A DNA stretch of 64,000 nt from an uncultured Bacteroidia bacterium (GTDB taxonomy: Bacteria; Bacteroidota; Bacteroidia; Bacteroidales; F082). The stretch is from positions 1 through 64,000 of the forward strand of contig CAJVWU010000005.1 in assembly GCA_913009755.1 (NCBI GenBank). The letters are read 5' to 3'. The translations under genes and the position numbers were made by a program. This document shows, piece by piece, positions 1 to 64,000 of the stretch. The notes below the pieces were generated by a model. The model saw only the letters and a program-made list of their open reading frames with translations. It did no database searches and had not been told where the DNA came from. Numbering within the stretch: position 1 is the first letter of the stretch; every line of letters begins with the position of its first letter.

Positions 1-179
1 ATTTGTTTCTGCAACCCATAAACTTATTGAAGTGTTTATATTTTCGATATTTGCACACCCTTCAAGCTTGACGTCAAATACGGCAGCCTACAGTAGATAA
101 AATATTGATGCTTTTTAGAGTGGACTCATATATATATGAATAATTGATGCTGCTTTGCAAGCAAAAGAAATGATGAGCC

Positions 180-329
180 ATGGAAAACAGGAAAAAGAAT
201 GAAGATGAAGAAAAAGATTTGTTCCGGAAACTGGATGAAATCAGCGATTTGAAAAAAAATGAAAACAAAGCATTGAAAAAAATTTATGATGCTTTGCAAA
301 GTAAATCAGTAACAACAAAAAAGAAATAG
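180..329 (+). CDS. small charged hypothetical protein (49 aa)
   Basis: An ATG at 180 follows an in-frame TGA at 174 and opens a 49-codon frame ending in TAG at 327. The product is almost entirely Lys, Glu, Asp and Asn, starts MENRKKNEDE and ends in a KKK tail; it would be a short charged helix with no signal peptide. The stop is two bases before the start of the next gene, which suggests translational coupling. I do not recognise a family, and AT-rich charged frames of this size can arise by chance, so this is only a candidate. Confidence 0.35.
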   Translation: MENRKKNEDEEKDLFRKLDEISDLKKNENKALKKIYDALQSKSVTTKKK

Positions 330-331
330 CG

Positions 332-2870
332 ATGAAAAACAAATGGATTAATATGCTCCTTATTGCCCTGATGTTGAGTTGGGCAACAGGTTTTGGGCAG
401 ACCTGGCAAGAATTGACCACAGGAACAGGTTATATCCTGTTTGACATCAGTTTTCCTCCCGGGCAAAATGAGGTGGGATATGCCGTAGGTATGCAATATA
501 CTTACAATGCCAATGGCGTTGTTATAAAAACTTCCGATGGGCGGGGATACATGGACCACACTTTTGGGAGGTTCGGGAAACACATTGGATGGTATCGAAG
601 CCATTGCGTTTACCTCTGCCGATACCGGCTTTATTGCCGGGTGGAATAATTATTTTGCTAAAACCACCGATGGGGGAACATCCTGGACCACCATGACCGT
701 GGGTTCCGGAAACTGGTATTTTCATGACCTGGATTTTTGGGATGCAAACAACGGCATTGCCGTGGTTACACTTAGTGCAGGTAGTGACGCCATTTATGTA
801 ACCAGTGACGGGGGCGATACCTGGACAACTGCCACAGGGATCAGCCAAAATGTTCAGGATGTGGCCTATGCTGATGCTTCTACACTTTACGCGGTTGGGG
901 GCGATGAAAAGATTTCAAAATCAACCGACGGCGGATTAACGTGGTCGCAGATTTACTCCGGAACGCCCACCTATTATTTTTTTGGTGTTGATTTTATCGG
1001 CGATTTTGGTGTTGTCGGCGGCGAGGACGGAAAAATGTTTTCTACTACCGACGGCGGAAATAACTGGTCATCCTATTCAACTGGGTATGAAAATCTTTCC
1101 GGGGTGCATGTATTTAATTCGGACAGTGCTTACATTGGCGGTACCGATGAAAATATTTACAAAACAACCGACAGCGGTTCCAACTGGACGATGGAGTTTA
1201 ACGGAAGCGGATCATCTCATATATACAAAATAAAATACACCCAGAACAAAACCGGATATGCTTGTGGTTCGCAAGGTTACATCATAAGGAAATCCCCCCC
1301 CCTTACTGCTGATTTCACGGCCGACAACACCATAACCTGTACCGGCAGCACGGTGAATTTTACCGACCTGTCAACAGGTGCTACCTCCTGGTCATGGACT
1401 TTTACAGGGGGAACACCTTCCTCATCCACTGACCAGAACCCTTCGGTTGTTTACAATACACCGGGCATTTATGATGTTTCGCTTACTGTTTCCGATGGCA
1501 GCGGTTCGGAAACGGAAACAAAATATAATTACATAACCGTTTTGGAAACCCCTGCACAGGCCGGTACACCTGACGGAAGTGATACGGTCTGTACGGGGAA
1601 CGCCTATTATTATACAACGGATGCCGTTCAGTATGCCCAGAGCTATGATTGGGAACTTGACCCTGCCAATGCCGGAACAATAACATGGGAAGACACATTG
1701 GCTACATTGACTGCAGCGGATAACTGGACAGGTGATTTCACAATAAAAGTGAGAGCTGCCAATCTGTGCGGTGATGGCACATGGTCTGATAATTTTGAGG
1801 GGACAGTCTTTCAAAGTCCTTCATTATTTACGGTTGAAGGCGGAGGAAGTTATTGCCTTGGCGGCGATGGTGTGGAAATCACACTCGACGGATCAGAAAC
1901 AGGCATAAGCTACGAACTTTACCTGGATGGTGACCCGACCGGCAACACCGTGGACGGTACCGGAAGTGCAATCAGTTTCGGATTGATTACGGATGAAGGG
2001 TATTATACGGTTTATGGCTCCAACGGGAATTGCAACCAGATGATGACAGACCAGGTTCAGGTGATTATTCTTTACCCGCCACTGGAGCCCGGTGACCCCA
2101 CCGGCCCTGATACCGTTTGCAACAATGAAACATCGGATTATACTTCTTCAGGTTCGGATGATGCCGACAGCTATGTCTGGACATTGTCCCCCGATACGGC
2201 AGGAACCATCACCGGCAACGTCCTTTCGGCAACAGTGGAGTGGAATAGTGATTTCTCGGGTACGGCCACTGTTTCTATTGCAGGGGTGAATGCTTGTGGA
2301 GAGGGTAACCCCTCTACGTTGGATGTGGAGGTTGGTGATATACCTGTACCGGTAATTACGGGAGAGAATGAAGTTTGCGACAACACTTCGGAAGACTATT
2401 CCACCGAAGACAACGACGGAAGCACTTATACCTGGGAGGTTACCGGGGGAACCATTACCGATGGACAGGGAACATCAGCTGTAACGGTATTTTGGGGAGA
2501 ACCGGGAACAGGTTATCTCACGGTTGCCGAAGAATCTGATCCCGGGTGTTCCGGATCATCAGAGGAATTTGATGTAACTATTGATAATTGTACAGGCATC
2601 GGAGAAGAAAAAGAAAATTCAAAACTGCTTGTTTATCCCAACCCGGCACAAAATACCCTGACAGTTGAATTTAATAACGCGGTTTCAGGAAAAACAGAAA
2701 TTAGTATTTCCAACCTTCCGGGTCAGGTAGTATTACAAAAAACGATGGAGGCAACCAGCGGAAAGCAAAGTTTGCACTTTGATGTTTCCAATCTGGTAAA
2801 CGGTTTATATATCATTAAGATACAGAAAGGCAACGTGGTAATATTAACCCGGCAGTTTGTTAAGAGATAG
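332..2870 (+). CDS. T9SS-secreted YCF48/PKD-repeat protein, frameshifted near 540
   Basis: Two frames that belong together: 332-~540 gives a signal peptide (MKNKWINMLLIALMLSWATG, then FGQ) and the start of the first Asp-box repeat, and 537-2870 continues in another frame. Deleting one G from the GGG at 539-541 joins them as SDGGDTWTTLLGG, the expected repeat. The repaired protein is 845 aa. It has YCF48-like/BNR repeats (about residues 30-325, each with a TTDGGxxW-type motif), a PKD domain after 1303 (core GATSWSWTFTGG and GIYDVSLTV), further Ig/PKD-like segments with paired Cys, and a C-terminal type A sorting domain (LVYPNPAQNTL, ending TRQFVKR). It should be exported by Sec and then displayed or released through T9SS. 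Ligand unknown. A nine-C run lies at 1294-1302 inside the gene. Either a real frameshift or a sequencing error explains the break; the downstream frame is otherwise intact, which favours error or a recent mutation. Confidence 0.8.
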
Positions 2871-2899
2871 AATGGAGTTTTAGTTTGTTTTGTTTATAG

Positions 2900-2933
2900 C
2901 CCGGAGTGCATCTGATTGCACTCCGGGTTTTTT
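2900..2933 (+). terminator. rho-independent terminator
   Basis: An 11-bp perfect stem (CCCGGAGTGCA at 2900-2910 with its complement at 2917-2927) and a 6-base loop are followed directly by six T. It lies 30 bases after the stop of the YCF48/PKD gene. Confidence 0.92.
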
Positions 2934-3254
2934 ATGCTGAAATACAATTTTGTAGTAACATTTTTTTACCCGCTTTATTGATCTTTGAGTCAGCAAGGTC
3001 TTTTCTCACACACAATCTGTAAAAGCGCAATGATTTTTTTGCTGCGCCTGACGTTTTTATGTTAAAAAAATAACAGAAAAATAATTTTCCGGGAATGGCC
3101 GGGGTTCACTAATTCAACCAAAAATCATAAATAAATGCTGATAAAAAAAATATTGTTTTAAAAGGCCAATTTTTATTGATTCTTAACAAGAAATTTCAAA
3201 AACTTTCTTAGTGAAAAAAATAACAATAGGATTATTCACCTTAAACCAGAAATT
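2934..3254. other. intergenic region, AT-rich, no gene seen
   Basis: About 320 bases between a strong terminator and the porin gene at 3255. It must hold the porin promoter, but I see no good TAnnTTTG element with a TTTG partner at the right spacing. No small ORF with a convincing start was found. Confidence 0.5.
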
Positions 3255-4562
3255 ATGAAAAAGTTCCTTTTAATTGTTGTGATGCTGACCTTTGTATTTG
3301 TCTATGTTTATCCCCAGAAGAAAGGTGATATAACCGTACCCCGGACAGACAACAAGTACAAGCCACTTACTTTAAAACTGTCGAAGGACGGGAGCAAATA
3401 CATCCGTTTTCTTATGTGGGGACAGTTTTGGCTGACCGGAAATAAAAACGCCAATGGCGATTTTCAGGTTAATCCCTTGTTACGCAGGGCCCGCTTTCTT
3501 ACCTACGCCCAGATTTCACCACGCTTTCTGATCCTGATGCATTTTGGCGTGAATAGCTTGAGTGCTAATAATATGGATCCCATCGGAAACCGCTCCAATG
3601 CACCACAATTGTTCCTTCATGCACTTTGGATGGAATATGCCATTGTTCAAAAGTATCTTTACATTGGCGGGGGGCTGCATTACTGGAACGGTATCTCAAG
3701 GATTACCAGTCAGAGCACGCTGGGATTTATGACCTTGGATAATTACCGGCGCGCGTGGGCCACACTTGGACTTTCCGATCAATATGCCCGTCATCTTGGG
3801 ATTTATGCCAAAGGTATGGCCGGCGGATTTGCTTACAGGGTATCCGTAAATTCTCCGATTGTCAATTCATTGGATGTTTCAAAAATACCTTCGGCAGAGG
3901 GTTATGATAGCTGGGACGGACAAACGCTTTATACCAGCAGGTATATGTACGATAATTACAAAGACAATTTCAATAATTTAAAAAGAGCGGCATGGTCATA
4001 CCAGGGGTATTTCGAATATCAGATATTTGACAAAGAATCCAACAAACTGCCTTACCGGGCTGGAACTTATCTCGGTAAAAAGAAAGTGCTCAACGTAGGG
4101 GCGGGCTTTTTTGCCCATCCTAACGGAAGTGTTACTTATAACTCCGCCCTGACCGTTACCCAAAATAATGTTTCTGTTTATGCTGTTGATGTGTTTTATG
4201 ATACGCCCCTGGGAACAGGCGGTCTGACGGCTTACGGTGCATACTACTCGTTTAATTACGGCCCAAAATATACTTACGGTCAAACCTATGGAACAGGGAA
4301 TTCGATCCTGCTTCAGGCCGGTTATCTGTTTCCCCATTTCAGCGATAAAGTGAGCTTACAGTTATACACGGCTTTCAACACGGCTAATTTTACTGCTTTT
4401 GACCATCCGGGAAATGCCGTACGGACAGGGTTGAATATGTTCCTTAACGGACAGCATGCAAAAATTACCCTGGAATATGATGCAACGCAGGATCAGTATA
4501 GCGGCGATACCAAACCGGAAAGAAAAAACAGTGTGATCCTGCAAGCCCAGATTTTCTTGTAA
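3255..4562 (+). CDS. outer-membrane porin-like beta-barrel protein
   Basis: 435 aa. The N-terminus is a Sec signal peptide (MKKFLLIVVMLTFVFVYVYP, cleavage near QKK). The rest alternates hydrophobic and polar residues with many aromatic girdle positions and ends in QAQIFL, with a terminal hydrophobic strand typical of Bacteroidota outer-membrane barrels. Early residues (FLMWGQFWLTGN, then LLRRARFLTYAQISPRF) resemble the opening strands of porin O/P-like proteins, where a conserved R-R/A-R segment follows the first strand. Substrate cannot be read from the sequence. It stands alone between terminators at 2900 and 4572, so it is likely monocistronic. Function as a diffusion porin is inference from fold only. 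Confidence 0.75.
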   Translation: MKKFLLIVVMLTFVFVYVYPQKKGDITVPRTDNKYKPLTLKLSKDGSKYIRFLMWGQFWLTGNKNANGDFQVNPLLRRARFLTYAQISPRFLILMHFGVNSLSANNMDPIGNRSNAPQLFLHALWMEYAIVQKYLYIGGGLHYWNGISRITSQSTLGFMTLDNYRRAWATLGLSDQYARHLGIYAKGMAGGFAYRVSVNSPIVNSLDVSKIPSAEGYDSWDGQTLYTSRYMYDNYKDNFNNLKRAAWSYQGYFEYQIFDKESNKLPYRAGTYLGKKKVLNVGAGFFAHPNGSVTYNSALTVTQNNVSVYAVDVFYDTPLGTGGLTAYGAYYSFNYGPKYTYGQTYGTGNSILLQAGYLFPHFSDKVSLQLYTAFNTANFTAFDHPGNAVRTGLNMFLNGQHAKITLEYDATQDQYSGDTKPERKNSVILQAQIFL

Positions 4563-4571
4563 AAACTCGCT

Positions 4572-4616
4572 GACCCGGCGGGCGGGCCTGCTCCCGCCGG
4601 GTCGAAAAGGTTTTTT
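4572..4616 (+). terminator. GC-rich hairpin followed by T-run, probable terminator
   Basis: An 11-bp perfect stem (GACCCGGCGGG at 4572-4582, complement at 4593-4603) with a 10-base loop, then GAAAAGG and six T. The T-run is offset by seven bases, so the signal is a little atypical. It lies ten bases after the porin stop. Confidence 0.75.
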
Positions 4617-4711
4617 GCACCTCCAAGAGATAAAGTCAGCAGCTTTTACCGGAGGGTGGGGATAAGATATTTCGACCATGCGGGAATAAAGCTACCCGCC
4701 TGGTCAAAAAA

Positions 4712-7654
4712 TCAATACCTGAAAATCTTAAAATTTCTGGAACCTTTGGCAATATTCACATTCAGGATATACATCCCCTTTGACAGGACAGGGATATGAA
4801 TTTGCTCAACACCCCCGGAGTATCGGCTTTTTGTCGAATACACTTCCATACCCACCGTATTGTAAATCCGGTAAGTAACGGATTGGCCTGTTTCGGGAAG
4901 TTCAATATTCAGGTAGTCGCTAAAGGCTGTCGGGTAAACTTTCACATGATCAAGGAACTCGTTTCCTTCGGCGATGGCAGTGGGTTCGCCCCCAAACATC
5001 AGTTGGTTGTAATAACCGTTGGCATCGGTTACGCCGTTTTCGGCATACCAGGACAATTTCAGGTTGCCAAAATTTTCGTAGTATTTTGCCGGTAATACGA
5101 CCTGCATTTCAAATTCACCGCGTTCAACCGTGGCCGTACCTTCAACCAAAACACTATCCTGCACTTCCACTTCTGCAACAGGGTTGCCGTTGTTGCCTAA
5201 AGTTGAGCGCATGGTAGGCGGTGCATATATTTTCAGGTAAACATTTCCGTTAAAGTCCGTTTGCAGACTGCCATCATCTTTATTTGTGATTTTCCCCTTA
5301 ATTTTTAAAAAACTGCCGGGAGGGATGGTATCTGAAAAATCTTCGATGTCAATACCGTTCAGCATTGTGGTGTTCACATTAAATTCGGGAAAGCGGATTT
5401 TCAGCGCCGGATCTCCGAGCAGGGTGAACTTCATGTCGTTGCTATTTCCCAAAGGTTGTGGTATCATCAAATCGCCGAAGCGTAAAATGCCCTGCAACGA
5501 CTGATCTGTAAACTTTAATAAAATGGCCATATTATAGATCATATTGGAGTGGGCAAATACGGCTCTGTCGGGACCTATTAGCGCTATTGCTCCGCCATCT
5601 TTTTTTAGAAATATGGCTTCACCGATCGAAGTATTTTCAGGATCATCATAATGGGCAACATCTCCTGAAGCCAGTACCCATAATGGCAGATTATTCATAT
5701 TGTTCCATTCATCCAGGTCGTCTTTCGACAATACCCGTTCTGCCCCCAGTTGTTCTGTCCCGCCATGTCCTGTGTAATTAACATAAAATACCCCCTCATT
5801 GGTTTTTTCATTGATGGTGGTGGTCACTTCAGGGTACCTCGGCCCCTCTTCGGTCTGAATCAGTTGATAGAAATCAAAATAACATTTGGTCTGATCAAAC
5901 ACAGGACTGTTTGTATCTGCTTCCCCTGTCAACCTGTCGGCCATTTTCAGATGAAGGTTGTTATCCCCGTCATCGGCAATGAACATCGTTTGGTTTTTCC
6001 AGTTGCCCAGCGCAGACGGGCTGTTGTATGCTTCAATTTTATCCAGCACGACATTGGCTCCTTCCGTTGTTTTGACAGGTATTCTGCCAACGGCAACTTT
6101 GGGAGAACTTTCGTTTTCAAAACTTTTCAGTCCGTAATAATCATCTGTTGCAATGGAGTTCACAATATTAGATGATTCCCAACTTTCATACGTCGGGACA
6201 AAATTGGTGTTGTTTTCCACACGGTCGAGGTAATCATAAGAGGCATCGCCAAAGAGCAAAAGGTAGGCTGGTTTGGTTTCACCGGATTTTTCCCATAAAT
6301 ACCTCACAAAATTCCGGATACCCATCACATCCTGTGTACCGCTCGAAAACTCATTGTAAATCTGGTCAGTTGTAAAAGTACCCACGCTCATTCCGTCGTT
6401 TTCTTCATGAAAAGCAGCCAGTTGATTGGCCTGTTCCAGAAATCCGGGATAGGTGATGATCAACAGGTCGGGCGGTTGTGCAGCGTGCAGGTTCTGGTTT
6501 TCGGCCTGACCTTCAAATTCCGGTGAATAAAATGTGCTTCCGTTGAATGCACAAAATTCAAGCAGATCATCATTTCTGATCTTAAACCAAACGGAGTTGT
6601 TTTCAACATTCAACTCCATGTTTGAAATATTCAGCGGATCGGTCACATTCCACACCATGAGGTCTTCGGGCTGATTGGTTTTCAACTGGTAAAGAGCAAC
6701 AGTTCCGGGCCCGATATTCTGTGATGAGCGGAAACACATCTGACCACCGGAAAAAACGGGCTTTAGCTTAATGTCCATTTCAAAATAATCAAGCCAGCCT
6801 TTGGCCTCATCATCTGCAGGAGTAAAATTGTAAGAAACGGTGACTGAATTTCCGGATAAGCTGAAAACCGTATCGAAAGTGGACTGGCGGTAAAAAGAAT
6901 AAGAGCTTTGAGGATTAACCTGATTCATGGTAACAGGGGCAAAAGCCGTATTGTTTATGGAAATGTTGAAGTAACTTTTTTCATTGGTTCTGGCCATTAA
7001 ACTTGTAAAAAACAGGTGACCGTGGGGGTAAAGTTCATAATTGTTCAGGTCAAAATCAAAATCCCGATTGATATCTTCGGCAAACCATTCCCCCAGCCAT
7101 CTTTTGCCGGTCTTTCCCGGGTTAACTAATTCTTTTTCGTGCCAAATCAAAAGGTCAAGCGTGTCAATGATTGCGTTGTGTGGCAAAGTTTCGCTTTGCT
7201 GGATTTGAATTCGTTTACCGGGTTCATCCGATACGGTTAAAAAATAAAATGTCTGTTGGGTATAAAGATTTATTTCATGATGGAATTGTTTGGTTTCCGG
7301 ATCATATTTCCAGATCACCGGGCTTTGACCGTAAAACAGAATGTAATCTTCCGGGTCAAACGAACCGTCATCCTCGCCGATGACCTCAATAGCCAATGGA
7401 GTGGGATCGGTGTAATAAGGATCATCCATGGGTTCGGGAAGCATGCCCGCGGGATTTCCGTACAGGGCAATGTTGCGGGGATCAATCTGGCCGGGGTCAA
7501 TGCCGTAACCGGTCAGGTCATCGTAAGTAATTTTGTAAATCCCCGTTTCATCAACCGAAATCTTGTACCAGTTGCCGGTGGAAAGAACGGAATTTTGTTG
7601 GGAAAAGGCGAAAAGCGGAATTAGGAAAAGAATAAATAATGCTGGTTTTTTCAT
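4712..7654 (-). CDS. PorU/gingipain-like C25 family protein, catalytic Cys replaced by Gly
   Basis: 980 aa from the ATG at 7654, chosen over an in-frame ATG at 7690 because it directly begins a signal peptide (MKKPALFILFLIPLFAFSQ). The N-terminal third is the beta-rich region seen in PorU-type proteins (GNWYKISVDETGIYKI). The C25 caspase-like domain follows, with LLLFGDASYDY and the catalytic His630 in YTGHGG. In C25/PorU proteins the nucleophile lies 34 residues after this His, in an ATCEF-type motif followed by DDP and TSxGE. Here the segment reads ASGDVAHYDDP, and codon 664 is GGA (Gly) at 5663-5665. The flanking conserved parts (LPLWV before, DDP, TSIGEA and GGAIAL after) are intact, so the domain is folded but presumably not a peptidase. 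The last ~80 residues look like a T9SS sorting domain (VKVYPTAFSDYLNIEL). It may be a PorU paralogue used for binding. The true PorU would be elsewhere in the genome. Confidence 0.85.
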   Translation of the reverse strand: MKKPALFILFLIPLFAFSQQNSVLSTGNWYKISVDETGIYKITYDDLTGYGIDPGQIDPRNIALYGNPAGMLPEPMDDPYYTDPTPLAIEVIGEDDGSFDPEDYILFYGQSPVIWKYDPETKQFHHEINLYTQQTFYFLTVSDEPGKRIQIQQSETLPHNAIIDTLDLLIWHEKELVNPGKTGKRWLGEWFAEDINRDFDFDLNNYELYPHGHLFFTSLMARTNEKSYFNISINNTAFAPVTMNQVNPQSSYSFYRQSTFDTVFSLSGNSVTVSYNFTPADDEAKGWLDYFEMDIKLKPVFSGGQMCFRSSQNIGPGTVALYQLKTNQPEDLMVWNVTDPLNISNMELNVENNSVWFKIRNDDLLEFCAFNGSTFYSPEFEGQAENQNLHAAQPPDLLIITYPGFLEQANQLAAFHEENDGMSVGTFTTDQIYNEFSSGTQDVMGIRNFVRYLWEKSGETKPAYLLLFGDASYDYLDRVENNTNFVPTYESWESSNIVNSIATDDYYGLKSFENESSPKVAVGRIPVKTTEGANVVLDKIEAYNSPSALGNWKNQTMFIADDGDNNLHLKMADRLTGEADTNSPVFDQTKCYFDFYQLIQTEEGPRYPEVTTTINEKTNEGVFYVNYTGHGGTEQLGAERVLSKDDLDEWNNMNNLPLWVLASGDVAHYDDPENTSIGEAIFLKKDGGAIALIGPDRAVFAHSNMIYNMAILLKFTDQSLQGILRFGDLMIPQPLGNSNDMKFTLLGDPALKIRFPEFNVNTTMLNGIDIEDFSDTIPPGSFLKIKGKITNKDDGSLQTDFNGNVYLKIYAPPTMRSTLGNNGNPVAEVEVQDSVLVEGTATVERGEFEMQVVLPAKYYENFGNLKLSWYAENGVTDANGYYNQLMFGGEPTAIAEGNEFLDHVKVYPTAFSDYLNIELPETGQSVTYRIYNTVGMEVYSTKSRYSGGVEQIHIPVLSKGMYILNVNIAKGSRNFKIFRY

Positions 7655-7736
7655 GACAGAAGGTTTTTGGGTATTGTTGTAACGTAACAAAGGGGAGATT
7701 ATTTTTTAGAACCATAAATTTTTCCCGGTGATAAAC

Positions 7737-9863
7737 TTATTCCATCTTTACAAACTTACCCGTTGCGATGCCTTTTTCCGTCAGGGCTCTTACAAAATAG
7801 ATTCCTGGTTTCAGGAAACTGATGTCCTGTTCCGTACGTTTGGTTTTTTCAATCTTTGCCGAAAATAAAACCTGTCCGTTTATGTTGGTGATCATGATCT
7901 CTTGCAGGTCGATACCGGTTTCAATGATCAAACGACCGGAAGAAGGATTGGGAAAAAGCGTAATCTCATTGTGTGCTGTAACCAGTCCCTGTTCTATTCC
8001 CGTGGTTTGGTCGGTTTTGTGCAGGATTTGACAGTTATAAAGTGTCCAGATGTCATTATTGTGTGTTAAAAGTACATCCCAGTTGCCTGCCATTAAAATC
8101 ATCGGTAAACCGAGAACAGGTTCAAACTCCCAGTTTTCCCCACCGTCATCCGTACGGAAAACACCATATCCGTCACTGACCAAATAGCCCGTTTGGTGAT
8201 TTATAAAACTGATATCGTAAAGCGAAGTATTTGTCAGGGTATCCATGATCTTCCAGGTGTCGCCCCCGTCGGTTGTTTTACAAATAAGTCCTTCATCACC
8301 CACAGCCCAGCCGGTTTGAAAGTCAATAAAATCAATATCGTTGATGAAAATGCCGGGATTAAACACTTGCTGCCATGTAAAACCCCCGTCGCTTGACTTC
8401 ATGATCCCTTCTTTACCGCTGACAAATCCTGTGTTTTGACTGGTGAAACAAGCATCCCACCAGGTGGAAAGGGGAAGGGTTGACAACAGTTGCCAGGTTT
8501 CCCCTTCGTCGGTGGTATGGTACATTTCGCCGTGACTGTGCAGCACCCATCCTTCTTCGGTTCCGTCAAAAAGGATACTCACAAGAAAACCGTCTTTTTC
8601 CAAAACATTTTTCCATGTTTTTCCGCCGTCATTTGTCCTGAAAAGCCCCTCGTTAACGATGGAGACAAACCCGCGTTCTTTAGAAGTAAAATAAACCCTG
8701 AAGCCATAGTCGCCGGGCAGGTCATCGGCGATTTCCCAGTTTTTACCGCCGTCCTGTGTTTTGAGAAGCGTATTTATGTCCCCGACTGCATACCCGTTTT
8801 GCCCGTCAAGGAAATACAGGTCACGAAGACTTCCCCCGGCTGTTTTATAATGTTTTTGCCATGCCGTATCGCCGATTCCGTATGACAACACGGTACCCGG
8901 GCCGCCAACCGCCCAGCAGGTTCCGGAAGTATAAAAGAGTTCATTTATGCTGTTATTACAACTATTGCCCCACCAGGAAGAAATACTTTCATATTTTTTT
9001 TGCCACGTGAGGCCACCGTCAACGGTATAATCAATATAATAATACATCATCCAATCTCCCGGTTGCCTGTATAATAACCAGACAGAATCAGGGGAACGGA
9101 AAGCAACGCTTACCGCTTCTTCATCAGATCTGTTGCCCGGCAGCCACACCGTATCCCAGGTTTGTCCCCGGTCATCCGATTTTAACAGATAGCCATAAGT
9201 CCCAATCCAGATATGATCGTCCTGAAACGTTTTAATAAAATTTATATTCTCATGAAAAGTCAAATCCAGCGTGTCCCAATGTTGTCCGCCATCCTGTGTC
9301 TTTAAAACAACGGTGTCGGTAATAGATTCATGTTCCGGAGTTGATTCATTGATCACCGAAAAGCCGGTCGTTGCATCAATGAATGTAATGAGGCTAAAGC
9401 TTTTACCAATGCCGGTTTCGATATTTTCCCAGTTTTGCCCGCCGTCGGTTGTTTTCAACAGCTTCCCGTAATCCGTTGACAACCATGCCCGGCCTTCATC
9501 AAGGGCAAAAAACGAGGATTTTTCCCAAGCCTTTGAGTTGCTTACTTTGACCCAGTCCGAGCCGCCGTTTTCGGTCCTTAAAACCAGCCCGGAATCGCTA
9601 CTGACCCAACCGACGTTTTCATTGATGCAGTAAATAGTTTTTAAAAATTGTTTTGTTCCCGATTCAATCTGAACAAAGGAGGAACCGCCATCGGTTGTCT
9701 TAATGATCGTTCCATTCAGCCCGACGGCAAAAACGATATCAGTTGCAAATGAGCCCGCATCGGACAGGGCTGCCCCTGTCGGTTTAGGTATTTGCCATTC
9801 CCATTGGGCGAATGTATATACCGATAAAAACATACCAAGAAACAGGATAATTAATTTTTTCAT
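7737..9863 (-). CDS. T9SS-secreted YCF48-like/Asp-box repeat protein
   Basis: 708 aa from ATG 9863, which begins a clear signal peptide (MKKLIILFLGMFLSVYTFAQ); an in-frame ATG at 9917 would add 18 residues that do not fit one. About twelve repeats follow, each with a core such as IIKTTDGGSSF, LLKTQDGGKNW, MKSSDGGFTW or CKTTDGGDTW. These form a beta-propeller like the YCF48/photosystem assembly and sialidase Asp-box families; no sialidase active-site arrangement is visible. The C-terminus is a type A sorting domain (LFPNPSSGRLIIETG, ending GKFVKME). It shares architecture with the gene at 332-2870 but lacks its PKD part. It is co-directional with and just upstream of the C25-like gene (gap 82 bp). 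Likely a secreted adhesin or binding protein; ligand unknown. Confidence 0.88.
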   Translation of the reverse strand: MKKLIILFLGMFLSVYTFAQWEWQIPKPTGAALSDAGSFATDIVFAVGLNGTIIKTTDGGSSFVQIESGTKQFLKTIYCINENVGWVSSDSGLVLRTENGGSDWVKVSNSKAWEKSSFFALDEGRAWLSTDYGKLLKTTDGGQNWENIETGIGKSFSLITFIDATTGFSVINESTPEHESITDTVVLKTQDGGQHWDTLDLTFHENINFIKTFQDDHIWIGTYGYLLKSDDRGQTWDTVWLPGNRSDEEAVSVAFRSPDSVWLLYRQPGDWMMYYYIDYTVDGGLTWQKKYESISSWWGNSCNNSINELFYTSGTCWAVGGPGTVLSYGIGDTAWQKHYKTAGGSLRDLYFLDGQNGYAVGDINTLLKTQDGGKNWEIADDLPGDYGFRVYFTSKERGFVSIVNEGLFRTNDGGKTWKNVLEKDGFLVSILFDGTEEGWVLHSHGEMYHTTDEGETWQLLSTLPLSTWWDACFTSQNTGFVSGKEGIMKSSDGGFTWQQVFNPGIFINDIDFIDFQTGWAVGDEGLICKTTDGGDTWKIMDTLTNTSLYDISFINHQTGYLVSDGYGVFRTDDGGENWEFEPVLGLPMILMAGNWDVLLTHNNDIWTLYNCQILHKTDQTTGIEQGLVTAHNEITLFPNPSSGRLIIETGIDLQEIMITNINGQVLFSAKIEKTKRTEQDISFLKPGIYFVRALTEKGIATGKFVKME

Positions 9864-10014
9864 GACTTTATATTTTGGTGTGGCATTCCGGACGTACCGG
9901 ATGAATATGCTTTGCAAGGTAATAAAATTTGATGGAAGATCAAAAATTCAGAAATAAATTTTTTGAAAAGAACAATTCAACCGGCTATATCTTATGATCT
10001 TATCTGCTTTTAAA

Positions 10015-11094
10015 TCAGGCCAAAACCGATCTGATCCGTTCTTTAAGCCCCCCAAAATGTAAATCCATTGACAGACCTTTGTATTTTTCCTGCTCTTTCA
10101 GTGCCCGGTGGAGGTCAAAGGATTTCTGCGGTTCGGAGTAGAAGATTTTTTTATTTTTAAACCGTTCCGCGAGGTATTTCTGTTCCGTTTGTCCGGGGGT
10201 GGGGATGAAAACGGCTTTTTTGCCAAGCACAGCCAGGTCCATGATGGTTGAATAGCCCGGCCGGCTGATGATTGTTCCTGCGCATTTTATCAGTCCTGCC
10301 AGTTTCGCGTCAGGAAGGTGGGGGAGGAGTTTAATATTGCCGGTTTGAGGTTCCGGGTTTTCTTCCGGCTTTCCCTGTAAGATCACGGCTTTTTTCCCGG
10401 ATGCCGCGATTTGCCTGATGAGTAGGTCCTCTAAAAGTGTACGCTGGGGTTCCGGACCGGACAACAGGGCGAGGATTTCGGTTTTTTCCGTCCGGGGTTC
10501 TGCATTTACCAGACTGAAACGGCTCAACGGCCCGATGAAATGATAGTGGCTTACCGGCATGTTTTTGATGTGTGACAGTTTTCCTGAAAGGTTGGGTTCC
10601 TCTTCGAAGTCGGGTATCCAGAGCTCGTCGTATTTACGGATGTACTGCTTGATGATTCCCCGGATGATGGGTTTGGCAGGTGCTGTGATGCCTGGTGTGG
10701 CAATGTCAAGCTGGTGGGTAACAAAAATACTCCGTGCTTTTTCCGAATGCAGTTCATACCGGTTATCCGAGATGACAATGTCAACCTGTTTTTCAGCAAT
10801 GATCTTTTGCAGAAGTTCATGGGCTTTGTGGGCTGCCGCACGCATCTGAGGGAATGATTTCAGCATGACCAGTGCCATGGAGCCGTCTTTGGGATAGACA
10901 GGGGTGAAACCCGGAAGTTTGACAAATTCACAGTCGGGGAAACGTTGCATCAGGAAGCTCAACGGGCGGTGGTCAGCGCCGATGATCACCTTTGCCCCTT
11001 TGTCGAGCAACAACTGAATAACGGGAACCATCCGGGTAGCATGGCCAAGTCCCCAGTCCAGCGGACAGACCAGTATGGTTTTTTGTGGTGGCAT
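10015..11094 (-). CDS. glycosyltransferase, GT28/MurG-like fold
   Basis: 359 aa. The opening ILVCPLDWGLGHATRMVPVI has the GHxxR loop of GT-B enzymes that begin with an NDP-sugar/acceptor Rossmann domain. The C-terminal half has the nucleotide-sugar binding region GTIISRPGYSTIMDLAVLGK and the FIPTPGQTEQKYLAE segment characteristic of MurG/GT28-type enzymes and of proteins labelled UDP-GlcNAc:LPS transferase. No signal peptide or membrane span is present, so it is cytoplasmic or peripherally membrane-bound. The gene is alone on the minus strand. A probable -7 box lies just upstream (11102-11109). Donor and acceptor cannot be assigned from sequence. Confidence 0.8.
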   Translation of the reverse strand: MPPQKTILVCPLDWGLGHATRMVPVIQLLLDKGAKVIIGADHRPLSFLMQRFPDCEFVKLPGFTPVYPKDGSMALVMLKSFPQMRAAAHKAHELLQKIIAEKQVDIVISDNRYELHSEKARSIFVTHQLDIATPGITAPAKPIIRGIIKQYIRKYDELWIPDFEEEPNLSGKLSHIKNMPVSHYHFIGPLSRFSLVNAEPRTEKTEILALLSGPEPQRTLLEDLLIRQIAASGKKAVILQGKPEENPEPQTGNIKLLPHLPDAKLAGLIKCAGTIISRPGYSTIMDLAVLGKKAVFIPTPGQTEQKYLAERFKNKKIFYSEPQKSFDLHRALKEQEKYKGLSMDLHFGGLKERIRSVLA

Positions 11095-11101
11095 GATTAT
11101 A

Positions 11102-11109
11102 CAAAGCTA
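11102..11109 (-). promoter_or_regulatory. -7 promoter element TAGCTTTG
   Basis: On the minus strand the sequence reads TAGCTTTG, matching the Bacteroidota -7 consensus TAnnTTTG, eight bases upstream of the glycosyltransferase ATG. That would give an almost leaderless transcript. No TTTG is present at the -33 position, so support is partial. Confidence 0.35.
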
Positions 11110-11235
11110 CCAATTATTATGGTAGGCCCGCCCGGATGTGTTATAAAACAAAGGTTCAATGGTTTGTTTCACGATTTTTTAATTGATGTTGTTCTTTTTC
11201 TAACGATACAATAATTTCTCTAACCTTATAATTGC

Positions 11236-11243
11236 TAATTTTG
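11236..11243 (+). promoter_or_regulatory. -7 promoter element TAATTTTG
   Basis: TAATTTTG matches TAnnTTTG and lies 78 bases before the class II aldolase start. The -33 region is only TTTC at 11215-11218, so the element is partial. Confidence 0.35.
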
Positions 11244-11321
11244 ATTCTTCGGAGGGAAATCAGGGGTGGAAAAGTGAAATTGTGAATTTTATAATGATGG
11301 AAACATAAATCTCAAAATCAA

Positions 11322-11909
11322 ATGGCTTACGAAGGGGTAAAATACCAAACAATCATTGAGGATGATACAATTCCTTCCGGTGTGCGGATTGACGAACTGC
11401 GGAAATGGTGCCGCATCTTTCATGAAAAAAACCTGGCGCCTTTTTATCCTGGAGGTACGTATGGCAACATGAGCTTCAGGGTTCAGCAAGGGGAAAATAT
11501 TTTCATCATTACGGCAGCCCGTACCAGTTTTGCAGAAGAATTGCCTCCCGAAGCATTTTTTACCGTTAGCGGTGTTGACCTTGAAAAAGCCATTGTTTAT
11601 GCTTCGGGGGAAAAAAACAGGGAGCCCTCGTCGGAAACCATGTTACATTATGCTATTTTCCGTGAACGCCCGGATGTGATGGCCATTCTGCACGGGCATT
11701 GCCGGGCCATTACCCAAAATGCGGAAAAAACAGGCATTGTCACCACCGGGGAGTTTGTTGAACCGGGAACCACGAAAGTTGTGGACAGTATCCTGGAAGT
11801 GCTGGACAACCATAATTTCATCGAAATAAAAGACCACGGTTTCCTGTCCCTGGGGAAGTCAATTGATGAAGCCGGGCTGCTGGCGATAGAGATGCTGGAA
11901 AAGGTTTGA
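11322..11909 (+). CDS. class II aldolase/adducin family protein
   Basis: 195 aa. It has the class II aldolase signatures: a substrate-loop glycine motif (GGTYGNMSFRV), PSSETMLHYAIF, and the metal-binding pair in AILHGHCRA, with a further candidate His in KDHGFLSLG. This family includes fuculose-1-phosphate and ribulose-5-phosphate aldolases/epimerases, methylthioribulose-1-phosphate dehydratase, and uncharacterised members. The usual C-terminal length is present. No sugar-catabolism or methionine-salvage gene is adjacent, so the substrate is open. It is a Zn-dependent cytoplasmic enzyme by family. Start chosen at ATG 11322, the first in frame after the promoter-like sequence. Confidence 0.85.
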   Translation: MAYEGVKYQTIIEDDTIPSGVRIDELRKWCRIFHEKNLAPFYPGGTYGNMSFRVQQGENIFIITAARTSFAEELPPEAFFTVSGVDLEKAIVYASGEKNREPSSETMLHYAIFRERPDVMAILHGHCRAITQNAEKTGIVTTGEFVEPGTTKVVDSILEVLDNHNFIEIKDHGFLSLGKSIDEAGLLAIEMLEKV

Positions 11910-12174
11910 TCTTTGATACAACCAAATGTTGCTATGGAAGGCTTTGTCATTACGGTAATATGGGTTACTGAGCAATGCATCCGATGATTCAAAAGAGTTT
12001 TTCAGACAAGTAGGCATACAGGCGGGGGAGCTTATCTTTCCATTATTATAAAAATAACTTGTTCGGCAATTGTCTTTTATTATATCTGTTTTCAACTTCA
12101 GGTCCTGTTAACCGAAAGGTCTCGAAAAAACTGTTGCCGCCGCGCCGGAGGCTTTCTACACTGCGTGCAACGCC

Positions 12175-13608
12175 TTACCTCCTCTCCAGCAGCACCACAT
12201 TCTCCAAATGGTGTGTTTGAGGGAACATATCCACCGGTTGCACTTTTTTTACTTCATATTTCTCATTCAGCAAAGCAATATCCCTTGCCTGGGTTGCCGG
12301 GTTGCAACTCACGTACACAATCTTTTGAGGCTCTGCCAAAAGTATTTGCCGAACTACTTTCGGATGCATCCCCGCACGTGGTGGATCAGTCACAATGATC
12401 TCCGGTTTGCCATGTGTGGCAAAAAATTCCTCATCAAGCAATTTTGCCAGGTCCCCTGAATAAAACTCCACATTATCAATGGTATTCAGTTTCATGTTTT
12501 CCCTGGCATCGCCAACGGCATCCTCAATATATTCAACACCAATCACATGCTTAACAGATCTTGCAATAAATGCTGCAATGGTGCCAGTGCCGGTATAGAG
12601 GTCATAGACAAGTTCATCACCTTTGAAACCGGCAAAATCGAATGCTGCCTGATAAAGTTTTTGTGCCTGTCCGGGATTGGTCTGGTAAAAGGATTTAGGC
12701 CCCACCTTGAATTGTAAAGGTGTTTGGCCGGCTTCTGCCGGTTTCATTTGTTCCATTAAATGATCTTTGCCATAGAACAACTGCACGTTGAGATCAGAAA
12801 TCGAATCATTTTTCTTTTCATTGATCACAACCATCAACGAGGAGACCTCCGGAAATTTTCCCCGGATAAAACTTAACAGTTCATCAATTTTCTCCCTGTC
12901 ATTTTTACCAAAAACCACGATCACCATTAAATCTCCTGCAGAAGAATTACGAATGATCAAATTGCGGAGCAACCCTTCGTTGTTTCTCACATTATAAAAC
13001 GGGTAATTGTGTTCCAATGCAAAATTCCTGACCGCCAACCGTATTTCGTTAGATGGTTCTTTTTGCAAATAGCACGTGTCAATATCCAGTATTTTGTCAA
13101 ACATGCCGGGAAGATGAAACCCCAGCCCGTTGGTGTCTTCAGGGCCTCCCTCTGCTTTTGAAGTATCTTTACTGGTCAGCCACCGTCTGTCGGAGAAAGT
13201 AAACTCCAGCTTGTTGCGGTAATAGTACGGGTTTTCAGCCCCGATGATAGGTGCTATGCCCGGATAAGGCACTTTGGCTATCCTGTCCAGTGCATCCTGA
13301 ACTTGTTTTTGCTTGAAAACCAGTTGGTACCGATAGTCGAGATGCTGCCATTTGCAACCGCCGCAAAGCCCGAAATGTGAACATATCGGTTGAATTCGTA
13401 AGTCCGATTTTTTATGAGTGGCAACGATCCTTCCCTCAAAATAGGATCTTCTCTTTTTATAAACCTGAACATCCACTACATCACCGGGTGCGGCAAAGGG
13501 TACAAACACAACCCGGTCATTCCACCGTCCGAGGGCTTTGCCTTCAGAACCGGCATCCGTTATTTCAAGCTTTTCAATAAGTGGTAATGGTTTTTTTTGT
13601 CGGGCCAT
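12175..13608 (-). CDS. rlmD: 23S rRNA (uracil-C5)-methyltransferase, RlmD/RumA type
   Basis: 477 aa. An N-terminal TRAM domain (LEITDAGSEGKALGRWNDRV, about residues 10-65) is followed by a 4Fe-4S cluster motif with Cys in CSHFGLCGGCKWQHLDY and a fourth Cys further on (DTCYL). The C-terminal SAM-dependent domain contains LVYDLYTGTGTIAAFIA, TDPPRAGMHPKVV and the catalytic Cys in YVSCNPATQARD. This order is that of RlmD/RumA-type enzymes that make 5-methyluridine in 23S rRNA. Several Bacteroidota have more than one paralogue, so the exact uridine is inferred. It ends near a convergent aldolase gene. The porin gene upstream on the same strand is only 32 bases away, but they look functionally unrelated. 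Confidence 0.93.
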   Translation of the reverse strand: MARQKKPLPLIEKLEITDAGSEGKALGRWNDRVVFVPFAAPGDVVDVQVYKKRRSYFEGRIVATHKKSDLRIQPICSHFGLCGGCKWQHLDYRYQLVFKQKQVQDALDRIAKVPYPGIAPIIGAENPYYYRNKLEFTFSDRRWLTSKDTSKAEGGPEDTNGLGFHLPGMFDKILDIDTCYLQKEPSNEIRLAVRNFALEHNYPFYNVRNNEGLLRNLIIRNSSAGDLMVIVVFGKNDREKIDELLSFIRGKFPEVSSLMVVINEKKNDSISDLNVQLFYGKDHLMEQMKPAEAGQTPLQFKVGPKSFYQTNPGQAQKLYQAAFDFAGFKGDELVYDLYTGTGTIAAFIARSVKHVIGVEYIEDAVGDARENMKLNTIDNVEFYSGDLAKLLDEEFFATHGKPEIIVTDPPRAGMHPKVVRQILLAEPQKIVYVSCNPATQARDIALLNEKYEVKKVQPVDMFPQTHHLENVVLLERR

Positions 13609-13640
13609 TTTCGGATTGTTGTATCATCTTAGTTATTAAA

Positions 13641-14849
13641 TCAAAAAGCCACCTGAAACCGGACCATGGCGATATCAGCATGTCCTGTATTCATAACGTC
13701 AGAATAAATATAATTGAACATGAACCGTGTTGCAGGATTCAGATACCAGTTTATCCCGAAAGTGAAGTCAGTCATTGTCCCACCGTTTAAATCTTTATCA
13801 CTCAGGTCAATATGTGAGAACCTTAATGCCAGTTCCCAGGCTCCGGTCCCTCCTTTGCCCAGATTCTTTTTTGGGATTATTCTGTCATAAGCACTTTTTG
13901 AAGGACTATAATTCCGGTGTTCTCCGGTAATAAACCAACTAAAACTGCCATAATAAGCAGAATAGTTATAAACTTTCGTTTGTGGTGATGAAGATAAAGA
14001 TGGCCGCACTTCAGCGAGCATAAATTCACTTTGCAGTGCAAACCGCCCTGACACAAATGAAAATTCTCCCCCAAATACATTCGCCCTTGTCAACCGGTCA
14101 ATTTTCAGGTTTACATATTTCGGAGCCAGGTGTGCCTCAGGCCTTTCGTACAACTTAAATTCTTCATTATTCTGGAACTGATCTTCATAGGCAACGCCGA
14201 GGTGTAATACCGTATAACGGCCTTCCGGTTTATAAACAGGCAATCCGGTAATCCTGAATGTCAACCGGTATTGATCACCGAGATATTTGCCAATGCTTCC
14301 TGATGGATAAAAGAAACCGGCATACCAGGTAAATCTTTTGTTAAAATGTTTGTTATAAATCATAAATCCCAGATCACGTTCCGGGGTAAAAGCATTGGTC
14401 AGGCCTCTTTCCATAAACAGCACGTATTTGGAACTTGTCTGCATTTCCAGCCCGAAAGGCTGTTTGAAATGCCCCGCCCTGAAATGGCCAATCCAGGGAA
14501 TTTTTTCCACTTCGATATAAGCATCTTTAACCCCCGCATCACCCCTGGAAAAATCAAACTGTAATTTGAACTTAATGTTACCATAAAGCGTACCGGATGT
14601 GTACCATCGCAACCGCCGGAATTCTGCTCCGCTAGGTGCCTCAAAAGCCTCTGATAAAGAAGGGTTCTGATAAATGCCCATGATATCAAACTGAATTCGC
14701 CCACCCATTTTGAGCTTAAACCGGTCATCGGAACTTTTTAGTTCCAGTCCATGGTGATAATGAATAATCCATTTTGGGGTATCCTGCCCGTAAGCAAAAA
14801 GGCCGGAAAGGAAAAAAAGGATAAAAAAATAAAGAATCTTCATTCTCAT
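13641..14849 (-). CDS. porin, OprO/OprP-like (phosphate-selective porin family)
   Basis: 402 aa. Signal peptide MRMKILYFFILFFLSGLFAYG, then the porin O/P pattern: FKLKMGGRIQFDIMGIY, the EFRRLRWYTSGTLYG segment, and KLQFDFSRGDAGVKDAYIEV, which corresponds to the family's D-x-x-V-x-D-A-Y region. The following FRAGHFKQPFGLEMQTSSKY is also typical. The C-terminus ends in VRFQVAF with a terminal Phe. It would sit in the outer membrane. Family members have been annotated as phosphate- or polyphosphate-selective, but selectivity cannot be read here and no pho genes are adjacent. A -7 box is present just upstream at 14866-14873. Confidence 0.85.
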   Translation of the reverse strand: MRMKILYFFILFFLSGLFAYGQDTPKWIIHYHHGLELKSSDDRFKLKMGGRIQFDIMGIYQNPSLSEAFEAPSGAEFRRLRWYTSGTLYGNIKFKLQFDFSRGDAGVKDAYIEVEKIPWIGHFRAGHFKQPFGLEMQTSSKYVLFMERGLTNAFTPERDLGFMIYNKHFNKRFTWYAGFFYPSGSIGKYLGDQYRLTFRITGLPVYKPEGRYTVLHLGVAYEDQFQNNEEFKLYERPEAHLAPKYVNLKIDRLTRANVFGGEFSFVSGRFALQSEFMLAEVRPSLSSSPQTKVYNYSAYYGSFSWFITGEHRNYSPSKSAYDRIIPKKNLGKGGTGAWELALRFSHIDLSDKDLNGGTMTDFTFGINWYLNPATRFMFNYIYSDVMNTGHADIAMVRFQVAF

Positions 14850-14865
14850 GTTGGTAACCGTTGCG

Positions 14866-14873
14866 CAAATTTA
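14866..14873 (-). promoter_or_regulatory. -7 promoter element TAAATTTG
   Basis: Minus-strand TAAATTTG (consensus TAnnTTTG) lies 16 bases upstream of the porin start. No clear -33 TTTG is seen. Confidence 0.35.
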
Positions 14874-14958
14874 TTCTTTTAAATTAATTGGTAATTTTTT
14901 TTTAACCAAAATATTTTTCCTGATTGACAGGCCAACGCAAATCCGTCAAACAAATTAG

Positions 14959-14966
14959 TAACTTTG
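14959..14966 (+). promoter_or_regulatory. -7 promoter element TAACTTTG
   Basis: TAACTTTG matches the Bacteroidota -7 consensus and lies 17 bases before the nnr start codon. It is divergent from the porin promoter about 90 bases away. The -33 element is not recognisable. Confidence 0.4.
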
Positions 14967-14983
14967 TAAAAAAAGCCTGAATC

Positions 14984-16495
14984 ATGAAAATACTACCCAT
15001 CGAAAAAGTCAGGGAGGCTGACGCCTATACCATAAAAAACGGACCCATCGCTTCCGTTGACCTGATGGAACGAGCTGCCAAACAATTGTTTAAATGGATC
15101 AAAAAGAAGGTGGATAAAACCCATGTCATCCATATTTTTGCAGGCCTGGGCAACAATGGCGGTGACGGGCTGGCCTTGTCCAGGATGCTGGCTAAAAAGG
15201 GATATGAAGTAAAAATACATATAGTCAGGTATTCCGAAAAAACATCAGAAGATTTCAGGATCAATTTTGAACGGCTCTCCGCAGCAGGCTTTGAAAAAAA
15301 TATCTCTGACCTTAAAGAAAGCAGTTCACTTCCTGAAACCGGAGAAGATGACATCATTGTGGATGCCATTTTCGGATCGGGGTTGACAAGGCCCATACAA
15401 GGTTTCATTGCAGAGGTGATTGAATACATCAACCAGCAACCTGCCGTAACCATTTCCATTGACATCCCTTCGGGACTGTTTGCCGACAGCCATTCCGATG
15501 CTAAAAAAGGTGCCATCGTGAGTGCCGATTATACCTTAAGTTTTCAATTTCCGAAACTGGCTTTTCTGTTGCCCGAAAACGACCGGTTTGTTGGTCAATG
15601 GCATATTCTGGATATCGGGATTTTGCCCGGATTCATTAACAAGGTGAAAGTCTCTGAATACTTTATGCACAAGTGTGACATTGCACCCATGCTCAAACAA
15701 CGGCAGACATTTTCTCACAAAGGTACTTTTGGCCATGCCTTGCTCATTGCCGGAAGCTATGGAAAAACGGGGGCTGCCATACTGGCTTCGGAAGCCTGTC
15801 TCAGATCGGGTGTGGGTTTGCTGCATACGCACATTCCGAAAGCGGGTTATGCCATTATGCAAACTGCAACGCCCGAAACCATGTTGAGCATTGACCGGTA
15901 TGAAAATTATTTTTCGGAAGTTCCCAATCTGGATATCTATAATGCAATTGGCGTTGGGCCGGGACTGGGCATGGAGCATCAATCGCAAATGGCATTGAAA
16001 CTGTTGATACAGAATTATAAAAACCCTGTTGTTTTTGATGCGGATGCACTGAATATCCTTGCGGAAAACAAAACCTGGCTTTCTTTTCTGCCCAAAAACA
16101 GCATCCTGACACCACACCCTAAGGAGTTTGAACGGTTGGCCGGTAAGTGGTCCGATGATTATAAAAAATTGGAAAAGCTACGTGATTTCAGTTTTATAAA
16201 TGGTGTTTATGTTGTGCTGAAAGGGGCATACACAGCTATCTGTTTTCCCGACAAGAGCATCTATTTCAATTCCACCGGCAATCCGGGGATGGCCACTGCC
16301 GGAAGCGGGGATGTACTGACAGGGATGATAACGGGATTACTTGCCCAGGGCTATTCTTCCGGCGCGGCGGTAGTCATTGGTGTGTACCTGCACGGACTGG
16401 CAGGGGACCTGGCTGCAAAAAAGATAGGGCAGGAAAGTATGTTGGCAGGCGATATTATTGAACATATCGGGAAAGCTTTTAAAAAAACAAAGTAA
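14984..16495 (+). CDS. nnr: bifunctional NAD(P)H-hydrate epimerase / ADP-dependent dehydratase
   Basis: 503 aa, the normal length of the bacterial YjeF fusion. The N-terminal epimerase domain (about 1-215) contains MERAAKQLF, the glycine loop FAGLGNNGGDGLALSR and DAIFGSGLTRP. The C-terminal ribokinase-like dehydratase domain (about 230-500) contains FGHALLIAGSYGKTGAAI, GVGPGLG, ILTPHPKEFERL and the ADP/substrate motif TAGSGDVLTGMITGL. Together they repair hydrated NADH and NADPH: the epimerase interconverts R and S forms and the dehydratase restores the cofactor with ADP. Cytoplasmic. Start chosen at ATG 14984, 17 bases after a -7 box. Confidence 0.96.
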   Translation: MKILPIEKVREADAYTIKNGPIASVDLMERAAKQLFKWIKKKVDKTHVIHIFAGLGNNGGDGLALSRMLAKKGYEVKIHIVRYSEKTSEDFRINFERLSAAGFEKNISDLKESSSLPETGEDDIIVDAIFGSGLTRPIQGFIAEVIEYINQQPAVTISIDIPSGLFADSHSDAKKGAIVSADYTLSFQFPKLAFLLPENDRFVGQWHILDIGILPGFINKVKVSEYFMHKCDIAPMLKQRQTFSHKGTFGHALLIAGSYGKTGAAILASEACLRSGVGLLHTHIPKAGYAIMQTATPETMLSIDRYENYFSEVPNLDIYNAIGVGPGLGMEHQSQMALKLLIQNYKNPVVFDADALNILAENKTWLSFLPKNSILTPHPKEFERLAGKWSDDYKKLEKLRDFSFINGVYVVLKGAYTAICFPDKSIYFNSTGNPGMATAGSGDVLTGMITGLLAQGYSSGAAVVIGVYLHGLAGDLAAKKIGQESMLAGDIIEHIGKAFKKTK

Positions 16496-16534
16496 ATTTC
16501 TTTGTCAGTTACCCAGCCTTTCAGGGCCGGGTAT

Positions 16535-16557
16535 AAAAAAAGGCGGCTGAAGCCGCC
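16535..16557 (-). terminator. rho-independent terminator for the GroES-like gene
   Basis: On the minus strand GGCGGCT-TC-AGCCGCC is followed by seven T. It starts seven bases after the stop codon of the minus-strand GroES-like gene. The tight 2-base spacer means the real loop is formed by opening the last pairs. Confidence 0.85.
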
Positions 16558-16564
16558 TAAACGA

Positions 16565-16852
16565 TTAAATTTCTTCAGTCTCGACCACTTTGGCCAGCAG
16601 GTCGTCATAAGGGGTTATCAGGTATTTGTTACCTTCAAAGTCAAATTCCGTCCCTGAATACTTTTTGAAAAATACAGTGTCACCTACTGCAATGCCCGGA
16701 TTTTCAATATTGCCGATGGCAACCACTTTGGCATACTGCGGTTTTTCTTTTGCCGTGTCGGGAATAATGATGCCGCCGGGAGTCTTTTGCTGTTCTTCTT
16801 CCTGCGACATATCCAGCAAAACATTTTCGTTCAAAGGCTGTAATTCTTTCAT
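16565..16852 (-). CDS. GroES-like co-chaperonin (Cpn10), not linked to groEL
   Basis: 95 aa, the usual Cpn10 length. The sequence follows GroES throughout: LQPLNENVLLDM, the mobile loop KTPGGIIIPDTAKEKP with the hydrophobic tripeptide that contacts the chaperonin, AVGDTVFFKKYSGTEFDFEG and YLITPYDDLLAKV. It should form the heptameric lid of GroEL. groEL is not adjacent, which is unusual since groES and groEL are normally co-transcribed, so this may be a second or standalone copy. The upstream region is very AT-rich with no recognised CIRCE-type inverted repeat. It has its own terminator, so it is monocistronic. Confidence 0.88.
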   Translation of the reverse strand: MKELQPLNENVLLDMSQEEEQQKTPGGIIIPDTAKEKPQYAKVVAIGNIENPGIAVGDTVFFKKYSGTEFDFEGNKYLITPYDDLLAKVVETEEI

Positions 16853-16940
16853 CTTTTATCTGATTTAATGTTAGTTAATAATTTTTATTATCTCAATTTT
16901 ATTGTTTTTAAAAATATTTATGATCTGTTTTTTTCCGGTT

Positions 16941-17525
16941 TTAATTGATACCAAGCAGGGCGTTGATCCTGTTTTTGTCAAATCCGACAATCACTTCACC
17001 ATTGATATCCGTTTGGGGCACACCCTGCTGTCCACTGTGTTTTACCATGGTTTCGGCAGCCTTCTGGTCTCTTGACACATCAATATTGCGGTAACGGATA
17101 CCATATTTATCAAGGTGCCTTTTTAAAGCATTACACCACGAGCATGAGGGTGTCGAGTAAACGATAACCCGTTTCTGCGGGGCTTCGCCGTCTTTGGCTT
17201 TTGCCCTGAAAAGCGCACTTTCAAACAGTGATTTATAAAAACCGTTATTGTTGCACCCTTTTACTGATTTAATGAAGTCTTTCCCTTCAAACACCAGTAG
17301 CGAAGGGGCAGAAGTGACATTATATTTTTGATGAATATCGCGGACGGTTGTTACATCTACTGCCACCACGTTCACATCCTTCAGTTCTCCGGAAGCTTTT
17401 TCAACACCTGAATAGCTGCATTCGCTGGCTTCGGAGCCCCTTTTAAACAAAAGAACATAGTTCTTCTTCCCCTCTTGCAGGTTCTTCTGCATCTCGTCAT
17501 AAGAATTAATCTCTTTCAATGCCAT
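16941..17525 (-). CDS. thioredoxin-fold / glutaredoxin fusion protein
   Basis: 194 aa from ATG 17525. An in-frame ATG at 17621 would add 32 residues upstream of the likely promoter and is not supported. The N-terminal half has thioredoxin-fold features (VVAVDVTTV, then NVTSAPSLLVFEG with the cis-Pro loop) but no CxxC; at that position it reads RGSEASECSY. The C-terminal half is a glutaredoxin/NrdH-type domain: VIVYSTPSCSWCNALKRHL with Cys128 and Cys131, then QQGVPQTDINGEVIVGFD. The C-terminal domain should be redox active; the N-terminal domain may instead bind a partner or use its isolated Cys. No signal peptide, so cytoplasmic. Substrate unknown. Confidence 0.82.
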   Translation of the reverse strand: MALKEINSYDEMQKNLQEGKKNYVLLFKRGSEASECSYSGVEKASGELKDVNVVAVDVTTVRDIHQKYNVTSAPSLLVFEGKDFIKSVKGCNNNGFYKSLFESALFRAKAKDGEAPQKRVIVYSTPSCSWCNALKRHLDKYGIRYRNIDVSRDQKAAETMVKHSGQQGVPQTDINGEVIVGFDKNRINALLGIN

Positions 17526-17569
17526 AATCCAAAAAATTTTAATGGCATAAATCAAATGATATGCCAATG

Positions 17570-17577
17570 CAAAATTA
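17570..17577 (-). promoter_or_regulatory. -7 promoter element TAATTTTG
   Basis: Minus-strand TAATTTTG lies 44 bases upstream of the thioredoxin/glutaredoxin start. It supports the ATG at 17525 over the one at 17621, which would lie upstream of the element. Confidence 0.4.
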
Positions 17578-17889
17578 CCGCTTTTGTGAGTGCCGAAATT
17601 GCAGACATGACAAAATTTCACCTGTTATCGGGTCAAAAGATACAGGAAAGAGATATTTTTCCCCGAACAGAATATACGGACATTAAAAACCGGTTCCGAA
17701 ATAATTTTATTTGCAAGTAGAAAGAAAGTTTCAATGTTCGGAACCGGTAAGCAAAGATAAATATAATCAGGTAGCGGTCACAATTATCTTATCCCGGCAG
17801 GATAGGCGTCCAACGACTGAATTTGGAAAAATTTATCTTCATAATATTTATTTTCTGCCCGATAATTTAGATTTCAATCAAACTGCTTT

Positions 17890-17897
17890 TAACTTTG
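17890..17897 (+). promoter_or_regulatory. -7 promoter element TAACTTTG of the citrate lyase operon
   Basis: TAACTTTG lies 29 bases before the ATG at 17927. This argues that the longer open frame reaching back to 17711 is not the true coding start. The -33 region has only TTTA at 17866-17869. Confidence 0.45.
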
Positions 17898-17926
17898 CAT
17901 CAATTACGAAAGCTAAAACCACTTTT

Positions 17927-19141
17927 ATGAAAACTATTGGAAAAGCAGGAAACCGTGGCCAGGAAGTCCGTTCCGATTGCTATGTTGAAACAGAATTAAA
18001 ACTATCCGGGGGCATACTTTTGGACATTAACAGCAAAGTAAAGGCACTTTTCGGAAAGTCCATCGAAAAACTGACCCTTAATATCCTCAGGACTTTCGCC
18101 ATCGAAAATGCCCGTATCATCATTGAAGATGCAGGGGCCCTTGATTTTGTGATTGCCGCACGCATTGAAGCCGCCGTCAAAAAAGTTATGGATATTGACC
18201 GGGATTATCTTTTACCGGTGATTGATGACAACTTATCCGTCAGCAAGAAAGATGATTTCCGGTTTTCACGTTTATACCTGCCGGGAAATAGCCCAAAGTT
18301 GATGATCAATGCCGGTGTTCACAGCCCCAATGGCATCATCCTCGACCTGGAAGATTCGGTGTCGCCCGAAAGAAAATTTGAAGCTCGTTTCCTTGTAAGG
18401 AATGCTTTACGAAACCTGAGTTTTTATGGTGCTGAACGCATGGTCCGTATCAATCAAATTCCAAAAGGCCTTGATGATCTGGAATTTGTTGTTCCGCATC
18501 ACGTCAATCTTATTCTGATTCCCAAATGCGAGAAAGCCGACGATGTTCATGTTGTTAATAATAAAATTGACAGTATTAAAAAGAAACACAATGTTGATTA
18601 TCCCGTTTGGCTCATGCCGATCATCGAAAGTGCATTGGGTATTATCAATGCTTATCAAATTGCGTCGGCAGCAGATAATGTGGCTGCACTGGCTATCGGC
18701 CTTGAAGATTACACTGCCGACATCGGGACAAGGCGTACAAACAAAGGTAACGAATCGTTTTTTGCACGGAGCATGGTAGTGAATGCAGCACGCGCTGCCG
18801 GTATCCAACCTATTGATTCTGTATTTTCTGATGTATCGGATATGGAAGCCCTGGCAAAGAGCGTGAAAGCATCCAAAGCATTGGGGTTTGACGGGATGGG
18901 CTGCATCCACCCACGCCAGATCAAGGTGATCCGTGAGAATTTTGCTCCCGCAGAAGCAGAGATTGAAAAAGCCAAAAAGATCGTCCTTGCTTTTAAAGAT
19001 GCCGAAGCCAAAGGGCTGGGCGTGGTGTCGCTGGAATCGAAAATGATTGACCCGCCTGTAGTGAAACGGGCAGAGAAAACCATACAAATGGCAATGGATA
19101 TGGGGAAACTGGATACAGATTGGATGGAACTAGAAGATTAA
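17927..19141 (+). CDS. citrate lyase gamma-beta fusion (CitD-CitE)
   Basis: 404 aa. Residues 1 to ~100 match the CitD acyl-carrier subunit: KAGNRGQEVRSDCYVE at the prosthetic-group serine region, INSKVKALFGKSIEKLTLNI, and EDAGALDFVIAARIEAAVKK. Residues ~105-404 are CitE, the citryl-ACP lyase of the HpcH/HpaI superfamily: FSRLYLPGNSPKLMINAG, IILDLEDSVSPERKFEAR with acidic metal ligands, RINQIPKG, LMPIIESALGIINAYQIA and GFDGMGCIHPRQIKVI. Both subunits are normally separate proteins, so this is a two-domain fusion. The start at 17927 follows a -7 box and fits the CitD N-terminus. CitF follows 56 bp downstream. Ligase (citC) and prosthetic-group genes (citG, citX) are absent nearby. The pathway cleaves citrate to acetate and oxaloacetate. 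Confidence 0.88.
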   Translation: MKTIGKAGNRGQEVRSDCYVETELKLSGGILLDINSKVKALFGKSIEKLTLNILRTFAIENARIIIEDAGALDFVIAARIEAAVKKVMDIDRDYLLPVIDDNLSVSKKDDFRFSRLYLPGNSPKLMINAGVHSPNGIILDLEDSVSPERKFEARFLVRNALRNLSFYGAERMVRINQIPKGLDDLEFVVPHHVNLILIPKCEKADDVHVVNNKIDSIKKKHNVDYPVWLMPIIESALGIINAYQIASAADNVAALAIGLEDYTADIGTRRTNKGNESFFARSMVVNAARAAGIQPIDSVFSDVSDMEALAKSVKASKALGFDGMGCIHPRQIKVIRENFAPAEAEIEKAKKIVLAFKDAEAKGLGVVSLESKMIDPPVVKRAEKTIQMAMDMGKLDTDWMELED

Positions 19142-19197
19142 TTTCTTTTTATTATCTTCTATCACAAATCAGTTACCCTGAAAAAAAAAATCAACCC

Positions 19198-20757
19198 ATG
19201 AAAAAATACGACAAACTCATAAAAAATGCAGTCGGCCGAGTGGTTCCCACCATCATCAACGGTGAAGGGCATATCCCTTTTCAGGGTGTGGGGAAATACA
19301 AACCTGCAGGACGAAAGTACGGGCCGAAGATTGCAAGTTGTGCCGATTATCCTGTGGATGGGAACAAAACAGTCGAAAGTTTAAAAGAAGCGCTCATCAA
19401 AGCCGGGCTGAAAGACGGCATGACCATTTCAACCCATCATCATTTCCGTAACGGCGACCTGATTGCCAACCAGGTATTTGACATTGCCCACGAGCTTAGT
19501 ATCAAAGGCCTGCGATGGTATCCGTCAGCATCGTTTCCCTGTCAGGAGCATCTGATCCCTTATCTCGAAGACGGTACAATCAACCGCATTGAAGGCAGCA
19601 TGAACGGGCCGCTGGGCCGGTTTGCTTCCGAAGGCAAAATGAAAGGGCTGGGTGTTCTCCGTTCGCACGGTGGCCGTTACCAGGCCGTGCAGGATGGCGA
19701 AGTTCAAATTGACATTGCGGTTATTGCCGCCCCCACCGCCGATCCCTTCGGTAATGCCAACGGTGTTTACGGTGATGCGGCTTGTGGCCTGTTGGGATTT
19801 GCCCTTGCCGATTCACAATATGCCGATAAAGTCGTCGTAGTAACCGATCATCTGGTTCCATTCCCCGCAATTCCCTGGCAGATTCATGGCAACTATGTGG
19901 ACTATGTGGTGAAAGTGGACAAAGTGGGCATCCCCGAAAAGATCATTTCCGGAACCACAAAGATCGCCAAAAGCCCTGATCGTTTGTTGATTGCCGAACT
20001 AACTGCCAGATTCTGCGAAAAAACCGGGTTAATTTATGACGGATTTTCCTACCAGGCCGGTGCCGGGGGAACGGCTTTGTCAATCGGTAATTATTTCGGG
20101 GATATTTTAAGAAAGAACGGATGGAAAGCCCGGTTTATCCGTGCGGGAAGCAACAAATATGCCGTTGAAATGCTGGAAGAAGGACTGGTGGACTACATCC
20201 TCGACGGTCAGACGTTCGACCTTGATGGTGTGCGTTCCATGCGCGAAAACCCGAACCACGTCAACACCTCTCCTTTTACTTCTTACAATTATCATGGTAA
20301 AGGTAATTTTGCTTCTATGATTGACGTTGTAGTGCTGGGTGCCACCGAGGTGGACGTTAATTTCAACGCCAACGTGGTCACTCACTCCGATGGTTATTTG
20401 CTGCACGGTATCGGCGGCTGGCAGAACTGCCTTTTCGCCAAAACCACGATTCTTCCCATCCCGCTGTTCCGTGACCGGATACCGGTTATCCGCGATGAAG
20501 TGACAACCCTTTGCGGACCGGGTGAATTGATTGATGTCATTGTTACCGAAAGGGGTATTGCCATTAACCCGTTGAGGCAGGACCTGATGGAAAAAACCAA
20601 AAATTCAGGCCTTCCCATCAAAACCATAAAGGAATTGAAGGAAGAAGCGGAAGCCATTTGTGGTGTTCCCGAAAAGCCAAAACTGTCCGATGAGATCATT
20701 GCCGTCATCAAATGGGTGGACGGTACAGTGATTGACTCGGTGAGGAAGGTGGAATGA
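19198..20757 (+). CDS. citF: citrate lyase alpha subunit (citrate:acetyl-ACP transferase)
   Basis: 519 aa from ATG 19198; an earlier in-frame ATG at 19120 overlaps the end of the preceding gene and adds non-family sequence. The protein follows CitF along its whole length: YDKLIKNAVGRVVPTIINGE, DGMTISTHHHFRNGD, RIEGSMNGPLG, APTADPFGNANGVYGDAACG, YQAGAGGTALSIGNYF, VLGATEVDVNFNANVVTHSDG and LPIPLFRDRIPVI. It exchanges the acetyl group of the acyl-carrier domain for citrate. Its partner is the fused CitD-CitE encoded just upstream. Cytoplasmic complex. The gene ends at the border of a palindromic repeat island. Confidence 0.95.
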   Translation: MKKYDKLIKNAVGRVVPTIINGEGHIPFQGVGKYKPAGRKYGPKIASCADYPVDGNKTVESLKEALIKAGLKDGMTISTHHHFRNGDLIANQVFDIAHELSIKGLRWYPSASFPCQEHLIPYLEDGTINRIEGSMNGPLGRFASEGKMKGLGVLRSHGGRYQAVQDGEVQIDIAVIAAPTADPFGNANGVYGDAACGLLGFALADSQYADKVVVVTDHLVPFPAIPWQIHGNYVDYVVKVDKVGIPEKIISGTTKIAKSPDRLLIAELTARFCEKTGLIYDGFSYQAGAGGTALSIGNYFGDILRKNGWKARFIRAGSNKYAVEMLEEGLVDYILDGQTFDLDGVRSMRENPNHVNTSPFTSYNYHGKGNFASMIDVVVLGATEVDVNFNANVVTHSDGYLLHGIGGWQNCLFAKTTILPIPLFRDRIPVIRDEVTTLCGPGELIDVIVTERGIAINPLRQDLMEKTKNSGLPIKTIKELKEEAEAICGVPEKPKLSDEIIAVIKWVDGTVIDSVRKVE

Positions 20758-20765
20758 AAAATACA

Positions 20766-20881
20766 GTTCATTTCGAACGAGCGACGAAGGAGCGAGGAGA
20801 AATCCCCAAAGCGCAACCCTTTTCCCGGGAGATTTCTCACCACCACCACACAGGCCATCCCACAAGGGTTCGAAATGACAG
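20766..20881. repeat. nested-palindrome repeat element, copy A
   Basis: About 115 bp bounded by inverted ends (TTCATTTCGAAC on the left, GTTCGAAATGACAG on the right). Inside is a second inverted pair, GAGAAATCCCC and CCCGGGAGATTTCTC. It lies immediately after citF, upstream of the GIY-YIG gene, in the same orientation as copy B. Confidence 0.85.
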
Positions 20882-20894
20882 TTTGTTGCTTTGG

Positions 20895-20921
20895 CGATCT
20901 CTTCCGATGGTCGAAATGACA
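20895..20921. repeat. partial copy of the palindromic element
   Basis: The sequence CGATCTCTTCCGATGG followed by TCGAAATGACA resembles the right half of the neighbouring elements (inner GATTTCTC arm plus outer TCGAAATGACA arm) with divergence in between. Confidence 0.55.
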
Positions 20922-20946
20922 AACAATTTTTATTATTTTCGCTACT

Positions 20947-21249
20947 ATGTCACGCCAATATAACTTCTTCGTTTACATCATGACCAACAAACGTAAAAAT
21001 GTAGTTTATACCGGCATGACTAACGATCTGGAAAGAAGGGTATATGAACATGAAACAGGTGCATTCAAAGGTTTTTCGAAAAAATATAATTGTCATTACC
21101 TGGTTTATTACGAGCATTTTATTATTGTTGGCCATGCCATTGAAAGGGAAAAGGAAATTAAGAAATGGAGAAGAGAAAAGAAAGACCGGTTAATTTCTTC
21201 TTTCAATCCTGAATGGCGGTTTTTGAATAAAGAGATAGAGAATATTTAA
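20947..21249 (+). CDS. GIY-YIG nuclease family small protein
   Basis: 100 aa, a single GIY-YIG domain of the size seen in UPF0213/YhbQ-like proteins. The core is present: FVYIMTNKRKNVVYTGMTNDLERRVYEHE, with Tyr of the 'VYI' and 'YTG' strands, the catalytic Arg in ERRVYEH, and a later conserved Glu in AIEREKEIKKWRREKK. No extra DNA-binding domain is present. It is flanked by directly repeated copies of a nested-palindrome element (20766-20881 and 21263-21376), which suggests that the gene and repeats move or spread together, in the way REP elements associate with RAYT proteins. That link is inference. Closely similar small proteins are common in Bacteroidota. Confidence 0.9.
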   Translation: MSRQYNFFVYIMTNKRKNVVYTGMTNDLERRVYEHETGAFKGFSKKYNCHYLVYYEHFIIVGHAIEREKEIKKWRREKKDRLISSFNPEWRFLNKEIENI

Positions 21250-21262
21250 AAAATAAATCCGG

Positions 21263-21376
21263 CTGTCATTTCGAACGAGCAAAGCGAGGAGAAATCCCCG
21301 AGGCGCAACCCCTTTCTCCCGGGAGGGTTTCTCACCGCCACCACACGAGCCAACCCACTTGGGTTCGAAATGACAG
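21263..21376. repeat. nested-palindrome repeat element, copy B
   Basis: 114 bp starting CTGTCATTTCGAACGAGC and ending GGGTTCGAAATGACAG, the same layout and orientation as copy A, with the inner pair GAGAAATCCCC and GGGTTTCTC. It begins 13 bases after the GIY-YIG stop codon. Confidence 0.88.
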
Positions 21377-21388
21377 AAAAACAGAAGG

Positions 21389-21484
21389 CTGTCATTTCGA
21401 GGAAAACGAAGTGACGAGAAATCCCCGAGGCGCAACCCCTTTCTCCCGGGAGATTTCTCAGTTGTGCCTCCTTCGAAATGACAG
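21389..21484. repeat. nested-palindrome repeat element, copy C
   Basis: 96 bp from CTGTCATTTCGAGG to CCTTCGAAATGACAG, with the inner pair CGAGAAATCCCCG and CTCCCGGGAGATTTCTC. Its right half is the first unit of the 48-bp tandem array. Confidence 0.85.
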
Positions 21485-21630
21485 GGTAGTTCACAGGGAG
21501 ATTTCTCAGTTATGCCTCCTTCGAAATGACAGGGTAGTTCACAGGGGGATTTCTCAGTTATGCCTCCTTCGAAATGACAGGGTAGTTCACAGGGGGATTT
21601 CTCAGTTATGCCTCCTTCGAAATGACAGGG
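21448..21630. repeat. 48-bp tandem repeat, 3.8 copies
   Basis: Units start at 21448, 21496, 21544 and 21592; the last is cut at 39 bp. Each begins GGGAGATTTCTCAGTT or GGGGGATTTCTCAGTT, contains CCTTCGAAATGACAG and ends TAGTTCACA. Units differ at only one or two positions. The array is an expansion of the right half of element C and ends six bases from the stop codon of the minus-strand DUF2279 gene. A frame of 16-residue repeats runs through it but is an artefact of 48 being divisible by three. Confidence 0.93.
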
Positions 21631-21635
21631 AGTTT

Positions 21636-22574
21636 TTACATATATATCCAGTGCCAGACAAGCCCATCCTTGCTGTTGTATTCCAGTGTTGGGAAAGGCA
21701 ATTTTACGAAACTTAATCCTTTGAAAACAAAGCGTAAAAACCCGGAGCCGGTTTTTATTTTTGTCCAGTCAATGTCCATCGAAACATAATATTGCCTTAC
21801 CCGGTCGAAATGGGGGATAGGGTTGCCGTCGTTATCAAATTCAGGATTTTTAACAGGATGAAGCATCCCGTCGGCACCATAGCCCACGGCCACATTGATC
21901 CAGGCAGGGAAACGGGTGTCCTTTTTAATAAAGGATCGGATATTCATGGAAACCCAGTAGGTATGGCCGTTGTAATCCTTTAACATCCGCTGCAACGTGG
22001 TTTTTCCAAGCTGGTCAGGATTATATTGAGCATAATCGGTAGGATGGTAGGAAAATTTCAGCCGGAAACGTTGATACCGCCAGACCAGGTTTTGTGTCAC
22101 GGAAATGCCTGTTCCAACTGCATTGGCGAGCAGGTCGGTGGCCGAAGCACCATAAGAAGCTGAAAATCCGTCCTGTATCTCAATCACCGTCATGGCGCCA
22201 AAACCGATAAGCCCGCCATACCAGGCTGATTTTTTGTTATTGACTCCTGCCCAGCGTAACATCCAATAACCGTAATTGCTGATCGTGTATGCAGTTGTCG
22301 CATGTCCCACCTTATCTATTTGTAACCAATAATGACTGTCATCAATAAAATGCCAGGAAGTCGTCGGATTGCCTTTGTACCACCCGTAATAAAGAATAAC
22401 AAGTGAGGTGGCGTAAACCGCAGTGCTCGTAATGATCACGGTATTCAGCCGCCTGTGGTTGATTGAGTCCTTTTCTTTTTCCTTTACCTGTCCGAAAGCG
22501 ATTTGGGCCAATAAAACAAAAGTGAGCAACCCCATTGCTTTAACTGACAACCGATGATTTAAAAATTTTCTCAT
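21636..22574 (-). CDS. DUF2279-like membrane-associated protein
   Basis: 312 aa. The N-terminus carries a signal sequence or anchor (VKAMGLLTFVLLAQIAFGQ). Residues ~45-150 hold the core that I associate with DUF2279: WHFIDDSHYWLQIDKVGHATTAY, hydrophobic segments, and FGAMTVIEIQDGFSASYGASATDLLANAVG. The C-terminal part is beta-rich (FPAWINVAVGYGADG, YYVSMDIDWTKI) and may be barrel-like. Function unknown. The start overlaps the end of the phosphomannomutase gene by four bases, so the two are translationally coupled. The stop is six bases from the tandem repeat array, which may shape the 3' end of the transcript. Confidence 0.8.
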   Translation of the reverse strand: MRKFLNHRLSVKAMGLLTFVLLAQIAFGQVKEKEKDSINHRRLNTVIITSTAVYATSLVILYYGWYKGNPTTSWHFIDDSHYWLQIDKVGHATTAYTISNYGYWMLRWAGVNNKKSAWYGGLIGFGAMTVIEIQDGFSASYGASATDLLANAVGTGISVTQNLVWRYQRFRLKFSYHPTDYAQYNPDQLGKTTLQRMLKDYNGHTYWVSMNIRSFIKKDTRFPAWINVAVGYGADGMLHPVKNPEFDNDGNPIPHFDRVRQYYVSMDIDWTKIKTGSGFLRFVFKGLSFVKLPFPTLEYNSKDGLVWHWIYM

Positions 22575-23941
22575 TTGAAACGGGAAATAATATTAAAAAT
22601 AATCTTTGTTTTTTCATCCAGCAGTTTTTTTGTTTTGGCTTCAGCGAGAAACCGCAGGTAAGGTTCCGTATTGGATGGCCTGATGTTGAACCACCACTCG
22701 TCGAACTCAAGGCGGTAACCGTCAAAATCGTAAAATTTATCAGGGGGTTCATTTTCAAAAAACCAGGTCTTGACAGCATCCATGGCAGCTTGTTTTTCTT
22801 CAATCCTGAAATTTACTTCCCCGGTATTGAAATAACCGGAGATATGTGAAATTAATTCGGAAAAACCTGTCCCTTCCCGGTGAAAACGGGTTATTGTTTT
22901 TAACACCATTAAGGCTGCAAGCAAGCCGCTGTCGGAGTAATAAAAATCCCGGAAATAATAATGGCCGGCCAGTTCGCCGCCATATATGCCTTTTACCTCT
23001 TTCAGTTTGGTAGCGCCATAAGCCCTTCCCACGCGCCAGGTTACCATTTTCACATTGAATTGCTGCAAATATTCGCCAACGGCCTTGGAGGTTCTGATAT
23101 CCTGAACGACTGTTCTTTTCTGCTCCTGTTTTTTCCCGTCAAAGAAATAATGCCCGAGCAAAGCGATGATCAGGTCGGGAGATACAAACTTCCCTTTTTC
23201 ATCAATAAACATCACCCGGTCGGCATCCCCGTCAAAAATAAGCCCGATGTCCGATTTCCGGGTTTTGACAGCCTCAATAATATCCTCCCTGTTCTCAGGT
23301 TCAAGAGGGTTGGGATCGTGTGCCGGAAAATTGCCATCGGGCCGGCAGTTCAAATAATGAACATCCCTGCCAAATAGTTTGTTGGCAAACAGTGCAGCCA
23401 TACCGTCAGAGCAGTCAATGGAAATGTTCAAATCTGAAAAATCACTCACGTACTGTTGAAGAAAAGCCAGGTATTGGGCCTGAAGGTCAATTTTAAAAAT
23501 GTTCCCCTTTTTGGATACCGGTTTGATGGGCACATCCCGGATGATCATTGATTCCACTTCTTTTAGTCCGTTGTCATAGCCAATGGGCTGCACCTCTTTT
23601 CCTGATACTTTTAATCCGTTATGGTCTTTCGGGTTGTGCGAAGCCGTGATCATCACAGAAGCATCAAACCCCAGCTTTCCCGTTCCGTGGTAAACCATGG
23701 GTGTGGTTGACAGGCCGGCATCGGCAACGTCAAACCCGGCATCAGTAATACCCCGGCTCAATGCCCGGAACATGGCCTCAGAAGACAAACGGACATCCCT
23801 GCCCACAAGAATTTTTCCGGCATTTAAAACCCGGGGAAGATAATAACCGATCCGGTAAACCAGATCAGGGGTTAACTCTTCCTCCCACTTCCCGCGAATG
23901 TCGTAGGCTTTAAAGGCTTTCAGATGATCCGGTTTCTTCAT
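22571..23941 (-). CDS. phosphomannomutase/phosphoglucomutase
   Basis: 456 aa, normal for the alpha-D-phosphohexomutase superfamily. It has all four active-site landmarks: the phosphoserine loop MITASHNPKDHNG (Ser101), the Mg site LIFDGDADRVMF, the sugar-binding loop IYGGELAGHYYF, and the phosphate-binding loop NIRPSNTEPYLR. It interconverts hexose 1- and 6-phosphates for nucleotide-sugar and polysaccharide synthesis. Loop 3 normally reads GExSGH; here it is GELAGH, a Ser-to-Ala change that may tune sugar preference. It is the first gene of a two-gene unit with the DUF2279 protein. Confidence 0.94.
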   Translation of the reverse strand: MKKPDHLKAFKAYDIRGKWEEELTPDLVYRIGYYLPRVLNAGKILVGRDVRLSSEAMFRALSRGITDAGFDVADAGLSTTPMVYHGTGKLGFDASVMITASHNPKDHNGLKVSGKEVQPIGYDNGLKEVESMIIRDVPIKPVSKKGNIFKIDLQAQYLAFLQQYVSDFSDLNISIDCSDGMAALFANKLFGRDVHYLNCRPDGNFPAHDPNPLEPENREDIIEAVKTRKSDIGLIFDGDADRVMFIDEKGKFVSPDLIIALLGHYFFDGKKQEQKRTVVQDIRTSKAVGEYLQQFNVKMVTWRVGRAYGATKLKEVKGIYGGELAGHYYFRDFYYSDSGLLAALMVLKTITRFHREGTGFSELISHISGYFNTGEVNFRIEEKQAAMDAVKTWFFENEPPDKFYDFDGYRLEFDEWWFNIRPSNTEPYLRFLAEAKTKKLLDEKTKIIFNIISRFK

Positions 23942-24076
23942 GGAAATTTCTAATTTCTAATTGCTCTAATTACCCTGAACAAATCCTAAATCCAAAGTTT
24001 TAAACGGGCTTCATTGTATTTACCGTTTTGGATTTAGACCTTATAAATTATTTAGTGAAATTCGTCATTAGATCAA

Positions 24077-25159
24077 TTATTTATAAATCTTCATTTTATT
24101 CAGCGCTTCCTGATATTTTTTGGCGTTTTTCCGGTGCCCGGCATTTGTTTTTGCAAATACATGATAGCCGGAAAGATCGTCTTTGGCACAAAAGAAAAAG
24201 TATTTATTGTGTTCGTAGTTCAGCACGGCATCAATGGAAGAGATGGAAGGGATACATATCGGGCCGGGTGGCAGCCCCAGGTGTTTGTATGTATTATAGG
24301 GAGAATCAAATTCTTTGTGCACATTCAGCACACGATGAATATTGTAATCACCGATGGCATACACTACGGTTGGATCGGCCTGCAAGCGCCAGCCCGATTT
24401 TATACGGTTGATATAAACTCCGGCAATCATGGGTTTTTCATCGTTTTTATTGGTTTCTTTCTCTACTATGGAGGCAAGTGTAACAACTTCTTCGGGTGTC
24501 AACTTCAGATTTTTTGCTTTTGCCTTTCGTTCATCGGTCCAGAATTTATCGTGTTCTTCGAGCATACGGTCCATAAATCCTTTGGCATCCGTATTCCAAT
24601 AAAACTGGTATGTGTTGGGGATAAAGGCTGCCGGAATGGTTTCGGGGGTATACCCGATTTGGTTCAGGTAACCGGTATCGGTCAGCAAGGTCACGATGGA
24701 TGCTGAGTCCGCTTCAATCTGTCTCCCCACAATCCCGGCCAGTTGGTAGATATCCCTTACATTGTTGAATATTACATTTACCGGCACCTGCTTGCCCGAC
24801 CGCAACAGGTTAATCACATCGTTGTTGCTCATCCCTTCTTTTAAAATGTACCGGCCGGGAAGTACCCTTAAACGATATTTTTTCTTTTCGGCCCACCATT
24901 CAAAATTTTTACGGTGAACGATAAGGCCATTGCTGTAAAGGATATTTTTCACATTGTCAAAATCGGAACCGGTAGGTATATACACCGAGACCTCTTCCCC
25001 TTGTGGGGTCCATACATTTGGATTGTAAACAATTTTATAAAGATAATAGCCGGCCCCCGCAGCACACAAGATCAACAGAAAGAAAAACCAGAACAAAAAC
25101 CTGCGAAAACGGTTTTTCTTTTTCTTCCGGGGTGCGCCATATTTTGAATGATAATCCAT
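24077..25159 (-). CDS. mltG: endolytic peptidoglycan transglycosylase MltG
   Basis: 360 aa. A basic cytoplasmic N-terminus (RKKKKNRFRR) precedes one membrane span (about residues 22-41). A LysM-like segment follows (EVSVYIPTGSDFDNVKNIL), then the catalytic YceG/MltG domain with LASIVEKETNKNDEKP, in which Glu233 is the expected catalytic residue, and QADPTVVYAIG. The C-terminus has the family's GLPPGPICIPS, DAVLNYEHNKYFFFCAK and GYHVFAKTNAGHRKN. It cleaves nascent glycan strands in the periplasm. It is the last gene of a dapF-GNAT-mltG group on the minus strand, with only 11 bases to the GNAT gene. Confidence 0.95.
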   Translation of the reverse strand: MDYHSKYGAPRKKKKNRFRRFLFWFFFLLILCAAGAGYYLYKIVYNPNVWTPQGEEVSVYIPTGSDFDNVKNILYSNGLIVHRKNFEWWAEKKKYRLRVLPGRYILKEGMSNNDVINLLRSGKQVPVNVIFNNVRDIYQLAGIVGRQIEADSASIVTLLTDTGYLNQIGYTPETIPAAFIPNTYQFYWNTDAKGFMDRMLEEHDKFWTDERKAKAKNLKLTPEEVVTLASIVEKETNKNDEKPMIAGVYINRIKSGWRLQADPTVVYAIGDYNIHRVLNVHKEFDSPYNTYKHLGLPPGPICIPSISSIDAVLNYEHNKYFFFCAKDDLSGYHVFAKTNAGHRKNAKKYQEALNKMKIYK

Positions 25160-25170
25160 AAAATTCAGGT

Positions 25171-25701
25171 TTACCGGTGATTAATCAACTGAAGCATATA
25201 TTCGTTAACACGGTGGTTGCCTCTTCGGTTCCATTCCATTTTTTTACCACATATTTCAAACCCCATTTTCTGAAACAATTTTAAGCTCACCGTGTTGTCT
25301 TCTTCAATATTGCAATATAACTGGTACAATCCCAAATGGTTGAAAGCATATTGCATAAGGATTTCCAGGGCAGTTGCCGCGATTCCCCTGTTCCTGAAAC
25401 TTTCCAATACCATTATACCCACTCCTGCCCTTTGATGTTGCGGTTTGAAATCAAAAAGATCAACGGCTCCTGCGGTTTTTACCGGATCATCTTTATAATC
25501 AATAATAAACCGGGCTTGTTTTGTAATATAGATATCCTTGTCGGGCAGTAGTATAAATTGTTCAAGGTCGAAGCGGGAAAAAGGCGTAAGCGTATTGCTC
25601 AAATGCCAGAGGCGTTGGTCATTTTCCATTTGATATAGAAAATCAACATCTTCCGGTTCGGGAGCTCTGAGTAATATTTTGTCTTTTTCCAACCTATTCA
25701 A
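25171..25701 (-). CDS. GNAT family N-acetyltransferase (RimJ/RimL-like)
   Basis: 176 aa. It follows the RimJ/L-type pattern: ILLRAPEPEDVDFLYQMEND at the start, AGVGIMVLESFRNRGIAATAL as the acetyl-CoA loop (RNRGIA), and YCNIEEDNTVSLKLFQKMGFE near the end. Substrate unknown. The frame begins at a TTG at 25701; upstream in-frame codons contain no ATG, and the next ATG would remove the conserved first 24 residues, so TTG is the best start. The gene lies between dapF and mltG on the same strand. Confidence 0.86.
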   Translation of the reverse strand: MNRLEKDKILLRAPEPEDVDFLYQMENDQRLWHLSNTLTPFSRFDLEQFILLPDKDIYITKQARFIIDYKDDPVKTAGAVDLFDFKPQHQRAGVGIMVLESFRNRGIAATALEILMQYAFNHLGLYQLYCNIEEDNTVSLKLFQKMGFEICGKKMEWNRRGNHRVNEYMLQLINHR

Positions 25702-25765
25702 ATAGTATGAAAAACATCTGCAAAAATAGCACTTACTGTGAGAATGGTATTTTAACTAAAATAAT

Positions 25766-26557
25766 TCAGTGAATACTTATTTCACCTGCAAAAACCTTCA
25801 TCGCCGGGCCACGTAACCAAATATCAGAAAACTTACCATTTTCCTCTGTGAACGTAACCTCAAAATCACCTCCCGTGGTATGGATCAGATAATCTTTTTT
25901 TCCGGTTTCCAGATAGGCAGCAATGGCAGATGCCGTTACACCCGTGCCACACGAAAGGGTCTCCTTTTCAACGCCCCGCTCGTAAGTCCTGACAAATATC
26001 CGGTCGTCATTCAATTCCACGAAATTCACGTTTGTACCGCCGGGCGAAAACCGTTCACTGTACCGGGTCTTCCTGCCCTCCCCAGCCACATCAATTTCGG
26101 CTACTTTATCAACAAACTCAACATAGTGCGGAGAGCCTGTATCCAGAAAATAATATCCTTCATCCTTCTCAGCCTGGGTCACATCATTCATCTTCAGGGA
26201 AACATTAAAGCGCAACCCCTTTTCCACAACTTCGTTGATCACGGCTTCATGTTCACCGTCAAAGGCGTCAAAACACATTTTTTGACCTGCAATGCCCTGC
26301 TGAAATGCAAAGGCAGCTATGCAACGTCCTCCGTTTCCGCACATGCTGGCCAGGTGCCCGTCGGCATTGTAATAAAACATCGTAAAATCGTTTTTCCCCG
26401 AAGCCCTTAAAAGCATCAACCCGTCGGCCCCAATGCCAAAATGGCGGTCGCATAAATTAACGATGTTTTCAGCCGAAAGATCATGCTTTGTTTTCCTGTC
26501 ATCAACAATGACAAAATCATTTCCGTTGCCCTGATATTTATAAAACCTGATTTTCAT
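25766..26557 (-). CDS. dapF: diaminopimelate epimerase
   Basis: 263 aa. It begins FYKYQGNGNDFVIVDDR and has both catalytic Cys motifs: MCGNGGRCIAAFAF and ETLSCGTGVTASAIA. It converts LL- to meso-diaminopimelate for lysine and peptidoglycan synthesis, a fit with the downstream MltG. The length is normal. First gene of the dapF-GNAT-mltG run. Confidence 0.96.
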   Translation of the reverse strand: MKIRFYKYQGNGNDFVIVDDRKTKHDLSAENIVNLCDRHFGIGADGLMLLRASGKNDFTMFYYNADGHLASMCGNGGRCIAAFAFQQGIAGQKMCFDAFDGEHEAVINEVVEKGLRFNVSLKMNDVTQAEKDEGYYFLDTGSPHYVEFVDKVAEIDVAGEGRKTRYSERFSPGGTNVNFVELNDDRIFVRTYERGVEKETLSCGTGVTASAIAAYLETGKKDYLIHTTGGDFEVTFTEENGKFSDIWLRGPAMKVFAGEISIH

Positions 26558-26789
26558 GTTAAAAAAACCTAAAAATGATTGTTTAATAGCCTATTGGTAC
26601 AATTTTTAATGTAACTTTTCGCTGTTAGTGAGGGATTATATGATTTCATTTCAACAGTAAAATCCCATCAACAGAGGCTTAACAAATTTTAACGTGTGGC
26701 CGAAAATGTTTAAAACGTTCCGGCGTTTAGCAAACAAAAATAAGTTAGAAAACAATAATAATATTGAAAGATACTGAAAATAGTTAGAA

Positions 26790-28262
26790 ATGAAGACATT
26801 TAGCAAAAGTTTTTTAGGCGCAGTGAGCGGTACGGTGTTGGTTATCGCCTTGTTATTTACCTATAATTATTATTCGACCAAAAGTGAATCCCATTCATTG
26901 AATCACAACGACAGTTCGCAACAGGTAGTTCAAAACTCAAAAATACCGGTACAAACTGCAAGTTACCCTGTTCCCCAGAATGTTGACCTGACGGAAGCAG
27001 CACAAAAAACCGTAAATGCCGTGGTGCATATCAAAACCGAAATGCAGATGAGAAGTAATTCTTATGAAGATTTTTTCGGGCCGTTCAGGGATTATTTCGG
27101 TAACCCGTATCATAGCAATACTTTTGTGGCTTTTGGGTCGGGGGTCATCATTTCGCCTGACGGATATATTGTAACCAACAATCACGTGGTGGAAAATGCC
27201 GACAAGATTTCGGTAACTTTCAACAATAAAAAGGAGCTTACTGCCGAGGTTGTCGGAACCGATCCGAAAACCGACCTGGCATTAATAAAAGTTGATGCAA
27301 ACAATCTTGATTACCTCACTTATGGCGATTCGGATAAGCTAAAAATTGGCGAGTGGGTACTTGCTGTGGGCAATCCATTTAATCTTACCTCAACGGTTAC
27401 GGCAGGAATCATCAGTGCCAAAGCCCGGAATATTAATATCCTCGGTGCTCATTCGGCCATTGAATCGTTCATCCAGACCGATGCCGTAGTCAATCGTGGA
27501 AATAGCGGTGGGGCACTGGTCAATACAAGAGGGGAACTTGTCGGCATCAATGCGGCCATTGCTTCACATACCGGCGTGTACGAAGGGTATTCATTTGCCA
27601 TCCCTGTGAATATTGTCAAAAAAGTGGTGGATGACCTGATGAAATACGGTAAAACACAGCGGGCTTATATTGGTGTCCGGATAAGCGATATTGATGCCGA
27701 ATTTGCAGAAAAGAAAGGCCTTGACGGCGTGAAAGGTATTTATGTTGCCGGTGTGGTTGAAAACAGTGGTGCCGATGCAGCAGGCATTGAAGAAGGGGAT
27801 GTTATCCTTGCCATTGACGGTTCGGAGATCAACAGTGTTTCAGCACTGATGGGTAACATTGCCCAGCATAGCCCGGGTGATGTAATTAAAGTTACGGTGA
27901 ACCGGGATGATGATATAGAAACTTTTGATGTAACACTCAAGAATCAGGACAATACCACAGCGTTGGTTAAACCTGCAAATACATTTTACAATAAACTATT
28001 GGGCGGTTCAATGCAGAAAGCAACTCAGGAAGAAATGGACAACCTGGGCATTTCCAATGGTGTAAAGATTGTGAAAATGGATGATGGTATTTTACGCCGG
28101 GGTGGCATTTCAGAAGGGTTTATCATTACTGAAATTAATGGGGAAAAAATAAAATCGGAAGACGATTTAAATGATGCCATTGAATCCACAAAAAACAATT
28201 TGGTACGTATGAAAGGAGTATATCCGAATGGAACACGGGTTTCTTTTGAATTTATGCTCTAA
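26790..28262 (+). CDS. Do/DegP-family periplasmic serine protease
   Basis: 490 aa. An N-terminal signal/anchor segment (FLGAVSGTVLVIALLFTYNYY) places it in the periplasm. The trypsin-like domain has the full triad: His132 in TNNHVVEN, Asp162 in KTDLALIKV and Ser239 in RGNSGGALV. Two PDZ domains follow (from about residues 300 and 405), with GIEEGDVILAIDGSEI and GFIITEINGEKI. It acts in protein quality control of the cell envelope. The gene stands 69 bp upstream of rpoD on the same strand; a candidate rpoD promoter lies between them. Confidence 0.94.
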   Translation: MKTFSKSFLGAVSGTVLVIALLFTYNYYSTKSESHSLNHNDSSQQVVQNSKIPVQTASYPVPQNVDLTEAAQKTVNAVVHIKTEMQMRSNSYEDFFGPFRDYFGNPYHSNTFVAFGSGVIISPDGYIVTNNHVVENADKISVTFNNKKELTAEVVGTDPKTDLALIKVDANNLDYLTYGDSDKLKIGEWVLAVGNPFNLTSTVTAGIISAKARNINILGAHSAIESFIQTDAVVNRGNSGGALVNTRGELVGINAAIASHTGVYEGYSFAIPVNIVKKVVDDLMKYGKTQRAYIGVRISDIDAEFAEKKGLDGVKGIYVAGVVENSGADAAGIEEGDVILAIDGSEINSVSALMGNIAQHSPGDVIKVTVNRDDDIETFDVTLKNQDNTTALVKPANTFYNKLLGGSMQKATQEEMDNLGISNGVKIVKMDDGILRRGGISEGFIITEINGEKIKSEDDLNDAIESTKNNLVRMKGVYPNGTRVSFEFML

Positions 28263-28265
28263 AAA

Positions 28266-28297
28266 TTTGCAATTTGGAATAATTTTAAATAAATTGC
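28266..28297 (+). promoter_or_regulatory. candidate promoter for rpoD
   Basis: TTTG at 28266-28269, 20 bases, then TAAATTGC at 28290-28297. The spacing is exactly that expected for a Bacteroidota -33/-7 pair; the -7 box deviates from TAnnTTTG in its last bases. Confidence 0.4.
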
Positions 28298-28331
28298 ACC
28301 ATTTTTAAAGGAAACAAATCTATTACATATT

Positions 28332-29198
28332 ATGAGACAGCTAAAGATCACTAAATCAATTACTAATCGAAACACTGCCTCTCTTGATAAATACCTTCAG
28401 GAGATCGGTAAAGAAGACCTTATTACGGCTGAAGAAGAGGTGGAACTCGCCAGGCGGATCAGGACGGGCGACAGTATTGCCCTTGAGAAGCTGACCAAAG
28501 CTAATCTGCGATTTGTTGTTTCAGTAGCCAAACAATATCAAAATCAAGGCCTCAGCCTGCCTGACCTGATCAATGAAGGCAATGTGGGATTGATAAAAGC
28601 TGCAAAACGATTTGATGAAACCCGTGGATTCAAATTTATTTCTTATGCCGTTTGGTGGATCAGGCAATCCATTTTGCAGGCACTTGCCGAACAATCAAGG
28701 ATTGTCAGGTTGCCACTCAATCAGGTGGGGTCACTTAATAAGATCAAAAAAGTAACTTCCCGCCTCGAACAAAAGTATGAGCGCCCCCCTTCGCAGGATG
28801 AAATTGCCGACGAAATGGAAGTGCCCGGCCACAAGATCAATTCGGCCATGAAGATAGCCACCCGCTATGTTTCGATGGATGCCCCTTTGTTAAGTGACGA
28901 GGAAACAAAATTCCTGGATGTCTTTGTCCCTACCGATTCACCGCCAACCGACGAAGACCTGATGCATGAATCGCTGGGCCATGAAATTCAACGGTCGCTA
29001 TCCACACTGAGTGAAAAGGAACGTGACGTGATCAATATGTATTACGGCATCGGGATGAATCACGGGCTGACACTCGAAGAGATTGGAGCCAAGTTTGACC
29101 TGACCCGCGAAAGGGTAAGGCAAATTAAAGAAAAGGCCATCAGGCGCTTAAGACATACTTCAAGGAGCAGGTTGCTTAAAGCTTACCTCGGACAGTAG
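28332..29198 (+). CDS. rpoD: primary RNA polymerase sigma factor RpoD/SigA
   Basis: 288 aa. This is the short Bacteroidota housekeeping sigma with no region 1.1. Region 1.2 ([20 protein letters not shown]), region 2 ([49 protein letters not shown]), region 3 ([13 protein letters not shown]) and the region 4 helix-turn-helix ([20 protein letters not shown]) are all present. It should recognise the TTTG/TAnnTTTG promoters seen across the window. A terminator follows that overlaps the GAPDH promoter. Confidence 0.97.
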
Positions 29199-29225
29199 TC
29201 TGCAAACGTTTTAAATAAGGAGAGT

Positions 29226-29263
29226 TAAGGCAGTTTATTTTGTTTAAAGGCTGCCTTTTTTTT
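29226..29263 (+). terminator. rpoD terminator overlapping the next promoter
   Basis: AAGGCAG (29227-29233) pairs with CTGCCTT (29251-29257), with an inner TTTA/TAAA pairing, and is followed by a T-run to 29263. The loop contains the TTTG that is the -33 box of the GAPDH promoter. Confidence 0.75.
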
Positions 29264-29270
29264 ATTTTTG
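29239..29270 (+). promoter_or_regulatory. GAPDH promoter, TTTG-N20-TATTTTTG
   Basis: TTTG at 29239-29242, a 20-base spacer, and TATTTTTG at 29263-29270 make the best Bacteroidota promoter in the window. Transcription would start near 29277, giving a leader of about 47 bases to the ATG at 29324. Confidence 0.7.
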
Positions 29271-29323
29271 CTTCGTATAAAATACATTATAAAACAAATT
29301 TAAAAACCCAAAACCCGCTAACA

Positions 29324-30787
29324 ATGACCCAAAACAAAAACATCAACGGAATTTATGAGTTATCTCTTGATAACTGGGCCGAAAAAGAAATGATCGCCAA
29401 CGAATTTGTCAGTGTACTTTCAAAATTGTTTTACAACAAATCCATCGAACTGGTACTTTACCGTAACCAGTTGATTGACCGTAGTGCCAGTCTTATCCTT
29501 TATTTACATTCTTATGTTGAGAATCTCATCGAAAAACCGCTGAGAGTTGAGGATTCCCTCAACCTTGCAAAAGCCATACTCCATACAAACATAGGGCCTT
29601 CAAAACTGGATATCGGACGCCTGAACCTGGAATGGATTGAAGGCAGGAAAAGTTATGTGGATGCTGAAGATTTTATCAAACATAAACTGAAACATCTCAT
29701 TGGCAGGAAACCTAATTTTACCGAACCAACCGATATTGTTCTTTTCGGCTTCGGAAGGATCGGCCGGCTGCTTGCCCGTGAACTGATCATCCAGGGGAAC
29801 GGGAAACAGCTCAGGGTCAGGGCTATTGTAACACGGGGCAATGATGACATTCAAATCATTAAACGGGCATCCCTTTTCCGTCACGATTCGGTACACGGGC
29901 CCTTCAGGGGGGTAGCTGTTGAAGACCTTAAAAACAAACATATTTTCATCAACGGCCATAATGTACTGATGCTGGCCACTCAAAAACCCGAAGACATAGA
30001 CTATACGCAATATGGGATTAAAGATGCACTTCTTATTGACAATACAGGACTTTTCCGTGACCGGGAAGGATTGAGCAGACACCTGAAAGCCAAAGGCATT
30101 ACCAAAGTGTTGCTTACGGCACCGGGTAAAGGCGACATTCCCAATGTTGTATTTGGTGTGAATGAAGATCACGTGGATTGGAAAAACGAAAATATATATT
30201 CGGCAGCTTCCTGTACAACAAACGCAGCCGTTCCCGTACTTGCCGTTATTGAGAAAAATATAGGGATTGAAAAAGGCCATCTGGAAACCGTTCATTCCTA
30301 TACCAACGACCAGAACCTGCTGGATAACTATCATAAAAAATACAGGAGGGGCCGCTCGGCGCCTTTAAACCTGGTAATCACCGAAACAGGAGCTGCCAGT
30401 GCTGTTTCCAAAGCCATCCCGTCGTTAAAAGGAAAATTAACGGGAAATGCCATCAGGGTACCTACACCCAATGTTTCATTGGTGGTCATGACACTGGACC
30501 TGAAAAGGGAAACCACCGTGGAAGAAGTCAACGAGATGGTCAGGGCGGCATCGCTGTCGGGAAACCTGGTTGCACAGATCAGATATTCCACATCCAACGA
30601 TGCGGTTTCATCCGATTTTATCAGCGAACCGGCAACTGCAATCTTCGACAGCCTGGCTACCCAGGTTTCGCAAGACAGGAAAACAGCCATCGTTTACGTT
30701 TGGTATGATAATGAATTCGGCTATGCCCTGCAAGTCATCAGGGTAGCCAAAATGATGGCGGGGAAAAAGCGCCCGACATATTATTAA
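29324..30787 (+). CDS. glyceraldehyde-3-phosphate dehydrogenase with N-terminal extension
   Basis: 487 aa from ATG 29324, chosen because it lies downstream of the promoter; the upstream frame to 29240 overlaps it. About 145 residues precede the normal GAPDH start. The NAD(P)-binding domain then begins TDIVLFGFGRIGRLLARELI. The catalytic domain has SAASCTTNAAVPVLAV with Cys297, HSYTNDQNLLDNYHK, and WYDNEFGYALQVIRV at the end. This long form occurs in Bacteroidota and some other phyla. The reaction is the glycolytic/gluconeogenic GAP to 1,3-bisphosphoglycerate step; cofactor preference is not clear. The N-terminal part is helical (MIANEFVSVLSKLFYNKSIE) and of unknown role. Confidence 0.93.
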   Translation: MTQNKNINGIYELSLDNWAEKEMIANEFVSVLSKLFYNKSIELVLYRNQLIDRSASLILYLHSYVENLIEKPLRVEDSLNLAKAILHTNIGPSKLDIGRLNLEWIEGRKSYVDAEDFIKHKLKHLIGRKPNFTEPTDIVLFGFGRIGRLLARELIIQGNGKQLRVRAIVTRGNDDIQIIKRASLFRHDSVHGPFRGVAVEDLKNKHIFINGHNVLMLATQKPEDIDYTQYGIKDALLIDNTGLFRDREGLSRHLKAKGITKVLLTAPGKGDIPNVVFGVNEDHVDWKNENIYSAASCTTNAAVPVLAVIEKNIGIEKGHLETVHSYTNDQNLLDNYHKKYRRGRSAPLNLVITETGAASAVSKAIPSLKGKLTGNAIRVPTPNVSLVVMTLDLKRETTVEEVNEMVRAASLSGNLVAQIRYSTSNDAVSSDFISEPATAIFDSLATQVSQDRKTAIVYVWYDNEFGYALQVIRVAKMMAGKKRPTYY

Positions 30788-32688
<1,901 letters not shown>

Positions 32689-32779
32689 ATTTTTGAATAT
32701 AGCAAAGTGTGATTATCAAGTTTTCATGTTTAAAAATACTACCCGGCGGGTTAAACCCCACCCAAGCATCCGCATCCGG

Positions 32780-32944
32780 TCAATTATTATTCTTCGGCTT
32801 AAACCTTCCCGCTTTTTTCAGTGCCTGGCTCAGGAGGTATTCAATTTGTCCGTTGGTGCTTCTGATTTCATCCTGAGCCCACCTTTCAATGGCTTCCATC
32901 ATTTCAGGATTGATCCTGAGGACAAATGCTTTCTTTTTCGGCAT
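32780..32944 (-). CDS. Arc-like ribbon-helix-helix DNA-binding protein
   Basis: 54 aa from ATG 32944 to TGA at 32780. It reads [20 protein letters not shown], then [20 protein letters not shown] and ALKKAGRFK. The basic beta-strand (KKAFVLRI) and the two helices fit the MetJ/Arc RHH fold. Such small Arc-family proteins often sit next to SPFH-domain genes in Bacteroidota. The start is two bases after the stop of the 2-TM protein gene, so they are co-translated. It may autoregulate the operon; that is inference. Confidence 0.82.
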
Positions 32945-32946
32945 AA

Positions 32947-33477
32947 TTAATCATCCTTCATTATTTTGTCCAACGCCCTGAGTAATGCCTCTCCGCGTTG
33001 TGTACCAAATAAAACTTTTTTCCCATTCTTTAAATACAATTGCAATCCGGTTTTTCCACTTACGTTATATGCTTTTCCGGATTTGCCCATCCCTTGTCGC
33101 AGACCCCATCCCCCGTATTCACGGATTGGTTTATACTCCCTGATCTCATAACACTCTATTTCTTCTTTTCCAATCCGTTTTTCTTTATTGATGAATGGCG
33201 GATAACGGTAAAAAAATGCGCCTTCTTTTATTTCAGTAACCAGTTTCATGGTTTTTAGCAAGAAGAAAACGAGGGCAAATACTAACATCTGGACAATCAT
33301 GGTGATCAGCAGTGACAATTTTGAATCAGAGCTTCCGGCAGGAACCTGTTCTGATGTAATTTGCTGAAGATATATATACAAAACGGGGATAATTGAAGCG
33401 GTAAAAACAACAATCGAAAAAAGCCATATCCAGGGATTTGTGAAATGTTGTTCCTCTTTAAAATAGGCTTTTTTCAT
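32947..33477 (-). CDS. two-TM membrane protein, DUF6141-like
   Basis: 176 aa. Two membrane spans (about residues 17-38 and 56-76) are followed by a C-terminal beta-rich domain with [20 protein letters not shown], then [20 protein letters not shown] and [18 protein letters not shown]. The domain resembles the PH-like modules of small membrane proteins. I think it belongs to DUF6141, but without a search this is tentative. It is the middle gene of an SPFH / 2-TM / RHH trio. Confidence 0.7.
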
Positions 33478-33526
33478 TTTTAAATGCGTATTAAAACATT
33501 CTTTTATCCCATCCTCTTTTCACTAA

Positions 33527-34012
33527 CTAATAAATACTTCCGGTATTGACGACCGGCGCAACATCTTTGTCCGAAGTCAGTACCACCATCAGGTTGCTTA
33601 CCATATTTGCTTTTCGTTCTTCGTCCAGTTCGATGATCTGTTTTTTGGAAAGGGCATCCAGGGCCATTTCCACCATGCCCACGGCACCTTCAACAATCTT
33701 GATTCTTGCCGCTACAATGGCAGTCGCCTGTTGGCGTTTCAACATGGCGCCGGCAATCTCCCGGGCATAAGCAATGTAGTTGATCCTGGCTTCACTCTGG
33801 ATATCCACAAAATGAACATAATCGTCCACATCAAAAGCTGCTTTAAAAGTGTCGCTCACCCGCCACACCAGGACAACACCGATAATGATAAAGGCAATCA
33901 GCCATATCATTTTCATAAAAATAATTCCCAATATCGGGACAATAATTAGCAACAACGTGATAAGAAGCATCAAATAACCTGAAACGGGTTGATATTCTTT
34001 TTCTTTTTTCAT
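33527..34012 (-). CDS. SPFH/band-7 family protein with two internal deletions
   Basis: 161 aa; relatives are about 270-290 aa. The N-terminus ([20 protein letters not shown], two membrane spans) and the C-terminal coiled-coil part ([20 protein letters not shown], then [20 protein letters not shown] and PVVNTGSIY) match SPFH proteins closely. Between them, the stretch [20 protein letters not shown] is joined directly to a span on one side, and IQSE is joined directly to ARINYIAYA on the other. From knowledge of the family, about 70 and about 60 residues are missing at these two points (near 33880 and 33790). Both losses keep the frame. Whether the product works is unknown. A promoter at 34049-34079 precedes it. 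Confidence 0.78.
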
Positions 34013-34048
34013 GACTTTAATCTTTTAAGTGATATTAAATTGATATTG

Positions 34049-34079
34049 CAATAATACTATTATTTTTCCCGTTTGTCAA
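34049..34079 (-). promoter_or_regulatory. promoter for the SPFH / 2-TM / RHH operon
   Basis: On the minus strand TTG (of TTGACA, 34074-34079) is followed after 20 bases by TATTATTG (34056-34049), one mismatch from TAnnTTTG with the correct spacing. It also reads as a sigma70-like TTGACA-N17-TATTAT. The start codon is 36 bases further on. Confidence 0.55.
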
Positions 34080-34138
34080 GTGGTTTAAAGGATGATGAAA
34101 ACGCTTAAAGTTTCGTTATGTTTATTTGTAAAACTGGT

Positions 34139-34146
34139 TAACTTTG
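34139..34146 (+). promoter_or_regulatory. -7 promoter element TAACTTTG of yidC
   Basis: TAACTTTG lies 35 bases before the yidC start and about 85 bases from the divergent SPFH promoter. TTTG occurs only 10 bases upstream, so the -33 box is not at standard spacing. Confidence 0.45.
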
Positions 34147-34181
34147 CATCCCTGTTTTTTTATTGTGAATAACACTCCTGT

Positions 34182-36089
34182 ATGAATAAAAATACGATCC
34201 TCGGTTTTATCCTGATTGCTGCCATCATGATTGGTTACACTGTTTGGATGTCTCCTTCGAAGGAAGAGAAAGCCAGACTTCAACGGATTGAAGATTCTAT
34301 CAGCCGGGTGAAAAAGATAGCAGAAAGAAAACAAGCCGAATTAAAAAAGCAGTTACCCCCCGAAGAAGTAACTGAAAAAAATTCAGTTCCCGCACAGGAA
34401 CAGGGTGCTGAAGCAAAAGACCTTGGGGAAAGGCGAAACAAATATGCTAATTTTGCCAATGAATCCATAGGCCGGAAAGATACCATCACCATCGAAACAG
34501 ACCTGGTCACGTATAAGATCAGTACAAAAAGCGGTTTTATCATTGATGCTGTCTTAAAAAAATACCAAACCTGGGATTCATTGCCACTCCAGCTTTTTGA
34601 ACCGGGATATAATAATTTCGGACTTGCGTTTTTTTCTCAGAACAAGTTGGTCAATACCAACGAGCTGTATTTTACCCCCACCGATTCTTCGTCCCGCCAT
34701 TTCAGCATCAGCGGCGATAAGGATTTTCAATTCAGCATGCGCCTTTATGCCGACGACAGCGAAGGGAAGACCAATCCAAACAGTTACATCGAATACCTTT
34801 ATAATTTTAAAGGGGACAATTATATGTTTGATTTCACCATTAACCTGGTGAACATGAGGGGTGTCATCCCGGCAAACATCAACACGATGGAATTGAATTG
34901 GTTTTCTGACCTGATACAACAAGAGCGCAGTATTGACCGTTTCAACGGCTCCACCGTATATTATAAATTTTACCACGATGATGTTGATTATCTTTCGGAA
35001 ACAAAAGATGAAGAAAAGCAGATCAACACCCGGCTGAGATGGGTTTCTTTCAAACAGCGTTTTTTCTCGTCCACTTTAATTGCCAAAGAATATTTTGGCG
35101 GGGGAAACATCAAAACCTACGAGTTGAAGGATAAACCCTATCCGAAGTATCTCAAAACAATGAGTGCCAGCCTTGATGTTCCGATCAACCCATCCGGGAA
35201 CACTTCCATCCCGTTATCAATGTACATGGGCCCCAACAAATTTAAAACGCTCAGGTCGTATCATCTTGAACTGGAACGTCAGATACCCATCGGGTGGAGT
35301 TTGTTCATTCTTGCCTGGATCAACGAATACATTATCATCCCTGTATTTGACTGGCTTGGCGGATACGGGTGGAATTATGGTATTGTTATCCTGGTTTTAA
35401 CTATCATGCTTAAAACCGTTCTGTTCCCCATTGCTTACAAAACTTATATGTCGTCAGCCAAGATGCGTGTGTTAAAGCCGGAAGTGGAAGAGATCAACAA
35501 GAAGTTTCCCAAGAAAGAGGATGCCATGAAGAAGCAGAAGGCTGTGATGGGCCTCTACAAGAAAGCCGGTGCAAACCCCGCCTCAGGATGTGTCCCTATG
35601 CTTTTGCAGATGCCCATACTATTTGCCATGTTCCGCTTCTTCCCTTCATCCATTGAATTACGCCAGCAGTCATTTCTTTGGGCACACGACCTTTCAAGCT
35701 ACGATTCCATTCTTGACCTGCCTTTCAAAATTCCGTTTTACGGCGACCACGTCAGCCTGTTTACTTTGCTGATGACCATTTCCACAGTAATGTACACTTA
35801 CCTGAACAACCAGATGATGGGTCAGCAAACTACCCAGATGCCAGGCATGAAGACGATGATGTATATCATGCCTGTCATGTTCCTCGGTATATTCAACAAC
35901 TATGCATCCGGTTTAAGCTATTATTATTTTCTTGCCAACATCATCACTTTTGGCCAGATGTTTGTATTCCGTTACCTTGTTAATGAAGACAAACTCCGTG
36001 CACAGATTGAAGCCAACAAGAAAAAACCAAGAAAAACATCAAATTTCCAGAAAAGGCTTGAAGAAGCAGCTAAAAAAAGAGGGCGATAG
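34182..36089 (+). CDS. yidC: membrane protein insertase YidC
   Basis: 635 aa. An N-terminal membrane span (ILGFILIAAIMIGYTVWM) precedes a charged linker and the large periplasmic beta-domain (from about residue 95). The C-terminal 60 kDa insertase core has GYGWNYGIVILVLTIMLKTV, the cytoplasmic loop KMRVLKPEVEEINKKF, GCVPMLLQMPILFAMFRFFP and YYFLANIITFGQM, with a basic tail. It inserts and folds inner-membrane proteins with or without SecYEG. Normal length for the Gram-negative form. Its 3' end overlaps the likely start of the TonB-dependent receptor. Confidence 0.97.
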   Translation: MNKNTILGFILIAAIMIGYTVWMSPSKEEKARLQRIEDSISRVKKIAERKQAELKKQLPPEEVTEKNSVPAQEQGAEAKDLGERRNKYANFANESIGRKDTITIETDLVTYKISTKSGFIIDAVLKKYQTWDSLPLQLFEPGYNNFGLAFFSQNKLVNTNELYFTPTDSSSRHFSISGDKDFQFSMRLYADDSEGKTNPNSYIEYLYNFKGDNYMFDFTINLVNMRGVIPANINTMELNWFSDLIQQERSIDRFNGSTVYYKFYHDDVDYLSETKDEEKQINTRLRWVSFKQRFFSSTLIAKEYFGGGNIKTYELKDKPYPKYLKTMSASLDVPINPSGNTSIPLSMYMGPNKFKTLRSYHLELERQIPIGWSLFILAWINEYIIIPVFDWLGGYGWNYGIVILVLTIMLKTVLFPIAYKTYMSSAKMRVLKPEVEEINKKFPKKEDAMKKQKAVMGLYKKAGANPASGCVPMLLQMPILFAMFRFFPSSIELRQQSFLWAHDLSSYDSILDLPFKIPFYGDHVSLFTLLMTISTVMYTYLNNQMMGQQTTQMPGMKTMMYIMPVMFLGIFNNYASGLSYYYFLANIITFGQMFVFRYLVNEDKLRAQIEANKKKPRKTSNFQKRLEEAAKKRGR

Positions 36090-38538
36090 CCATAGTCCGG
36101 ACAGAAGCCCCAATTTAAAAAAACCGGGCAATGGAAAAAGGTTAACCCTGTTTTTAATCTTTTTCCTTTTTCTTTTGGAGAATATTTTCCCGCAAAACGT
36201 TTTTATCTACGATCAGCAGACAGGCAACCCGATAAGCGATGTTTTTCTTTTTAATGAACAAAAAACCGTTACCACACTTTCCGACAGAACGGGCATTGCC
36301 GATATCAGCGTATTCGGACCGGAAGACCTGATTGTTTTTCAACATTCTTCTTATGAAAATCTGGTATTGAACAAAATCAATATATCATCCTTAAAATTCA
36401 AAATCGGGATGAAACAAAAACTTGTGAGCTTGAATGAAGTGGTGGTATCGGCCAATAAATGGGAATCAGACAAAAGGGAAGTGCCCAACCAGATTGAGGT
36501 GATAAAAAACAGAGACATTGTTTTTGAAAACCCGCAAACCTCAGCCGACATGCTGGCAAACGGAAACCAGGTGTTTGTTCAAAAAAGTCAATTGGGGGGT
36601 GGAAGCCCTATGTTGCGTGGGTTTGCTGCCAACAGGATATTGCTTGTTATTGACGGGGTGAGGCAAAACAATGCCATTTACCGCTCCGGTAACCTGCAAA
36701 ACATCCTCCAGGCCGATGTGAATTCCATCGAAAGCGCAGAAGTGATATTCGGCCCGGGAACCATCATCTATGGCAGCGATGCATTGGGTGGGGTAATTGA
36801 CATCCACACCCTTTCCCCCAAATTATCAGGCAATAAAAACTGGACGGTTTCGGGGCATGGGCTTGCCCGTGTTGCTTCTGCCGACTTTGAAAAAACCATC
36901 CATGCCGACATGAATTTCGGGAATAACAAATGGGCCTTCCTGTTTTCGCTGTCGTTCAGCGATTTTGACGATCTGAAAACGGGCAACCTGCACAACAGAT
37001 ATGCCACACGCCCGCAATATGTTACCCGGGTTAACGGAATGGATTCAACGGTTATTAACGACAAACCCAATATGCAACGCTTCTCGGGCTACAGCCAGTT
37101 CAATCTTTTTTTTAAGATCAAGCAACAATTTTCAAAATATAACAACTGGACCTATTCGTTTTATATGAGCAAAGCAAACGAAGTGCCCCGATATGACCGT
37201 CTGCTTCAATACAAAGGGAATACGCTGAAATATGCCCAATGGTATTATCTGCCTCAGCAATGGATAATGAACAGCCTGAACCTGAATTTTACGAAACCAA
37301 ACAAAGCATTTAACAATGCCCGTTTCAATGTAGCTTACCAGAACGTTAAAGAAGGGCGCAACGACCGCAAGTACCGGCATGAATGGCTTAGAAAAAGAGA
37401 TGAAACGGTTAACATTCTTTCGTTGAATGCCGACTTCGATAAAAATTTGCGTTGGGACAACTATCTATTTTACGGGGTTGAATTTATTTACAACGGGGTT
37501 ACTTCCGTTGGTCAAAAAGAGAACATCAACACCGGGGAGACCCAAACAGCGGCCAGCCGCTATCCTGACGGCATCAACAATTATTTCCAGACGGGAGCAT
37601 ACGTGGAATGGAAAAAGAATTATTCCGGAATCCCCTTGTCGCTTCAGGCCGGGGCACGATATACTTTTGTCAGCCTCTATTCCACTTTTAACGATACCAG
37701 CTTTTACCCGTTGCCTTTTAATGAAATCAGAATACAAAACGGCGCCATTATCGGCAGTGCAGGCCTTACCTACCGGCCCGGAGCATGGCAGGTCAAATTC
37801 AACCTTTCTTCCGGGTTCAGGGCACCCAACCTGGATGATGTGGCCAAAATATTTGATTCGGAGCCGGGCAATGTGGTGGTGCCCAACAAAAACCTGAAAC
37901 CCGAATATCTTTACAACGGTGAATTAGGTTTGATATATAAATATGAAACTATTTTTAATTTTGAAATTACGGCATTCTACTCTTACCTGAAAAATGCAAT
38001 GGTCCGCCGCAATTTCCAGTTGAACGGGCAGGATTCCATAGTTTATGACGGTGAGCTGAGCAAAGTGCAGGCCATTGTCAATGCCGGCCATGCGACAATC
38101 TACGGCAGCAGCCTGCTTTTCAATTTCAGGATAATTAAAGACCTGGCATTCAACACAACATTGACTTACATCAAAGGCCGCGACGATGAAGGCGACGCCA
38201 TGCGGCATGCGCCACCCCTTTACGGGGCTTCCACGCTTACTTACGAACTGAACCGTTTAAAATTAGCTGTGAGTGCAGTTTACAATGCCGAAGTCAGTTA
38301 TGCAAATCTTGCACCCGGCGAAAGGGGCAAGGCATACTTATATGCCACCGATGCAAGCGGTAACCCTTATTCTCCCGCCTGGTGGACATTGAATTTGAAT
38401 GGCAGTTATGCTTTTAATCAAAGCTTTCTCATCACTTTTGGCGTTGACAATATCCTGAACTACCGCTACAGGCCTTATTCTTCGGGGATTACAGCCCCGG
38501 GGATAAATTTTATTGTTGCTTTCAGGTATAGCTTTTAA
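36058..38538 (+). CDS. TonB-dependent outer-membrane receptor (start uncertain)
   Basis: 826 aa from TTG 36058. The signal peptide is KRLTLFLIFFLFLLENIFPQ, but no ATG lies just before it in frame. An ATG at 36131 would give the ideal start MEKR if the five-A run at 36135-36139 had one more A, so a missing base is likely; otherwise the in-frame options are TTG 36058 or ATG 35983 inside yidC. After a short carboxypeptidase-like N-terminal domain, the plug has NEVVVSANKWESDKREVPNQ, GSPMLRGFAANRILLVIDGV and VIFGPGTIIYGSDALGGVID. The barrel ends INFIVAFRYSF. It imports an unknown ligand with TonB-ExbBD energy. No SusD partner is adjacent, so it is more like a siderophore, vitamin or metal receptor. 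Confidence 0.88.
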   Translation: MKKQLKKEGDSHSPDRSPNLKKPGNGKRLTLFLIFFLFLLENIFPQNVFIYDQQTGNPISDVFLFNEQKTVTTLSDRTGIADISVFGPEDLIVFQHSSYENLVLNKINISSLKFKIGMKQKLVSLNEVVVSANKWESDKREVPNQIEVIKNRDIVFENPQTSADMLANGNQVFVQKSQLGGGSPMLRGFAANRILLVIDGVRQNNAIYRSGNLQNILQADVNSIESAEVIFGPGTIIYGSDALGGVIDIHTLSPKLSGNKNWTVSGHGLARVASADFEKTIHADMNFGNNKWAFLFSLSFSDFDDLKTGNLHNRYATRPQYVTRVNGMDSTVINDKPNMQRFSGYSQFNLFFKIKQQFSKYNNWTYSFYMSKANEVPRYDRLLQYKGNTLKYAQWYYLPQQWIMNSLNLNFTKPNKAFNNARFNVAYQNVKEGRNDRKYRHEWLRKRDETVNILSLNADFDKNLRWDNYLFYGVEFIYNGVTSVGQKENINTGETQTAASRYPDGINNYFQTGAYVEWKKNYSGIPLSLQAGARYTFVSLYSTFNDTSFYPLPFNEIRIQNGAIIGSAGLTYRPGAWQVKFNLSSGFRAPNLDDVAKIFDSEPGNVVVPNKNLKPEYLYNGELGLIYKYETIFNFEITAFYSYLKNAMVRRNFQLNGQDSIVYDGELSKVQAIVNAGHATIYGSSLLFNFRIIKDLAFNTTLTYIKGRDDEGDAMRHAPPLYGASTLTYELNRLKLAVSAVYNAEVSYANLAPGERGKAYLYATDASGNPYSPAWWTLNLNGSYAFNQSFLITFGVDNILNYRYRPYSSGITAPGINFIVAFRYSF

Positions 38539-38580
38539 AAAATCCTTAATTTTATTATCTGAGTTTTATAATTCATAGTT

Positions 38581-39693
38581 ATGACTGCCAGACAAAAATT
38601 GAAAGAATTGTTGGCCTTAGCAGATATACGGATCAATGGTGACAGGCCCTGGGATATGCTGGTCCATAACGATAAACTGTATGGCCGTATCCTTTCGGGG
38701 GGAAGCCTTGCATTGGGGGAAGCTTATATGGACGGATGGTGGGACTGTGATGCATTGGATCAGTTCTTTCAAAGGGTATTGAAAGCCAATCTGCAAAATA
38801 AAATCCGCAAGTCACCGTCACTACTCCTTTTTATGATGCAGGCCCGCCTGACCAACATGCAGAGAAAATCGAAAGCTTTCAATATTGGTAAAAAACATTA
38901 CGACACCGGGAATACCTTGTTTGAGAACATGCTCGACAAAAACATGAATTACAGTTGCGGCTACTGGAAAGACACCTCCGGTCTTGATCAGGCCCAGCTC
39001 AATAAAATGGAACTGATTTGCCGCAAACTGATGCTGAAACCCGGAATGAAGCTGCTGGATATCGGTTGCGGCTGGGGAACGCTGGCAAAGTATGCTGCTG
39101 AAAAATACAAAGTAAAAGTATTGGGTATAACCGTTTCGGAAAAGCAGGCCGGTTATGCAAAAAAGCTGGTCAAGGGACTGGATGTTGACATCCTGATGGA
39201 AGATTACAGAAACATAAAAGGTATATTCGACCGTATTGTTTCGGTCGGGATGATAGAGCATGTGGGATATAAGAATTACCGTACTTACTTTAAAAAAGCA
39301 GCATCAATCCTTAAAGAGAACGGCCTTTTTTTGTTGCATACCATTGGCAGCAACCGGTCGGTAAGGCAAACAAACCCCTGGACACAGAAATACATTTTCC
39401 CCAACAGCATGCTCCCTTCCGCACAGCAACTGACCTCGGCTTACGAAGGTTTGTTCAGGATGGAAGACTGGCACAGCTTCGGGCCTTACTACGATAAAAC
39501 CCTGATGGCCTGGCATGAAAATTTCAATAAAAACCGGGAAAAGATAAAAAGCAATTACGACGAACGTTTCAGGAGGATGTGGAACTATTACCTGTTGAGT
39601 TCTGCCGGTTCGTTCAGGGCACACGACAATCAATTGTGGCAGATCGTTTTCTCAAAAACAGGTTCGCAGATTGATTACGAAAGCATAAGGTAA
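38581..39693 (+). CDS. cyclopropane-fatty-acyl-phospholipid synthase family methyltransferase
   Basis: 370 aa. The SAM-binding core is KLLDIGCGWGTLAKYAAEKY, preceded by HYDTGNTLFENMLDKNMNYS, the family's lipid-pocket motif, and followed by FDRIVSVGMIEHVGYKNYRT. It adds a methylene group to unsaturated phospholipid acyl chains in the inner membrane; close relatives do other lipid methylations, so the exact product is inferred. Length normal. The last part of the gene contains a 25-base stretch repeated at 40018-40042 downstream. Confidence 0.92.
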   Translation: MTARQKLKELLALADIRINGDRPWDMLVHNDKLYGRILSGGSLALGEAYMDGWWDCDALDQFFQRVLKANLQNKIRKSPSLLLFMMQARLTNMQRKSKAFNIGKKHYDTGNTLFENMLDKNMNYSCGYWKDTSGLDQAQLNKMELICRKLMLKPGMKLLDIGCGWGTLAKYAAEKYKVKVLGITVSEKQAGYAKKLVKGLDVDILMEDYRNIKGIFDRIVSVGMIEHVGYKNYRTYFKKAASILKENGLFLLHTIGSNRSVRQTNPWTQKYIFPNSMLPSAQQLTSAYEGLFRMEDWHSFGPYYDKTLMAWHENFNKNREKIKSNYDERFRRMWNYYLLSSAGSFRAHDNQLWQIVFSKTGSQIDYESIR

Positions 39694-39748
39694 GTTGCCG
39701 GCCGGTAATCGGCGGTCTGTCGTCGTAATGCGCTTGCAATGCTCTTCC

Positions 39749-39980
39749 TTATTTGTACCAAAGACACTCCTCTGAAGTAATCCGGGAGCTAATAATCTGG
39801 AATTTTACAACAACTCTGGTTTTCTTATTAGGAGTTAATCGTCCAATAAATTCACTTTGGGATAGAGTATTTAACAAATCTTCAATCTCGTCCAAAAGTT
39901 TTAAACTGTAATTTGTATTACCATTTCTGTTATTAAAAAATTCAAGAATGTTTCTTAATTCCAGATGGTTCTTTATAAAA
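39749..39980 (-). pseudogene. remnant of a ParE/RelE-type toxin
   Basis: A minus-strand frame ending in TAA at 39749 encodes HLELRNILEFFNNRNGNTNY, then SLKLLDEIEDLLNTLSQSEF and IGRLTPNKKTRVVV. This resembles the internal helix pair and beta-strand of small ParE/RelE-like toxins, which continue with an NYxIFYEI strand. Here the reading instead runs into KFQIISSRITSEECLWYK and stops, and the N-terminal strand has no start codon. So only the middle survives. No antitoxin is adjacent. Confidence 0.5.
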
Positions 39981-40014
39981 AACCCTTCCGGGCTCTGCGA
40001 ACTCCGGAAGGGTT
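39980..40014 (-). terminator. minus-strand terminator hairpin
   Basis: An 11-bp perfect stem (AACCCTTCCGG at 39981-39991, CCGGAAGGGTT at 40004-40014) with a 12-base loop. On the minus strand six T follow, so it likely ended the beta-barrel gene at 40067-40860. Confidence 0.8.
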
Positions 40015-40066
40015 TAAGTTCTGCCGGTTGGTTCAGGGCACATTACAGCCTGTTTGTGTTTTGGAG

Positions 40067-40860
40067 TTATTTTTTCGATTTGAAGATAGTTTTTGGCAAC
40101 AATAGCTGCACCTGAACCCGCCATTGCTATTCGGGGCCAAAGTCAGGTCGCACAACATTATAATACAACTGGGTTTGCAGGTTTAAAGGTAGTTTTCCAC
40201 CAAGCATGACAAGTTTTCCACCTCCGGCTCCCAAAGGAACTACCCACCTGTCTCCCGAACCGGCCGTCCAGTCGGCAGTAATGATGGGTGCGCTGTTTAT
40301 ATACCAACCGTCGCCCTAATTGAAGTACAAGAAATAAATTCAGGAGCATGTGGTTTACATTATCCCTTTCGGGTTTTCCGGCAAACGACCAGGCATTGTT
40401 AATTAATACCCCGAAAGTCCACTCGCCCGGTTGAGCCAAAACAACAAACGAAGGGCCGGCACTCCATTGCTGTGTACCCCGTTTACTTCCACCTGTTGGA
40501 AATTCAATTACAGGACCAAATCCCCACGTCAATCCTTTACGCAGTAAGTACAATGTCCCCCAACCCACTCGATTCCTTGCCACTTTCGTTTGCAAAATCG
40601 GGAATGGATACTATGGGGATAATGGTCCGGGTGATGAGTCTGCCACCGGCAAAGGGAAGTACCGGTTGAATGTTCAGTACATTCATATTACGGTTAAATG
40701 GGCCGTAATTCATGTTTAAGTTATTCTGAAAGAGGAAACTCATTAGGTCTGCCAACGGGTTTGCTGCAGCTATTGATAAGTCTTCCTTAGAAGATTGTTG
40801 GGCATTTATCAATCCTACTGTAAAAATTATAAACAGTGCTGTTATTAGTATCCTTTTCAT
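40067..40860 (-). pseudogene. outer-membrane beta-barrel/'transporter' pseudogene with three lesions
   Basis: The start at 40860 gives a signal peptide (MKRILITALFIIFTVGLINAQ) and NPLADLMSFLFQNNLNMNYG, then NVLNIQPVLPFAGGRLITRT, a family widespread in Bacteroidota as a small barrel, sometimes labelled transporter or neuromedin U. The frame breaks near 40545 after GLGDIVLTA, continuing in another frame with LLRKGLTWGFGPVIEFPTGG. It breaks again near 40318, where one extra G in GGG separates LVLQLG from DGWYINSAPIITADW. A TAG at 40127-40129 sits where NVVRPDFGPE would continue as a Trp codon into QWRVQVQLLLPKTIFKSKK and the TAA at 40067. Three independent lesions indicate decay rather than error. 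It lies downstream of three DUF1254 genes. Confidence 0.8.
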
Positions 40861-40909
40861 TTTTTTTTTAATATTAAGAATCAGTGATTACATTATTTGG
40901 TATTCACGC

Positions 40910-42346
40910 TTAGTTGATTTTTTCCACATCCGGTAAAACAAAACTCTTGTCGAAATAGGCTTTCTCCGGCCCGTAAAGGCGGAACAACAGGAAGAAATCT
41001 TCACCGGCTGTTGGTATCCAATTGGACTTCAGTCCGGCTGGTGCCTTTTTGCCAAAGTAGATATCAACCGAACCATCTTTGTTCATTTTCATCGCAGATT
41101 TATCATAAGACGACAAGCCAACCTTGTTGGCATTGTTGTAAATAAATGCCTTGGTCTTCATACTGTATGCGATAACAGACCAAAAATCCCGGGCTGGTAC
41201 GTTGGCCGGCACGATAAGTTTGTAATTGTACTTTCCGGATAATAATTTGCCACCGGCATCACGCAGATCAAGCAGGTAGGCAGAGGCCTTACCCAAATGT
41301 CGTGGGATAAAGGTCACCCAGAAAAACATGCTGCCCCTTTCGTCCATCAACAGGTATTTACCTTCATCATAAACAAAACCGTCTTTGGATGGCTGTTTGA
41401 GATCCTGCCACTGGCGATTTGGCCAATAGGTTTCCGTGGAATAGCCCGGTGTTTCAAACATATATTGCAGGTAGGCATAGCCGGCTTTTGCCGCTTTTTC
41501 CAATGCTTGCTTCTCTTTTCCTTCAGGAGCAAATGGCTTCCCTTTCTCAATACCGATAGATGCCAACATTCCGCCCATCACCTTGTCACGCGCGAGTAAC
41601 GGCTCTTCATTCAGCAGCTCGGTAATATCTGCAAAGAAACTCAGATTATAGACAGGCAATGTTGGCAAATGCTTATTTGCAATGTCAATGTAATGACCCT
41701 TTGGTGGATGAGCAGCCTGGCTCAGCGGGTAGGCATTGAGATTCAGGGCGTATTTGGCCGCCTCACCGAAACCTGCACCGTTGAGCGGGATAAGGCGTAG
41801 GGCAACAAAGGCATCATACTGATCCATAGGTACCATGAAGTAGCCTTGTGGAATTTTGCCCTTATAACCCGGTGGTAAAAACAGATATTTTCCCCCCTTG
41901 CCCTTGTCCATACCTGCCGGGCCAATATCTGCGACCGGTTCCTGCCATACATTGATGGCACTTCCGAAAATAGCTGTTCGTTTTGAAGCCGGCGGTATAT
42001 CAAGAACGACCGGGCCATTTTTTGTGGTGATAAATACCGTTGCATAAGGTGTTTGGTTGTTGGGAGTAATGGCCTCCTGCAATGGCGTGGGAGGTTTCGA
42101 TAGCCAGTAAACCGTGTTGAAACTACCACCCAGATCAAAATTACCCTTGCGCATACTAATCATACTTACAGCCGGCATGGCCCACACCATGGCATCTATT
42201 CCACGTTGGTAGGTAATTTGGTATCTCCAGTCAGTTTGATGACTTTGCGCTTCCGGTTTAGCTTTTGGTGTTGGCTGACATCCAACGGCAAAAAGTACTA
42301 TCAACGAGAGGGCTATAAGTTTTCCGGTATTCTTAATTTTCTTCAT
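40910..42346 (-). CDS. DUF1254/DUF1214 lipoprotein, paralogue 1
   Basis: 478 aa. The lipobox is FAVGC with Cys23. An N-terminal DUF1254-like domain has QRGIDAMVWAMPAVSMISMR and PNNQTPYATVFITTKNGPVV. The C-terminal DUF1214-like domain has LIVPANVPARDFWSVIAYSM, KTKAFIYNN, MNKDGSVDIYFGKKAP and NWIPTAGEDFFLLFRLYGPE. Function unknown. It is the most divergent of three tandem paralogues on the minus strand; gaps to its neighbours are 50 and 49 bp, fitting one transcript. Confidence 0.87.
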   Translation of the reverse strand: MKKIKNTGKLIALSLIVLFAVGCQPTPKAKPEAQSHQTDWRYQITYQRGIDAMVWAMPAVSMISMRKGNFDLGGSFNTVYWLSKPPTPLQEAITPNNQTPYATVFITTKNGPVVLDIPPASKRTAIFGSAINVWQEPVADIGPAGMDKGKGGKYLFLPPGYKGKIPQGYFMVPMDQYDAFVALRLIPLNGAGFGEAAKYALNLNAYPLSQAAHPPKGHYIDIANKHLPTLPVYNLSFFADITELLNEEPLLARDKVMGGMLASIGIEKGKPFAPEGKEKQALEKAAKAGYAYLQYMFETPGYSTETYWPNRQWQDLKQPSKDGFVYDEGKYLLMDERGSMFFWVTFIPRHLGKASAYLLDLRDAGGKLLSGKYNYKLIVPANVPARDFWSVIAYSMKTKAFIYNNANKVGLSSYDKSAMKMNKDGSVDIYFGKKAPAGLKSNWIPTAGEDFFLLFRLYGPEKAYFDKSFVLPDVEKIN

Positions 42347-42396
42347 TTTCCTATTTATTTTAGTAAATCCATTTTGTTATTTAAAGTTTTTACATC

Positions 42397-43824
42397 TTAT
42401 TGCACTTTAACCAATGGAGGGTTTTCCCATTTACCCGTCGGGGGGGCTTCTTTAGGGCCATAAAGTCTTAGTATTACGAAAAAAGGGCCATCGGGAGCAG
42501 GCAACCAATTTGATTCCAGCTTTTTACCAGGCGAAACTTTTTGAATGTATAAAGTGAGTGAGCCATCTTTTCCCATAACGAATTGTTTCATCATGGTAGA
42601 ATTAAGCAGATAGCGTTTCGGTAGATTTTCGACCAGTAGTTGAGTCTTGCTGTCGTACATGGTAAGCGACCAGAAAGCGTTTACCGGGGGCAATTGGCCT
42701 TTTGCAAATGTGATCCGGTAATTATTTTTTGCTGTATTCAGAGGTTGCCCGGCGCTATCAGTAAAATAGACCGGATAGACTGCTTCTTTCCCTGAATTCC
42801 CATAAAGACCTGTATGTGCAGCTACTGCCCGCATAACATAGAAATTAGAAAGCCCATAGTTTTTAACCGCACTCTCTTTTAAAAATTTCCTTGTTCCAAA
42901 GATCTTGGCACTGGCCAACGGGTCTGAAGCAAATTTTTTAATAAATGCTTCAATTTCAGCAAATCCATCTTTTACCCCTTCTTTTAAGGCTTTTTGAATT
43001 TCAGGACTAAACTGATTGATATCAAATGAATCCAAAGTTCCGATACCAATTTTGGCAAAACGCTTCATTAATTTTTTTTCATCGGGAAGTTTTTCAGAAA
43101 GACTTAAAACAAAGTTTATGTATTTGAAGGAATTAATATTAAACTGGTCACCTTCGTGCCAATTTGGAAATTTAACCGCCGGTGCTGCCGGAGGGGCCGG
43201 AGTTCCAAGGAAAGTACTTAACGGTTGAAACTGATAGCCAGCCTGAATTTCTTTTACTCTTGCAACATCTTTAGAATCAAATAATTGCGTACGTATGATG
43301 CTAAAGACCATATTTGTTTCACTGTGAATGACTTCTTTTATATTTTTCGGGACTTTACCATGCCATCCGGGGCCTGTAATCAGATAATTTCCGGGAACAT
43401 TTCCCTTCGTCACGGTGCTTACGTAAGCGAAATTATGTGTATATAAATCTATTAGCTGAACCTGATAAAACCGGTTTTTTTCCATTTTTGGTATCGTAAG
43501 AACCAGAGGCTCCGTTCTCAAATCACCCCAAAACATACAATAGGGTGTGTCGGAGTTGGGCGCTACTATTGCCTTGTCTTTTGGGGTGTAAACCCTTGCC
43601 ACACAAGCCAGATTATTAAACCCTCCCTTGTATTCCGGAGAGTTTGGATTGACAGCATACATATACATGGTTTTGTAATTTACCACCAGCGGAAAGCCAT
43701 AGATGTAAGCCTCTTTTGCTATTTGTCTGGCTTGCCCGGGGGATAGCTCATCCTGATGGCTGCAACCGGAGAGCGCCACAGCCAGTATGGCTGTAATCGA
43801 AATTAAAAATGTTTTTGTTTTCAT
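42397..43824 (-). CDS. DUF1254/DUF1214 lipoprotein, paralogue 2
   Basis: 475 aa. Lipobox ALSGC with Cys21. The DUF1254-like part contains AKEAYIYGFPLVVNYKTMYM, VAPNSDTPYCMFWGDLRTEP and NRFYQVQLIDLYTHNFAYVS. The DUF1214-like part contains ITFAKGQLPPVNAFWSLTMY and MGKDGSLTLYIQK, and NWLPAPDGPFFVILRLYGPK. The conserved N-x-D-T-P-Y/Y segment and the PPVxAFWSLTxY segment are shared with paralogue 3. Likely anchored on the periplasmic side of a membrane. No known reaction. Confidence 0.9.
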   Translation of the reverse strand: MKTKTFLISITAILAVALSGCSHQDELSPGQARQIAKEAYIYGFPLVVNYKTMYMYAVNPNSPEYKGGFNNLACVARVYTPKDKAIVAPNSDTPYCMFWGDLRTEPLVLTIPKMEKNRFYQVQLIDLYTHNFAYVSTVTKGNVPGNYLITGPGWHGKVPKNIKEVIHSETNMVFSIIRTQLFDSKDVARVKEIQAGYQFQPLSTFLGTPAPPAAPAVKFPNWHEGDQFNINSFKYINFVLSLSEKLPDEKKLMKRFAKIGIGTLDSFDINQFSPEIQKALKEGVKDGFAEIEAFIKKFASDPLASAKIFGTRKFLKESAVKNYGLSNFYVMRAVAAHTGLYGNSGKEAVYPVYFTDSAGQPLNTAKNNYRITFAKGQLPPVNAFWSLTMYDSKTQLLVENLPKRYLLNSTMMKQFVMGKDGSLTLYIQKVSPGKKLESNWLPAPDGPFFVILRLYGPKEAPPTGKWENPPLVKVQ

Positions 43825-43922
43825 TTTGGTGTGTTTTTCAGGTTCATCACCCGGAATACAGTAATTTTATTCCGGGTGATCGTTATTGTCTTTCTGAACC
43901 TTGCCCGGCCATCATTAACATG

Positions 43923-45350
43923 CTATTTTACTTTTTTAACGGGGGGAACTATCCATGCTCCGTCTAAAACGCTCTTTTCAGGCCAGTATAACCTTAATGT
44001 CAGGTTGGTTAATCCTTCTTTTGTTGATGGTAACCAATCGGAAGTTTTATCTCCTCCCGGATTAGTACTTTGGATATAAATATCCAATGAGCCGTCTTTA
44101 TTATATTTAAGATCATCTCTGTCGCCCAGTGCAAATCTGTTGAGCGGGTTTGCTATTAAAAAATCTTTGCTGTTATAGGCCGTGAGTGACCAAAATGCTT
44201 TTACCGGAGGCAATTGATCTTTATCGAAATGGAGAACATATTTGTTTTTACCATTTATGGGGTTACCGTCACTATCCATTGACGTAGTCGGATAAACGGC
44301 ATCTGCGGCTAAATTGGCTCCAAGGCCTATGAATGCAATCAAGGCCCTAAATTCATAATTTATTCCATAATTGCCCATCCCTTCTGTCATAAGCAACCAT
44401 CCATTCACAACCTTTAGTCCTGCATCTACTTTTCCTGTGGAAATGGCTATCCATTTTTGATGCTCTTGCTCAGGAATAGCATTTAGTTTTTTTATTAGTT
44501 CGGGCGAAAATCTTTTCATCGAAAATGTCTGCCCTGCAATAATTCCTATTGATTTCATTTCTTTAACTATGGAAGAATCAGCCTTTGCAGGCGGGTTGGT
44601 AGCCATTAATTGAGCAAGTTTGTTAAAGTATTCTTCAGTAGTTAAAGCTCGGGTATCCTCTACCGGTACAATTTTTTTGTTTTCTTCAGAAACGGTACCT
44701 ATTACCGGCTCATACTTTTTCCCATATTTACTTAAAAGATCTACTTTCATTCCATCTTGAAATTTTGCTACTATTGTAGCACCATCTCTTGCGCTATTGA
44801 CCTGGGTTCTGCCAATCATCCAGACGATATTTGTTGGTGATTTAACCTGAGTCATTCCTTTAGGAACTTTTCCTTTCCAAAAAGGACCTGTAATTAAAAA
44901 TGTATGTGCACCGGTTCCTGTTGTTCTTGGTCCCGGGACAAAAAAGACATTGGAGTAAGCATCATACAGAGGCAACAGATAATATCTTTTGGATGCAGGA
45001 ACACTTAATACCACAGGCTCTGCTTTTAAATCAAACCAAACATTCGAATAATAAGTATCTACATTGGGTTTTACAATCGCGGTAAATTTATCGTCAGGAA
45101 ACTGTCTGAAATGACCTGTCTGATTTACAGGAGCATAAACCGATGTTGGCTTTTTAACGTTTGTAGAGATTTTTTTGGTGTAATCCATCAAAATCATCGG
45201 GTATCCAAAGACGTAAGCTTTTGTTGCAATTTCAATAACCGTACTGTCAGGAATTGTGTTTTTGTCAGAAGTTTCTTTTTTAGTGGAATTTCCACAAGCT
45301 GTAACGATAAACAGCAATAAAACCAATGTGCTGACTGATACTTTTTTCAT
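43923..45350 (-). CDS. DUF1254/DUF1214 lipoprotein, paralogue 3
   Basis: 475 aa. Lipobox IVTAC with Cys19. It has IATKAYVFGYPMILMDYTKK, VKPNVDTYYSNVWFDLKAEP and KRYYLLPLYDAYSNVFFVPG in the DUF1254-like part, and LHFDKDQLPPVKAFWSLTAY, YNKDGSLDIYIQS and DWLPSTKEGLTNLTLRLYWP in the DUF1214-like part. It is first of the three tandem paralogues in transcript order and lies 160 bp below the TetR-like genes, so it may be their first target. Function unknown. Confidence 0.9.
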   Translation of the reverse strand: MKKVSVSTLVLLLFIVTACGNSTKKETSDKNTIPDSTVIEIATKAYVFGYPMILMDYTKKISTNVKKPTSVYAPVNQTGHFRQFPDDKFTAIVKPNVDTYYSNVWFDLKAEPVVLSVPASKRYYLLPLYDAYSNVFFVPGPRTTGTGAHTFLITGPFWKGKVPKGMTQVKSPTNIVWMIGRTQVNSARDGATIVAKFQDGMKVDLLSKYGKKYEPVIGTVSEENKKIVPVEDTRALTTEEYFNKLAQLMATNPPAKADSSIVKEMKSIGIIAGQTFSMKRFSPELIKKLNAIPEQEHQKWIAISTGKVDAGLKVVNGWLLMTEGMGNYGINYEFRALIAFIGLGANLAADAVYPTTSMDSDGNPINGKNKYVLHFDKDQLPPVKAFWSLTAYNSKDFLIANPLNRFALGDRDDLKYNKDGSLDIYIQSTNPGGDKTSDWLPSTKEGLTNLTLRLYWPEKSVLDGAWIVPPVKKVK

Positions 45351-45380
45351 TGTTTTGCATTTTAAATTAATAATTTATTC

Positions 45381-45476
45381 TTATTGTAATTTTTTTATCC
45401 CGTCTTTAGCTGCTTCTAAATCAGTCATAAAGCCGGTGTTACCGTGTAAGATGGCAACTGTGGCAGACCGCTTCAT
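45381..45476 (-). other. 31-codon open frame, possible gene remnant
   Basis: In the gap between paralogue 3 and the TetR-like gene, ATG 45476 to TAA 45381 reads MKRSATVAILHGNTGFMTDL followed by EAAKDGIKKLQ. It looks protein-like and is open seven more codons upstream (SDVVSGR), like the C-terminal end of a lost gene. I do not recognise the family. Confidence 0.2.
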
Positions 45477-45510
45477 TCTTCCGGAAACCACATCGCTATA
45501 TCAGTACTCG

Positions 45511-46011
45511 TTATATATCATAATGTTGATTGAGTTTAATTATGATTTCTCCTGTTTCTTCTGAAACACGTTTCATGTGTTTGGAAGTAAGATTATTTAC
45601 ATCTAATCCCGACTGCCATGATTCAACAAATGTCAGCCATATTGAAGCAAGGTGTTCCTGATTATCAGTGAACTTAAAATGACTTTTTAATAAGGGGAAC
45701 ACAACGGGTTTGAAAATGCTGATGCATTGTAAATGAACCAGCTTCATTTCCGGTTCTTCCCCGGCCACAGATAACTGCTTGCAGAATTTTAATTCATCAG
45801 GATACCCGGCCAGCAAGTCAAACAGCTCGTTATAAGTTGCTGTTTGGTTTTTTATTCGTGATAAAATAAGGTCAACCTTGTCAATATGAAGTGCCAGAAG
45901 CGCATTTCTGAAATTCATCAAAGAATCGTTTTCACCGATAAACGGAACGGTTCCTTTATCGCCTTTATTTGCAAATTCTGTGTAAGCTTTATTCAGAAGA
46001 CAATCATCCAT
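45511..46011 (-). CDS. TetR-like protein without a recognisable HTH
   Basis: 166 aa. The C-terminal half aligns by eye with the TetR regulator at 46152-46736: GYPDELKFCKQL against KYPIPLQFNRQL, and IWLTFVESWQSGLDVNNLTS against LWLTVGETWYSRLDPDNLSS. The N-terminal 45 residues (from LLNKAYTEFANKGDKGT) show no helix-turn-helix like ISKEIGSPRASFYHHFG in the other gene. The same frame stays open about 21 codons upstream of the ATG (KYGFYLTTDYTVV) with no standard start. It may be 5'-truncated, a diverged ligand-binding protein, or a dimer partner of the full TetR. It lies 160 bp before the DUF1254 genes. Confidence 0.6.
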   Translation of the reverse strand: MDDCLLNKAYTEFANKGDKGTVPFIGENDSLMNFRNALLALHIDKVDLILSRIKNQTATYNELFDLLAGYPDELKFCKQLSVAGEEPEMKLVHLQCISIFKPVVFPLLKSHFKFTDNQEHLASIWLTFVESWQSGLDVNNLTSKHMKRVSEETGEIIIKLNQHYDI

Positions 46012-46151
46012 TACAACTGTATAATCGGTTGTCAGATAAAACCCATACTTTCTGTTTAAGGAAAGAAATGGTTTTTATCGTAAGTCCGTTTAATGTAGCA
46101 AAGCTACAACAGAGAACACCGGGATTTTATACACCCTTGTATAGAAATGGA

Positions 46152-46736
46152 TTAAAACGTTGATTTTATCCTGGAGTATAAACCTGAGGAGATAAATTTC
46201 ATTACCGAATCCATAATATCTTGTGCCAGTTTTTGCATTTTTTCAGATGACAGGTTGTCGGGGTCCAACCTTGAGTACCACGTTTCCCCAACGGTTAACC
46301 ACAAATTAAAGGTATCCTCATCATTATGGTGCAGACCGAATTGTCTGGAAAATAATTTCAGGACAAATGCCCTGGCAGAAGCATTGTATGTTTTCAGAAA
46401 CAGGTAATTGAAAGCCGGATCAATCCTGTTCAAAAATAACTGTCTGTTGAATTGCAATGGAATGGGATATTTCTCTATGAACAGATACAGGTCAGGAAAA
46501 AGATTTTTGCATTTCACGGCACCTGTGGAGCAAAACTGCTGACTTATCACCCAGTGTTTATCCAGCAACTCTTCGATGAAAACCTCCATGTCACCAAAGT
46601 GATGATAAAAAGATGCCCTGGGTGACCCTATCTCTTTACTGATCTTGTTTATGCTTAGGTTCTCCGGTCCATACAAAGCAAAATGCCCGTAACCTTTTTC
46701 AATCCACTTTTGTTTTGAAGTATCCGGCCTTGACAT
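46152..46736 (-). CDS. TetR/AcrR family transcriptional regulator
   Basis: 194 aa from ATG 46736; an in-frame ATG at 46766 adds ten hydrophobic residues not expected in TetR proteins. The N-terminal HTH is SINKISKEIGSPRASFYHHF, with FYHHF at the classic TetR recognition-helix end. The rest is an all-helical ligand domain. It is the upstream-most gene of a co-directional block with the HTH-less homologue, three DUF1254 lipoproteins and the barrel pseudogene, so it is the best candidate regulator. Inducer unknown. Confidence 0.87.
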   Translation of the reverse strand: MSRPDTSKQKWIEKGYGHFALYGPENLSINKISKEIGSPRASFYHHFGDMEVFIEELLDKHWVISQQFCSTGAVKCKNLFPDLYLFIEKYPIPLQFNRQLFLNRIDPAFNYLFLKTYNASARAFVLKLFSRQFGLHHNDEDTFNLWLTVGETWYSRLDPDNLSSEKMQKLAQDIMDSVMKFISSGLYSRIKSTF

Positions 46737-46851
46737 TATTTTAATTATTGACTTAAGAAACAGCAAATGTATTAAATTACATTGTAATAGCTGATTATTG
46801 GAAAAAATGCATCGATAACATGACCATCATCAGGGAGTGAAAAAACACATT

Positions 46852-49800
46852 TTACTTATTTTGAACTTTTTTCATGCTTTTTTTCTCTTGCCGTTGCCCT
46901 TTGGTGTTGATGCCCATTGTGGAAAGCATCCCGCTAAGAAGGCTTTTCCAGAGGTAATTGGCAACCGACCTTTGGGTCTCCCTTTTAAAATAAACAACAC
47001 CTTTTTTCGGCGGACGGGCAAACCTGGGGTTGTTGGAGCGGAGAACCAAATCGTTGATCAGAAAATTGAAGACCGGGGAAAAGAACTTTGAACTCACCTG
47101 TGATTTTCTGACATCATACATCCTCAGCTTGAGCTTTTTATACCTGAACAACAGCATGCCACCTGACTCAATATTGTTGCCCGAAATAAATGCGGAAGCT
47201 ATTTTTCCCTTACCCCGCAAAATGGAGATGCCGAGGATGTTTTCCGTTAATCCGTTCAATCTGGTCATATCAATGGTTTCCGATTTTACAGACATGCTGA
47301 AATCGTCATTAGTACTAAAAAGGGGAAATAAAATTTCAGCATCCATACGGGCGTCACCCATCACCCGTGTGCTGAGCAGTATTTTCAGATTTGTAGTGTC
47401 GGGTATAGATGAATAATTATTACTGAGGTTATATGCCATGACATTAAAATGATCAAAAAAGGCCATTCCCGGTTTAACTGACTTTTTTGAATATTCACCG
47501 TAAAGAAGATAAGAATCCCTGATATCAACCGTATCAATGGTTATTTTTCGGTTGAGGCTTCGCAGGATATCCTGAGGCATCTTTTTATAGATTCCCGGTT
47601 TAAGCGGATATTTCATATTGCGGAACATCCGAAGGTCAACCTGGTCAACCATTAAACGGCCAAAATGAATGTGCTCAGTGTTTAAAAAATCATCAAAGTC
47701 AAAATCCATGGCCTCCAGCCTTTTGCCAAATACTTTTACGCGGTCGGTCTGGTAAACGGCTTTTTGAAAAAATGTTTTTTCGGAATACCTCGGCATCACA
47801 TAAAACGAATCAACAGTGATGGATTTCCGGGGAAAATCATAACGGATCAAACCCGATTGAATCTCGTATAAACTGTCGCCTGTAATATAAGACTTGCCCC
47901 GTAAATCAATGCTCATGTTTTTAATTATTTTAGGGAAACCTTTTGAAACCATCGTTGTATCAATATTTATCCCACTGACTTTAAGGGCTATATTATTGAT
48001 GTTGACGGACCGGGTTGTGGAATCGCCATTTGAATGAAAATGCAGGGAAACATCATCCAGCAGCGTCGTGTCAACTTTCAGACTGGTCATCAGGTCGGCG
48101 TAATTCATGATGATGGCCATATCAATGTTGAAGCTTGTTTTTTTCTTTTTTGTGTTTATTTGATGGAGTAATAAGTCCAGATGGCTGAATGTCAGTTTAT
48201 CCACCTTTAATTTCGTGGGAATTGCTTCCTCAAGGTAAATACCTGAAAAAACCACACGTTTACTGTTTAGGTAAAAGTCGGCGGAATCGTAAATTCTTAT
48301 GTTGTCCCGTTTTCTAAACAAATCCCCTGTCTTTAAATTTTCAATGGTCAGGTTGCGTTCTTCCGGATTATTCCTGGCCTGACCGATAGCGAGGAAAGTA
48401 TTGTTCAGTGTATCCGACCAGGTGATGCTGTCAAATGACAATTCAATATTGTCGAATAAATTTTTATCAGCCGGTTTCCCGTTAAAACGGGCCAGGTTGA
48501 AGTTGACAAGCTGAAATAAAGAACTGGCCGAATCGCCAAGTTGAGAAATATTGATAAAGATATTTTTGAACCGGATGCTATCGTAAACAATGTCAAATAA
48601 TTTTTTTATGCCGTTCAAAGAAGACGTATTGTTGTTTTGACTTGGCTGCTTTTTTGGTTTTATCACAACATCCGATTGCAAATTTTCAACCAGCAAATTT
48701 CCGAACACAATGCTGTCGTCCTGTATCAACAACGGGTAATCTATCTCCTTAACGTCCAGTTTGGCCAGGTTGAGGTGTTCAATCCTGAAAGATGAATCAG
48801 CTCCGTTTCCGGCCTGAAAAGAAATATTCAGGTTTTGCAAATCCAGGGAACGGTCAGACAAATTGAACCCGACGTGTTTAACCCGTGTCAGGTGATCTTT
48901 GATGCCCATGTTCAGGTTTGAAAACTCAACAGACCCTTTCAGTTTATCAACAATGGAAGCATCCAGGCGCTTGCCGGGGTTTACATTTTGCAATTGTGTA
49001 TTCAACCTTGTATTAATCTCAACCGGCCTTTGGGACGAATCCGTTAAGGTCAGTTTAATGTCTGCGTCCGACAAGCCAAGATAGGCTATGTCAAGTGCAA
49101 AAGGCAGGTCAAACGCAAAATTCCCGGAATCGTTCGTTCTTTCACCTTTCAGTGTTATGGTTCCCTGAAAGACGGGGTTTTCAACCTGAAATGTATCCAC
49201 TTTCACCCCGTTCCCATTGAGGGCATTCATAGGATCGAAGCCCTTCAATTCAGCATAATCGAAACCATAGCGGTTGTTTTCCGTTTTCCCTTTGCCGGCC
49301 AGGATCCCTTTCACATTCCTGACGGTTAAAACCTTCTTGCGGTAACGGATGTTTCCCGTATGAAATGAATTCCCCTTATTGCCGAGATACCCTTTCAGGT
49401 TTACCATATCCAATGTGGGTTTGCCTATCACCAGACCCCGTGAACTATATGAAGGCAGGCCCAGGTTGATACAGGTAAAATTCAATCCCGAAACATCCAG
49501 GCCAAAACGGCCGGCCCGGTATATTTTTCCGGAAGCATCCTGAACCATGATTTCTTTAAGATGAAAATAATGGTTCAGTGAAAATTTATTTCCGCCGTCA
49601 CGGGATTTGAACATCGGGTTATCAAGGTCAATATTAAAACGGGGGTTGATGGCCGAAACTGTAATTGACATTGGGTGGCCGGCATTCAGCAAAGCTGCAT
49701 CAAACCTGCCCAGGGATAATTTGTCAAAATGAATATCCGTCACCGCCGGTGATGTTGCCGTGTCACCGGTCAGGTTCAGGTCGTTGATAACAAGTTTTCC

Positions 49801-51024
49801 TGTTAAAGACGAATAATTGCAATCATGAAAAGCAACCGTTAGATTTTTTTCGGGAACATAAAACCGCGAATTATCGGTACTGAGCATTATCTGTTTGCCG
49901 TTAAGCATTTTCATCGGGTCAGCCAGGACAGAAGAGTCAATCATAACACCCCTGATCATCAAATGAATATTGTTGACTTCGGTAATGGTATCATCCTGGT
50001 TTCTCACATTGTAAAAGCTAATCCGTTTCAGGTTAAAACTGTCCAGTTCAAACCGCTTAAATATTTTCTTTAACTCACTGATTTTGTGTTTGGAAAGGGT
50101 ATCACTTTTCGGTTTCATCTTACCCGGGAGGTAATAAGCAACATACCCGTCAGCGATCATAACCGAATTCAAATTCAGGCCGCTTAACTTTTCCGCTTTT
50201 GCAAGGTCCAGTCCGCTGAGCAAAATTTTGCCGGCTTTCAGGCTGACCCTGCTTTTATTTTTTCCACCGTGCCACTGGGGGGAGATCAATAAATTATCAA
50301 TAATCACTTTCTTTTTTTTAATGCTAAATATGGCCCTGTCCAGGCTGACAGTATAACCCGGCAGTAACATTTTATGGAAATTGTTTATTTCAAACAAAAC
50401 ATCATTTGAAAAAAGGATCTGTTTCTTTGCAATTTCAGGGGTCGGCGAAGTGTTTAGATTATACATTTCGATGGTAAAATTAACCAGGTTAACCGGAGAT
50501 CCGTTGGCCGTGCCGGGTTTCAGGCTTACTGATCCATAATGAATTGAGACCAGGTTTATCCGTACATCGGCAGATGTTTTGTTAACATGGTGTTTTGTCA
50601 ATAAGGCCATTAGCGAATCGGGCTTAAACAGATTTTTTCCGTTTAGCAGCCCGCCTTCAAACCGGATGGCCGGTTTTTCGATTAGCAGTTGACGTGCTCT
50701 GAATTTTTTATATCGTATCAATTGAAAAAGGGATACATCTTTGAGGGCAATGGTGTCAAAAGCGATCCGGTTTAACTTGTACCTGTTTTCTTTATCAATA
50801 AAAATACTGTCGAAAGTAAAGACCGGCTTTTCAAGCAGAATATCGCCTTCCAATAAATTGAGGTTTACCTTTCCGATGGTCAGGCGGGCTTTTCCTTCCG
50901 ACTGTTTGTGGACCAGGTTGCTTAGAAAATATCCAATCAAATCACCGCGAAAAAGCCAGCTTGCAAAGGATAATGCCAACAGCGAAAATAAAATAATCAA
51001 TAATATTTTAAGCCGGTTTTTCAT
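46852..51024 (-). CDS. large AsmA-like/DUF748-like inner-membrane-anchored protein
   Basis: 1390 aa. One N-terminal membrane span (LKILLIILFSLLALSFASWL) is followed by a very long beta-rich periplasmic region of repeated short strands (SIFIDKENRYKLNRIAFDTI, and many similar FDSxxxxx segments), as in AsmA/TamB-like bridge proteins of the envelope. The C-terminal part has MSVKSETIDMTRLNGLTENI, RGKGKIASAFISGNNIESGG and an Arg/Lys-rich tail. These proteins are thought to carry phospholipids between membranes; for this protein that is inference. The start overlaps the stop of the endonuclease-like gene by four bases, so the two are coupled. Confidence 0.8.
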   Translation of the reverse strand: MKNRLKILLIILFSLLALSFASWLFRGDLIGYFLSNLVHKQSEGKARLTIGKVNLNLLEGDILLEKPVFTFDSIFIDKENRYKLNRIAFDTIALKDVSLFQLIRYKKFRARQLLIEKPAIRFEGGLLNGKNLFKPDSLMALLTKHHVNKTSADVRINLVSIHYGSVSLKPGTANGSPVNLVNFTIEMYNLNTSPTPEIAKKQILFSNDVLFEINNFHKMLLPGYTVSLDRAIFSIKKKKVIIDNLLISPQWHGGKNKSRVSLKAGKILLSGLDLAKAEKLSGLNLNSVMIADGYVAYYLPGKMKPKSDTLSKHKISELKKIFKRFELDSFNLKRISFYNVRNQDDTITEVNNIHLMIRGVMIDSSVLADPMKMLNGKQIMLSTDNSRFYVPEKNLTVAFHDCNYSSLTGKLVINDLNLTGDTATSPAVTDIHFDKLSLGRFDAALLNAGHPMSITVSAINPRFNIDLDNPMFKSRDGGNKFSLNHYFHLKEIMVQDASGKIYRAGRFGLDVSGLNFTCINLGLPSYSSRGLVIGKPTLDMVNLKGYLGNKGNSFHTGNIRYRKKVLTVRNVKGILAGKGKTENNRYGFDYAELKGFDPMNALNGNGVKVDTFQVENPVFQGTITLKGERTNDSGNFAFDLPFALDIAYLGLSDADIKLTLTDSSQRPVEINTRLNTQLQNVNPGKRLDASIVDKLKGSVEFSNLNMGIKDHLTRVKHVGFNLSDRSLDLQNLNISFQAGNGADSSFRIEHLNLAKLDVKEIDYPLLIQDDSIVFGNLLVENLQSDVVIKPKKQPSQNNNTSSLNGIKKLFDIVYDSIRFKNIFINISQLGDSASSLFQLVNFNLARFNGKPADKNLFDNIELSFDSITWSDTLNNTFLAIGQARNNPEERNLTIENLKTGDLFRKRDNIRIYDSADFYLNSKRVVFSGIYLEEAIPTKLKVDKLTFSHLDLLLHQINTKKKKTSFNIDMAIIMNYADLMTSLKVDTTLLDDVSLHFHSNGDSTTRSVNINNIALKVSGINIDTTMVSKGFPKIIKNMSIDLRGKSYITGDSLYEIQSGLIRYDFPRKSITVDSFYVMPRYSEKTFFQKAVYQTDRVKVFGKRLEAMDFDFDDFLNTEHIHFGRLMVDQVDLRMFRNMKYPLKPGIYKKMPQDILRSLNRKITIDTVDIRDSYLLYGEYSKKSVKPGMAFFDHFNVMAYNLSNNYSSIPDTTNLKILLSTRVMGDARMDAEILFPLFSTNDDFSMSVKSETIDMTRLNGLTENILGISILRGKGKIASAFISGNNIESGGMLLFRYKKLKLRMYDVRKSQVSSKFFSPVFNFLINDLVLRSNNPRFARPPKKGVVYFKRETQRSVANYLWKSLLSGMLSTMGINTKGQRQEKKSMKKVQNK

Positions 51025-52061
51025 TTTTGGTTTGGGCTGTAAATGTCTATATAAACCGGTAAATGATCACTATAACCCCCGATATATTTAAAACCCGAAT
51101 AAGTCCTGTTCAATTTAATTCCCAGGTTTTTTTCATCTTTTTCAAGTAAAAATCCGGCGTCAAATACGTGGGCTTTGTTGTTGACAATTCCCAGTTTATT
51201 GGTTTTTTTCAGTAAAGGCTGCGAAACGATGGCCTGGTCAAATATATTCCATTGCGAACCGTATTTCAGTGTGCCCCTGGCTTTATTATACTTCGGTACG
51301 GGGATAAGGGTTACGAGTGCACAGCGCGAAGTGCCGGCGGTCAGGTAGCGGATGCTTTCATCTTCGGGGTCATCGTTAAAGTCACCCATGATCAGGATGT
51401 TGGGACGAGGGGTAACACGACAAACAGAATCACAAGCCGACTTAAGCACGATGGCTGCCAAGTGCCTCAAAGGCCGGGTTTCCATCAGGCCGCCATACCT
51501 TGATGGCCAGTGGTTGAAAAAAATATGGAGGGTGTCACCATCAACCAGAAACTTCATATAAAGTATGTCACGGGTCCTCATGATGGAATCATTTTTCTTT
51601 TTCAGGTGAATGGGCCGGGCATATAACAATGTCAGCCTGTCGGGAAGATAGATGGCCCCCACGTCAATACCACGGTGGTCGTATGATTCAAAATGAACAA
51701 TGCGATAATGGTCATTTTTCAACGGGGTTTTACGGATCAGATCGTCCAGCACCCGGCGGTTCTCAATTTCGGCAAAACCCATGACGGCTACCGGCTCCCA
51801 CTCCCCCAGGGCGACAATCACTTTAAAAATGTGCTGCCGTTTTGTTTTGTACCGTTCGTAAGACCAGTGCCGCTGACCTTCCGGTGTGAATTCATTGTAA
51901 TTGATGGTGGTGTCAGGAAAAGGGTCAAAGAAATTTTCCACATTGTAAAAAGCAACCCGTAAAGAACCGTTCCCATTCGTTGTGCCGGGTTGTGGAAGTG
52001 CCGGCTGCAAAACCAACAATGACAGCGTGAAATAAAAGAAGAAAAATTTAGCGTTCAACAT
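51021..52061 (-). CDS. endonuclease/exonuclease/phosphatase family protein, secreted
   Basis: 346 aa from ATG 52061, chosen because it begins a signal peptide (LNAKFFFFYFTLSLLVLQPA); upstream in-frame ATGs reach to 52226 but give no such sequence. The EEP fold is clear: LRVAFYNVENFFDPF, GFAEIENRRVLDDL with the metal-binding Glu, HRGIDVGAIYLPDR, NHWPSRYGG, ILIMGDFNDDPEDES and YSDHLPVYIDI. It would hydrolyse phosphodiesters in the periplasm or outside the cell; nucleic acid or lipid substrate is unresolved. It is transcribed with the AsmA-like gene. Confidence 0.92.
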   Translation of the reverse strand: MLNAKFFFFYFTLSLLVLQPALPQPGTTNGNGSLRVAFYNVENFFDPFPDTTINYNEFTPEGQRHWSYERYKTKRQHIFKVIVALGEWEPVAVMGFAEIENRRVLDDLIRKTPLKNDHYRIVHFESYDHRGIDVGAIYLPDRLTLLYARPIHLKKKNDSIMRTRDILYMKFLVDGDTLHIFFNHWPSRYGGLMETRPLRHLAAIVLKSACDSVCRVTPRPNILIMGDFNDDPEDESIRYLTAGTSRCALVTLIPVPKYNKARGTLKYGSQWNIFDQAIVSQPLLKKTNKLGIVNNKAHVFDAGFLLEKDEKNLGIKLNRTYSGFKYIGGYSDHLPVYIDIYSPNQK

Positions 52062-52351
52062 ATCCGAATTTGAAAACTCAAGTTTAACAATTTTTTCATT
52101 TCCTTTGTGTCTTTCTTCTTTAGATTTGCTAACATTGGATTTGGGATGTGATGAAATTAGAATCACTCTGTGGTGTGTATAAGGGAAATTGGGGATAGGG
52201 GTGCTCAGAACTGTGAAGAACCCCACACTGAAAACTCAAGAATATGAACTGAAAACTCAAAAAAACCGTGACCTAAGAACCCCAGACTCAAAACTCCAGA
52301 CTTCACCATTCTAATCTGTTAATAAATGATTTTGCTTAAATATTAATATCC

Positions 52352-53746
52352 ATGATAAAAAGAATCCTGGCTGTTATTTTATTCTTCCTGGCTGCTGCTC
52401 ATGTTTTTGCAGGTGACGGCTATAAAATCCGCATCCGCATTTCGGGATATCCGGATAGTGCCCTTTTGCTGACCTCATATTATGGTGACAAAATTGTTTT
52501 GGTTGACACGGCTTATGCACAAAAACCGGGAACATTTGTATTTACGGGAAAGAAAAAACTCCCCGGCGGGATTTACATGGCCGTCAGCCAGGGAAAAAGC
52601 AAACTGTTTGAGTTTATCATTGACAAATTCCAGGATTTCAGCATCTCAACTGATACGTCAAACTATTTGAATGATATCAGAGTAAAAGGGTCTCCCGACA
52701 ATAAGGTATTTTTTAATTACATGCATTTCAACGAAAAAGAGTATCTCAAAATCCATGATTTACAGGAATCACTTCAAAAAGTAAATCCCGGATCAGCATC
52801 TTATGGCATACTTAAAAATCAGATTGATTCCATTAACCGCCTTGTTGGCAACTACAAACTGAATACTATAAAAAACAAACCGGAACTTTTTGTAGCAACC
52901 CTTTTCAATGCCATGCGCGAGGTAACGGTTCCCGATTCGGTGAAACAGTCTGCCGACAGTTCCGCCGTTTATCATTATGTTAAAAACCATTATTTTGATG
53001 ACTTCAATCTGAGTGATGATCGCTTGTTGAGGACCCCGCTTTATTCAAACAAAGTAAACGACTATTTTGATCACTTTGTTTTTGTGCATCCCGATTCGGC
53101 CATCGTTGCCGTGGATTATTTAATCGGAAAAGCCCGCCCCGACAGGGTAACCACAACCTGGATGGTGTGGCATTTTATATCCAAATACCAGGAACCCAAA
53201 TATATGGGTTTCGACAAAGTGTTTGTTCATATTGCCGATCAGTATTTTATCAGCCAAAATATCACCAATACAACCCCATCGGTTATTGAGCAGGTTAAAA
53301 AACGGGCGGATGCTATCAGGCCGCTGCTTTTGGGGAAACCGGCGCCCAACCTCATCGTGATGGATACGGCCGGCACTTATACCTCTTTTCTCAACCTGAA
53401 AAACAAATATATCGTTCTCTTGTTCTGGGATTACGATTGCGGCGTCTGTAAAAAGGAGATCGTCGAATTGAAAAAGATATACGCACAACGGGACATTGAT
53501 TTTGAAATATTTGCCATCAACGTAAACAGCAACCTGGAACAATGGAAAAAAACCATTAAGGAAAGAAAGATGGACTGGGTTAATGTGAACGGTACCCGGA
53601 GTGTTACGCAGGATTTTCATGACCTGTACGATATCCACGGCACCCCGGCCATTTTCATCCTGGACAAAGACCGGAAGATCATCGCCAAACACCTTTCGGC
53701 AAAACAAGTTCTGCCTTTTCTTGAAAAAATGGAAAAAGTTAAATGA
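52352..53746 (+). CDS. TlpA-like thioredoxin with N-terminal DUF4369-type domain
   Basis: 464 aa. Signal peptide MIKRILAVILFFLAAAHVFA. Residues ~25-130 form a beta-domain like DUF4369 (ISGYPDSALLLTSYYGDKIV), the next ~190 are helical (DUF5106-like), and the last ~150 are a thioredoxin domain with FWDYDCGVCKKEI (Cys363 and Cys366) and DIHGTPAIFILDKDRKI. Bacteroidota have many such periplasmic thiol reductases. The redox partner is unknown. The MOSC gene follows with three bases between. Confidence 0.88.
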   Translation: MIKRILAVILFFLAAAHVFAGDGYKIRIRISGYPDSALLLTSYYGDKIVLVDTAYAQKPGTFVFTGKKKLPGGIYMAVSQGKSKLFEFIIDKFQDFSISTDTSNYLNDIRVKGSPDNKVFFNYMHFNEKEYLKIHDLQESLQKVNPGSASYGILKNQIDSINRLVGNYKLNTIKNKPELFVATLFNAMREVTVPDSVKQSADSSAVYHYVKNHYFDDFNLSDDRLLRTPLYSNKVNDYFDHFVFVHPDSAIVAVDYLIGKARPDRVTTTWMVWHFISKYQEPKYMGFDKVFVHIADQYFISQNITNTTPSVIEQVKKRADAIRPLLLGKPAPNLIVMDTAGTYTSFLNLKNKYIVLLFWDYDCGVCKKEIVELKKIYAQRDIDFEIFAINVNSNLEQWKKTIKERKMDWVNVNGTRSVTQDFHDLYDIHGTPAIFILDKDRKIIAKHLSAKQVLPFLEKMEKVK

Positions 53747-53749
53747 GCC

Positions 53750-54391
53750 ATGCATATCATTTCAACAAATACCGGGGAAATAACAGCAGTGAGTTGGCGC
53801 GGAAAACCCATCCGTACGGGCATCTATAAGTTGCCCGTGTCCGGGCCGGTATTTCTTGGCAAAACAGGGGTGACCCATGACCATGTGGCCGACCTGAAAG
53901 TTCACGGCGGAGAAAATAAAGCCTGCTATCTGTTTTCCTCAAACCATTATCCTTACTGGCAGGAACGTTTCCCCGGGCTGACCTGGACATGGGGCATGTT
54001 TGGTGAAAACCTGACCGTGGAGAACCTGGATGAATCCAGGATAAATATCGGCGACATTTTTGAAATCGGGGAAGCCCTTGTGCAGGTTTCACAACCGCGC
54101 ATTCCCTGTTTTAAGCTGGGAATCCGGTTCGGTACACCACGAATGGTGAAATATTTCCAGGAGTATCATTCCCCCGGATTATATGTCCGCGTGCTCAGGG
54201 AAGGGTTTGTTGCGGTAAACGACAAGTTGCTCCCGGCAGAACACCGTGAAAACGGAATCAGTGTGAACGGGGTTTACTCCCTGTTTTCAGTCAACAAACA
54301 CAATGAATCCCTTCGCCAAAAAGCGCTGGATGAGCCCTTCCTTTCCGAAAGTATTAAAAAAGGTTTGCGGAAGATGGAGAGTGATGAATAG
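53750..54391 (+). CDS. MOSC domain protein (YiiM-like)
   Basis: 213 aa. It begins IISTNTGEITAVSWRGKPIRTG and has the MOSC core: KVHGGENKACYLFS, WGMFGENLTVENLDE, INIGDIFEIGEALVQVSQPR and IPCFKLG with the conserved Cys that is thought to carry sulfur or bind Mo-cofactor substrates. YiiM-like members reduce 6-N-hydroxylaminopurine. The C-terminal extension is short. Start at 53750 is three bases after the thioredoxin-gene stop, so they are likely co-translated. Confidence 0.88.
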   Translation: MHIISTNTGEITAVSWRGKPIRTGIYKLPVSGPVFLGKTGVTHDHVADLKVHGGENKACYLFSSNHYPYWQERFPGLTWTWGMFGENLTVENLDESRINIGDIFEIGEALVQVSQPRIPCFKLGIRFGTPRMVKYFQEYHSPGLYVRVLREGFVAVNDKLLPAEHRENGISVNGVYSLFSVNKHNESLRQKALDEPFLSESIKKGLRKMESDE

Positions 54392-54623
54392 ATAATGGTC
54401 AATGGAAAATGGTTGATGATTAATGGAAATTGATGATGGGGTATAAATCACAGAGGGTTGATATATTATAACTGGTGTCGTTTGTAATGACCTTGGCAAC
54501 AGGATGGCCTGCCCACGGCAGTTTTGGTGCTTTTTATCCATTGATAAATCAATGGACGATGGTTTCGGTCGTCCCTTTGAGACTTGGGTTTTATCCCCGC
54601 AGGGATAAAATGAAAAACAGTTC
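54392..54623. repeat. convergent intergenic region with two palindromes
   Basis: Between convergent genes. CCATTGAT-AA-ATCAATGG lies at 54539-54556, and TTTTATCCC-CGCA-GGGATAAAA at 54589-54610. Neither is followed by a T-run. The composition looks like a member of an interspersed repeat family; only one copy is in the window. No gene seen. Confidence 0.45.
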
Positions 54624-56015
54624 CTAATCCGAAACCACCATCTTTTGGGTAAGATGAAAATCCTTGTTGTTGGTGAGGATGACCAGATACAAGCCGGGCT
54701 TCAGTTCATTTTTCAGGACGGCCGATGTTTTTCCGCTTACATTGATCTTTTCTATCATCTTGCCCGTAAGGTCAAATACCATCAGCTTGAAATCACCCTT
54801 ATTGCTTACCCCGCTCAAATGAATCACATCGCCATTCATGTAAGGGTTTTTAAACGTCGCGGTAATTTTATTTTGATCTGTTTCAATCACCCCGGTAATG
54901 GCCGGATATTCGATAGCCATTTCCCATTTGGAAAAATTAACCCAATCGGAGGCGTCCATACCCCATCGCTGCTCAATGCGCTGAATCATGTTCCCGTTCT
55001 GGTCGTAACTGAAAAACACTTGTTTGAAATTGTTCCATACCGTGTCGAAATGGGGTTTGTACTGCCACACAAACTGCGACATGTTCCCCTGTCCGTCATA
55101 GGTATAATCTATCTTTACTTTTTGTACCCAAAGGCTGTCGTACATCTTTTTCTTTTCAAAGATGTACTGAACCATATCGCCCTCATCATCATAAGCATAA
55201 TTGTAATGGTTTCTGTCGTTCCATGCCTGGTCAAACATATCCCAGCTCTGGCCAATAACCTGGACGATGTCTTCTCCACTGTCGTCATAGTTATAAAGCA
55301 AACGATAATTTTTGCTCCAGTTGTTCATAAAAGCCAGCCATAAAGAATTGGTTTTGCTTATGCGTTTCCCCGCATCATCGTAAGCATACGAATTATAGAA
55401 AAAGTTCATCCATTCCCCCATAAAGTCCATGTAAACTTTCACGGTATCGGCGGCTAGGTAATCGCCATCATAAACAAAAGATTTATTCTGGAAATCTGCC
55501 CATTGCTGTGTGTCGTCAGCCCACCACTGAGTGGATATGCTCGTCAGCTTGTCATCATCGTTGTATGTTCGCTGCATCCTGAAATAGTTTTCCCAGATCA
55601 TGGCATCGGGTTTCCAGTACATGATCACTACTTCGGTGAGGCTGTTGTTGTCGTTGTAAGAATAATCATAATGCAATCCGTCAACCCACACACTGTCAAA
55701 AGTTAAAATCTGGATCAACTTGGTTACAGGTTGTTCATCCTCATTCATAGTTTTTACAATCCTGCATTTTAGGGTCCATTCTTCAAATTCCGTATCCCAT
55801 TTGTAACCAAAAAGCGTGTCGGTACCTCCATCACGCGGGACGTAACGGTAATACTGATTCTCCGTATTTTCCTGTTCCTGTACCTGTTCGTTATAAGTCA
55901 GGTCAAAATGCTCCTGAATCAGTTGTTCCTCCAGGATTTCAGGCAGGTCGGGCATTTGTGCGCTGAGGCTGAGGGCAAAAAAGGTACTGATTACAAAAAA
56001 TAAAATTCTTTTCAT
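54624..56015 (-). CDS. T9SS-secreted protein with YD-like tandem repeats
   Basis: 463 aa. Signal peptide MKRILFFVISTFFALSLSAQ. From about residue 115 on, seven or eight repeats of ~40-45 residues carry aromatic cores such as YDYSYNDNNSL, YNYAYDDEGDM, IDYTYDGQGNM and FFSYDQNGNM, each followed by a W-rich strand, reminiscent of YD/RHS-like repeats. The C-terminal ~85 residues are a type A sorting domain (ITATFKNPYMNGDVIHLS, ending TQKMVVSD). It should be secreted by T9SS. Ligand unknown. Confidence 0.82.
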   Translation of the reverse strand: MKRILFFVISTFFALSLSAQMPDLPEILEEQLIQEHFDLTYNEQVQEQENTENQYYRYVPRDGGTDTLFGYKWDTEFEEWTLKCRIVKTMNEDEQPVTKLIQILTFDSVWVDGLHYDYSYNDNNSLTEVVIMYWKPDAMIWENYFRMQRTYNDDDKLTSISTQWWADDTQQWADFQNKSFVYDGDYLAADTVKVYMDFMGEWMNFFYNSYAYDDAGKRISKTNSLWLAFMNNWSKNYRLLYNYDDSGEDIVQVIGQSWDMFDQAWNDRNHYNYAYDDEGDMVQYIFEKKKMYDSLWVQKVKIDYTYDGQGNMSQFVWQYKPHFDTVWNNFKQVFFSYDQNGNMIQRIEQRWGMDASDWVNFSKWEMAIEYPAITGVIETDQNKITATFKNPYMNGDVIHLSGVSNKGDFKLMVFDLTGKMIEKINVSGKTSAVLKNELKPGLYLVILTNNKDFHLTQKMVVSD

Positions 56016-56242
56016 GGTAAAAGGGAATTTGAATTTATTTTTAAAAAAGAGAAAAATTTTAAGATATTTTGAAGGGGTCTCATGGTTATCATTCCAAAGT
56101 TTTTCATTTTAGTTGTATAGTTTACTGTTTTTAGCAGGAAAAGTTTCATGAATGGCTTGAAAAATATGAACATTGATGAGAAAATTGTACCTGGAAGAGA
56201 AGCCCGCCATCAAACCAAAGTCTTTGTTTATTTTTGCATAAA

Positions 56243-56341
56243 ATGAAAAACCCGTTACTGATCACCGTCAGGAAAAAATTCCTGGATGAAATAATCCGTC
56301 ATTTTGGTATTAAACGGCCTTCCCTGTTCAGTTGTCAGTAA
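56243..56341 (+). pseudogene. N-terminal fragment resembling a MNT-type nucleotidyltransferase
   Basis: 32 codons: VRKKFLDEIIRHFGIKRPSL then FSCQ and stop. The pattern resembles the first helix and strand of MNT-like nucleotidyltransferases (GIxRxxLFGSxAR), and the glycine-serine active-site motif is cut by the stop. It is probably a vestige of a HEPN/MNT-like module. Homology is weak. Confidence 0.3.
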
Positions 56342-56426
56342 AAGGTAAATTCCATCATACACATCATTTTACAAAATATATCCGAACCCTGAACCGAAAA
56401 TCATTTTACACTTGCAATTTAAGATT

Positions 56427-56434
56427 TACTTTTG
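56427..56434 (+). promoter_or_regulatory. -7 promoter element TACTTTTG
   Basis: TACTTTTG matches TAnnTTTG, 14 bases before the barrel-protein ATG. The -33 region is TTTT at 56404-56407 with 19 bases between, a degenerate match. Confidence 0.4.
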
Positions 56435-56448
56435 CGTTCCATTAAATT

Positions 56449-57144
56449 ATGCACAAACGCTTTTTCCATATAACGCTATTCGTAATTGTGACTGTGATGC
56501 CCTTTGGGCTTCATGCCCAGATCATCAAAGGTGAAGCCCTATTGGGCATGAACCTGACCCAGGTTGACGGCGATGAAGTTTACGGCTTTAATAAATTCGG
56601 GCTCAATGTGGGTGGCGGTGTGCTTATTCCTTTCGATAAAAAAGGACGTTGGGATGTTAACATGGAACTGATTTACACCCAGAAAGGTTCCCGCCAACGT
56701 CCCCAGTATAATGCTGTTGATAGTCTGGGAAATATCCTGACCGGTGAATACAAACTGAAACTGAACTATGTGGAAATTCCGGTAACGGTGATGTTTACCG
56801 ACAGGGAGCGGGTTTCCTTCGGAGCCGGTTTCTCTTATGGACGCCTGATTGGCGTGAAAGAGTGGGAGCATGGAAATCTGGTGGAAACCACAACACTCAA
56901 TAGCAGAACCTACAGCAAGAACGACATCAGTATCCTTGCTGATTTCAGGATCCGGTTATGGAAAGCTTTGAAATTAAATTTTCGTTATCAATATACGATT
57001 TTAAAAATCCGTACCCGCGAATTTGAAAACCGGGCAACCGGCGATACATGGATACGTGACCAATACAATAATGTGATCACTCTCCGCCTGATTTACGTTT
57101 TCAACGAAGAGAAAAGCAAGGAAAATTTTAACCCGGCGGAATGA
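56449..57144 (+). CDS. small outer-membrane beta-barrel protein (PorT-like family)
   Basis: 231 aa. Signal peptide HKRFFHITLFVIVTVMPFGL up to HAQ. The rest is an eight-strand-like barrel: KFGLNVGGGVLIPFDKKGRW, VNMELIYTQKGSRQR, LKLNYVEIPVTVMFTDRERV, SFGAGFSYGRLIG and VITLRLIYVFNEE. The pattern (YTQKGS...YVEIPV) is that of the Bacteroidota OMP_b-brl_2/PorT-like family, usually of unknown function. No T9SS structural genes are adjacent, so it should not be called PorT. Confidence 0.8.
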   Translation: MHKRFFHITLFVIVTVMPFGLHAQIIKGEALLGMNLTQVDGDEVYGFNKFGLNVGGGVLIPFDKKGRWDVNMELIYTQKGSRQRPQYNAVDSLGNILTGEYKLKLNYVEIPVTVMFTDRERVSFGAGFSYGRLIGVKEWEHGNLVETTTLNSRTYSKNDISILADFRIRLWKALKLNFRYQYTILKIRTREFENRATGDTWIRDQYNNVITLRLIYVFNEEKSKENFNPAE

Positions 57145-57363
57145 TTACTTTTAAAATGCCCAACTGTCTCAAGTCAACTGTGCTCAATGCAAGCGCATAT
57201 GACTTGCTCCAGCGGGGTAATAACTTCGTGCGGATTTAAGGAAAGTTACGGAAATTATGTTTACATTTATAGCAAGATATAAATTAGCCTGCCGGCTGAG
57301 AATATTTTTACAGATTACTCTGTTCGGCAGCTCTTGGATATTGCCAATTCAAACACTTTAACC

Positions 57364-57738
57364 ATGAAAAAATTTATAGTTTTAGCAATTTTTATTTCAT
57401 TTACTTTGGGTTTTGCAGCCTGTAAAAAGAACACAAGTACCACATGCAATCTGGATAAAACTGATACAGTTCCTGCTGCAATGGACATTCTTTTCAAAGC
57501 CACCAAAACAGGCGATGGAAGCATCTCAACACTCAATTATAAAGTTGGATCTCTGGAAAAAACCATATCCAATCCTTCTTTACCGTGGTCAGCAGAAGTA
57601 CCGGCATTGTCAGGCGATGCTATTTCCATCACTGCGACAGGAACAACCTCGAACGGCAGTTTGACCATTTCGTATGACGGGAAAAGCGGAGGATATGAAA
57701 TTCAGGGGAGCGATGATTGCTCACATTCAAACAAATGA
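57364..57738 (+). CDS. small lipoprotein of unknown function
   Basis: 124 aa from ATG 57364, which begins the lipoprotein signal FIVLAIFISFTLGFAACKKN with Cys20. The mature part is beta-rich: ISTLNYKVGSLEKTISNPSL, PWSAEVPALSGDAISITATG and TSNGSLTISYDGKSGGYEIQ. This vaguely resembles MmpS-like Ig-fold lipoproteins. Family not certain. It stands alone, convergent with the C26 hydrolase gene. Confidence 0.7.
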   Translation: MKKFIVLAIFISFTLGFAACKKNTSTTCNLDKTDTVPAAMDILFKATKTGDGSISTLNYKVGSLEKTISNPSLPWSAEVPALSGDAISITATGTTSNGSLTISYDGKSGGYEIQGSDDCSHSNK

Positions 57739-57842
57739 TTTCCTCTTCTTGGCAGTTCCTGGCTCCCCGGCGTGTGGTTGGCCTGGAACAAAACAAAACC
57801 AACAAACCGGATTCTGTATTTCCGAAAAATCTAATGTGAGAA

Positions 57843-58646
57843 TTAATTCATTCCAGACTTTTCCCGATACTCCTCCGCCTCCTCCAAAAACTCCCTGGCC
57901 AGCGGTTTGGAGTAAGCATCGGTAGTATCCATCCGTTCGGGGTGCCACTGGACGGCCATCAGAAATCCGCGGTTGTTGATATCGGCCCATTCGATGGCTT
58001 CCGGGAGGCTGTCATACGACCTGGCCGAAACGGTTAAATCCTTTCCTTTCTTTTCAATTCCCTGGTGATGGTTACTGGCTACGTTGCCTCCCTCTTTTCC
58101 CGTCAGGCGATACAACAGAGTACCTTTTTCGGGAACAACGGGGTGAAAGCAATTTCGCCAGTCTTTTTGACGGTGAACAACTGTTGTGTCAAAATCGGTG
58201 GGGATGTCAACGTATAAAGTTCCACCGAGGTCAATGTTGATGATCTGCAATCCGCGGCAAATCCCGAAAACAGGCATTTTATCCACGATGCCCTTGTTGA
58301 TGAGGGCGATTTCCAGACTGTCGCGATAGCGGTCAATTGTGCCGCAGCGAGCTGTGTCAGCGGCTTTGCCATAAAGGCCGGGATAAACGTCTTCGCCTCC
58401 TGTGACCAGCAATCCGTCACAACTGTTCAATACTTTCAATGCCGAATCAATACCCATCGGGTACATGTTCAGCCAGACAATTCCGGGATCATACCGTTTG
58501 AGCCAGCCCGAATAATTTTGAACATATTTGGAGGGCTTTTCTTTGGTAATGGCTATCCTTAGCGGGTTTTGCTTTTCCTGTTGGCAGGAGGAAAGGGAAA
58601 AAAGTATGATAAATAAAATGATCAGTCGGGTGGTGAACGTTTTCAT
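57843..58646 (-). CDS. gamma-glutamyl-gamma-aminobutyrate hydrolase-like (C26) lipoprotein
   Basis: 267 aa. Lipobox FSLSSC, so it is predicted to be exported and lipid-anchored, unlike the usual cytoplasmic PuuD-type enzymes. The class I glutamine amidotransferase/C26 fold is shown by CDGLLVTGGEDVYPGLYG, the nucleophile Cys130 in VFGICRGLQIINI, the SNHHQGIEK segment and the His-Glu in AVQWHPERMD. It should hydrolyse a gamma-glutamyl bond in the periplasm; substrate unknown. It is last in the run rimM / trmN6-like / C26. Confidence 0.88.
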   Translation of the reverse strand: MKTFTTRLIILFIILFSLSSCQQEKQNPLRIAITKEKPSKYVQNYSGWLKRYDPGIVWLNMYPMGIDSALKVLNSCDGLLVTGGEDVYPGLYGKAADTARCGTIDRYRDSLEIALINKGIVDKMPVFGICRGLQIINIDLGGTLYVDIPTDFDTTVVHRQKDWRNCFHPVVPEKGTLLYRLTGKEGGNVASNHHQGIEKKGKDLTVSARSYDSLPEAIEWADINNRGFLMAVQWHPERMDTTDAYSKPLAREFLEEAEEYREKSGMN

Positions 58647-58676
58647 GGATTTATGTATTTGTTCGCTGATTTTATT

Positions 58677-59402
58677 TTATTTCAGGCCAATGTAATAATC
58701 TTTTAATAATTCAACGTATTGTTTGGTGAACATTTTGTTTTCTTCACGGATGATAAATTTTTCAGTGATGATCTTTTCAGGGTCTTGAAACCCCAGGCAG
58801 AGGTTAATCCGGTTGGGTTGGCTGCCGCGAAAAGGGAAAATGAGTTGCTGCCGTTGAGGGAACATCCCGTGATTTCCGGCCAGTTCAATGAAAATACGGT
58901 GATTGCTGAAGGGCAGCACCACGCACAGTTTTCCGCCGGGAAAAAGAATATGCGCACCCCCCTTGAGCAATTGATCGTAACTGAGCGTGGTATGATGCCT
59001 TGCCTGCCTTTGTTTTAAATCATTGGAAGGCATGTCGTTAATAAAAAACGGAGGGTTCGATACAATCAGGTCATATTTTTCAGGGCAGGATGTTGAAAAA
59101 ATATTAAAATCGGCATGGATTACTTTCATCCGGTAAGAAAACGGGCTGTTGGTAAAATTCCGGCTTGCTTCACCGGCTGATTCCTCATCCAGTTCAACGG
59201 CATCAATCGGGGCACTGCAACGTGAGGCCAACAAAAGGCTGATGATTCCGCAACCGGCACCCACATCCAATATTTTCTTAGCCTCTGCTGTTTCCACCCA
59301 CAATCCCAGTAAAATGGCATCGGTACCCACTTTCATCGTTGACTGATGATGGGATAAACTGAAAGGCTTCAGATGGAATTTCCGTGTGTCCGTGTTTTTC
59401 AA
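58677..59402 (-). CDS. tRNA1(Val) (adenine(37)-N6)-methyltransferase, TrmN6/YfiC-like
   Basis: 241 aa. It has FSLSHHQSTMKVGTDAILLG, the SAM motif KILDVGAGCGIISLLLASRC, an acidic loop IDAVELDEESAGEASRNF and the N6-adenine catalytic motif LIVSNPPFFINDM. The family modifies A37 of tRNA1(Val) in E. coli. The exact target here is inferred. It lies 30 bp from rimM and 30 bp from the C26 gene, so all three are one transcript. Confidence 0.9.
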   Translation of the reverse strand: MKNTDTRKFHLKPFSLSHHQSTMKVGTDAILLGLWVETAEAKKILDVGAGCGIISLLLASRCSAPIDAVELDEESAGEASRNFTNSPFSYRMKVIHADFNIFSTSCPEKYDLIVSNPPFFINDMPSNDLKQRQARHHTTLSYDQLLKGGAHILFPGGKLCVVLPFSNHRIFIELAGNHGMFPQRQQLIFPFRGSQPNRINLCLGFQDPEKIITEKFIIREENKMFTKQYVELLKDYYIGLK

Positions 59403-59432
59403 ATCAGTTTGTTTTCAACAATGGCTTTCACT

Positions 59433-59960
59433 TTATTCAAGGTAAATATTAATAAGCCCCTCCGGAGCCCGGATATGAATTTCTTTTTTATTACGGTCAA
59501 CCTGTTTGATGATGTCATTGCTAACGGGAATCAGTACTTCCTGATTCTTGTGGATCACTTGCATGAGGGCCTGGTTGGGATATTCAAGAACCTGTTTGAT
59601 GCTGCCTATCTCGCCAAATTGTTCGTCAAACACCTTAAAACCTTTGATTTCATGATAATAAAATTTGTTTCCTGTCAGTTCGGGCAATTCGGAGGCCGGA
59701 AGGTAAATCTCCTTTTGGACTAGTTTTTCGGCCTCGTCAGGCGTGGTGACATCTTCAAGCTGAATGATGGCTTTGTTGTTCAACAAGCTGAGTGATTTAA
59801 TGAAAAAGGGGACAGGCGCTTTGTTGATTTTCAGGTATATCAGTTTCAGTTCCTCATATTCACGGGGATCGTCGGTGTCGAAGTAAACAGATACCATTCC
59901 GTTGTAACCATGCAGGCGGATGACTTTTCCGAGGTAAAAATAATCTTCAAACGGATCCAT
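59433..59960 (-). CDS. rimM: ribosome maturation factor RimM
   Basis: 175 aa from ATG 59960; an ATG at 59984 lies inside the promoter region. N-terminal RimM domain: FYLGKVIRLHGYNGMVSVYF, then SLSLLNNKAIIQLEDVTTPD and AEKLVQKEIYLP. The PRC-barrel part has YYHEIKGFKVFDEQFGEIGS and VLIPVSNDIIKQVD. It binds S19 and helps 30S head maturation. It is next to rpsP, the usual rpsP-rimM pairing, but a terminator and a -7 box separate them here. Confidence 0.94.
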   Translation of the reverse strand: MDPFEDYFYLGKVIRLHGYNGMVSVYFDTDDPREYEELKLIYLKINKAPVPFFIKSLSLLNNKAIIQLEDVTTPDEAEKLVQKEIYLPASELPELTGNKFYYHEIKGFKVFDEQFGEIGSIKQVLEYPNQALMQVIHKNQEVLIPVSNDIIKQVDRNKKEIHIRAPEGLINIYLE

Positions 59961-59981
59961 GGCAGATGGGGTTGAATGGTG

Positions 59982-59989
59982 CAAAATTA
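59982..59989 (-). promoter_or_regulatory. -7 promoter element TAATTTTG of rimM
   Basis: Minus-strand TAATTTTG lies 21 bases upstream of the rimM ATG at 59960 and directly after the rpsP terminator. Supports independent transcription of rimM. Confidence 0.45.
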
Positions 59990-59994
59990 CTTTA

Positions 59995-60025
59995 AAAAAG
60001 GCCTGACGAACAGCCAGGCCTTTTT
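59995..60025 (-). terminator. rpsP terminator
   Basis: An 11-bp perfect stem (AAAAAGGCCTG and CAGGCCTTTTT) with a 9-base loop; on the minus strand the arm ends in a T-run. It lies 25 bases after the rpsP stop and before rimM. Confidence 0.85.
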
Positions 60026-60050
60026 AATGTGTTTCGAAAAAGAATTATTC

Positions 60051-60911
60051 TTACTCTTTTTCCGGTTGTTCTTCTTTTTTTGCTTCGGGTTTTTCCTCTG
60101 CTTTGGGTTCACCCTTTTCTTCCGGTTTGGCCACGGGTTTTTCTTCTGCCTTCACTTCCGTTTTTTCTTCTTTCTTTTCCTCAACTTTTTCTTCAGCCTT
60201 CTCTTCAGCTTTTTCTTCGCTCTTTTTTTCGACCTTTTCTTCTGCTTTAGCTTCTTCTTTCTTTTCTTCTGCTTCGGGTTCAGTTTTGGCTTCCGGTTTT
60301 TCTTCAGCTTTAGCTCCGGCTACTGCTTCTTCAATGGCTTCTTTGGTAACCGGTTCTTCAACACTTTCGGTCGTCGTTTCCGTTTCCGTTTCAGTTTCGG
60401 CTTCTGTTTCGGCAGCGGCAGCACGTGCCTCTCTGGCCTGCTCTGCCACCTCTGAGGCCCGTTGTTTGGCCAGTTCGGCAGTACGGGCTTCTTTAATTTT
60501 TTCTTCGGTTTCAAGCCGTTCTTTACGTTCGGCACGGGCTTTTTCAGTCAGGCCCTGGCGTTTGGCTTCAATTTTCTCTTCTTTCCCTTTCAGCCAGGTC
60601 TGAAATTTAGCTTCGGCTTCCGATTCGGATAAAGCGCCTTTTGTAACCCCCTTCAGCAGGTGGTTTTTGTAAAGGACACCTTTGTAAGAAAGAATTGCCT
60701 TGACTGTGTCAGTGGGTTGGGCGCCTTTTTGCAACCAATCCAACGCTCTGTCGAATTCCAGTTTAATCTCAGCCGGGTTCGGAATGGGGTCGTAAGTGCC
60801 AATCTTCTCAATAAACTTTCCGTCACGTGGTGCACGACCATCCGCAATAACGATATGAAAAAAAGGTTTCCCTTTTTTACCATGCCGTTGTAATCTAATC
60901 TTGGTTGGCAT
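60051..60911 (-). CDS. rpsP: 30S ribosomal protein S16 with a long acidic/basic tail
   Basis: 286 aa. Residues 1 to ~85 are S16: [40 protein letters not shown] and [18 protein letters not shown]. Typical S16 is 80-90 aa, and Bacteroidota forms often reach 150-190. Here residues ~115-286 are low-complexity Ala/Glu/Lys (repeats such as [10 protein letters not shown] and ETETETET), a predicted long helix or disordered tail. The S16 part binds 16S rRNA in the 30S body. The role of the tail is unknown. Sequencing error is unlikely, since the frame stays open through a repetitive region. Confidence 0.93.
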
Positions 60912-61293
60912 AAAACATTAATTTTTTAAATGAATAAATTAGTTTTTAAAATTGGGGTGCAAATATCCGACTTTTTTCCGAATTTGAAAGTTAAATCTTC
61001 ATCATTTTTTTATCCACGCCCCATGTAAGTTTTTATTCACGAAAAATTTGTGAATCAGCCGCTTTGCTTTTGCGCACTAAAGTTATCAACACTATCCTGG
61101 TGTACAACTGGTTTGGTTATCTTTGTGAAAAACTTACGGAAAGTCTTAAATAGCAGTAACACAGCATTATATAAATTCGATCAAGGGGATTGTAATGCCG
61201 GGGTTTTTTATTTGAAAGGCTTTTGCAACATGATTTTTTCACTACAAAACTTCTCAGGTTACGAATTTAAAAAATTGATGAAAAATAAATTTT
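60912..61293. other. rpsP-dnaE divergent region with DnaA-box-like 9-mers
   Basis: 382 bases. Three 9-mers in the same direction are each one mismatch from TTATnCACA: TTATCCACG at 61010-61018, TTATTCACG at 61033-61041 and TTATCAACA at 61083-61091. A -7 box for dnaE follows at 61118. No gene seen. Confidence 0.4.
61118..61125 (+). promoter_or_regulatory. -7 promoter element TATCTTTG of dnaE
   Basis: TATCTTTG matches TAnnTTTG. Transcription would start near 61132, giving a leader of about 160 bases before the ATG at 61294. No clear -33 box. Confidence 0.4.
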
Positions 61294-64000
61294 ATGTTCC
61301 TGATATTTGACACCGAAACTACGGGATTGCCCAAAAATTATGATGCGCCGCTTTCCGATTCTGATAACTGGCCACGGCTGGTTCAACTGGCCTGGCAAAT
61401 CCATGATGAAAAAGGGGAATTGCAGGATGCAAAAAACTTTATCGTGAAACCCGATAATTTTGTCATTCCGCGGGGTGCTGAAAAAATACACGGCATTACC
61501 ACCGGTTATGCTTATGAAGTGGGTGAACCCCTCGAGATTGTTTTGCGGGAATTCAATAATGCACTGCAAAATGTGTCGGTCATTGTCGGCCATAACATCG
61601 AATTTGATATCAACATACTGGGTGCCGAATACCTCAGAAAAAACCTGAAAACCTCCCTGTTCGATGTAAATGCGGTGGATACAAAAAATGCATCAACTGA
61701 TTTTTGTGCCTTGCCGGGTGGAAGAGGCGGGAAATATAAATGGCCCACACTAAATGAACTGCACCGCAAATTGTTTAGTGAAAGTTTTGATGCGGCACAC
61801 AATGCATCCGCAGATGTGCAGGCGACAGCCCGGTGTTTTCTGGAACTTGTCAGGATTGGCATAATTGATGCCGGCCTGTTGAAAACCAGCCCGGAGATGG
61901 TCAGCGAATTCCAACAGGCCAACCTGCAACCTTTTCAGCCCATCGGTCTGGTCGTTGAGCCCTATCATTCAAAAGAAACGGAGACTGAAAAAGAGGTTAA
62001 ACCGGCTGAACAACAGACAGGAATACCTGATGACGTTGTGTTTACGCATCTGCATGTACACACCCAGTATTCAATCCTTGACGGGCTTTCCGATATTCCG
62101 GCCATGATTAAAAAAGCCAAAAACGACGGGATGAATACGGTGGCTATCACCGATCATGGCAACATGTTCGGGATAAAGAATTTTCATCAGGAAGCTACCG
62201 CTGCCGGCATCAAACCGATTATTGGTTCTGAAGTGTATATCGCGCGGCGCAGCATGTACCGTAAAGAGTCTAAAATTGACGGGTCAGGATGGCATTTGGT
62301 ATTGCTGGCTAAAAATGAAACCGGCTATAAAAACCTGATGAAGCTCATTTCATTCGGATGGATTGACGGGTTTTATTACAAGCCCAGAATTGATAAGGAA
62401 TTGCTTAAAAAGCACAGCGAAGGTTTGATGGCATTAACTGCCTGCCTGGGTGGTGAAATTCCTGACAAGATCATTCATGCCGGAAAAGAAAAAGCGGAAG
62501 AAGCCCTGTTGGAATACAAATCCATTTTTGGTGATGACCTGTACCTGGAACTCCAGCGCCACCCAACCGGTAACCCTGAAATGGACAAAAAAGTTTACGA
62601 CGACCAGGTTTATGTTATCCAAACCATGCTTGAGTTTTCAGCAAAGCATAAGGTGAAAGTGGTGGCTACCAACGATGCTCATTTTATCAACGCCGAAGAT
62701 GCATCGGCCCACGACCGCCTGATCTGTATTGGCACGGCCAGCGATCTGGATAATCCCCGCCGCATCCGCTTCACACAACAGGAATGGTTTAAAACGCAGG
62801 GTGAAATGAAAACCTTGTTTGCCGACATTCCCGAAGCCATCATCAACACACAGGAAGTGGCTGACAAGGTGGAGATTTTTAAGCTGGACCATAAACCCAT
62901 CATGCCCGAATTTAAAATTCCGGATGAGTTCAACAATGCTGATGAATATTTAAAACACATTACTTCTCAGGGGGCAAATGAACGCTATGGCGAGTTGTCA
63001 CCCGAATTGACAGAACGCATTGACTTTGAACTGGAAACCATCAAGAAGATGGGATTTCCAGATTATTTTCTTATCGTTTGGGATTTCCTGAATGCGGCCA
63101 GGGAGATGGGGGTATCGGTAGGGCCGGGCAGGGGCAGCGCTGCCGGTTCTGTTGTGTCGTATAGCCTTCACATCACGGATATTGACCCCATAAAGTACGA
63201 TTTGCTTTTTGAGCGTTTCCTCAACCCTGACCGTATTTCGATGCCTGATATTGATATTGACTTTGACGATGACGGACGTAACCGGTTGCTGAAATGGGTT
63301 TCGGAAAAATACGGGAAAATGCGTGTTGCCCACCTGATCACTTTTGGGACCATGGCTGCAAAAATGGCCATCAGGGACGTGGCCCGTGTGCAGAAACTGC
63401 CGCTTTCGGAAGCCGACCGTCTTGCCAAACTAATACCTGAAAGGCCTGGCATTTCATTGGATCAGGCGCTGAAAGAAGTGCCCGAACTGAAAAATGAACT
63501 GGAGAAGGGTAAACCTGAAGTATCGTCGGTGATTAAAAATGCACGCGTGCTCGAAGGCTCAATCCGTAACGTGGGAACACATGCCTGCGGCATCATTATC
63601 GGGCGTGATGACCTTTATAATTATGTACCCCTGGCAACCGTTAAAGAATCGGTTTTGGATATTTCCACGCAGTATGACGGTAATTTTATCGAACCCATCG
63701 GTTTGCTCAAAATGGATTTCCTCGGGTTGAAAACCCTCTCCATCATAAAGGATACGATTGAAAACATTAAACATTCAGGAGGAATTGAGCTTGACATTGA
63801 AACCATTCCTTTTGATGATAAAGAAACTTATAACCTGTACAGCCGCGGCGATACCATTGCCCTGTTTCAGTTTGAGTCGGATGGCATGCGGAAATATCTT
63901 AAAGAGCTGAAACCTACGCGTTTTGAAGACCTGATCGCCATGGTCGCCCTATATCGTCCGGGGCCTATGCAGTACATCCCCGAGTTTATCAAACGGAAAC
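61294..64000 (+). CDS. dnaE: DNA polymerase III alpha subunit with N-terminal exonuclease domain (partial)
   Basis: At least 902 codons, running off the window. Residues 1-~185 are a DnaQ-like 3'-5' exonuclease: FLIFDTETTGLP (Asp/Glu metal ligands), VIVGHNIEFDINIL and AAHNASADVQATARC, completing the DEDDh set. A linker (~190-245) leads to the PHP domain, which begins FTHLHVHTQYSILDG near residue 250. The C-family polymerase core has VSVGPGRGSAAGSVVSY and the catalytic Asp motif MPDIDIDFDDDGRNR near residue 650, then NVGTHACGIIIG and the fingers FQFESDGMRKYL. The alpha subunit thus carries its own proofreading domain. ATG 61294 fits the exonuclease start. Confidence 0.95.
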   Translation, partial: MFLIFDTETTGLPKNYDAPLSDSDNWPRLVQLAWQIHDEKGELQDAKNFIVKPDNFVIPRGAEKIHGITTGYAYEVGEPLEIVLREFNNALQNVSVIVGHNIEFDINILGAEYLRKNLKTSLFDVNAVDTKNASTDFCALPGGRGGKYKWPTLNELHRKLFSESFDAAHNASADVQATARCFLELVRIGIIDAGLLKTSPEMVSEFQQANLQPFQPIGLVVEPYHSKETETEKEVKPAEQQTGIPDDVVFTHLHVHTQYSILDGLSDIPAMIKKAKNDGMNTVAITDHGNMFGIKNFHQEATAAGIKPIIGSEVYIARRSMYRKESKIDGSGWHLVLLAKNETGYKNLMKLISFGWIDGFYYKPRIDKELLKKHSEGLMALTACLGGEIPDKIIHAGKEKAEEALLEYKSIFGDDLYLELQRHPTGNPEMDKKVYDDQVYVIQTMLEFSAKHKVKVVATNDAHFINAEDASAHDRLICIGTASDLDNPRRIRFTQQEWFKTQGEMKTLFADIPEAIINTQEVADKVEIFKLDHKPIMPEFKIPDEFNNADEYLKHITSQGANERYGELSPELTERIDFELETIKKMGFPDYFLIVWDFLNAAREMGVSVGPGRGSAAGSVVSYSLHITDIDPIKYDLLFERFLNPDRISMPDIDIDFDDDGRNRLLKWVSEKYGKMRVAHLITFGTMAAKMAIRDVARVQKLPLSEADRLAKLIPERPGISLDQALKEVPELKNELEKGKPEVSSVIKNARVLEGSIRNVGTHACGIIIGRDDLYNYVPLATVKESVLDISTQYDGNFIEPIGLLKMDFLGLKTLSIIKDTIENIKHSGGIELDIETIPFDDKETYNLYSRGDTIALFQFESDGMRKYLKELKPTRFEDLIAMVALYRPGPMQYIPEFIKRK

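Follow-up and report, generated by a model that had tools for sequence, protein, structure and literature searches.

A single-domain GIY-YIG nuclease gene among hairpin repeats, and a few enzyme residues that apparently predict the hairpin word

Why does the gene of a 100-residue GIY-YIG protein stand among copies of a palindromic repeat, and do protein and repeat belong together? We addressed this question in a window of 64,000 nucleotides, which is part of contig 5 of a 4.05-Mb source genome in 165 contigs, and then in the genomes of its relatives and in the flanks of its homologues.

The gene and its flanking repeats

A Pfam scan of the 100-aa protein gave only PF01541 (E 2.4e-14). Y10, Y21, G23, R31, H35, E56, E68 and N87 were invariant in 18 aligned sequences, and this set presumably includes the catalytic-type residues of the GIY-YIG domain. 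The AF2 model had a pLDDT of 94 and a pTM of 0.86. The gene lies between an upstream gene, putatively citrate-lyase-alpha-like, and a convergent gene on the other side. The features of the locus are as follows.

20947..21249, + strand: single-domain GIY-YIG nuclease gene (ORF, 100 aa, ATG start, Pfam PF01541)
21163..21180, + strand: codons of residues 73-78 (K W R R E K), the proposed word-reading segment
20768..20881, no strand: doublet 1, 5' of the gene; strict TTC hairpin on the right (20831-20879, - strand), decayed half on the left
20911..20920, - strand: lone outer arm GTCATTTCGA, from the decamer search
21263..21376, no strand: doublet 2, 3' of the gene; hairpin on the left (21265-21296, +), decayed inner arm on the right
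21389..21484, no strand: doublet 3; hairpins 21391-21423 (+) and 21452-21482 (-)
21448..21634, - strand: 48-bp tandem array, 3.9 copies, 97% match, with 4 complete hairpins inside
21452-21482, 21500-21530, 21548-21578 and 21596-21626, - strand: array hairpins, from the strict hairpin scan

A preliminary description had reported three full copies of a nested-palindrome element and a partial copy around the GIY-YIG gene, with the right half of one copy expanded into 48-bp units. The doublets, the partial copy and the gene were confirmed, and the array bore out the expansion. The repeats are real, and so is the gene; the nested palindrome did not hold as the unit, since the separate halves maintain their own pairing and the outer arms do not pair with each other in a conserved way (see below). 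Direct reading showed that TTCAT replaces GTCAT in the left outer arm of doublet 1, while the 14-nt outer arms of doublet 2 are 100% complementary. Because one half is decayed in two of the three doublets, the locus holds only 7 strict hairpins (GTCAT-NNN...N'N'N'-ATC). Each unit of the array equals one TTC hairpin plus a spacer. Tandem arrays with at least 2 hairpins were found within 1 kb of the gene at 32 of 135 homologous loci, and farther off at 5, so the array of the window is not unusual.

The repeat unit is a small hairpin

The repeat unit was a small hairpin, GTCAT-NNN-loop-N'N'N'-ATC, often arranged as head-to-head doublets. The flanks of other homologues carried different NNN words in one common grammar. 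We defined the word class by letters 2-3 of NNN, which gave four main classes: NTC, NCT, NGC and NCC.

Of 247 unique hairpins, 239 had letter 1 paired with its partner in the other arm (153/156, 59/63 and 27/28 per class), compared with a sum of 149 for the permutation means within classes sharing letters 2-3. When nearest-pair arms were taken blindly, the full word matched in 246 of 313. Letters 2-3 agreed between the left and right hairpins of a doublet in 84 of 95 cases, and letter 1 was equal between the two halves in 52 of 84, with about 50 expected from the margins (worked by hand). These results indicate that word pairing is conserved inside each hairpin through compensatory changes, and not between the outer arms of the doublet. 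We rejected the nested palindrome as the unit on the ground that the halves of a doublet showed no co-variation. Folding energy points the other way for doublet 2, where the whole doublet folds nested with a z of -3.0. The single hairpins of the window folded weakly (z 0.5, 1.1 and 0.5), and one reached a z of -2.6 but as another fold. Both results count against the single hairpin as the folded site.

Among 320 unique hairpins, 242 had a loop that started and ended in GA; a folded DNA strand can accommodate tandem GA mismatches. Among the 81 eleven-nt loops, positions 3-9 paired in 76 and positions 4-8 in 65. A GNA triloop was considered as a general feature and dropped, being present in only 38 of these 81. 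Adjacent hairpins at most 150 nt apart (n = 279) formed 111 head-to-head, 82 tail-to-tail and 86 direct pairs. Relative to the gene, hairpin orientations were roughly balanced (140/115/106/140), which favours a DNA over an RNA reading of the repeat.

Association of the nuclease with the hairpins

The decamer GTCATTTCGA occurred 45 times in the 4.05-Mb genome, while its reversed control occurred 0 times, so the repeat is not due to chance. Two GIY-YIG genes accounted for 26 of the 45 occurrences, with 9 at the window gene and 17 around a second gene at C10:23496-23795 that is 83% identical to it.

We then counted hairpins of the NTC, NCT, NGC and NCC classes genome-wide in 100 relatives; their reversed controls numbered 0-2 in each genome. 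Of the 30 genomes with a homologue (E<=1e-20), 18 had at least 4 NTC hairpins, compared with 9 of the 70 that had no homologue at this level (Fisher 3e-6). The 9 genomes with repeats and no close homologue count against the association, as does G083, which holds 147 NCT and 58 NCC repeats and has only distant GIY-YIG matches; G083 is among 9 genomes that lack a classified nuclease while holding at least 10 repeats of one class or another.

Homologues elsewhere were also found near such repeats. Among the best 80 named loci, which were mostly from Bacteroidota and also included Devosia, Micavibrio, Thermodesulfovibrio, Patescibacteria and others, 69 had at least one hairpin within 1 kb, and hairpin density was 2.08 per kb within 1 kb versus 0.23 beyond. 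For 60 loci, the 185 kb closest to the genes (up to 1.5 kb away) held 152 matched and 29 unmatched arm pairs, and the 598 kb farther out held 38 matched and 16 unmatched pairs. At 135 loci (140 minus 5 duplicates), 257,680 flank bases held 498 hairpins, compared with a mean of 4.85 and a maximum of 8 in 20 dinucleotide shuffles. At least one hairpin was present at 100 of these loci, and a GTCAT-frame hairpin was absent at 35. By similarity to the window protein, at least one hairpin was found at 22 of 23 loci scoring at least 100 bits and at 14 of 26 scoring 70-100 bits; a 69-bit fragment at C34 falls in none of the bit-score bins. Within 1 kb of distant GIY-YIG genes (<55 bits), no GTCAT hairpin was detected at the 10 loci fetched. 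Outside these 10, one distant hit (G058:C100, 36.7 bits) lies between NCT hairpins, which leaves the association without a sharp limit. Taken together, the link between enzyme and repeat, proposed in the preliminary description, is well supported by the counts in relatives and by the flanks of homologues.

The hairpins might instead function at the RNA level, as terminators, regulatory elements or targets of an RNase, the GIY-YIG gene being incidental. Such a role would suit the placement of the decamers away from both gene clusters, 11 of 19 of which fall outside ORFs of at least 150 aa. We regard it as very improbable, given that the two orientations to the gene are about equally frequent, that hairpins were found at none of the 10 fetched loci below 55 bits (though G058:C100 lies between hairpins), and that the repeat class follows nuclease residues and changes with the nuclease in many lineages, as set out below.

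Several of the hairpin-less loci bear repeats of another frame, such as GTTTA, as seen by eye.

Nuclease residues that correlate with the word class

We built a discovery tree from 119 homologues without stops and of at least 80 aa, taken from the 135 loci. Of their labels, 89 fell in the four main classes, 28 were none and 2 were others. On the protein tree the word class changed 21 times among the 89 labelled rows, compared with a mean of 41.7 after shuffling, and 0 of 200 shuffles gave a value as low. The most informative columns in the discovery set were residues 73 and 75: NTC went with K or R at residue 73 in 39 of 41 and NCT with G at this residue in 20 of 20. In the AF2 model, residues 73-75 lie in the loop after the helix that bears Glu68, and the segment 73-78 runs in and past this loop.

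A sample of the phylum provided a validation set. A homologue at E<=1e-20 was present in 163 of 395 genomes. Of 109 loci, 105 were kept (1 was already in the discovery set and 3 had a stop or were too short), and 84 of the 105 were labelled in the four classes, with 16 none and 5 others. Residues 73 and 75 predicted the class correctly in 54 of the 84 loci when only discovery proteins <55% identical elsewhere were used. Prediction from the nearest neighbour over the remaining residues was right in 22, and 300 random column pairs gave a mean of 15.3 and a maximum of 34. The top 1, 2, 3 and 5 discovery columns scored 42, 54, 38 and 39 of 84, so that two columns represent the best of four choices: residue 73 alone was a weaker predictor (42/84), and adding discovery columns 39, 29 and 77 lowered the score to 38-39. 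All eight top-scoring six-residue windows had their first residue in the range 68 to 75.

After both sets had been seen, we built a rule on residues 73, 74 and 78. It was correct in the discovery and validation sets, respectively, in 39/45 and 12/17 for NTC, 20/28 and 13/16 for NCT, 6/6 and 21/22 for NGC, and 1/1 and 13/14 for NCC. In the pooled 173 rows, a post hoc comparison gave 132 right for five motif columns versus 53 for the rest of the protein. Genome-wide, using residues 73, 74 and 78 in 23 genomes with NCC left out, at least 4 repeats were present in 25 of 29 cells for the nuclease's own class, compared with 8 of 40 cells for the other classes; this test is not independent, because the loci behind the rule overlap with those tested and the flanks of the gene itself enter the counts. 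In the same test, NCT-type nucleases also went weakly with NTC repeats (p 0.011). These findings suggest that the word read by the enzyme can apparently be told from a few of its residues, and we infer a reading role for residues 73-78.

Nuclease and repeats could also have been co-inherited or co-transferred, in which case the residue code would merely reflect shared ancestry. The protein is short, its tree is poorly resolved, and strict tree-based pairs for the residue code numbered 3-4, too few to reach significance, with none in the opposite direction; each of these leaves room for such hitch-hiking. Against it, protein pairs 40-50% identical elsewhere had the same class in 477 of 816 cases when they shared the motif and in 766 of 5828 when they did not (columns chosen after both sets had been seen), and columns elsewhere in the protein were poor predictors. 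We therefore consider shared ancestry an unlikely explanation, and lean to specific recognition of the hairpin by the enzyme.

History of the junction and possible mobility

G002, G013, G004 and G003 share the junction formed by the upstream and convergent genes, and the nuclease was absent there in all four. In G002, a sister genome whose neighbour is 95% identical, the junction carried hairpins and no gene; one hairpin had a matched TTC word and the others were decayed.

This junction bears on whether gene and flanking doublets move together as a mobile unit, with the doublets as terminal or MITE-like ends and the nuclease mobilising them in a REP/RAYT-like manner. Hairpins kept without the gene in G002, doublets on both sides of the gene and elsewhere in the genome, and more than one homologue in 80 of the 163 phylum genomes with a homologue (at least two matches, counted by hand with at most 12 candidates scored per genome) are what a mobile unit might leave behind. 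Against it, no clean empty site, target duplication, fixed ends or precise unit was seen at the one junction compared, the number and arrangement of hairpins differed greatly among loci, and doublet halves did not co-vary. To our knowledge, no DNA-transposase role has been described for GIY-YIG proteins. Mobility of gene and repeats may be supposed from these data, while a unit that moves as a whole seems to us a doubtful, if possible, account.

Homologues outside the phylum and in Neisseria

In a plasmid collection, 30 records had a match, and hairpins were present in 12 of the 15 that were read. The residue rule, applied out of phylum, was right in 6 of 12; the misses were five Rhizobiaceae and one Spirosoma, itself a member of Bacteroidota. 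Carriage by phages was considered and rejected, as no match was found in 50,697 phage records. Viral contigs, besides these phage records, numbered 10.

A homologue in N. gonorrhoeae was 41% identical over 85 residues and had 16 TCC hairpins within 1 kb. Its record, filed as a plasmid, is probably the chromosome because it is 2.17 Mb long. We take this homologue to be ssn; Ssn is reportedly a GIY-YIG nuclease of pathogenic Neisseria with NTS sites, described in Nature Communications in 2025. Since the homologue sits among 16 dRS3-type hairpins, the gene and hairpin pair of the window groups with the GIY-YIG nuclease that neisseriae carry next to dRS3 repeats, presumably Ssn/NTS, and is of a kind already known. 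The repeat dRS3 is ATTCCC(N8)GGGAAT and occurs in almost 700 copies in the meningococcus (PMC3898611); a consensus is also given elsewhere (PMC3046118). The N. gonorrhoeae hairpins that were listed fit the dRS3 pattern ATTCCC(N8)GGGAAT as stated there (PMC3898611).

Proposed mode of action

As an explanation of the whole locus, we consider it likely that the gene product is a small nuclease with specificity for both sequence and structure, and that the flanking hairpin is its cognate site. That site would consist of GTC, AT plus the three-letter word, a loop usually of the form GA...GA, the complementary word plus AT, and C. The enzyme would most likely act on the hairpin strand when it is single and folded, as on the lagging strand, during repair or in incoming DNA. 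Word letters 2-3 would be read through residues ~73-78, and letter 1 would only have to pair. Cleavage and repair at the hairpins could lead to local tandem amplification, hairpin dispersal, and gain or loss of the gene. Single-strand cleavage and dispersal, like the reading role, are thus proposed from comparisons of sequences.

Somewhat less firmly, we favour the wider proposal that widespread tiny GIY-YIG nucleases read hairpin words by a simple code, in which residues 73-78 set letters 2-3 and letter 1 pairs. With the same reserve, the code would be KKWRRxK for NTC, KGWxRxK for NCT, K[AG]GSR for NGC and KKWxRxWK for NCC. Dispersed hairpins of the GTCATxxCGA type are present in many bacterial genomes, and we know of no agreed cause for them. 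If the code is true, one system would stand behind such repeats in many bacterial phyla, and changing a few residues could redirect its specificity; the short residue segment could make a hairpin-specific nuclease programmable. Tying the word to a resident GIY-YIG gene would give the dispersed hairpins a testable cause and would carry the pairing of nuclease and repeat known from Neisseria over to Bacteroidota and other phyla. The recognition code is apparently new: among the part of the open-licence literature listed, no title was found on GIY-YIG genes joined to such repeats, on the residue code or on compensatory pairing. The Ssn work may already contain part of the residue code or of the word pairing.

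Relation to known systems

The pair resembles Ssn/NTS in its stand-alone GIY-YIG domain of ~100 aa with conserved catalytic-type residues, in its cognate repeated hairpin (here in a GTCAT...ATC frame) around the gene and dispersed in the genome, and in its homology to the neisserial gene sitting in dRS3/NTS repeats. It differs in the word, which is TTC here and TCC there, and in its head-to-head doublets and 48-bp array; the loop is usually framed by GA...GA here, whereas the dRS3 stem is fully paired.

REP/REPIN elements with RAYT (TnpA-REP) are likewise dispersed hairpins in inverted doublets with a small single-domain nuclease and a matching repeat type. The hairpins studied here share with REP/RAYT the inverted doublets, the clustering at a small single-domain nuclease gene and a repeat type that follows the enzyme. 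Unlike RAYT, the enzyme is GIY-YIG and not Y1/HUH, PF01541 being the only Pfam match. Homing endonucleases of the I-TevI type combine the GIY-YIG fold with an extra DNA-binding domain and one homing site. The window nuclease has the same fold and an optional gene at an intergenic site; in contrast to these enzymes, an extra DNA-binding domain was not matched by Pfam, and its cognate repeats are multi-copy. It is also set apart from the distant GIY-YIG genes below 55 bits by their fetched loci without GTCAT hairpins, with G058:C100 as the exception. In the fold search, the UPF0213-type structure 1zg2 was the nearest of the solved folds and alone passed E 0.001, followed by Slx1 and UvrC at E 0.08-0.2.

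Hairpin repeats and distant GIY-YIG nucleases

Hairpins of the NCT class (named by the second and third letters of the word that follows GTCAT) were found on both sides of a distant GIY-YIG match in genome G058 (contig C100, hairpins within 2978-3626, match at 3175-3411, 36.7 bits against the window protein). Because this distant match sits amid such hairpins, the association between nuclease and hairpin may extend past the close subfamily. The whole genome of G083 contained 147 NCT and 58 NCC hairpins, and all its GIY-YIG matches were distant, which would mean either that the enzyme was lost or missed, or that the repeats are served by another enzyme.

A more distant GIY-YIG gene occurred in tandem with a period of ~354-356 bp, as seven consecutive matches in G006 (C1:2733660-2735939) and three in G083 (C20:13954-14898). 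No GTCAT hairpins were found within 1 kb of these tandem genes (loci L111 and L112; G006 and G083). In the window's own genome, a pair of equally scoring GIY-YIG genes, 571 bp apart and outside the close homologues, lay at G000:C121:5110-5890, where NTC hairpins were absent. The distant GIY-YIG protein of locus L116 (G008:C66) ended in a low-complexity TTSSATTSS repeat, which is possibly read-through of a DNA repeat.

One further repeat was recorded in the window:

60138-60311, imperfect tandem repeat, 12-48 bp, TTTTTCTTCAGC-type

Outer frame and plasmid neighbourhoods

In one homologue subclade (L085, L090, L091, L093 and L096), inspection by eye showed GTTTA in place of GTCAT in the flanking repeats, suggesting that the outer hairpin frame, too, varies with the enzyme.

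On Planktothrix agardhii plasmid p1 (L357), a homologue accompanied by NCT hairpins had DISARM drmA on one side and an MmeI-type restriction enzyme on the other. On Azospirillum lipoferum AZO_p3 (L366), a homologue with CCC hairpins lay between sufB and sufC, where it interrupted the suf gene cluster.
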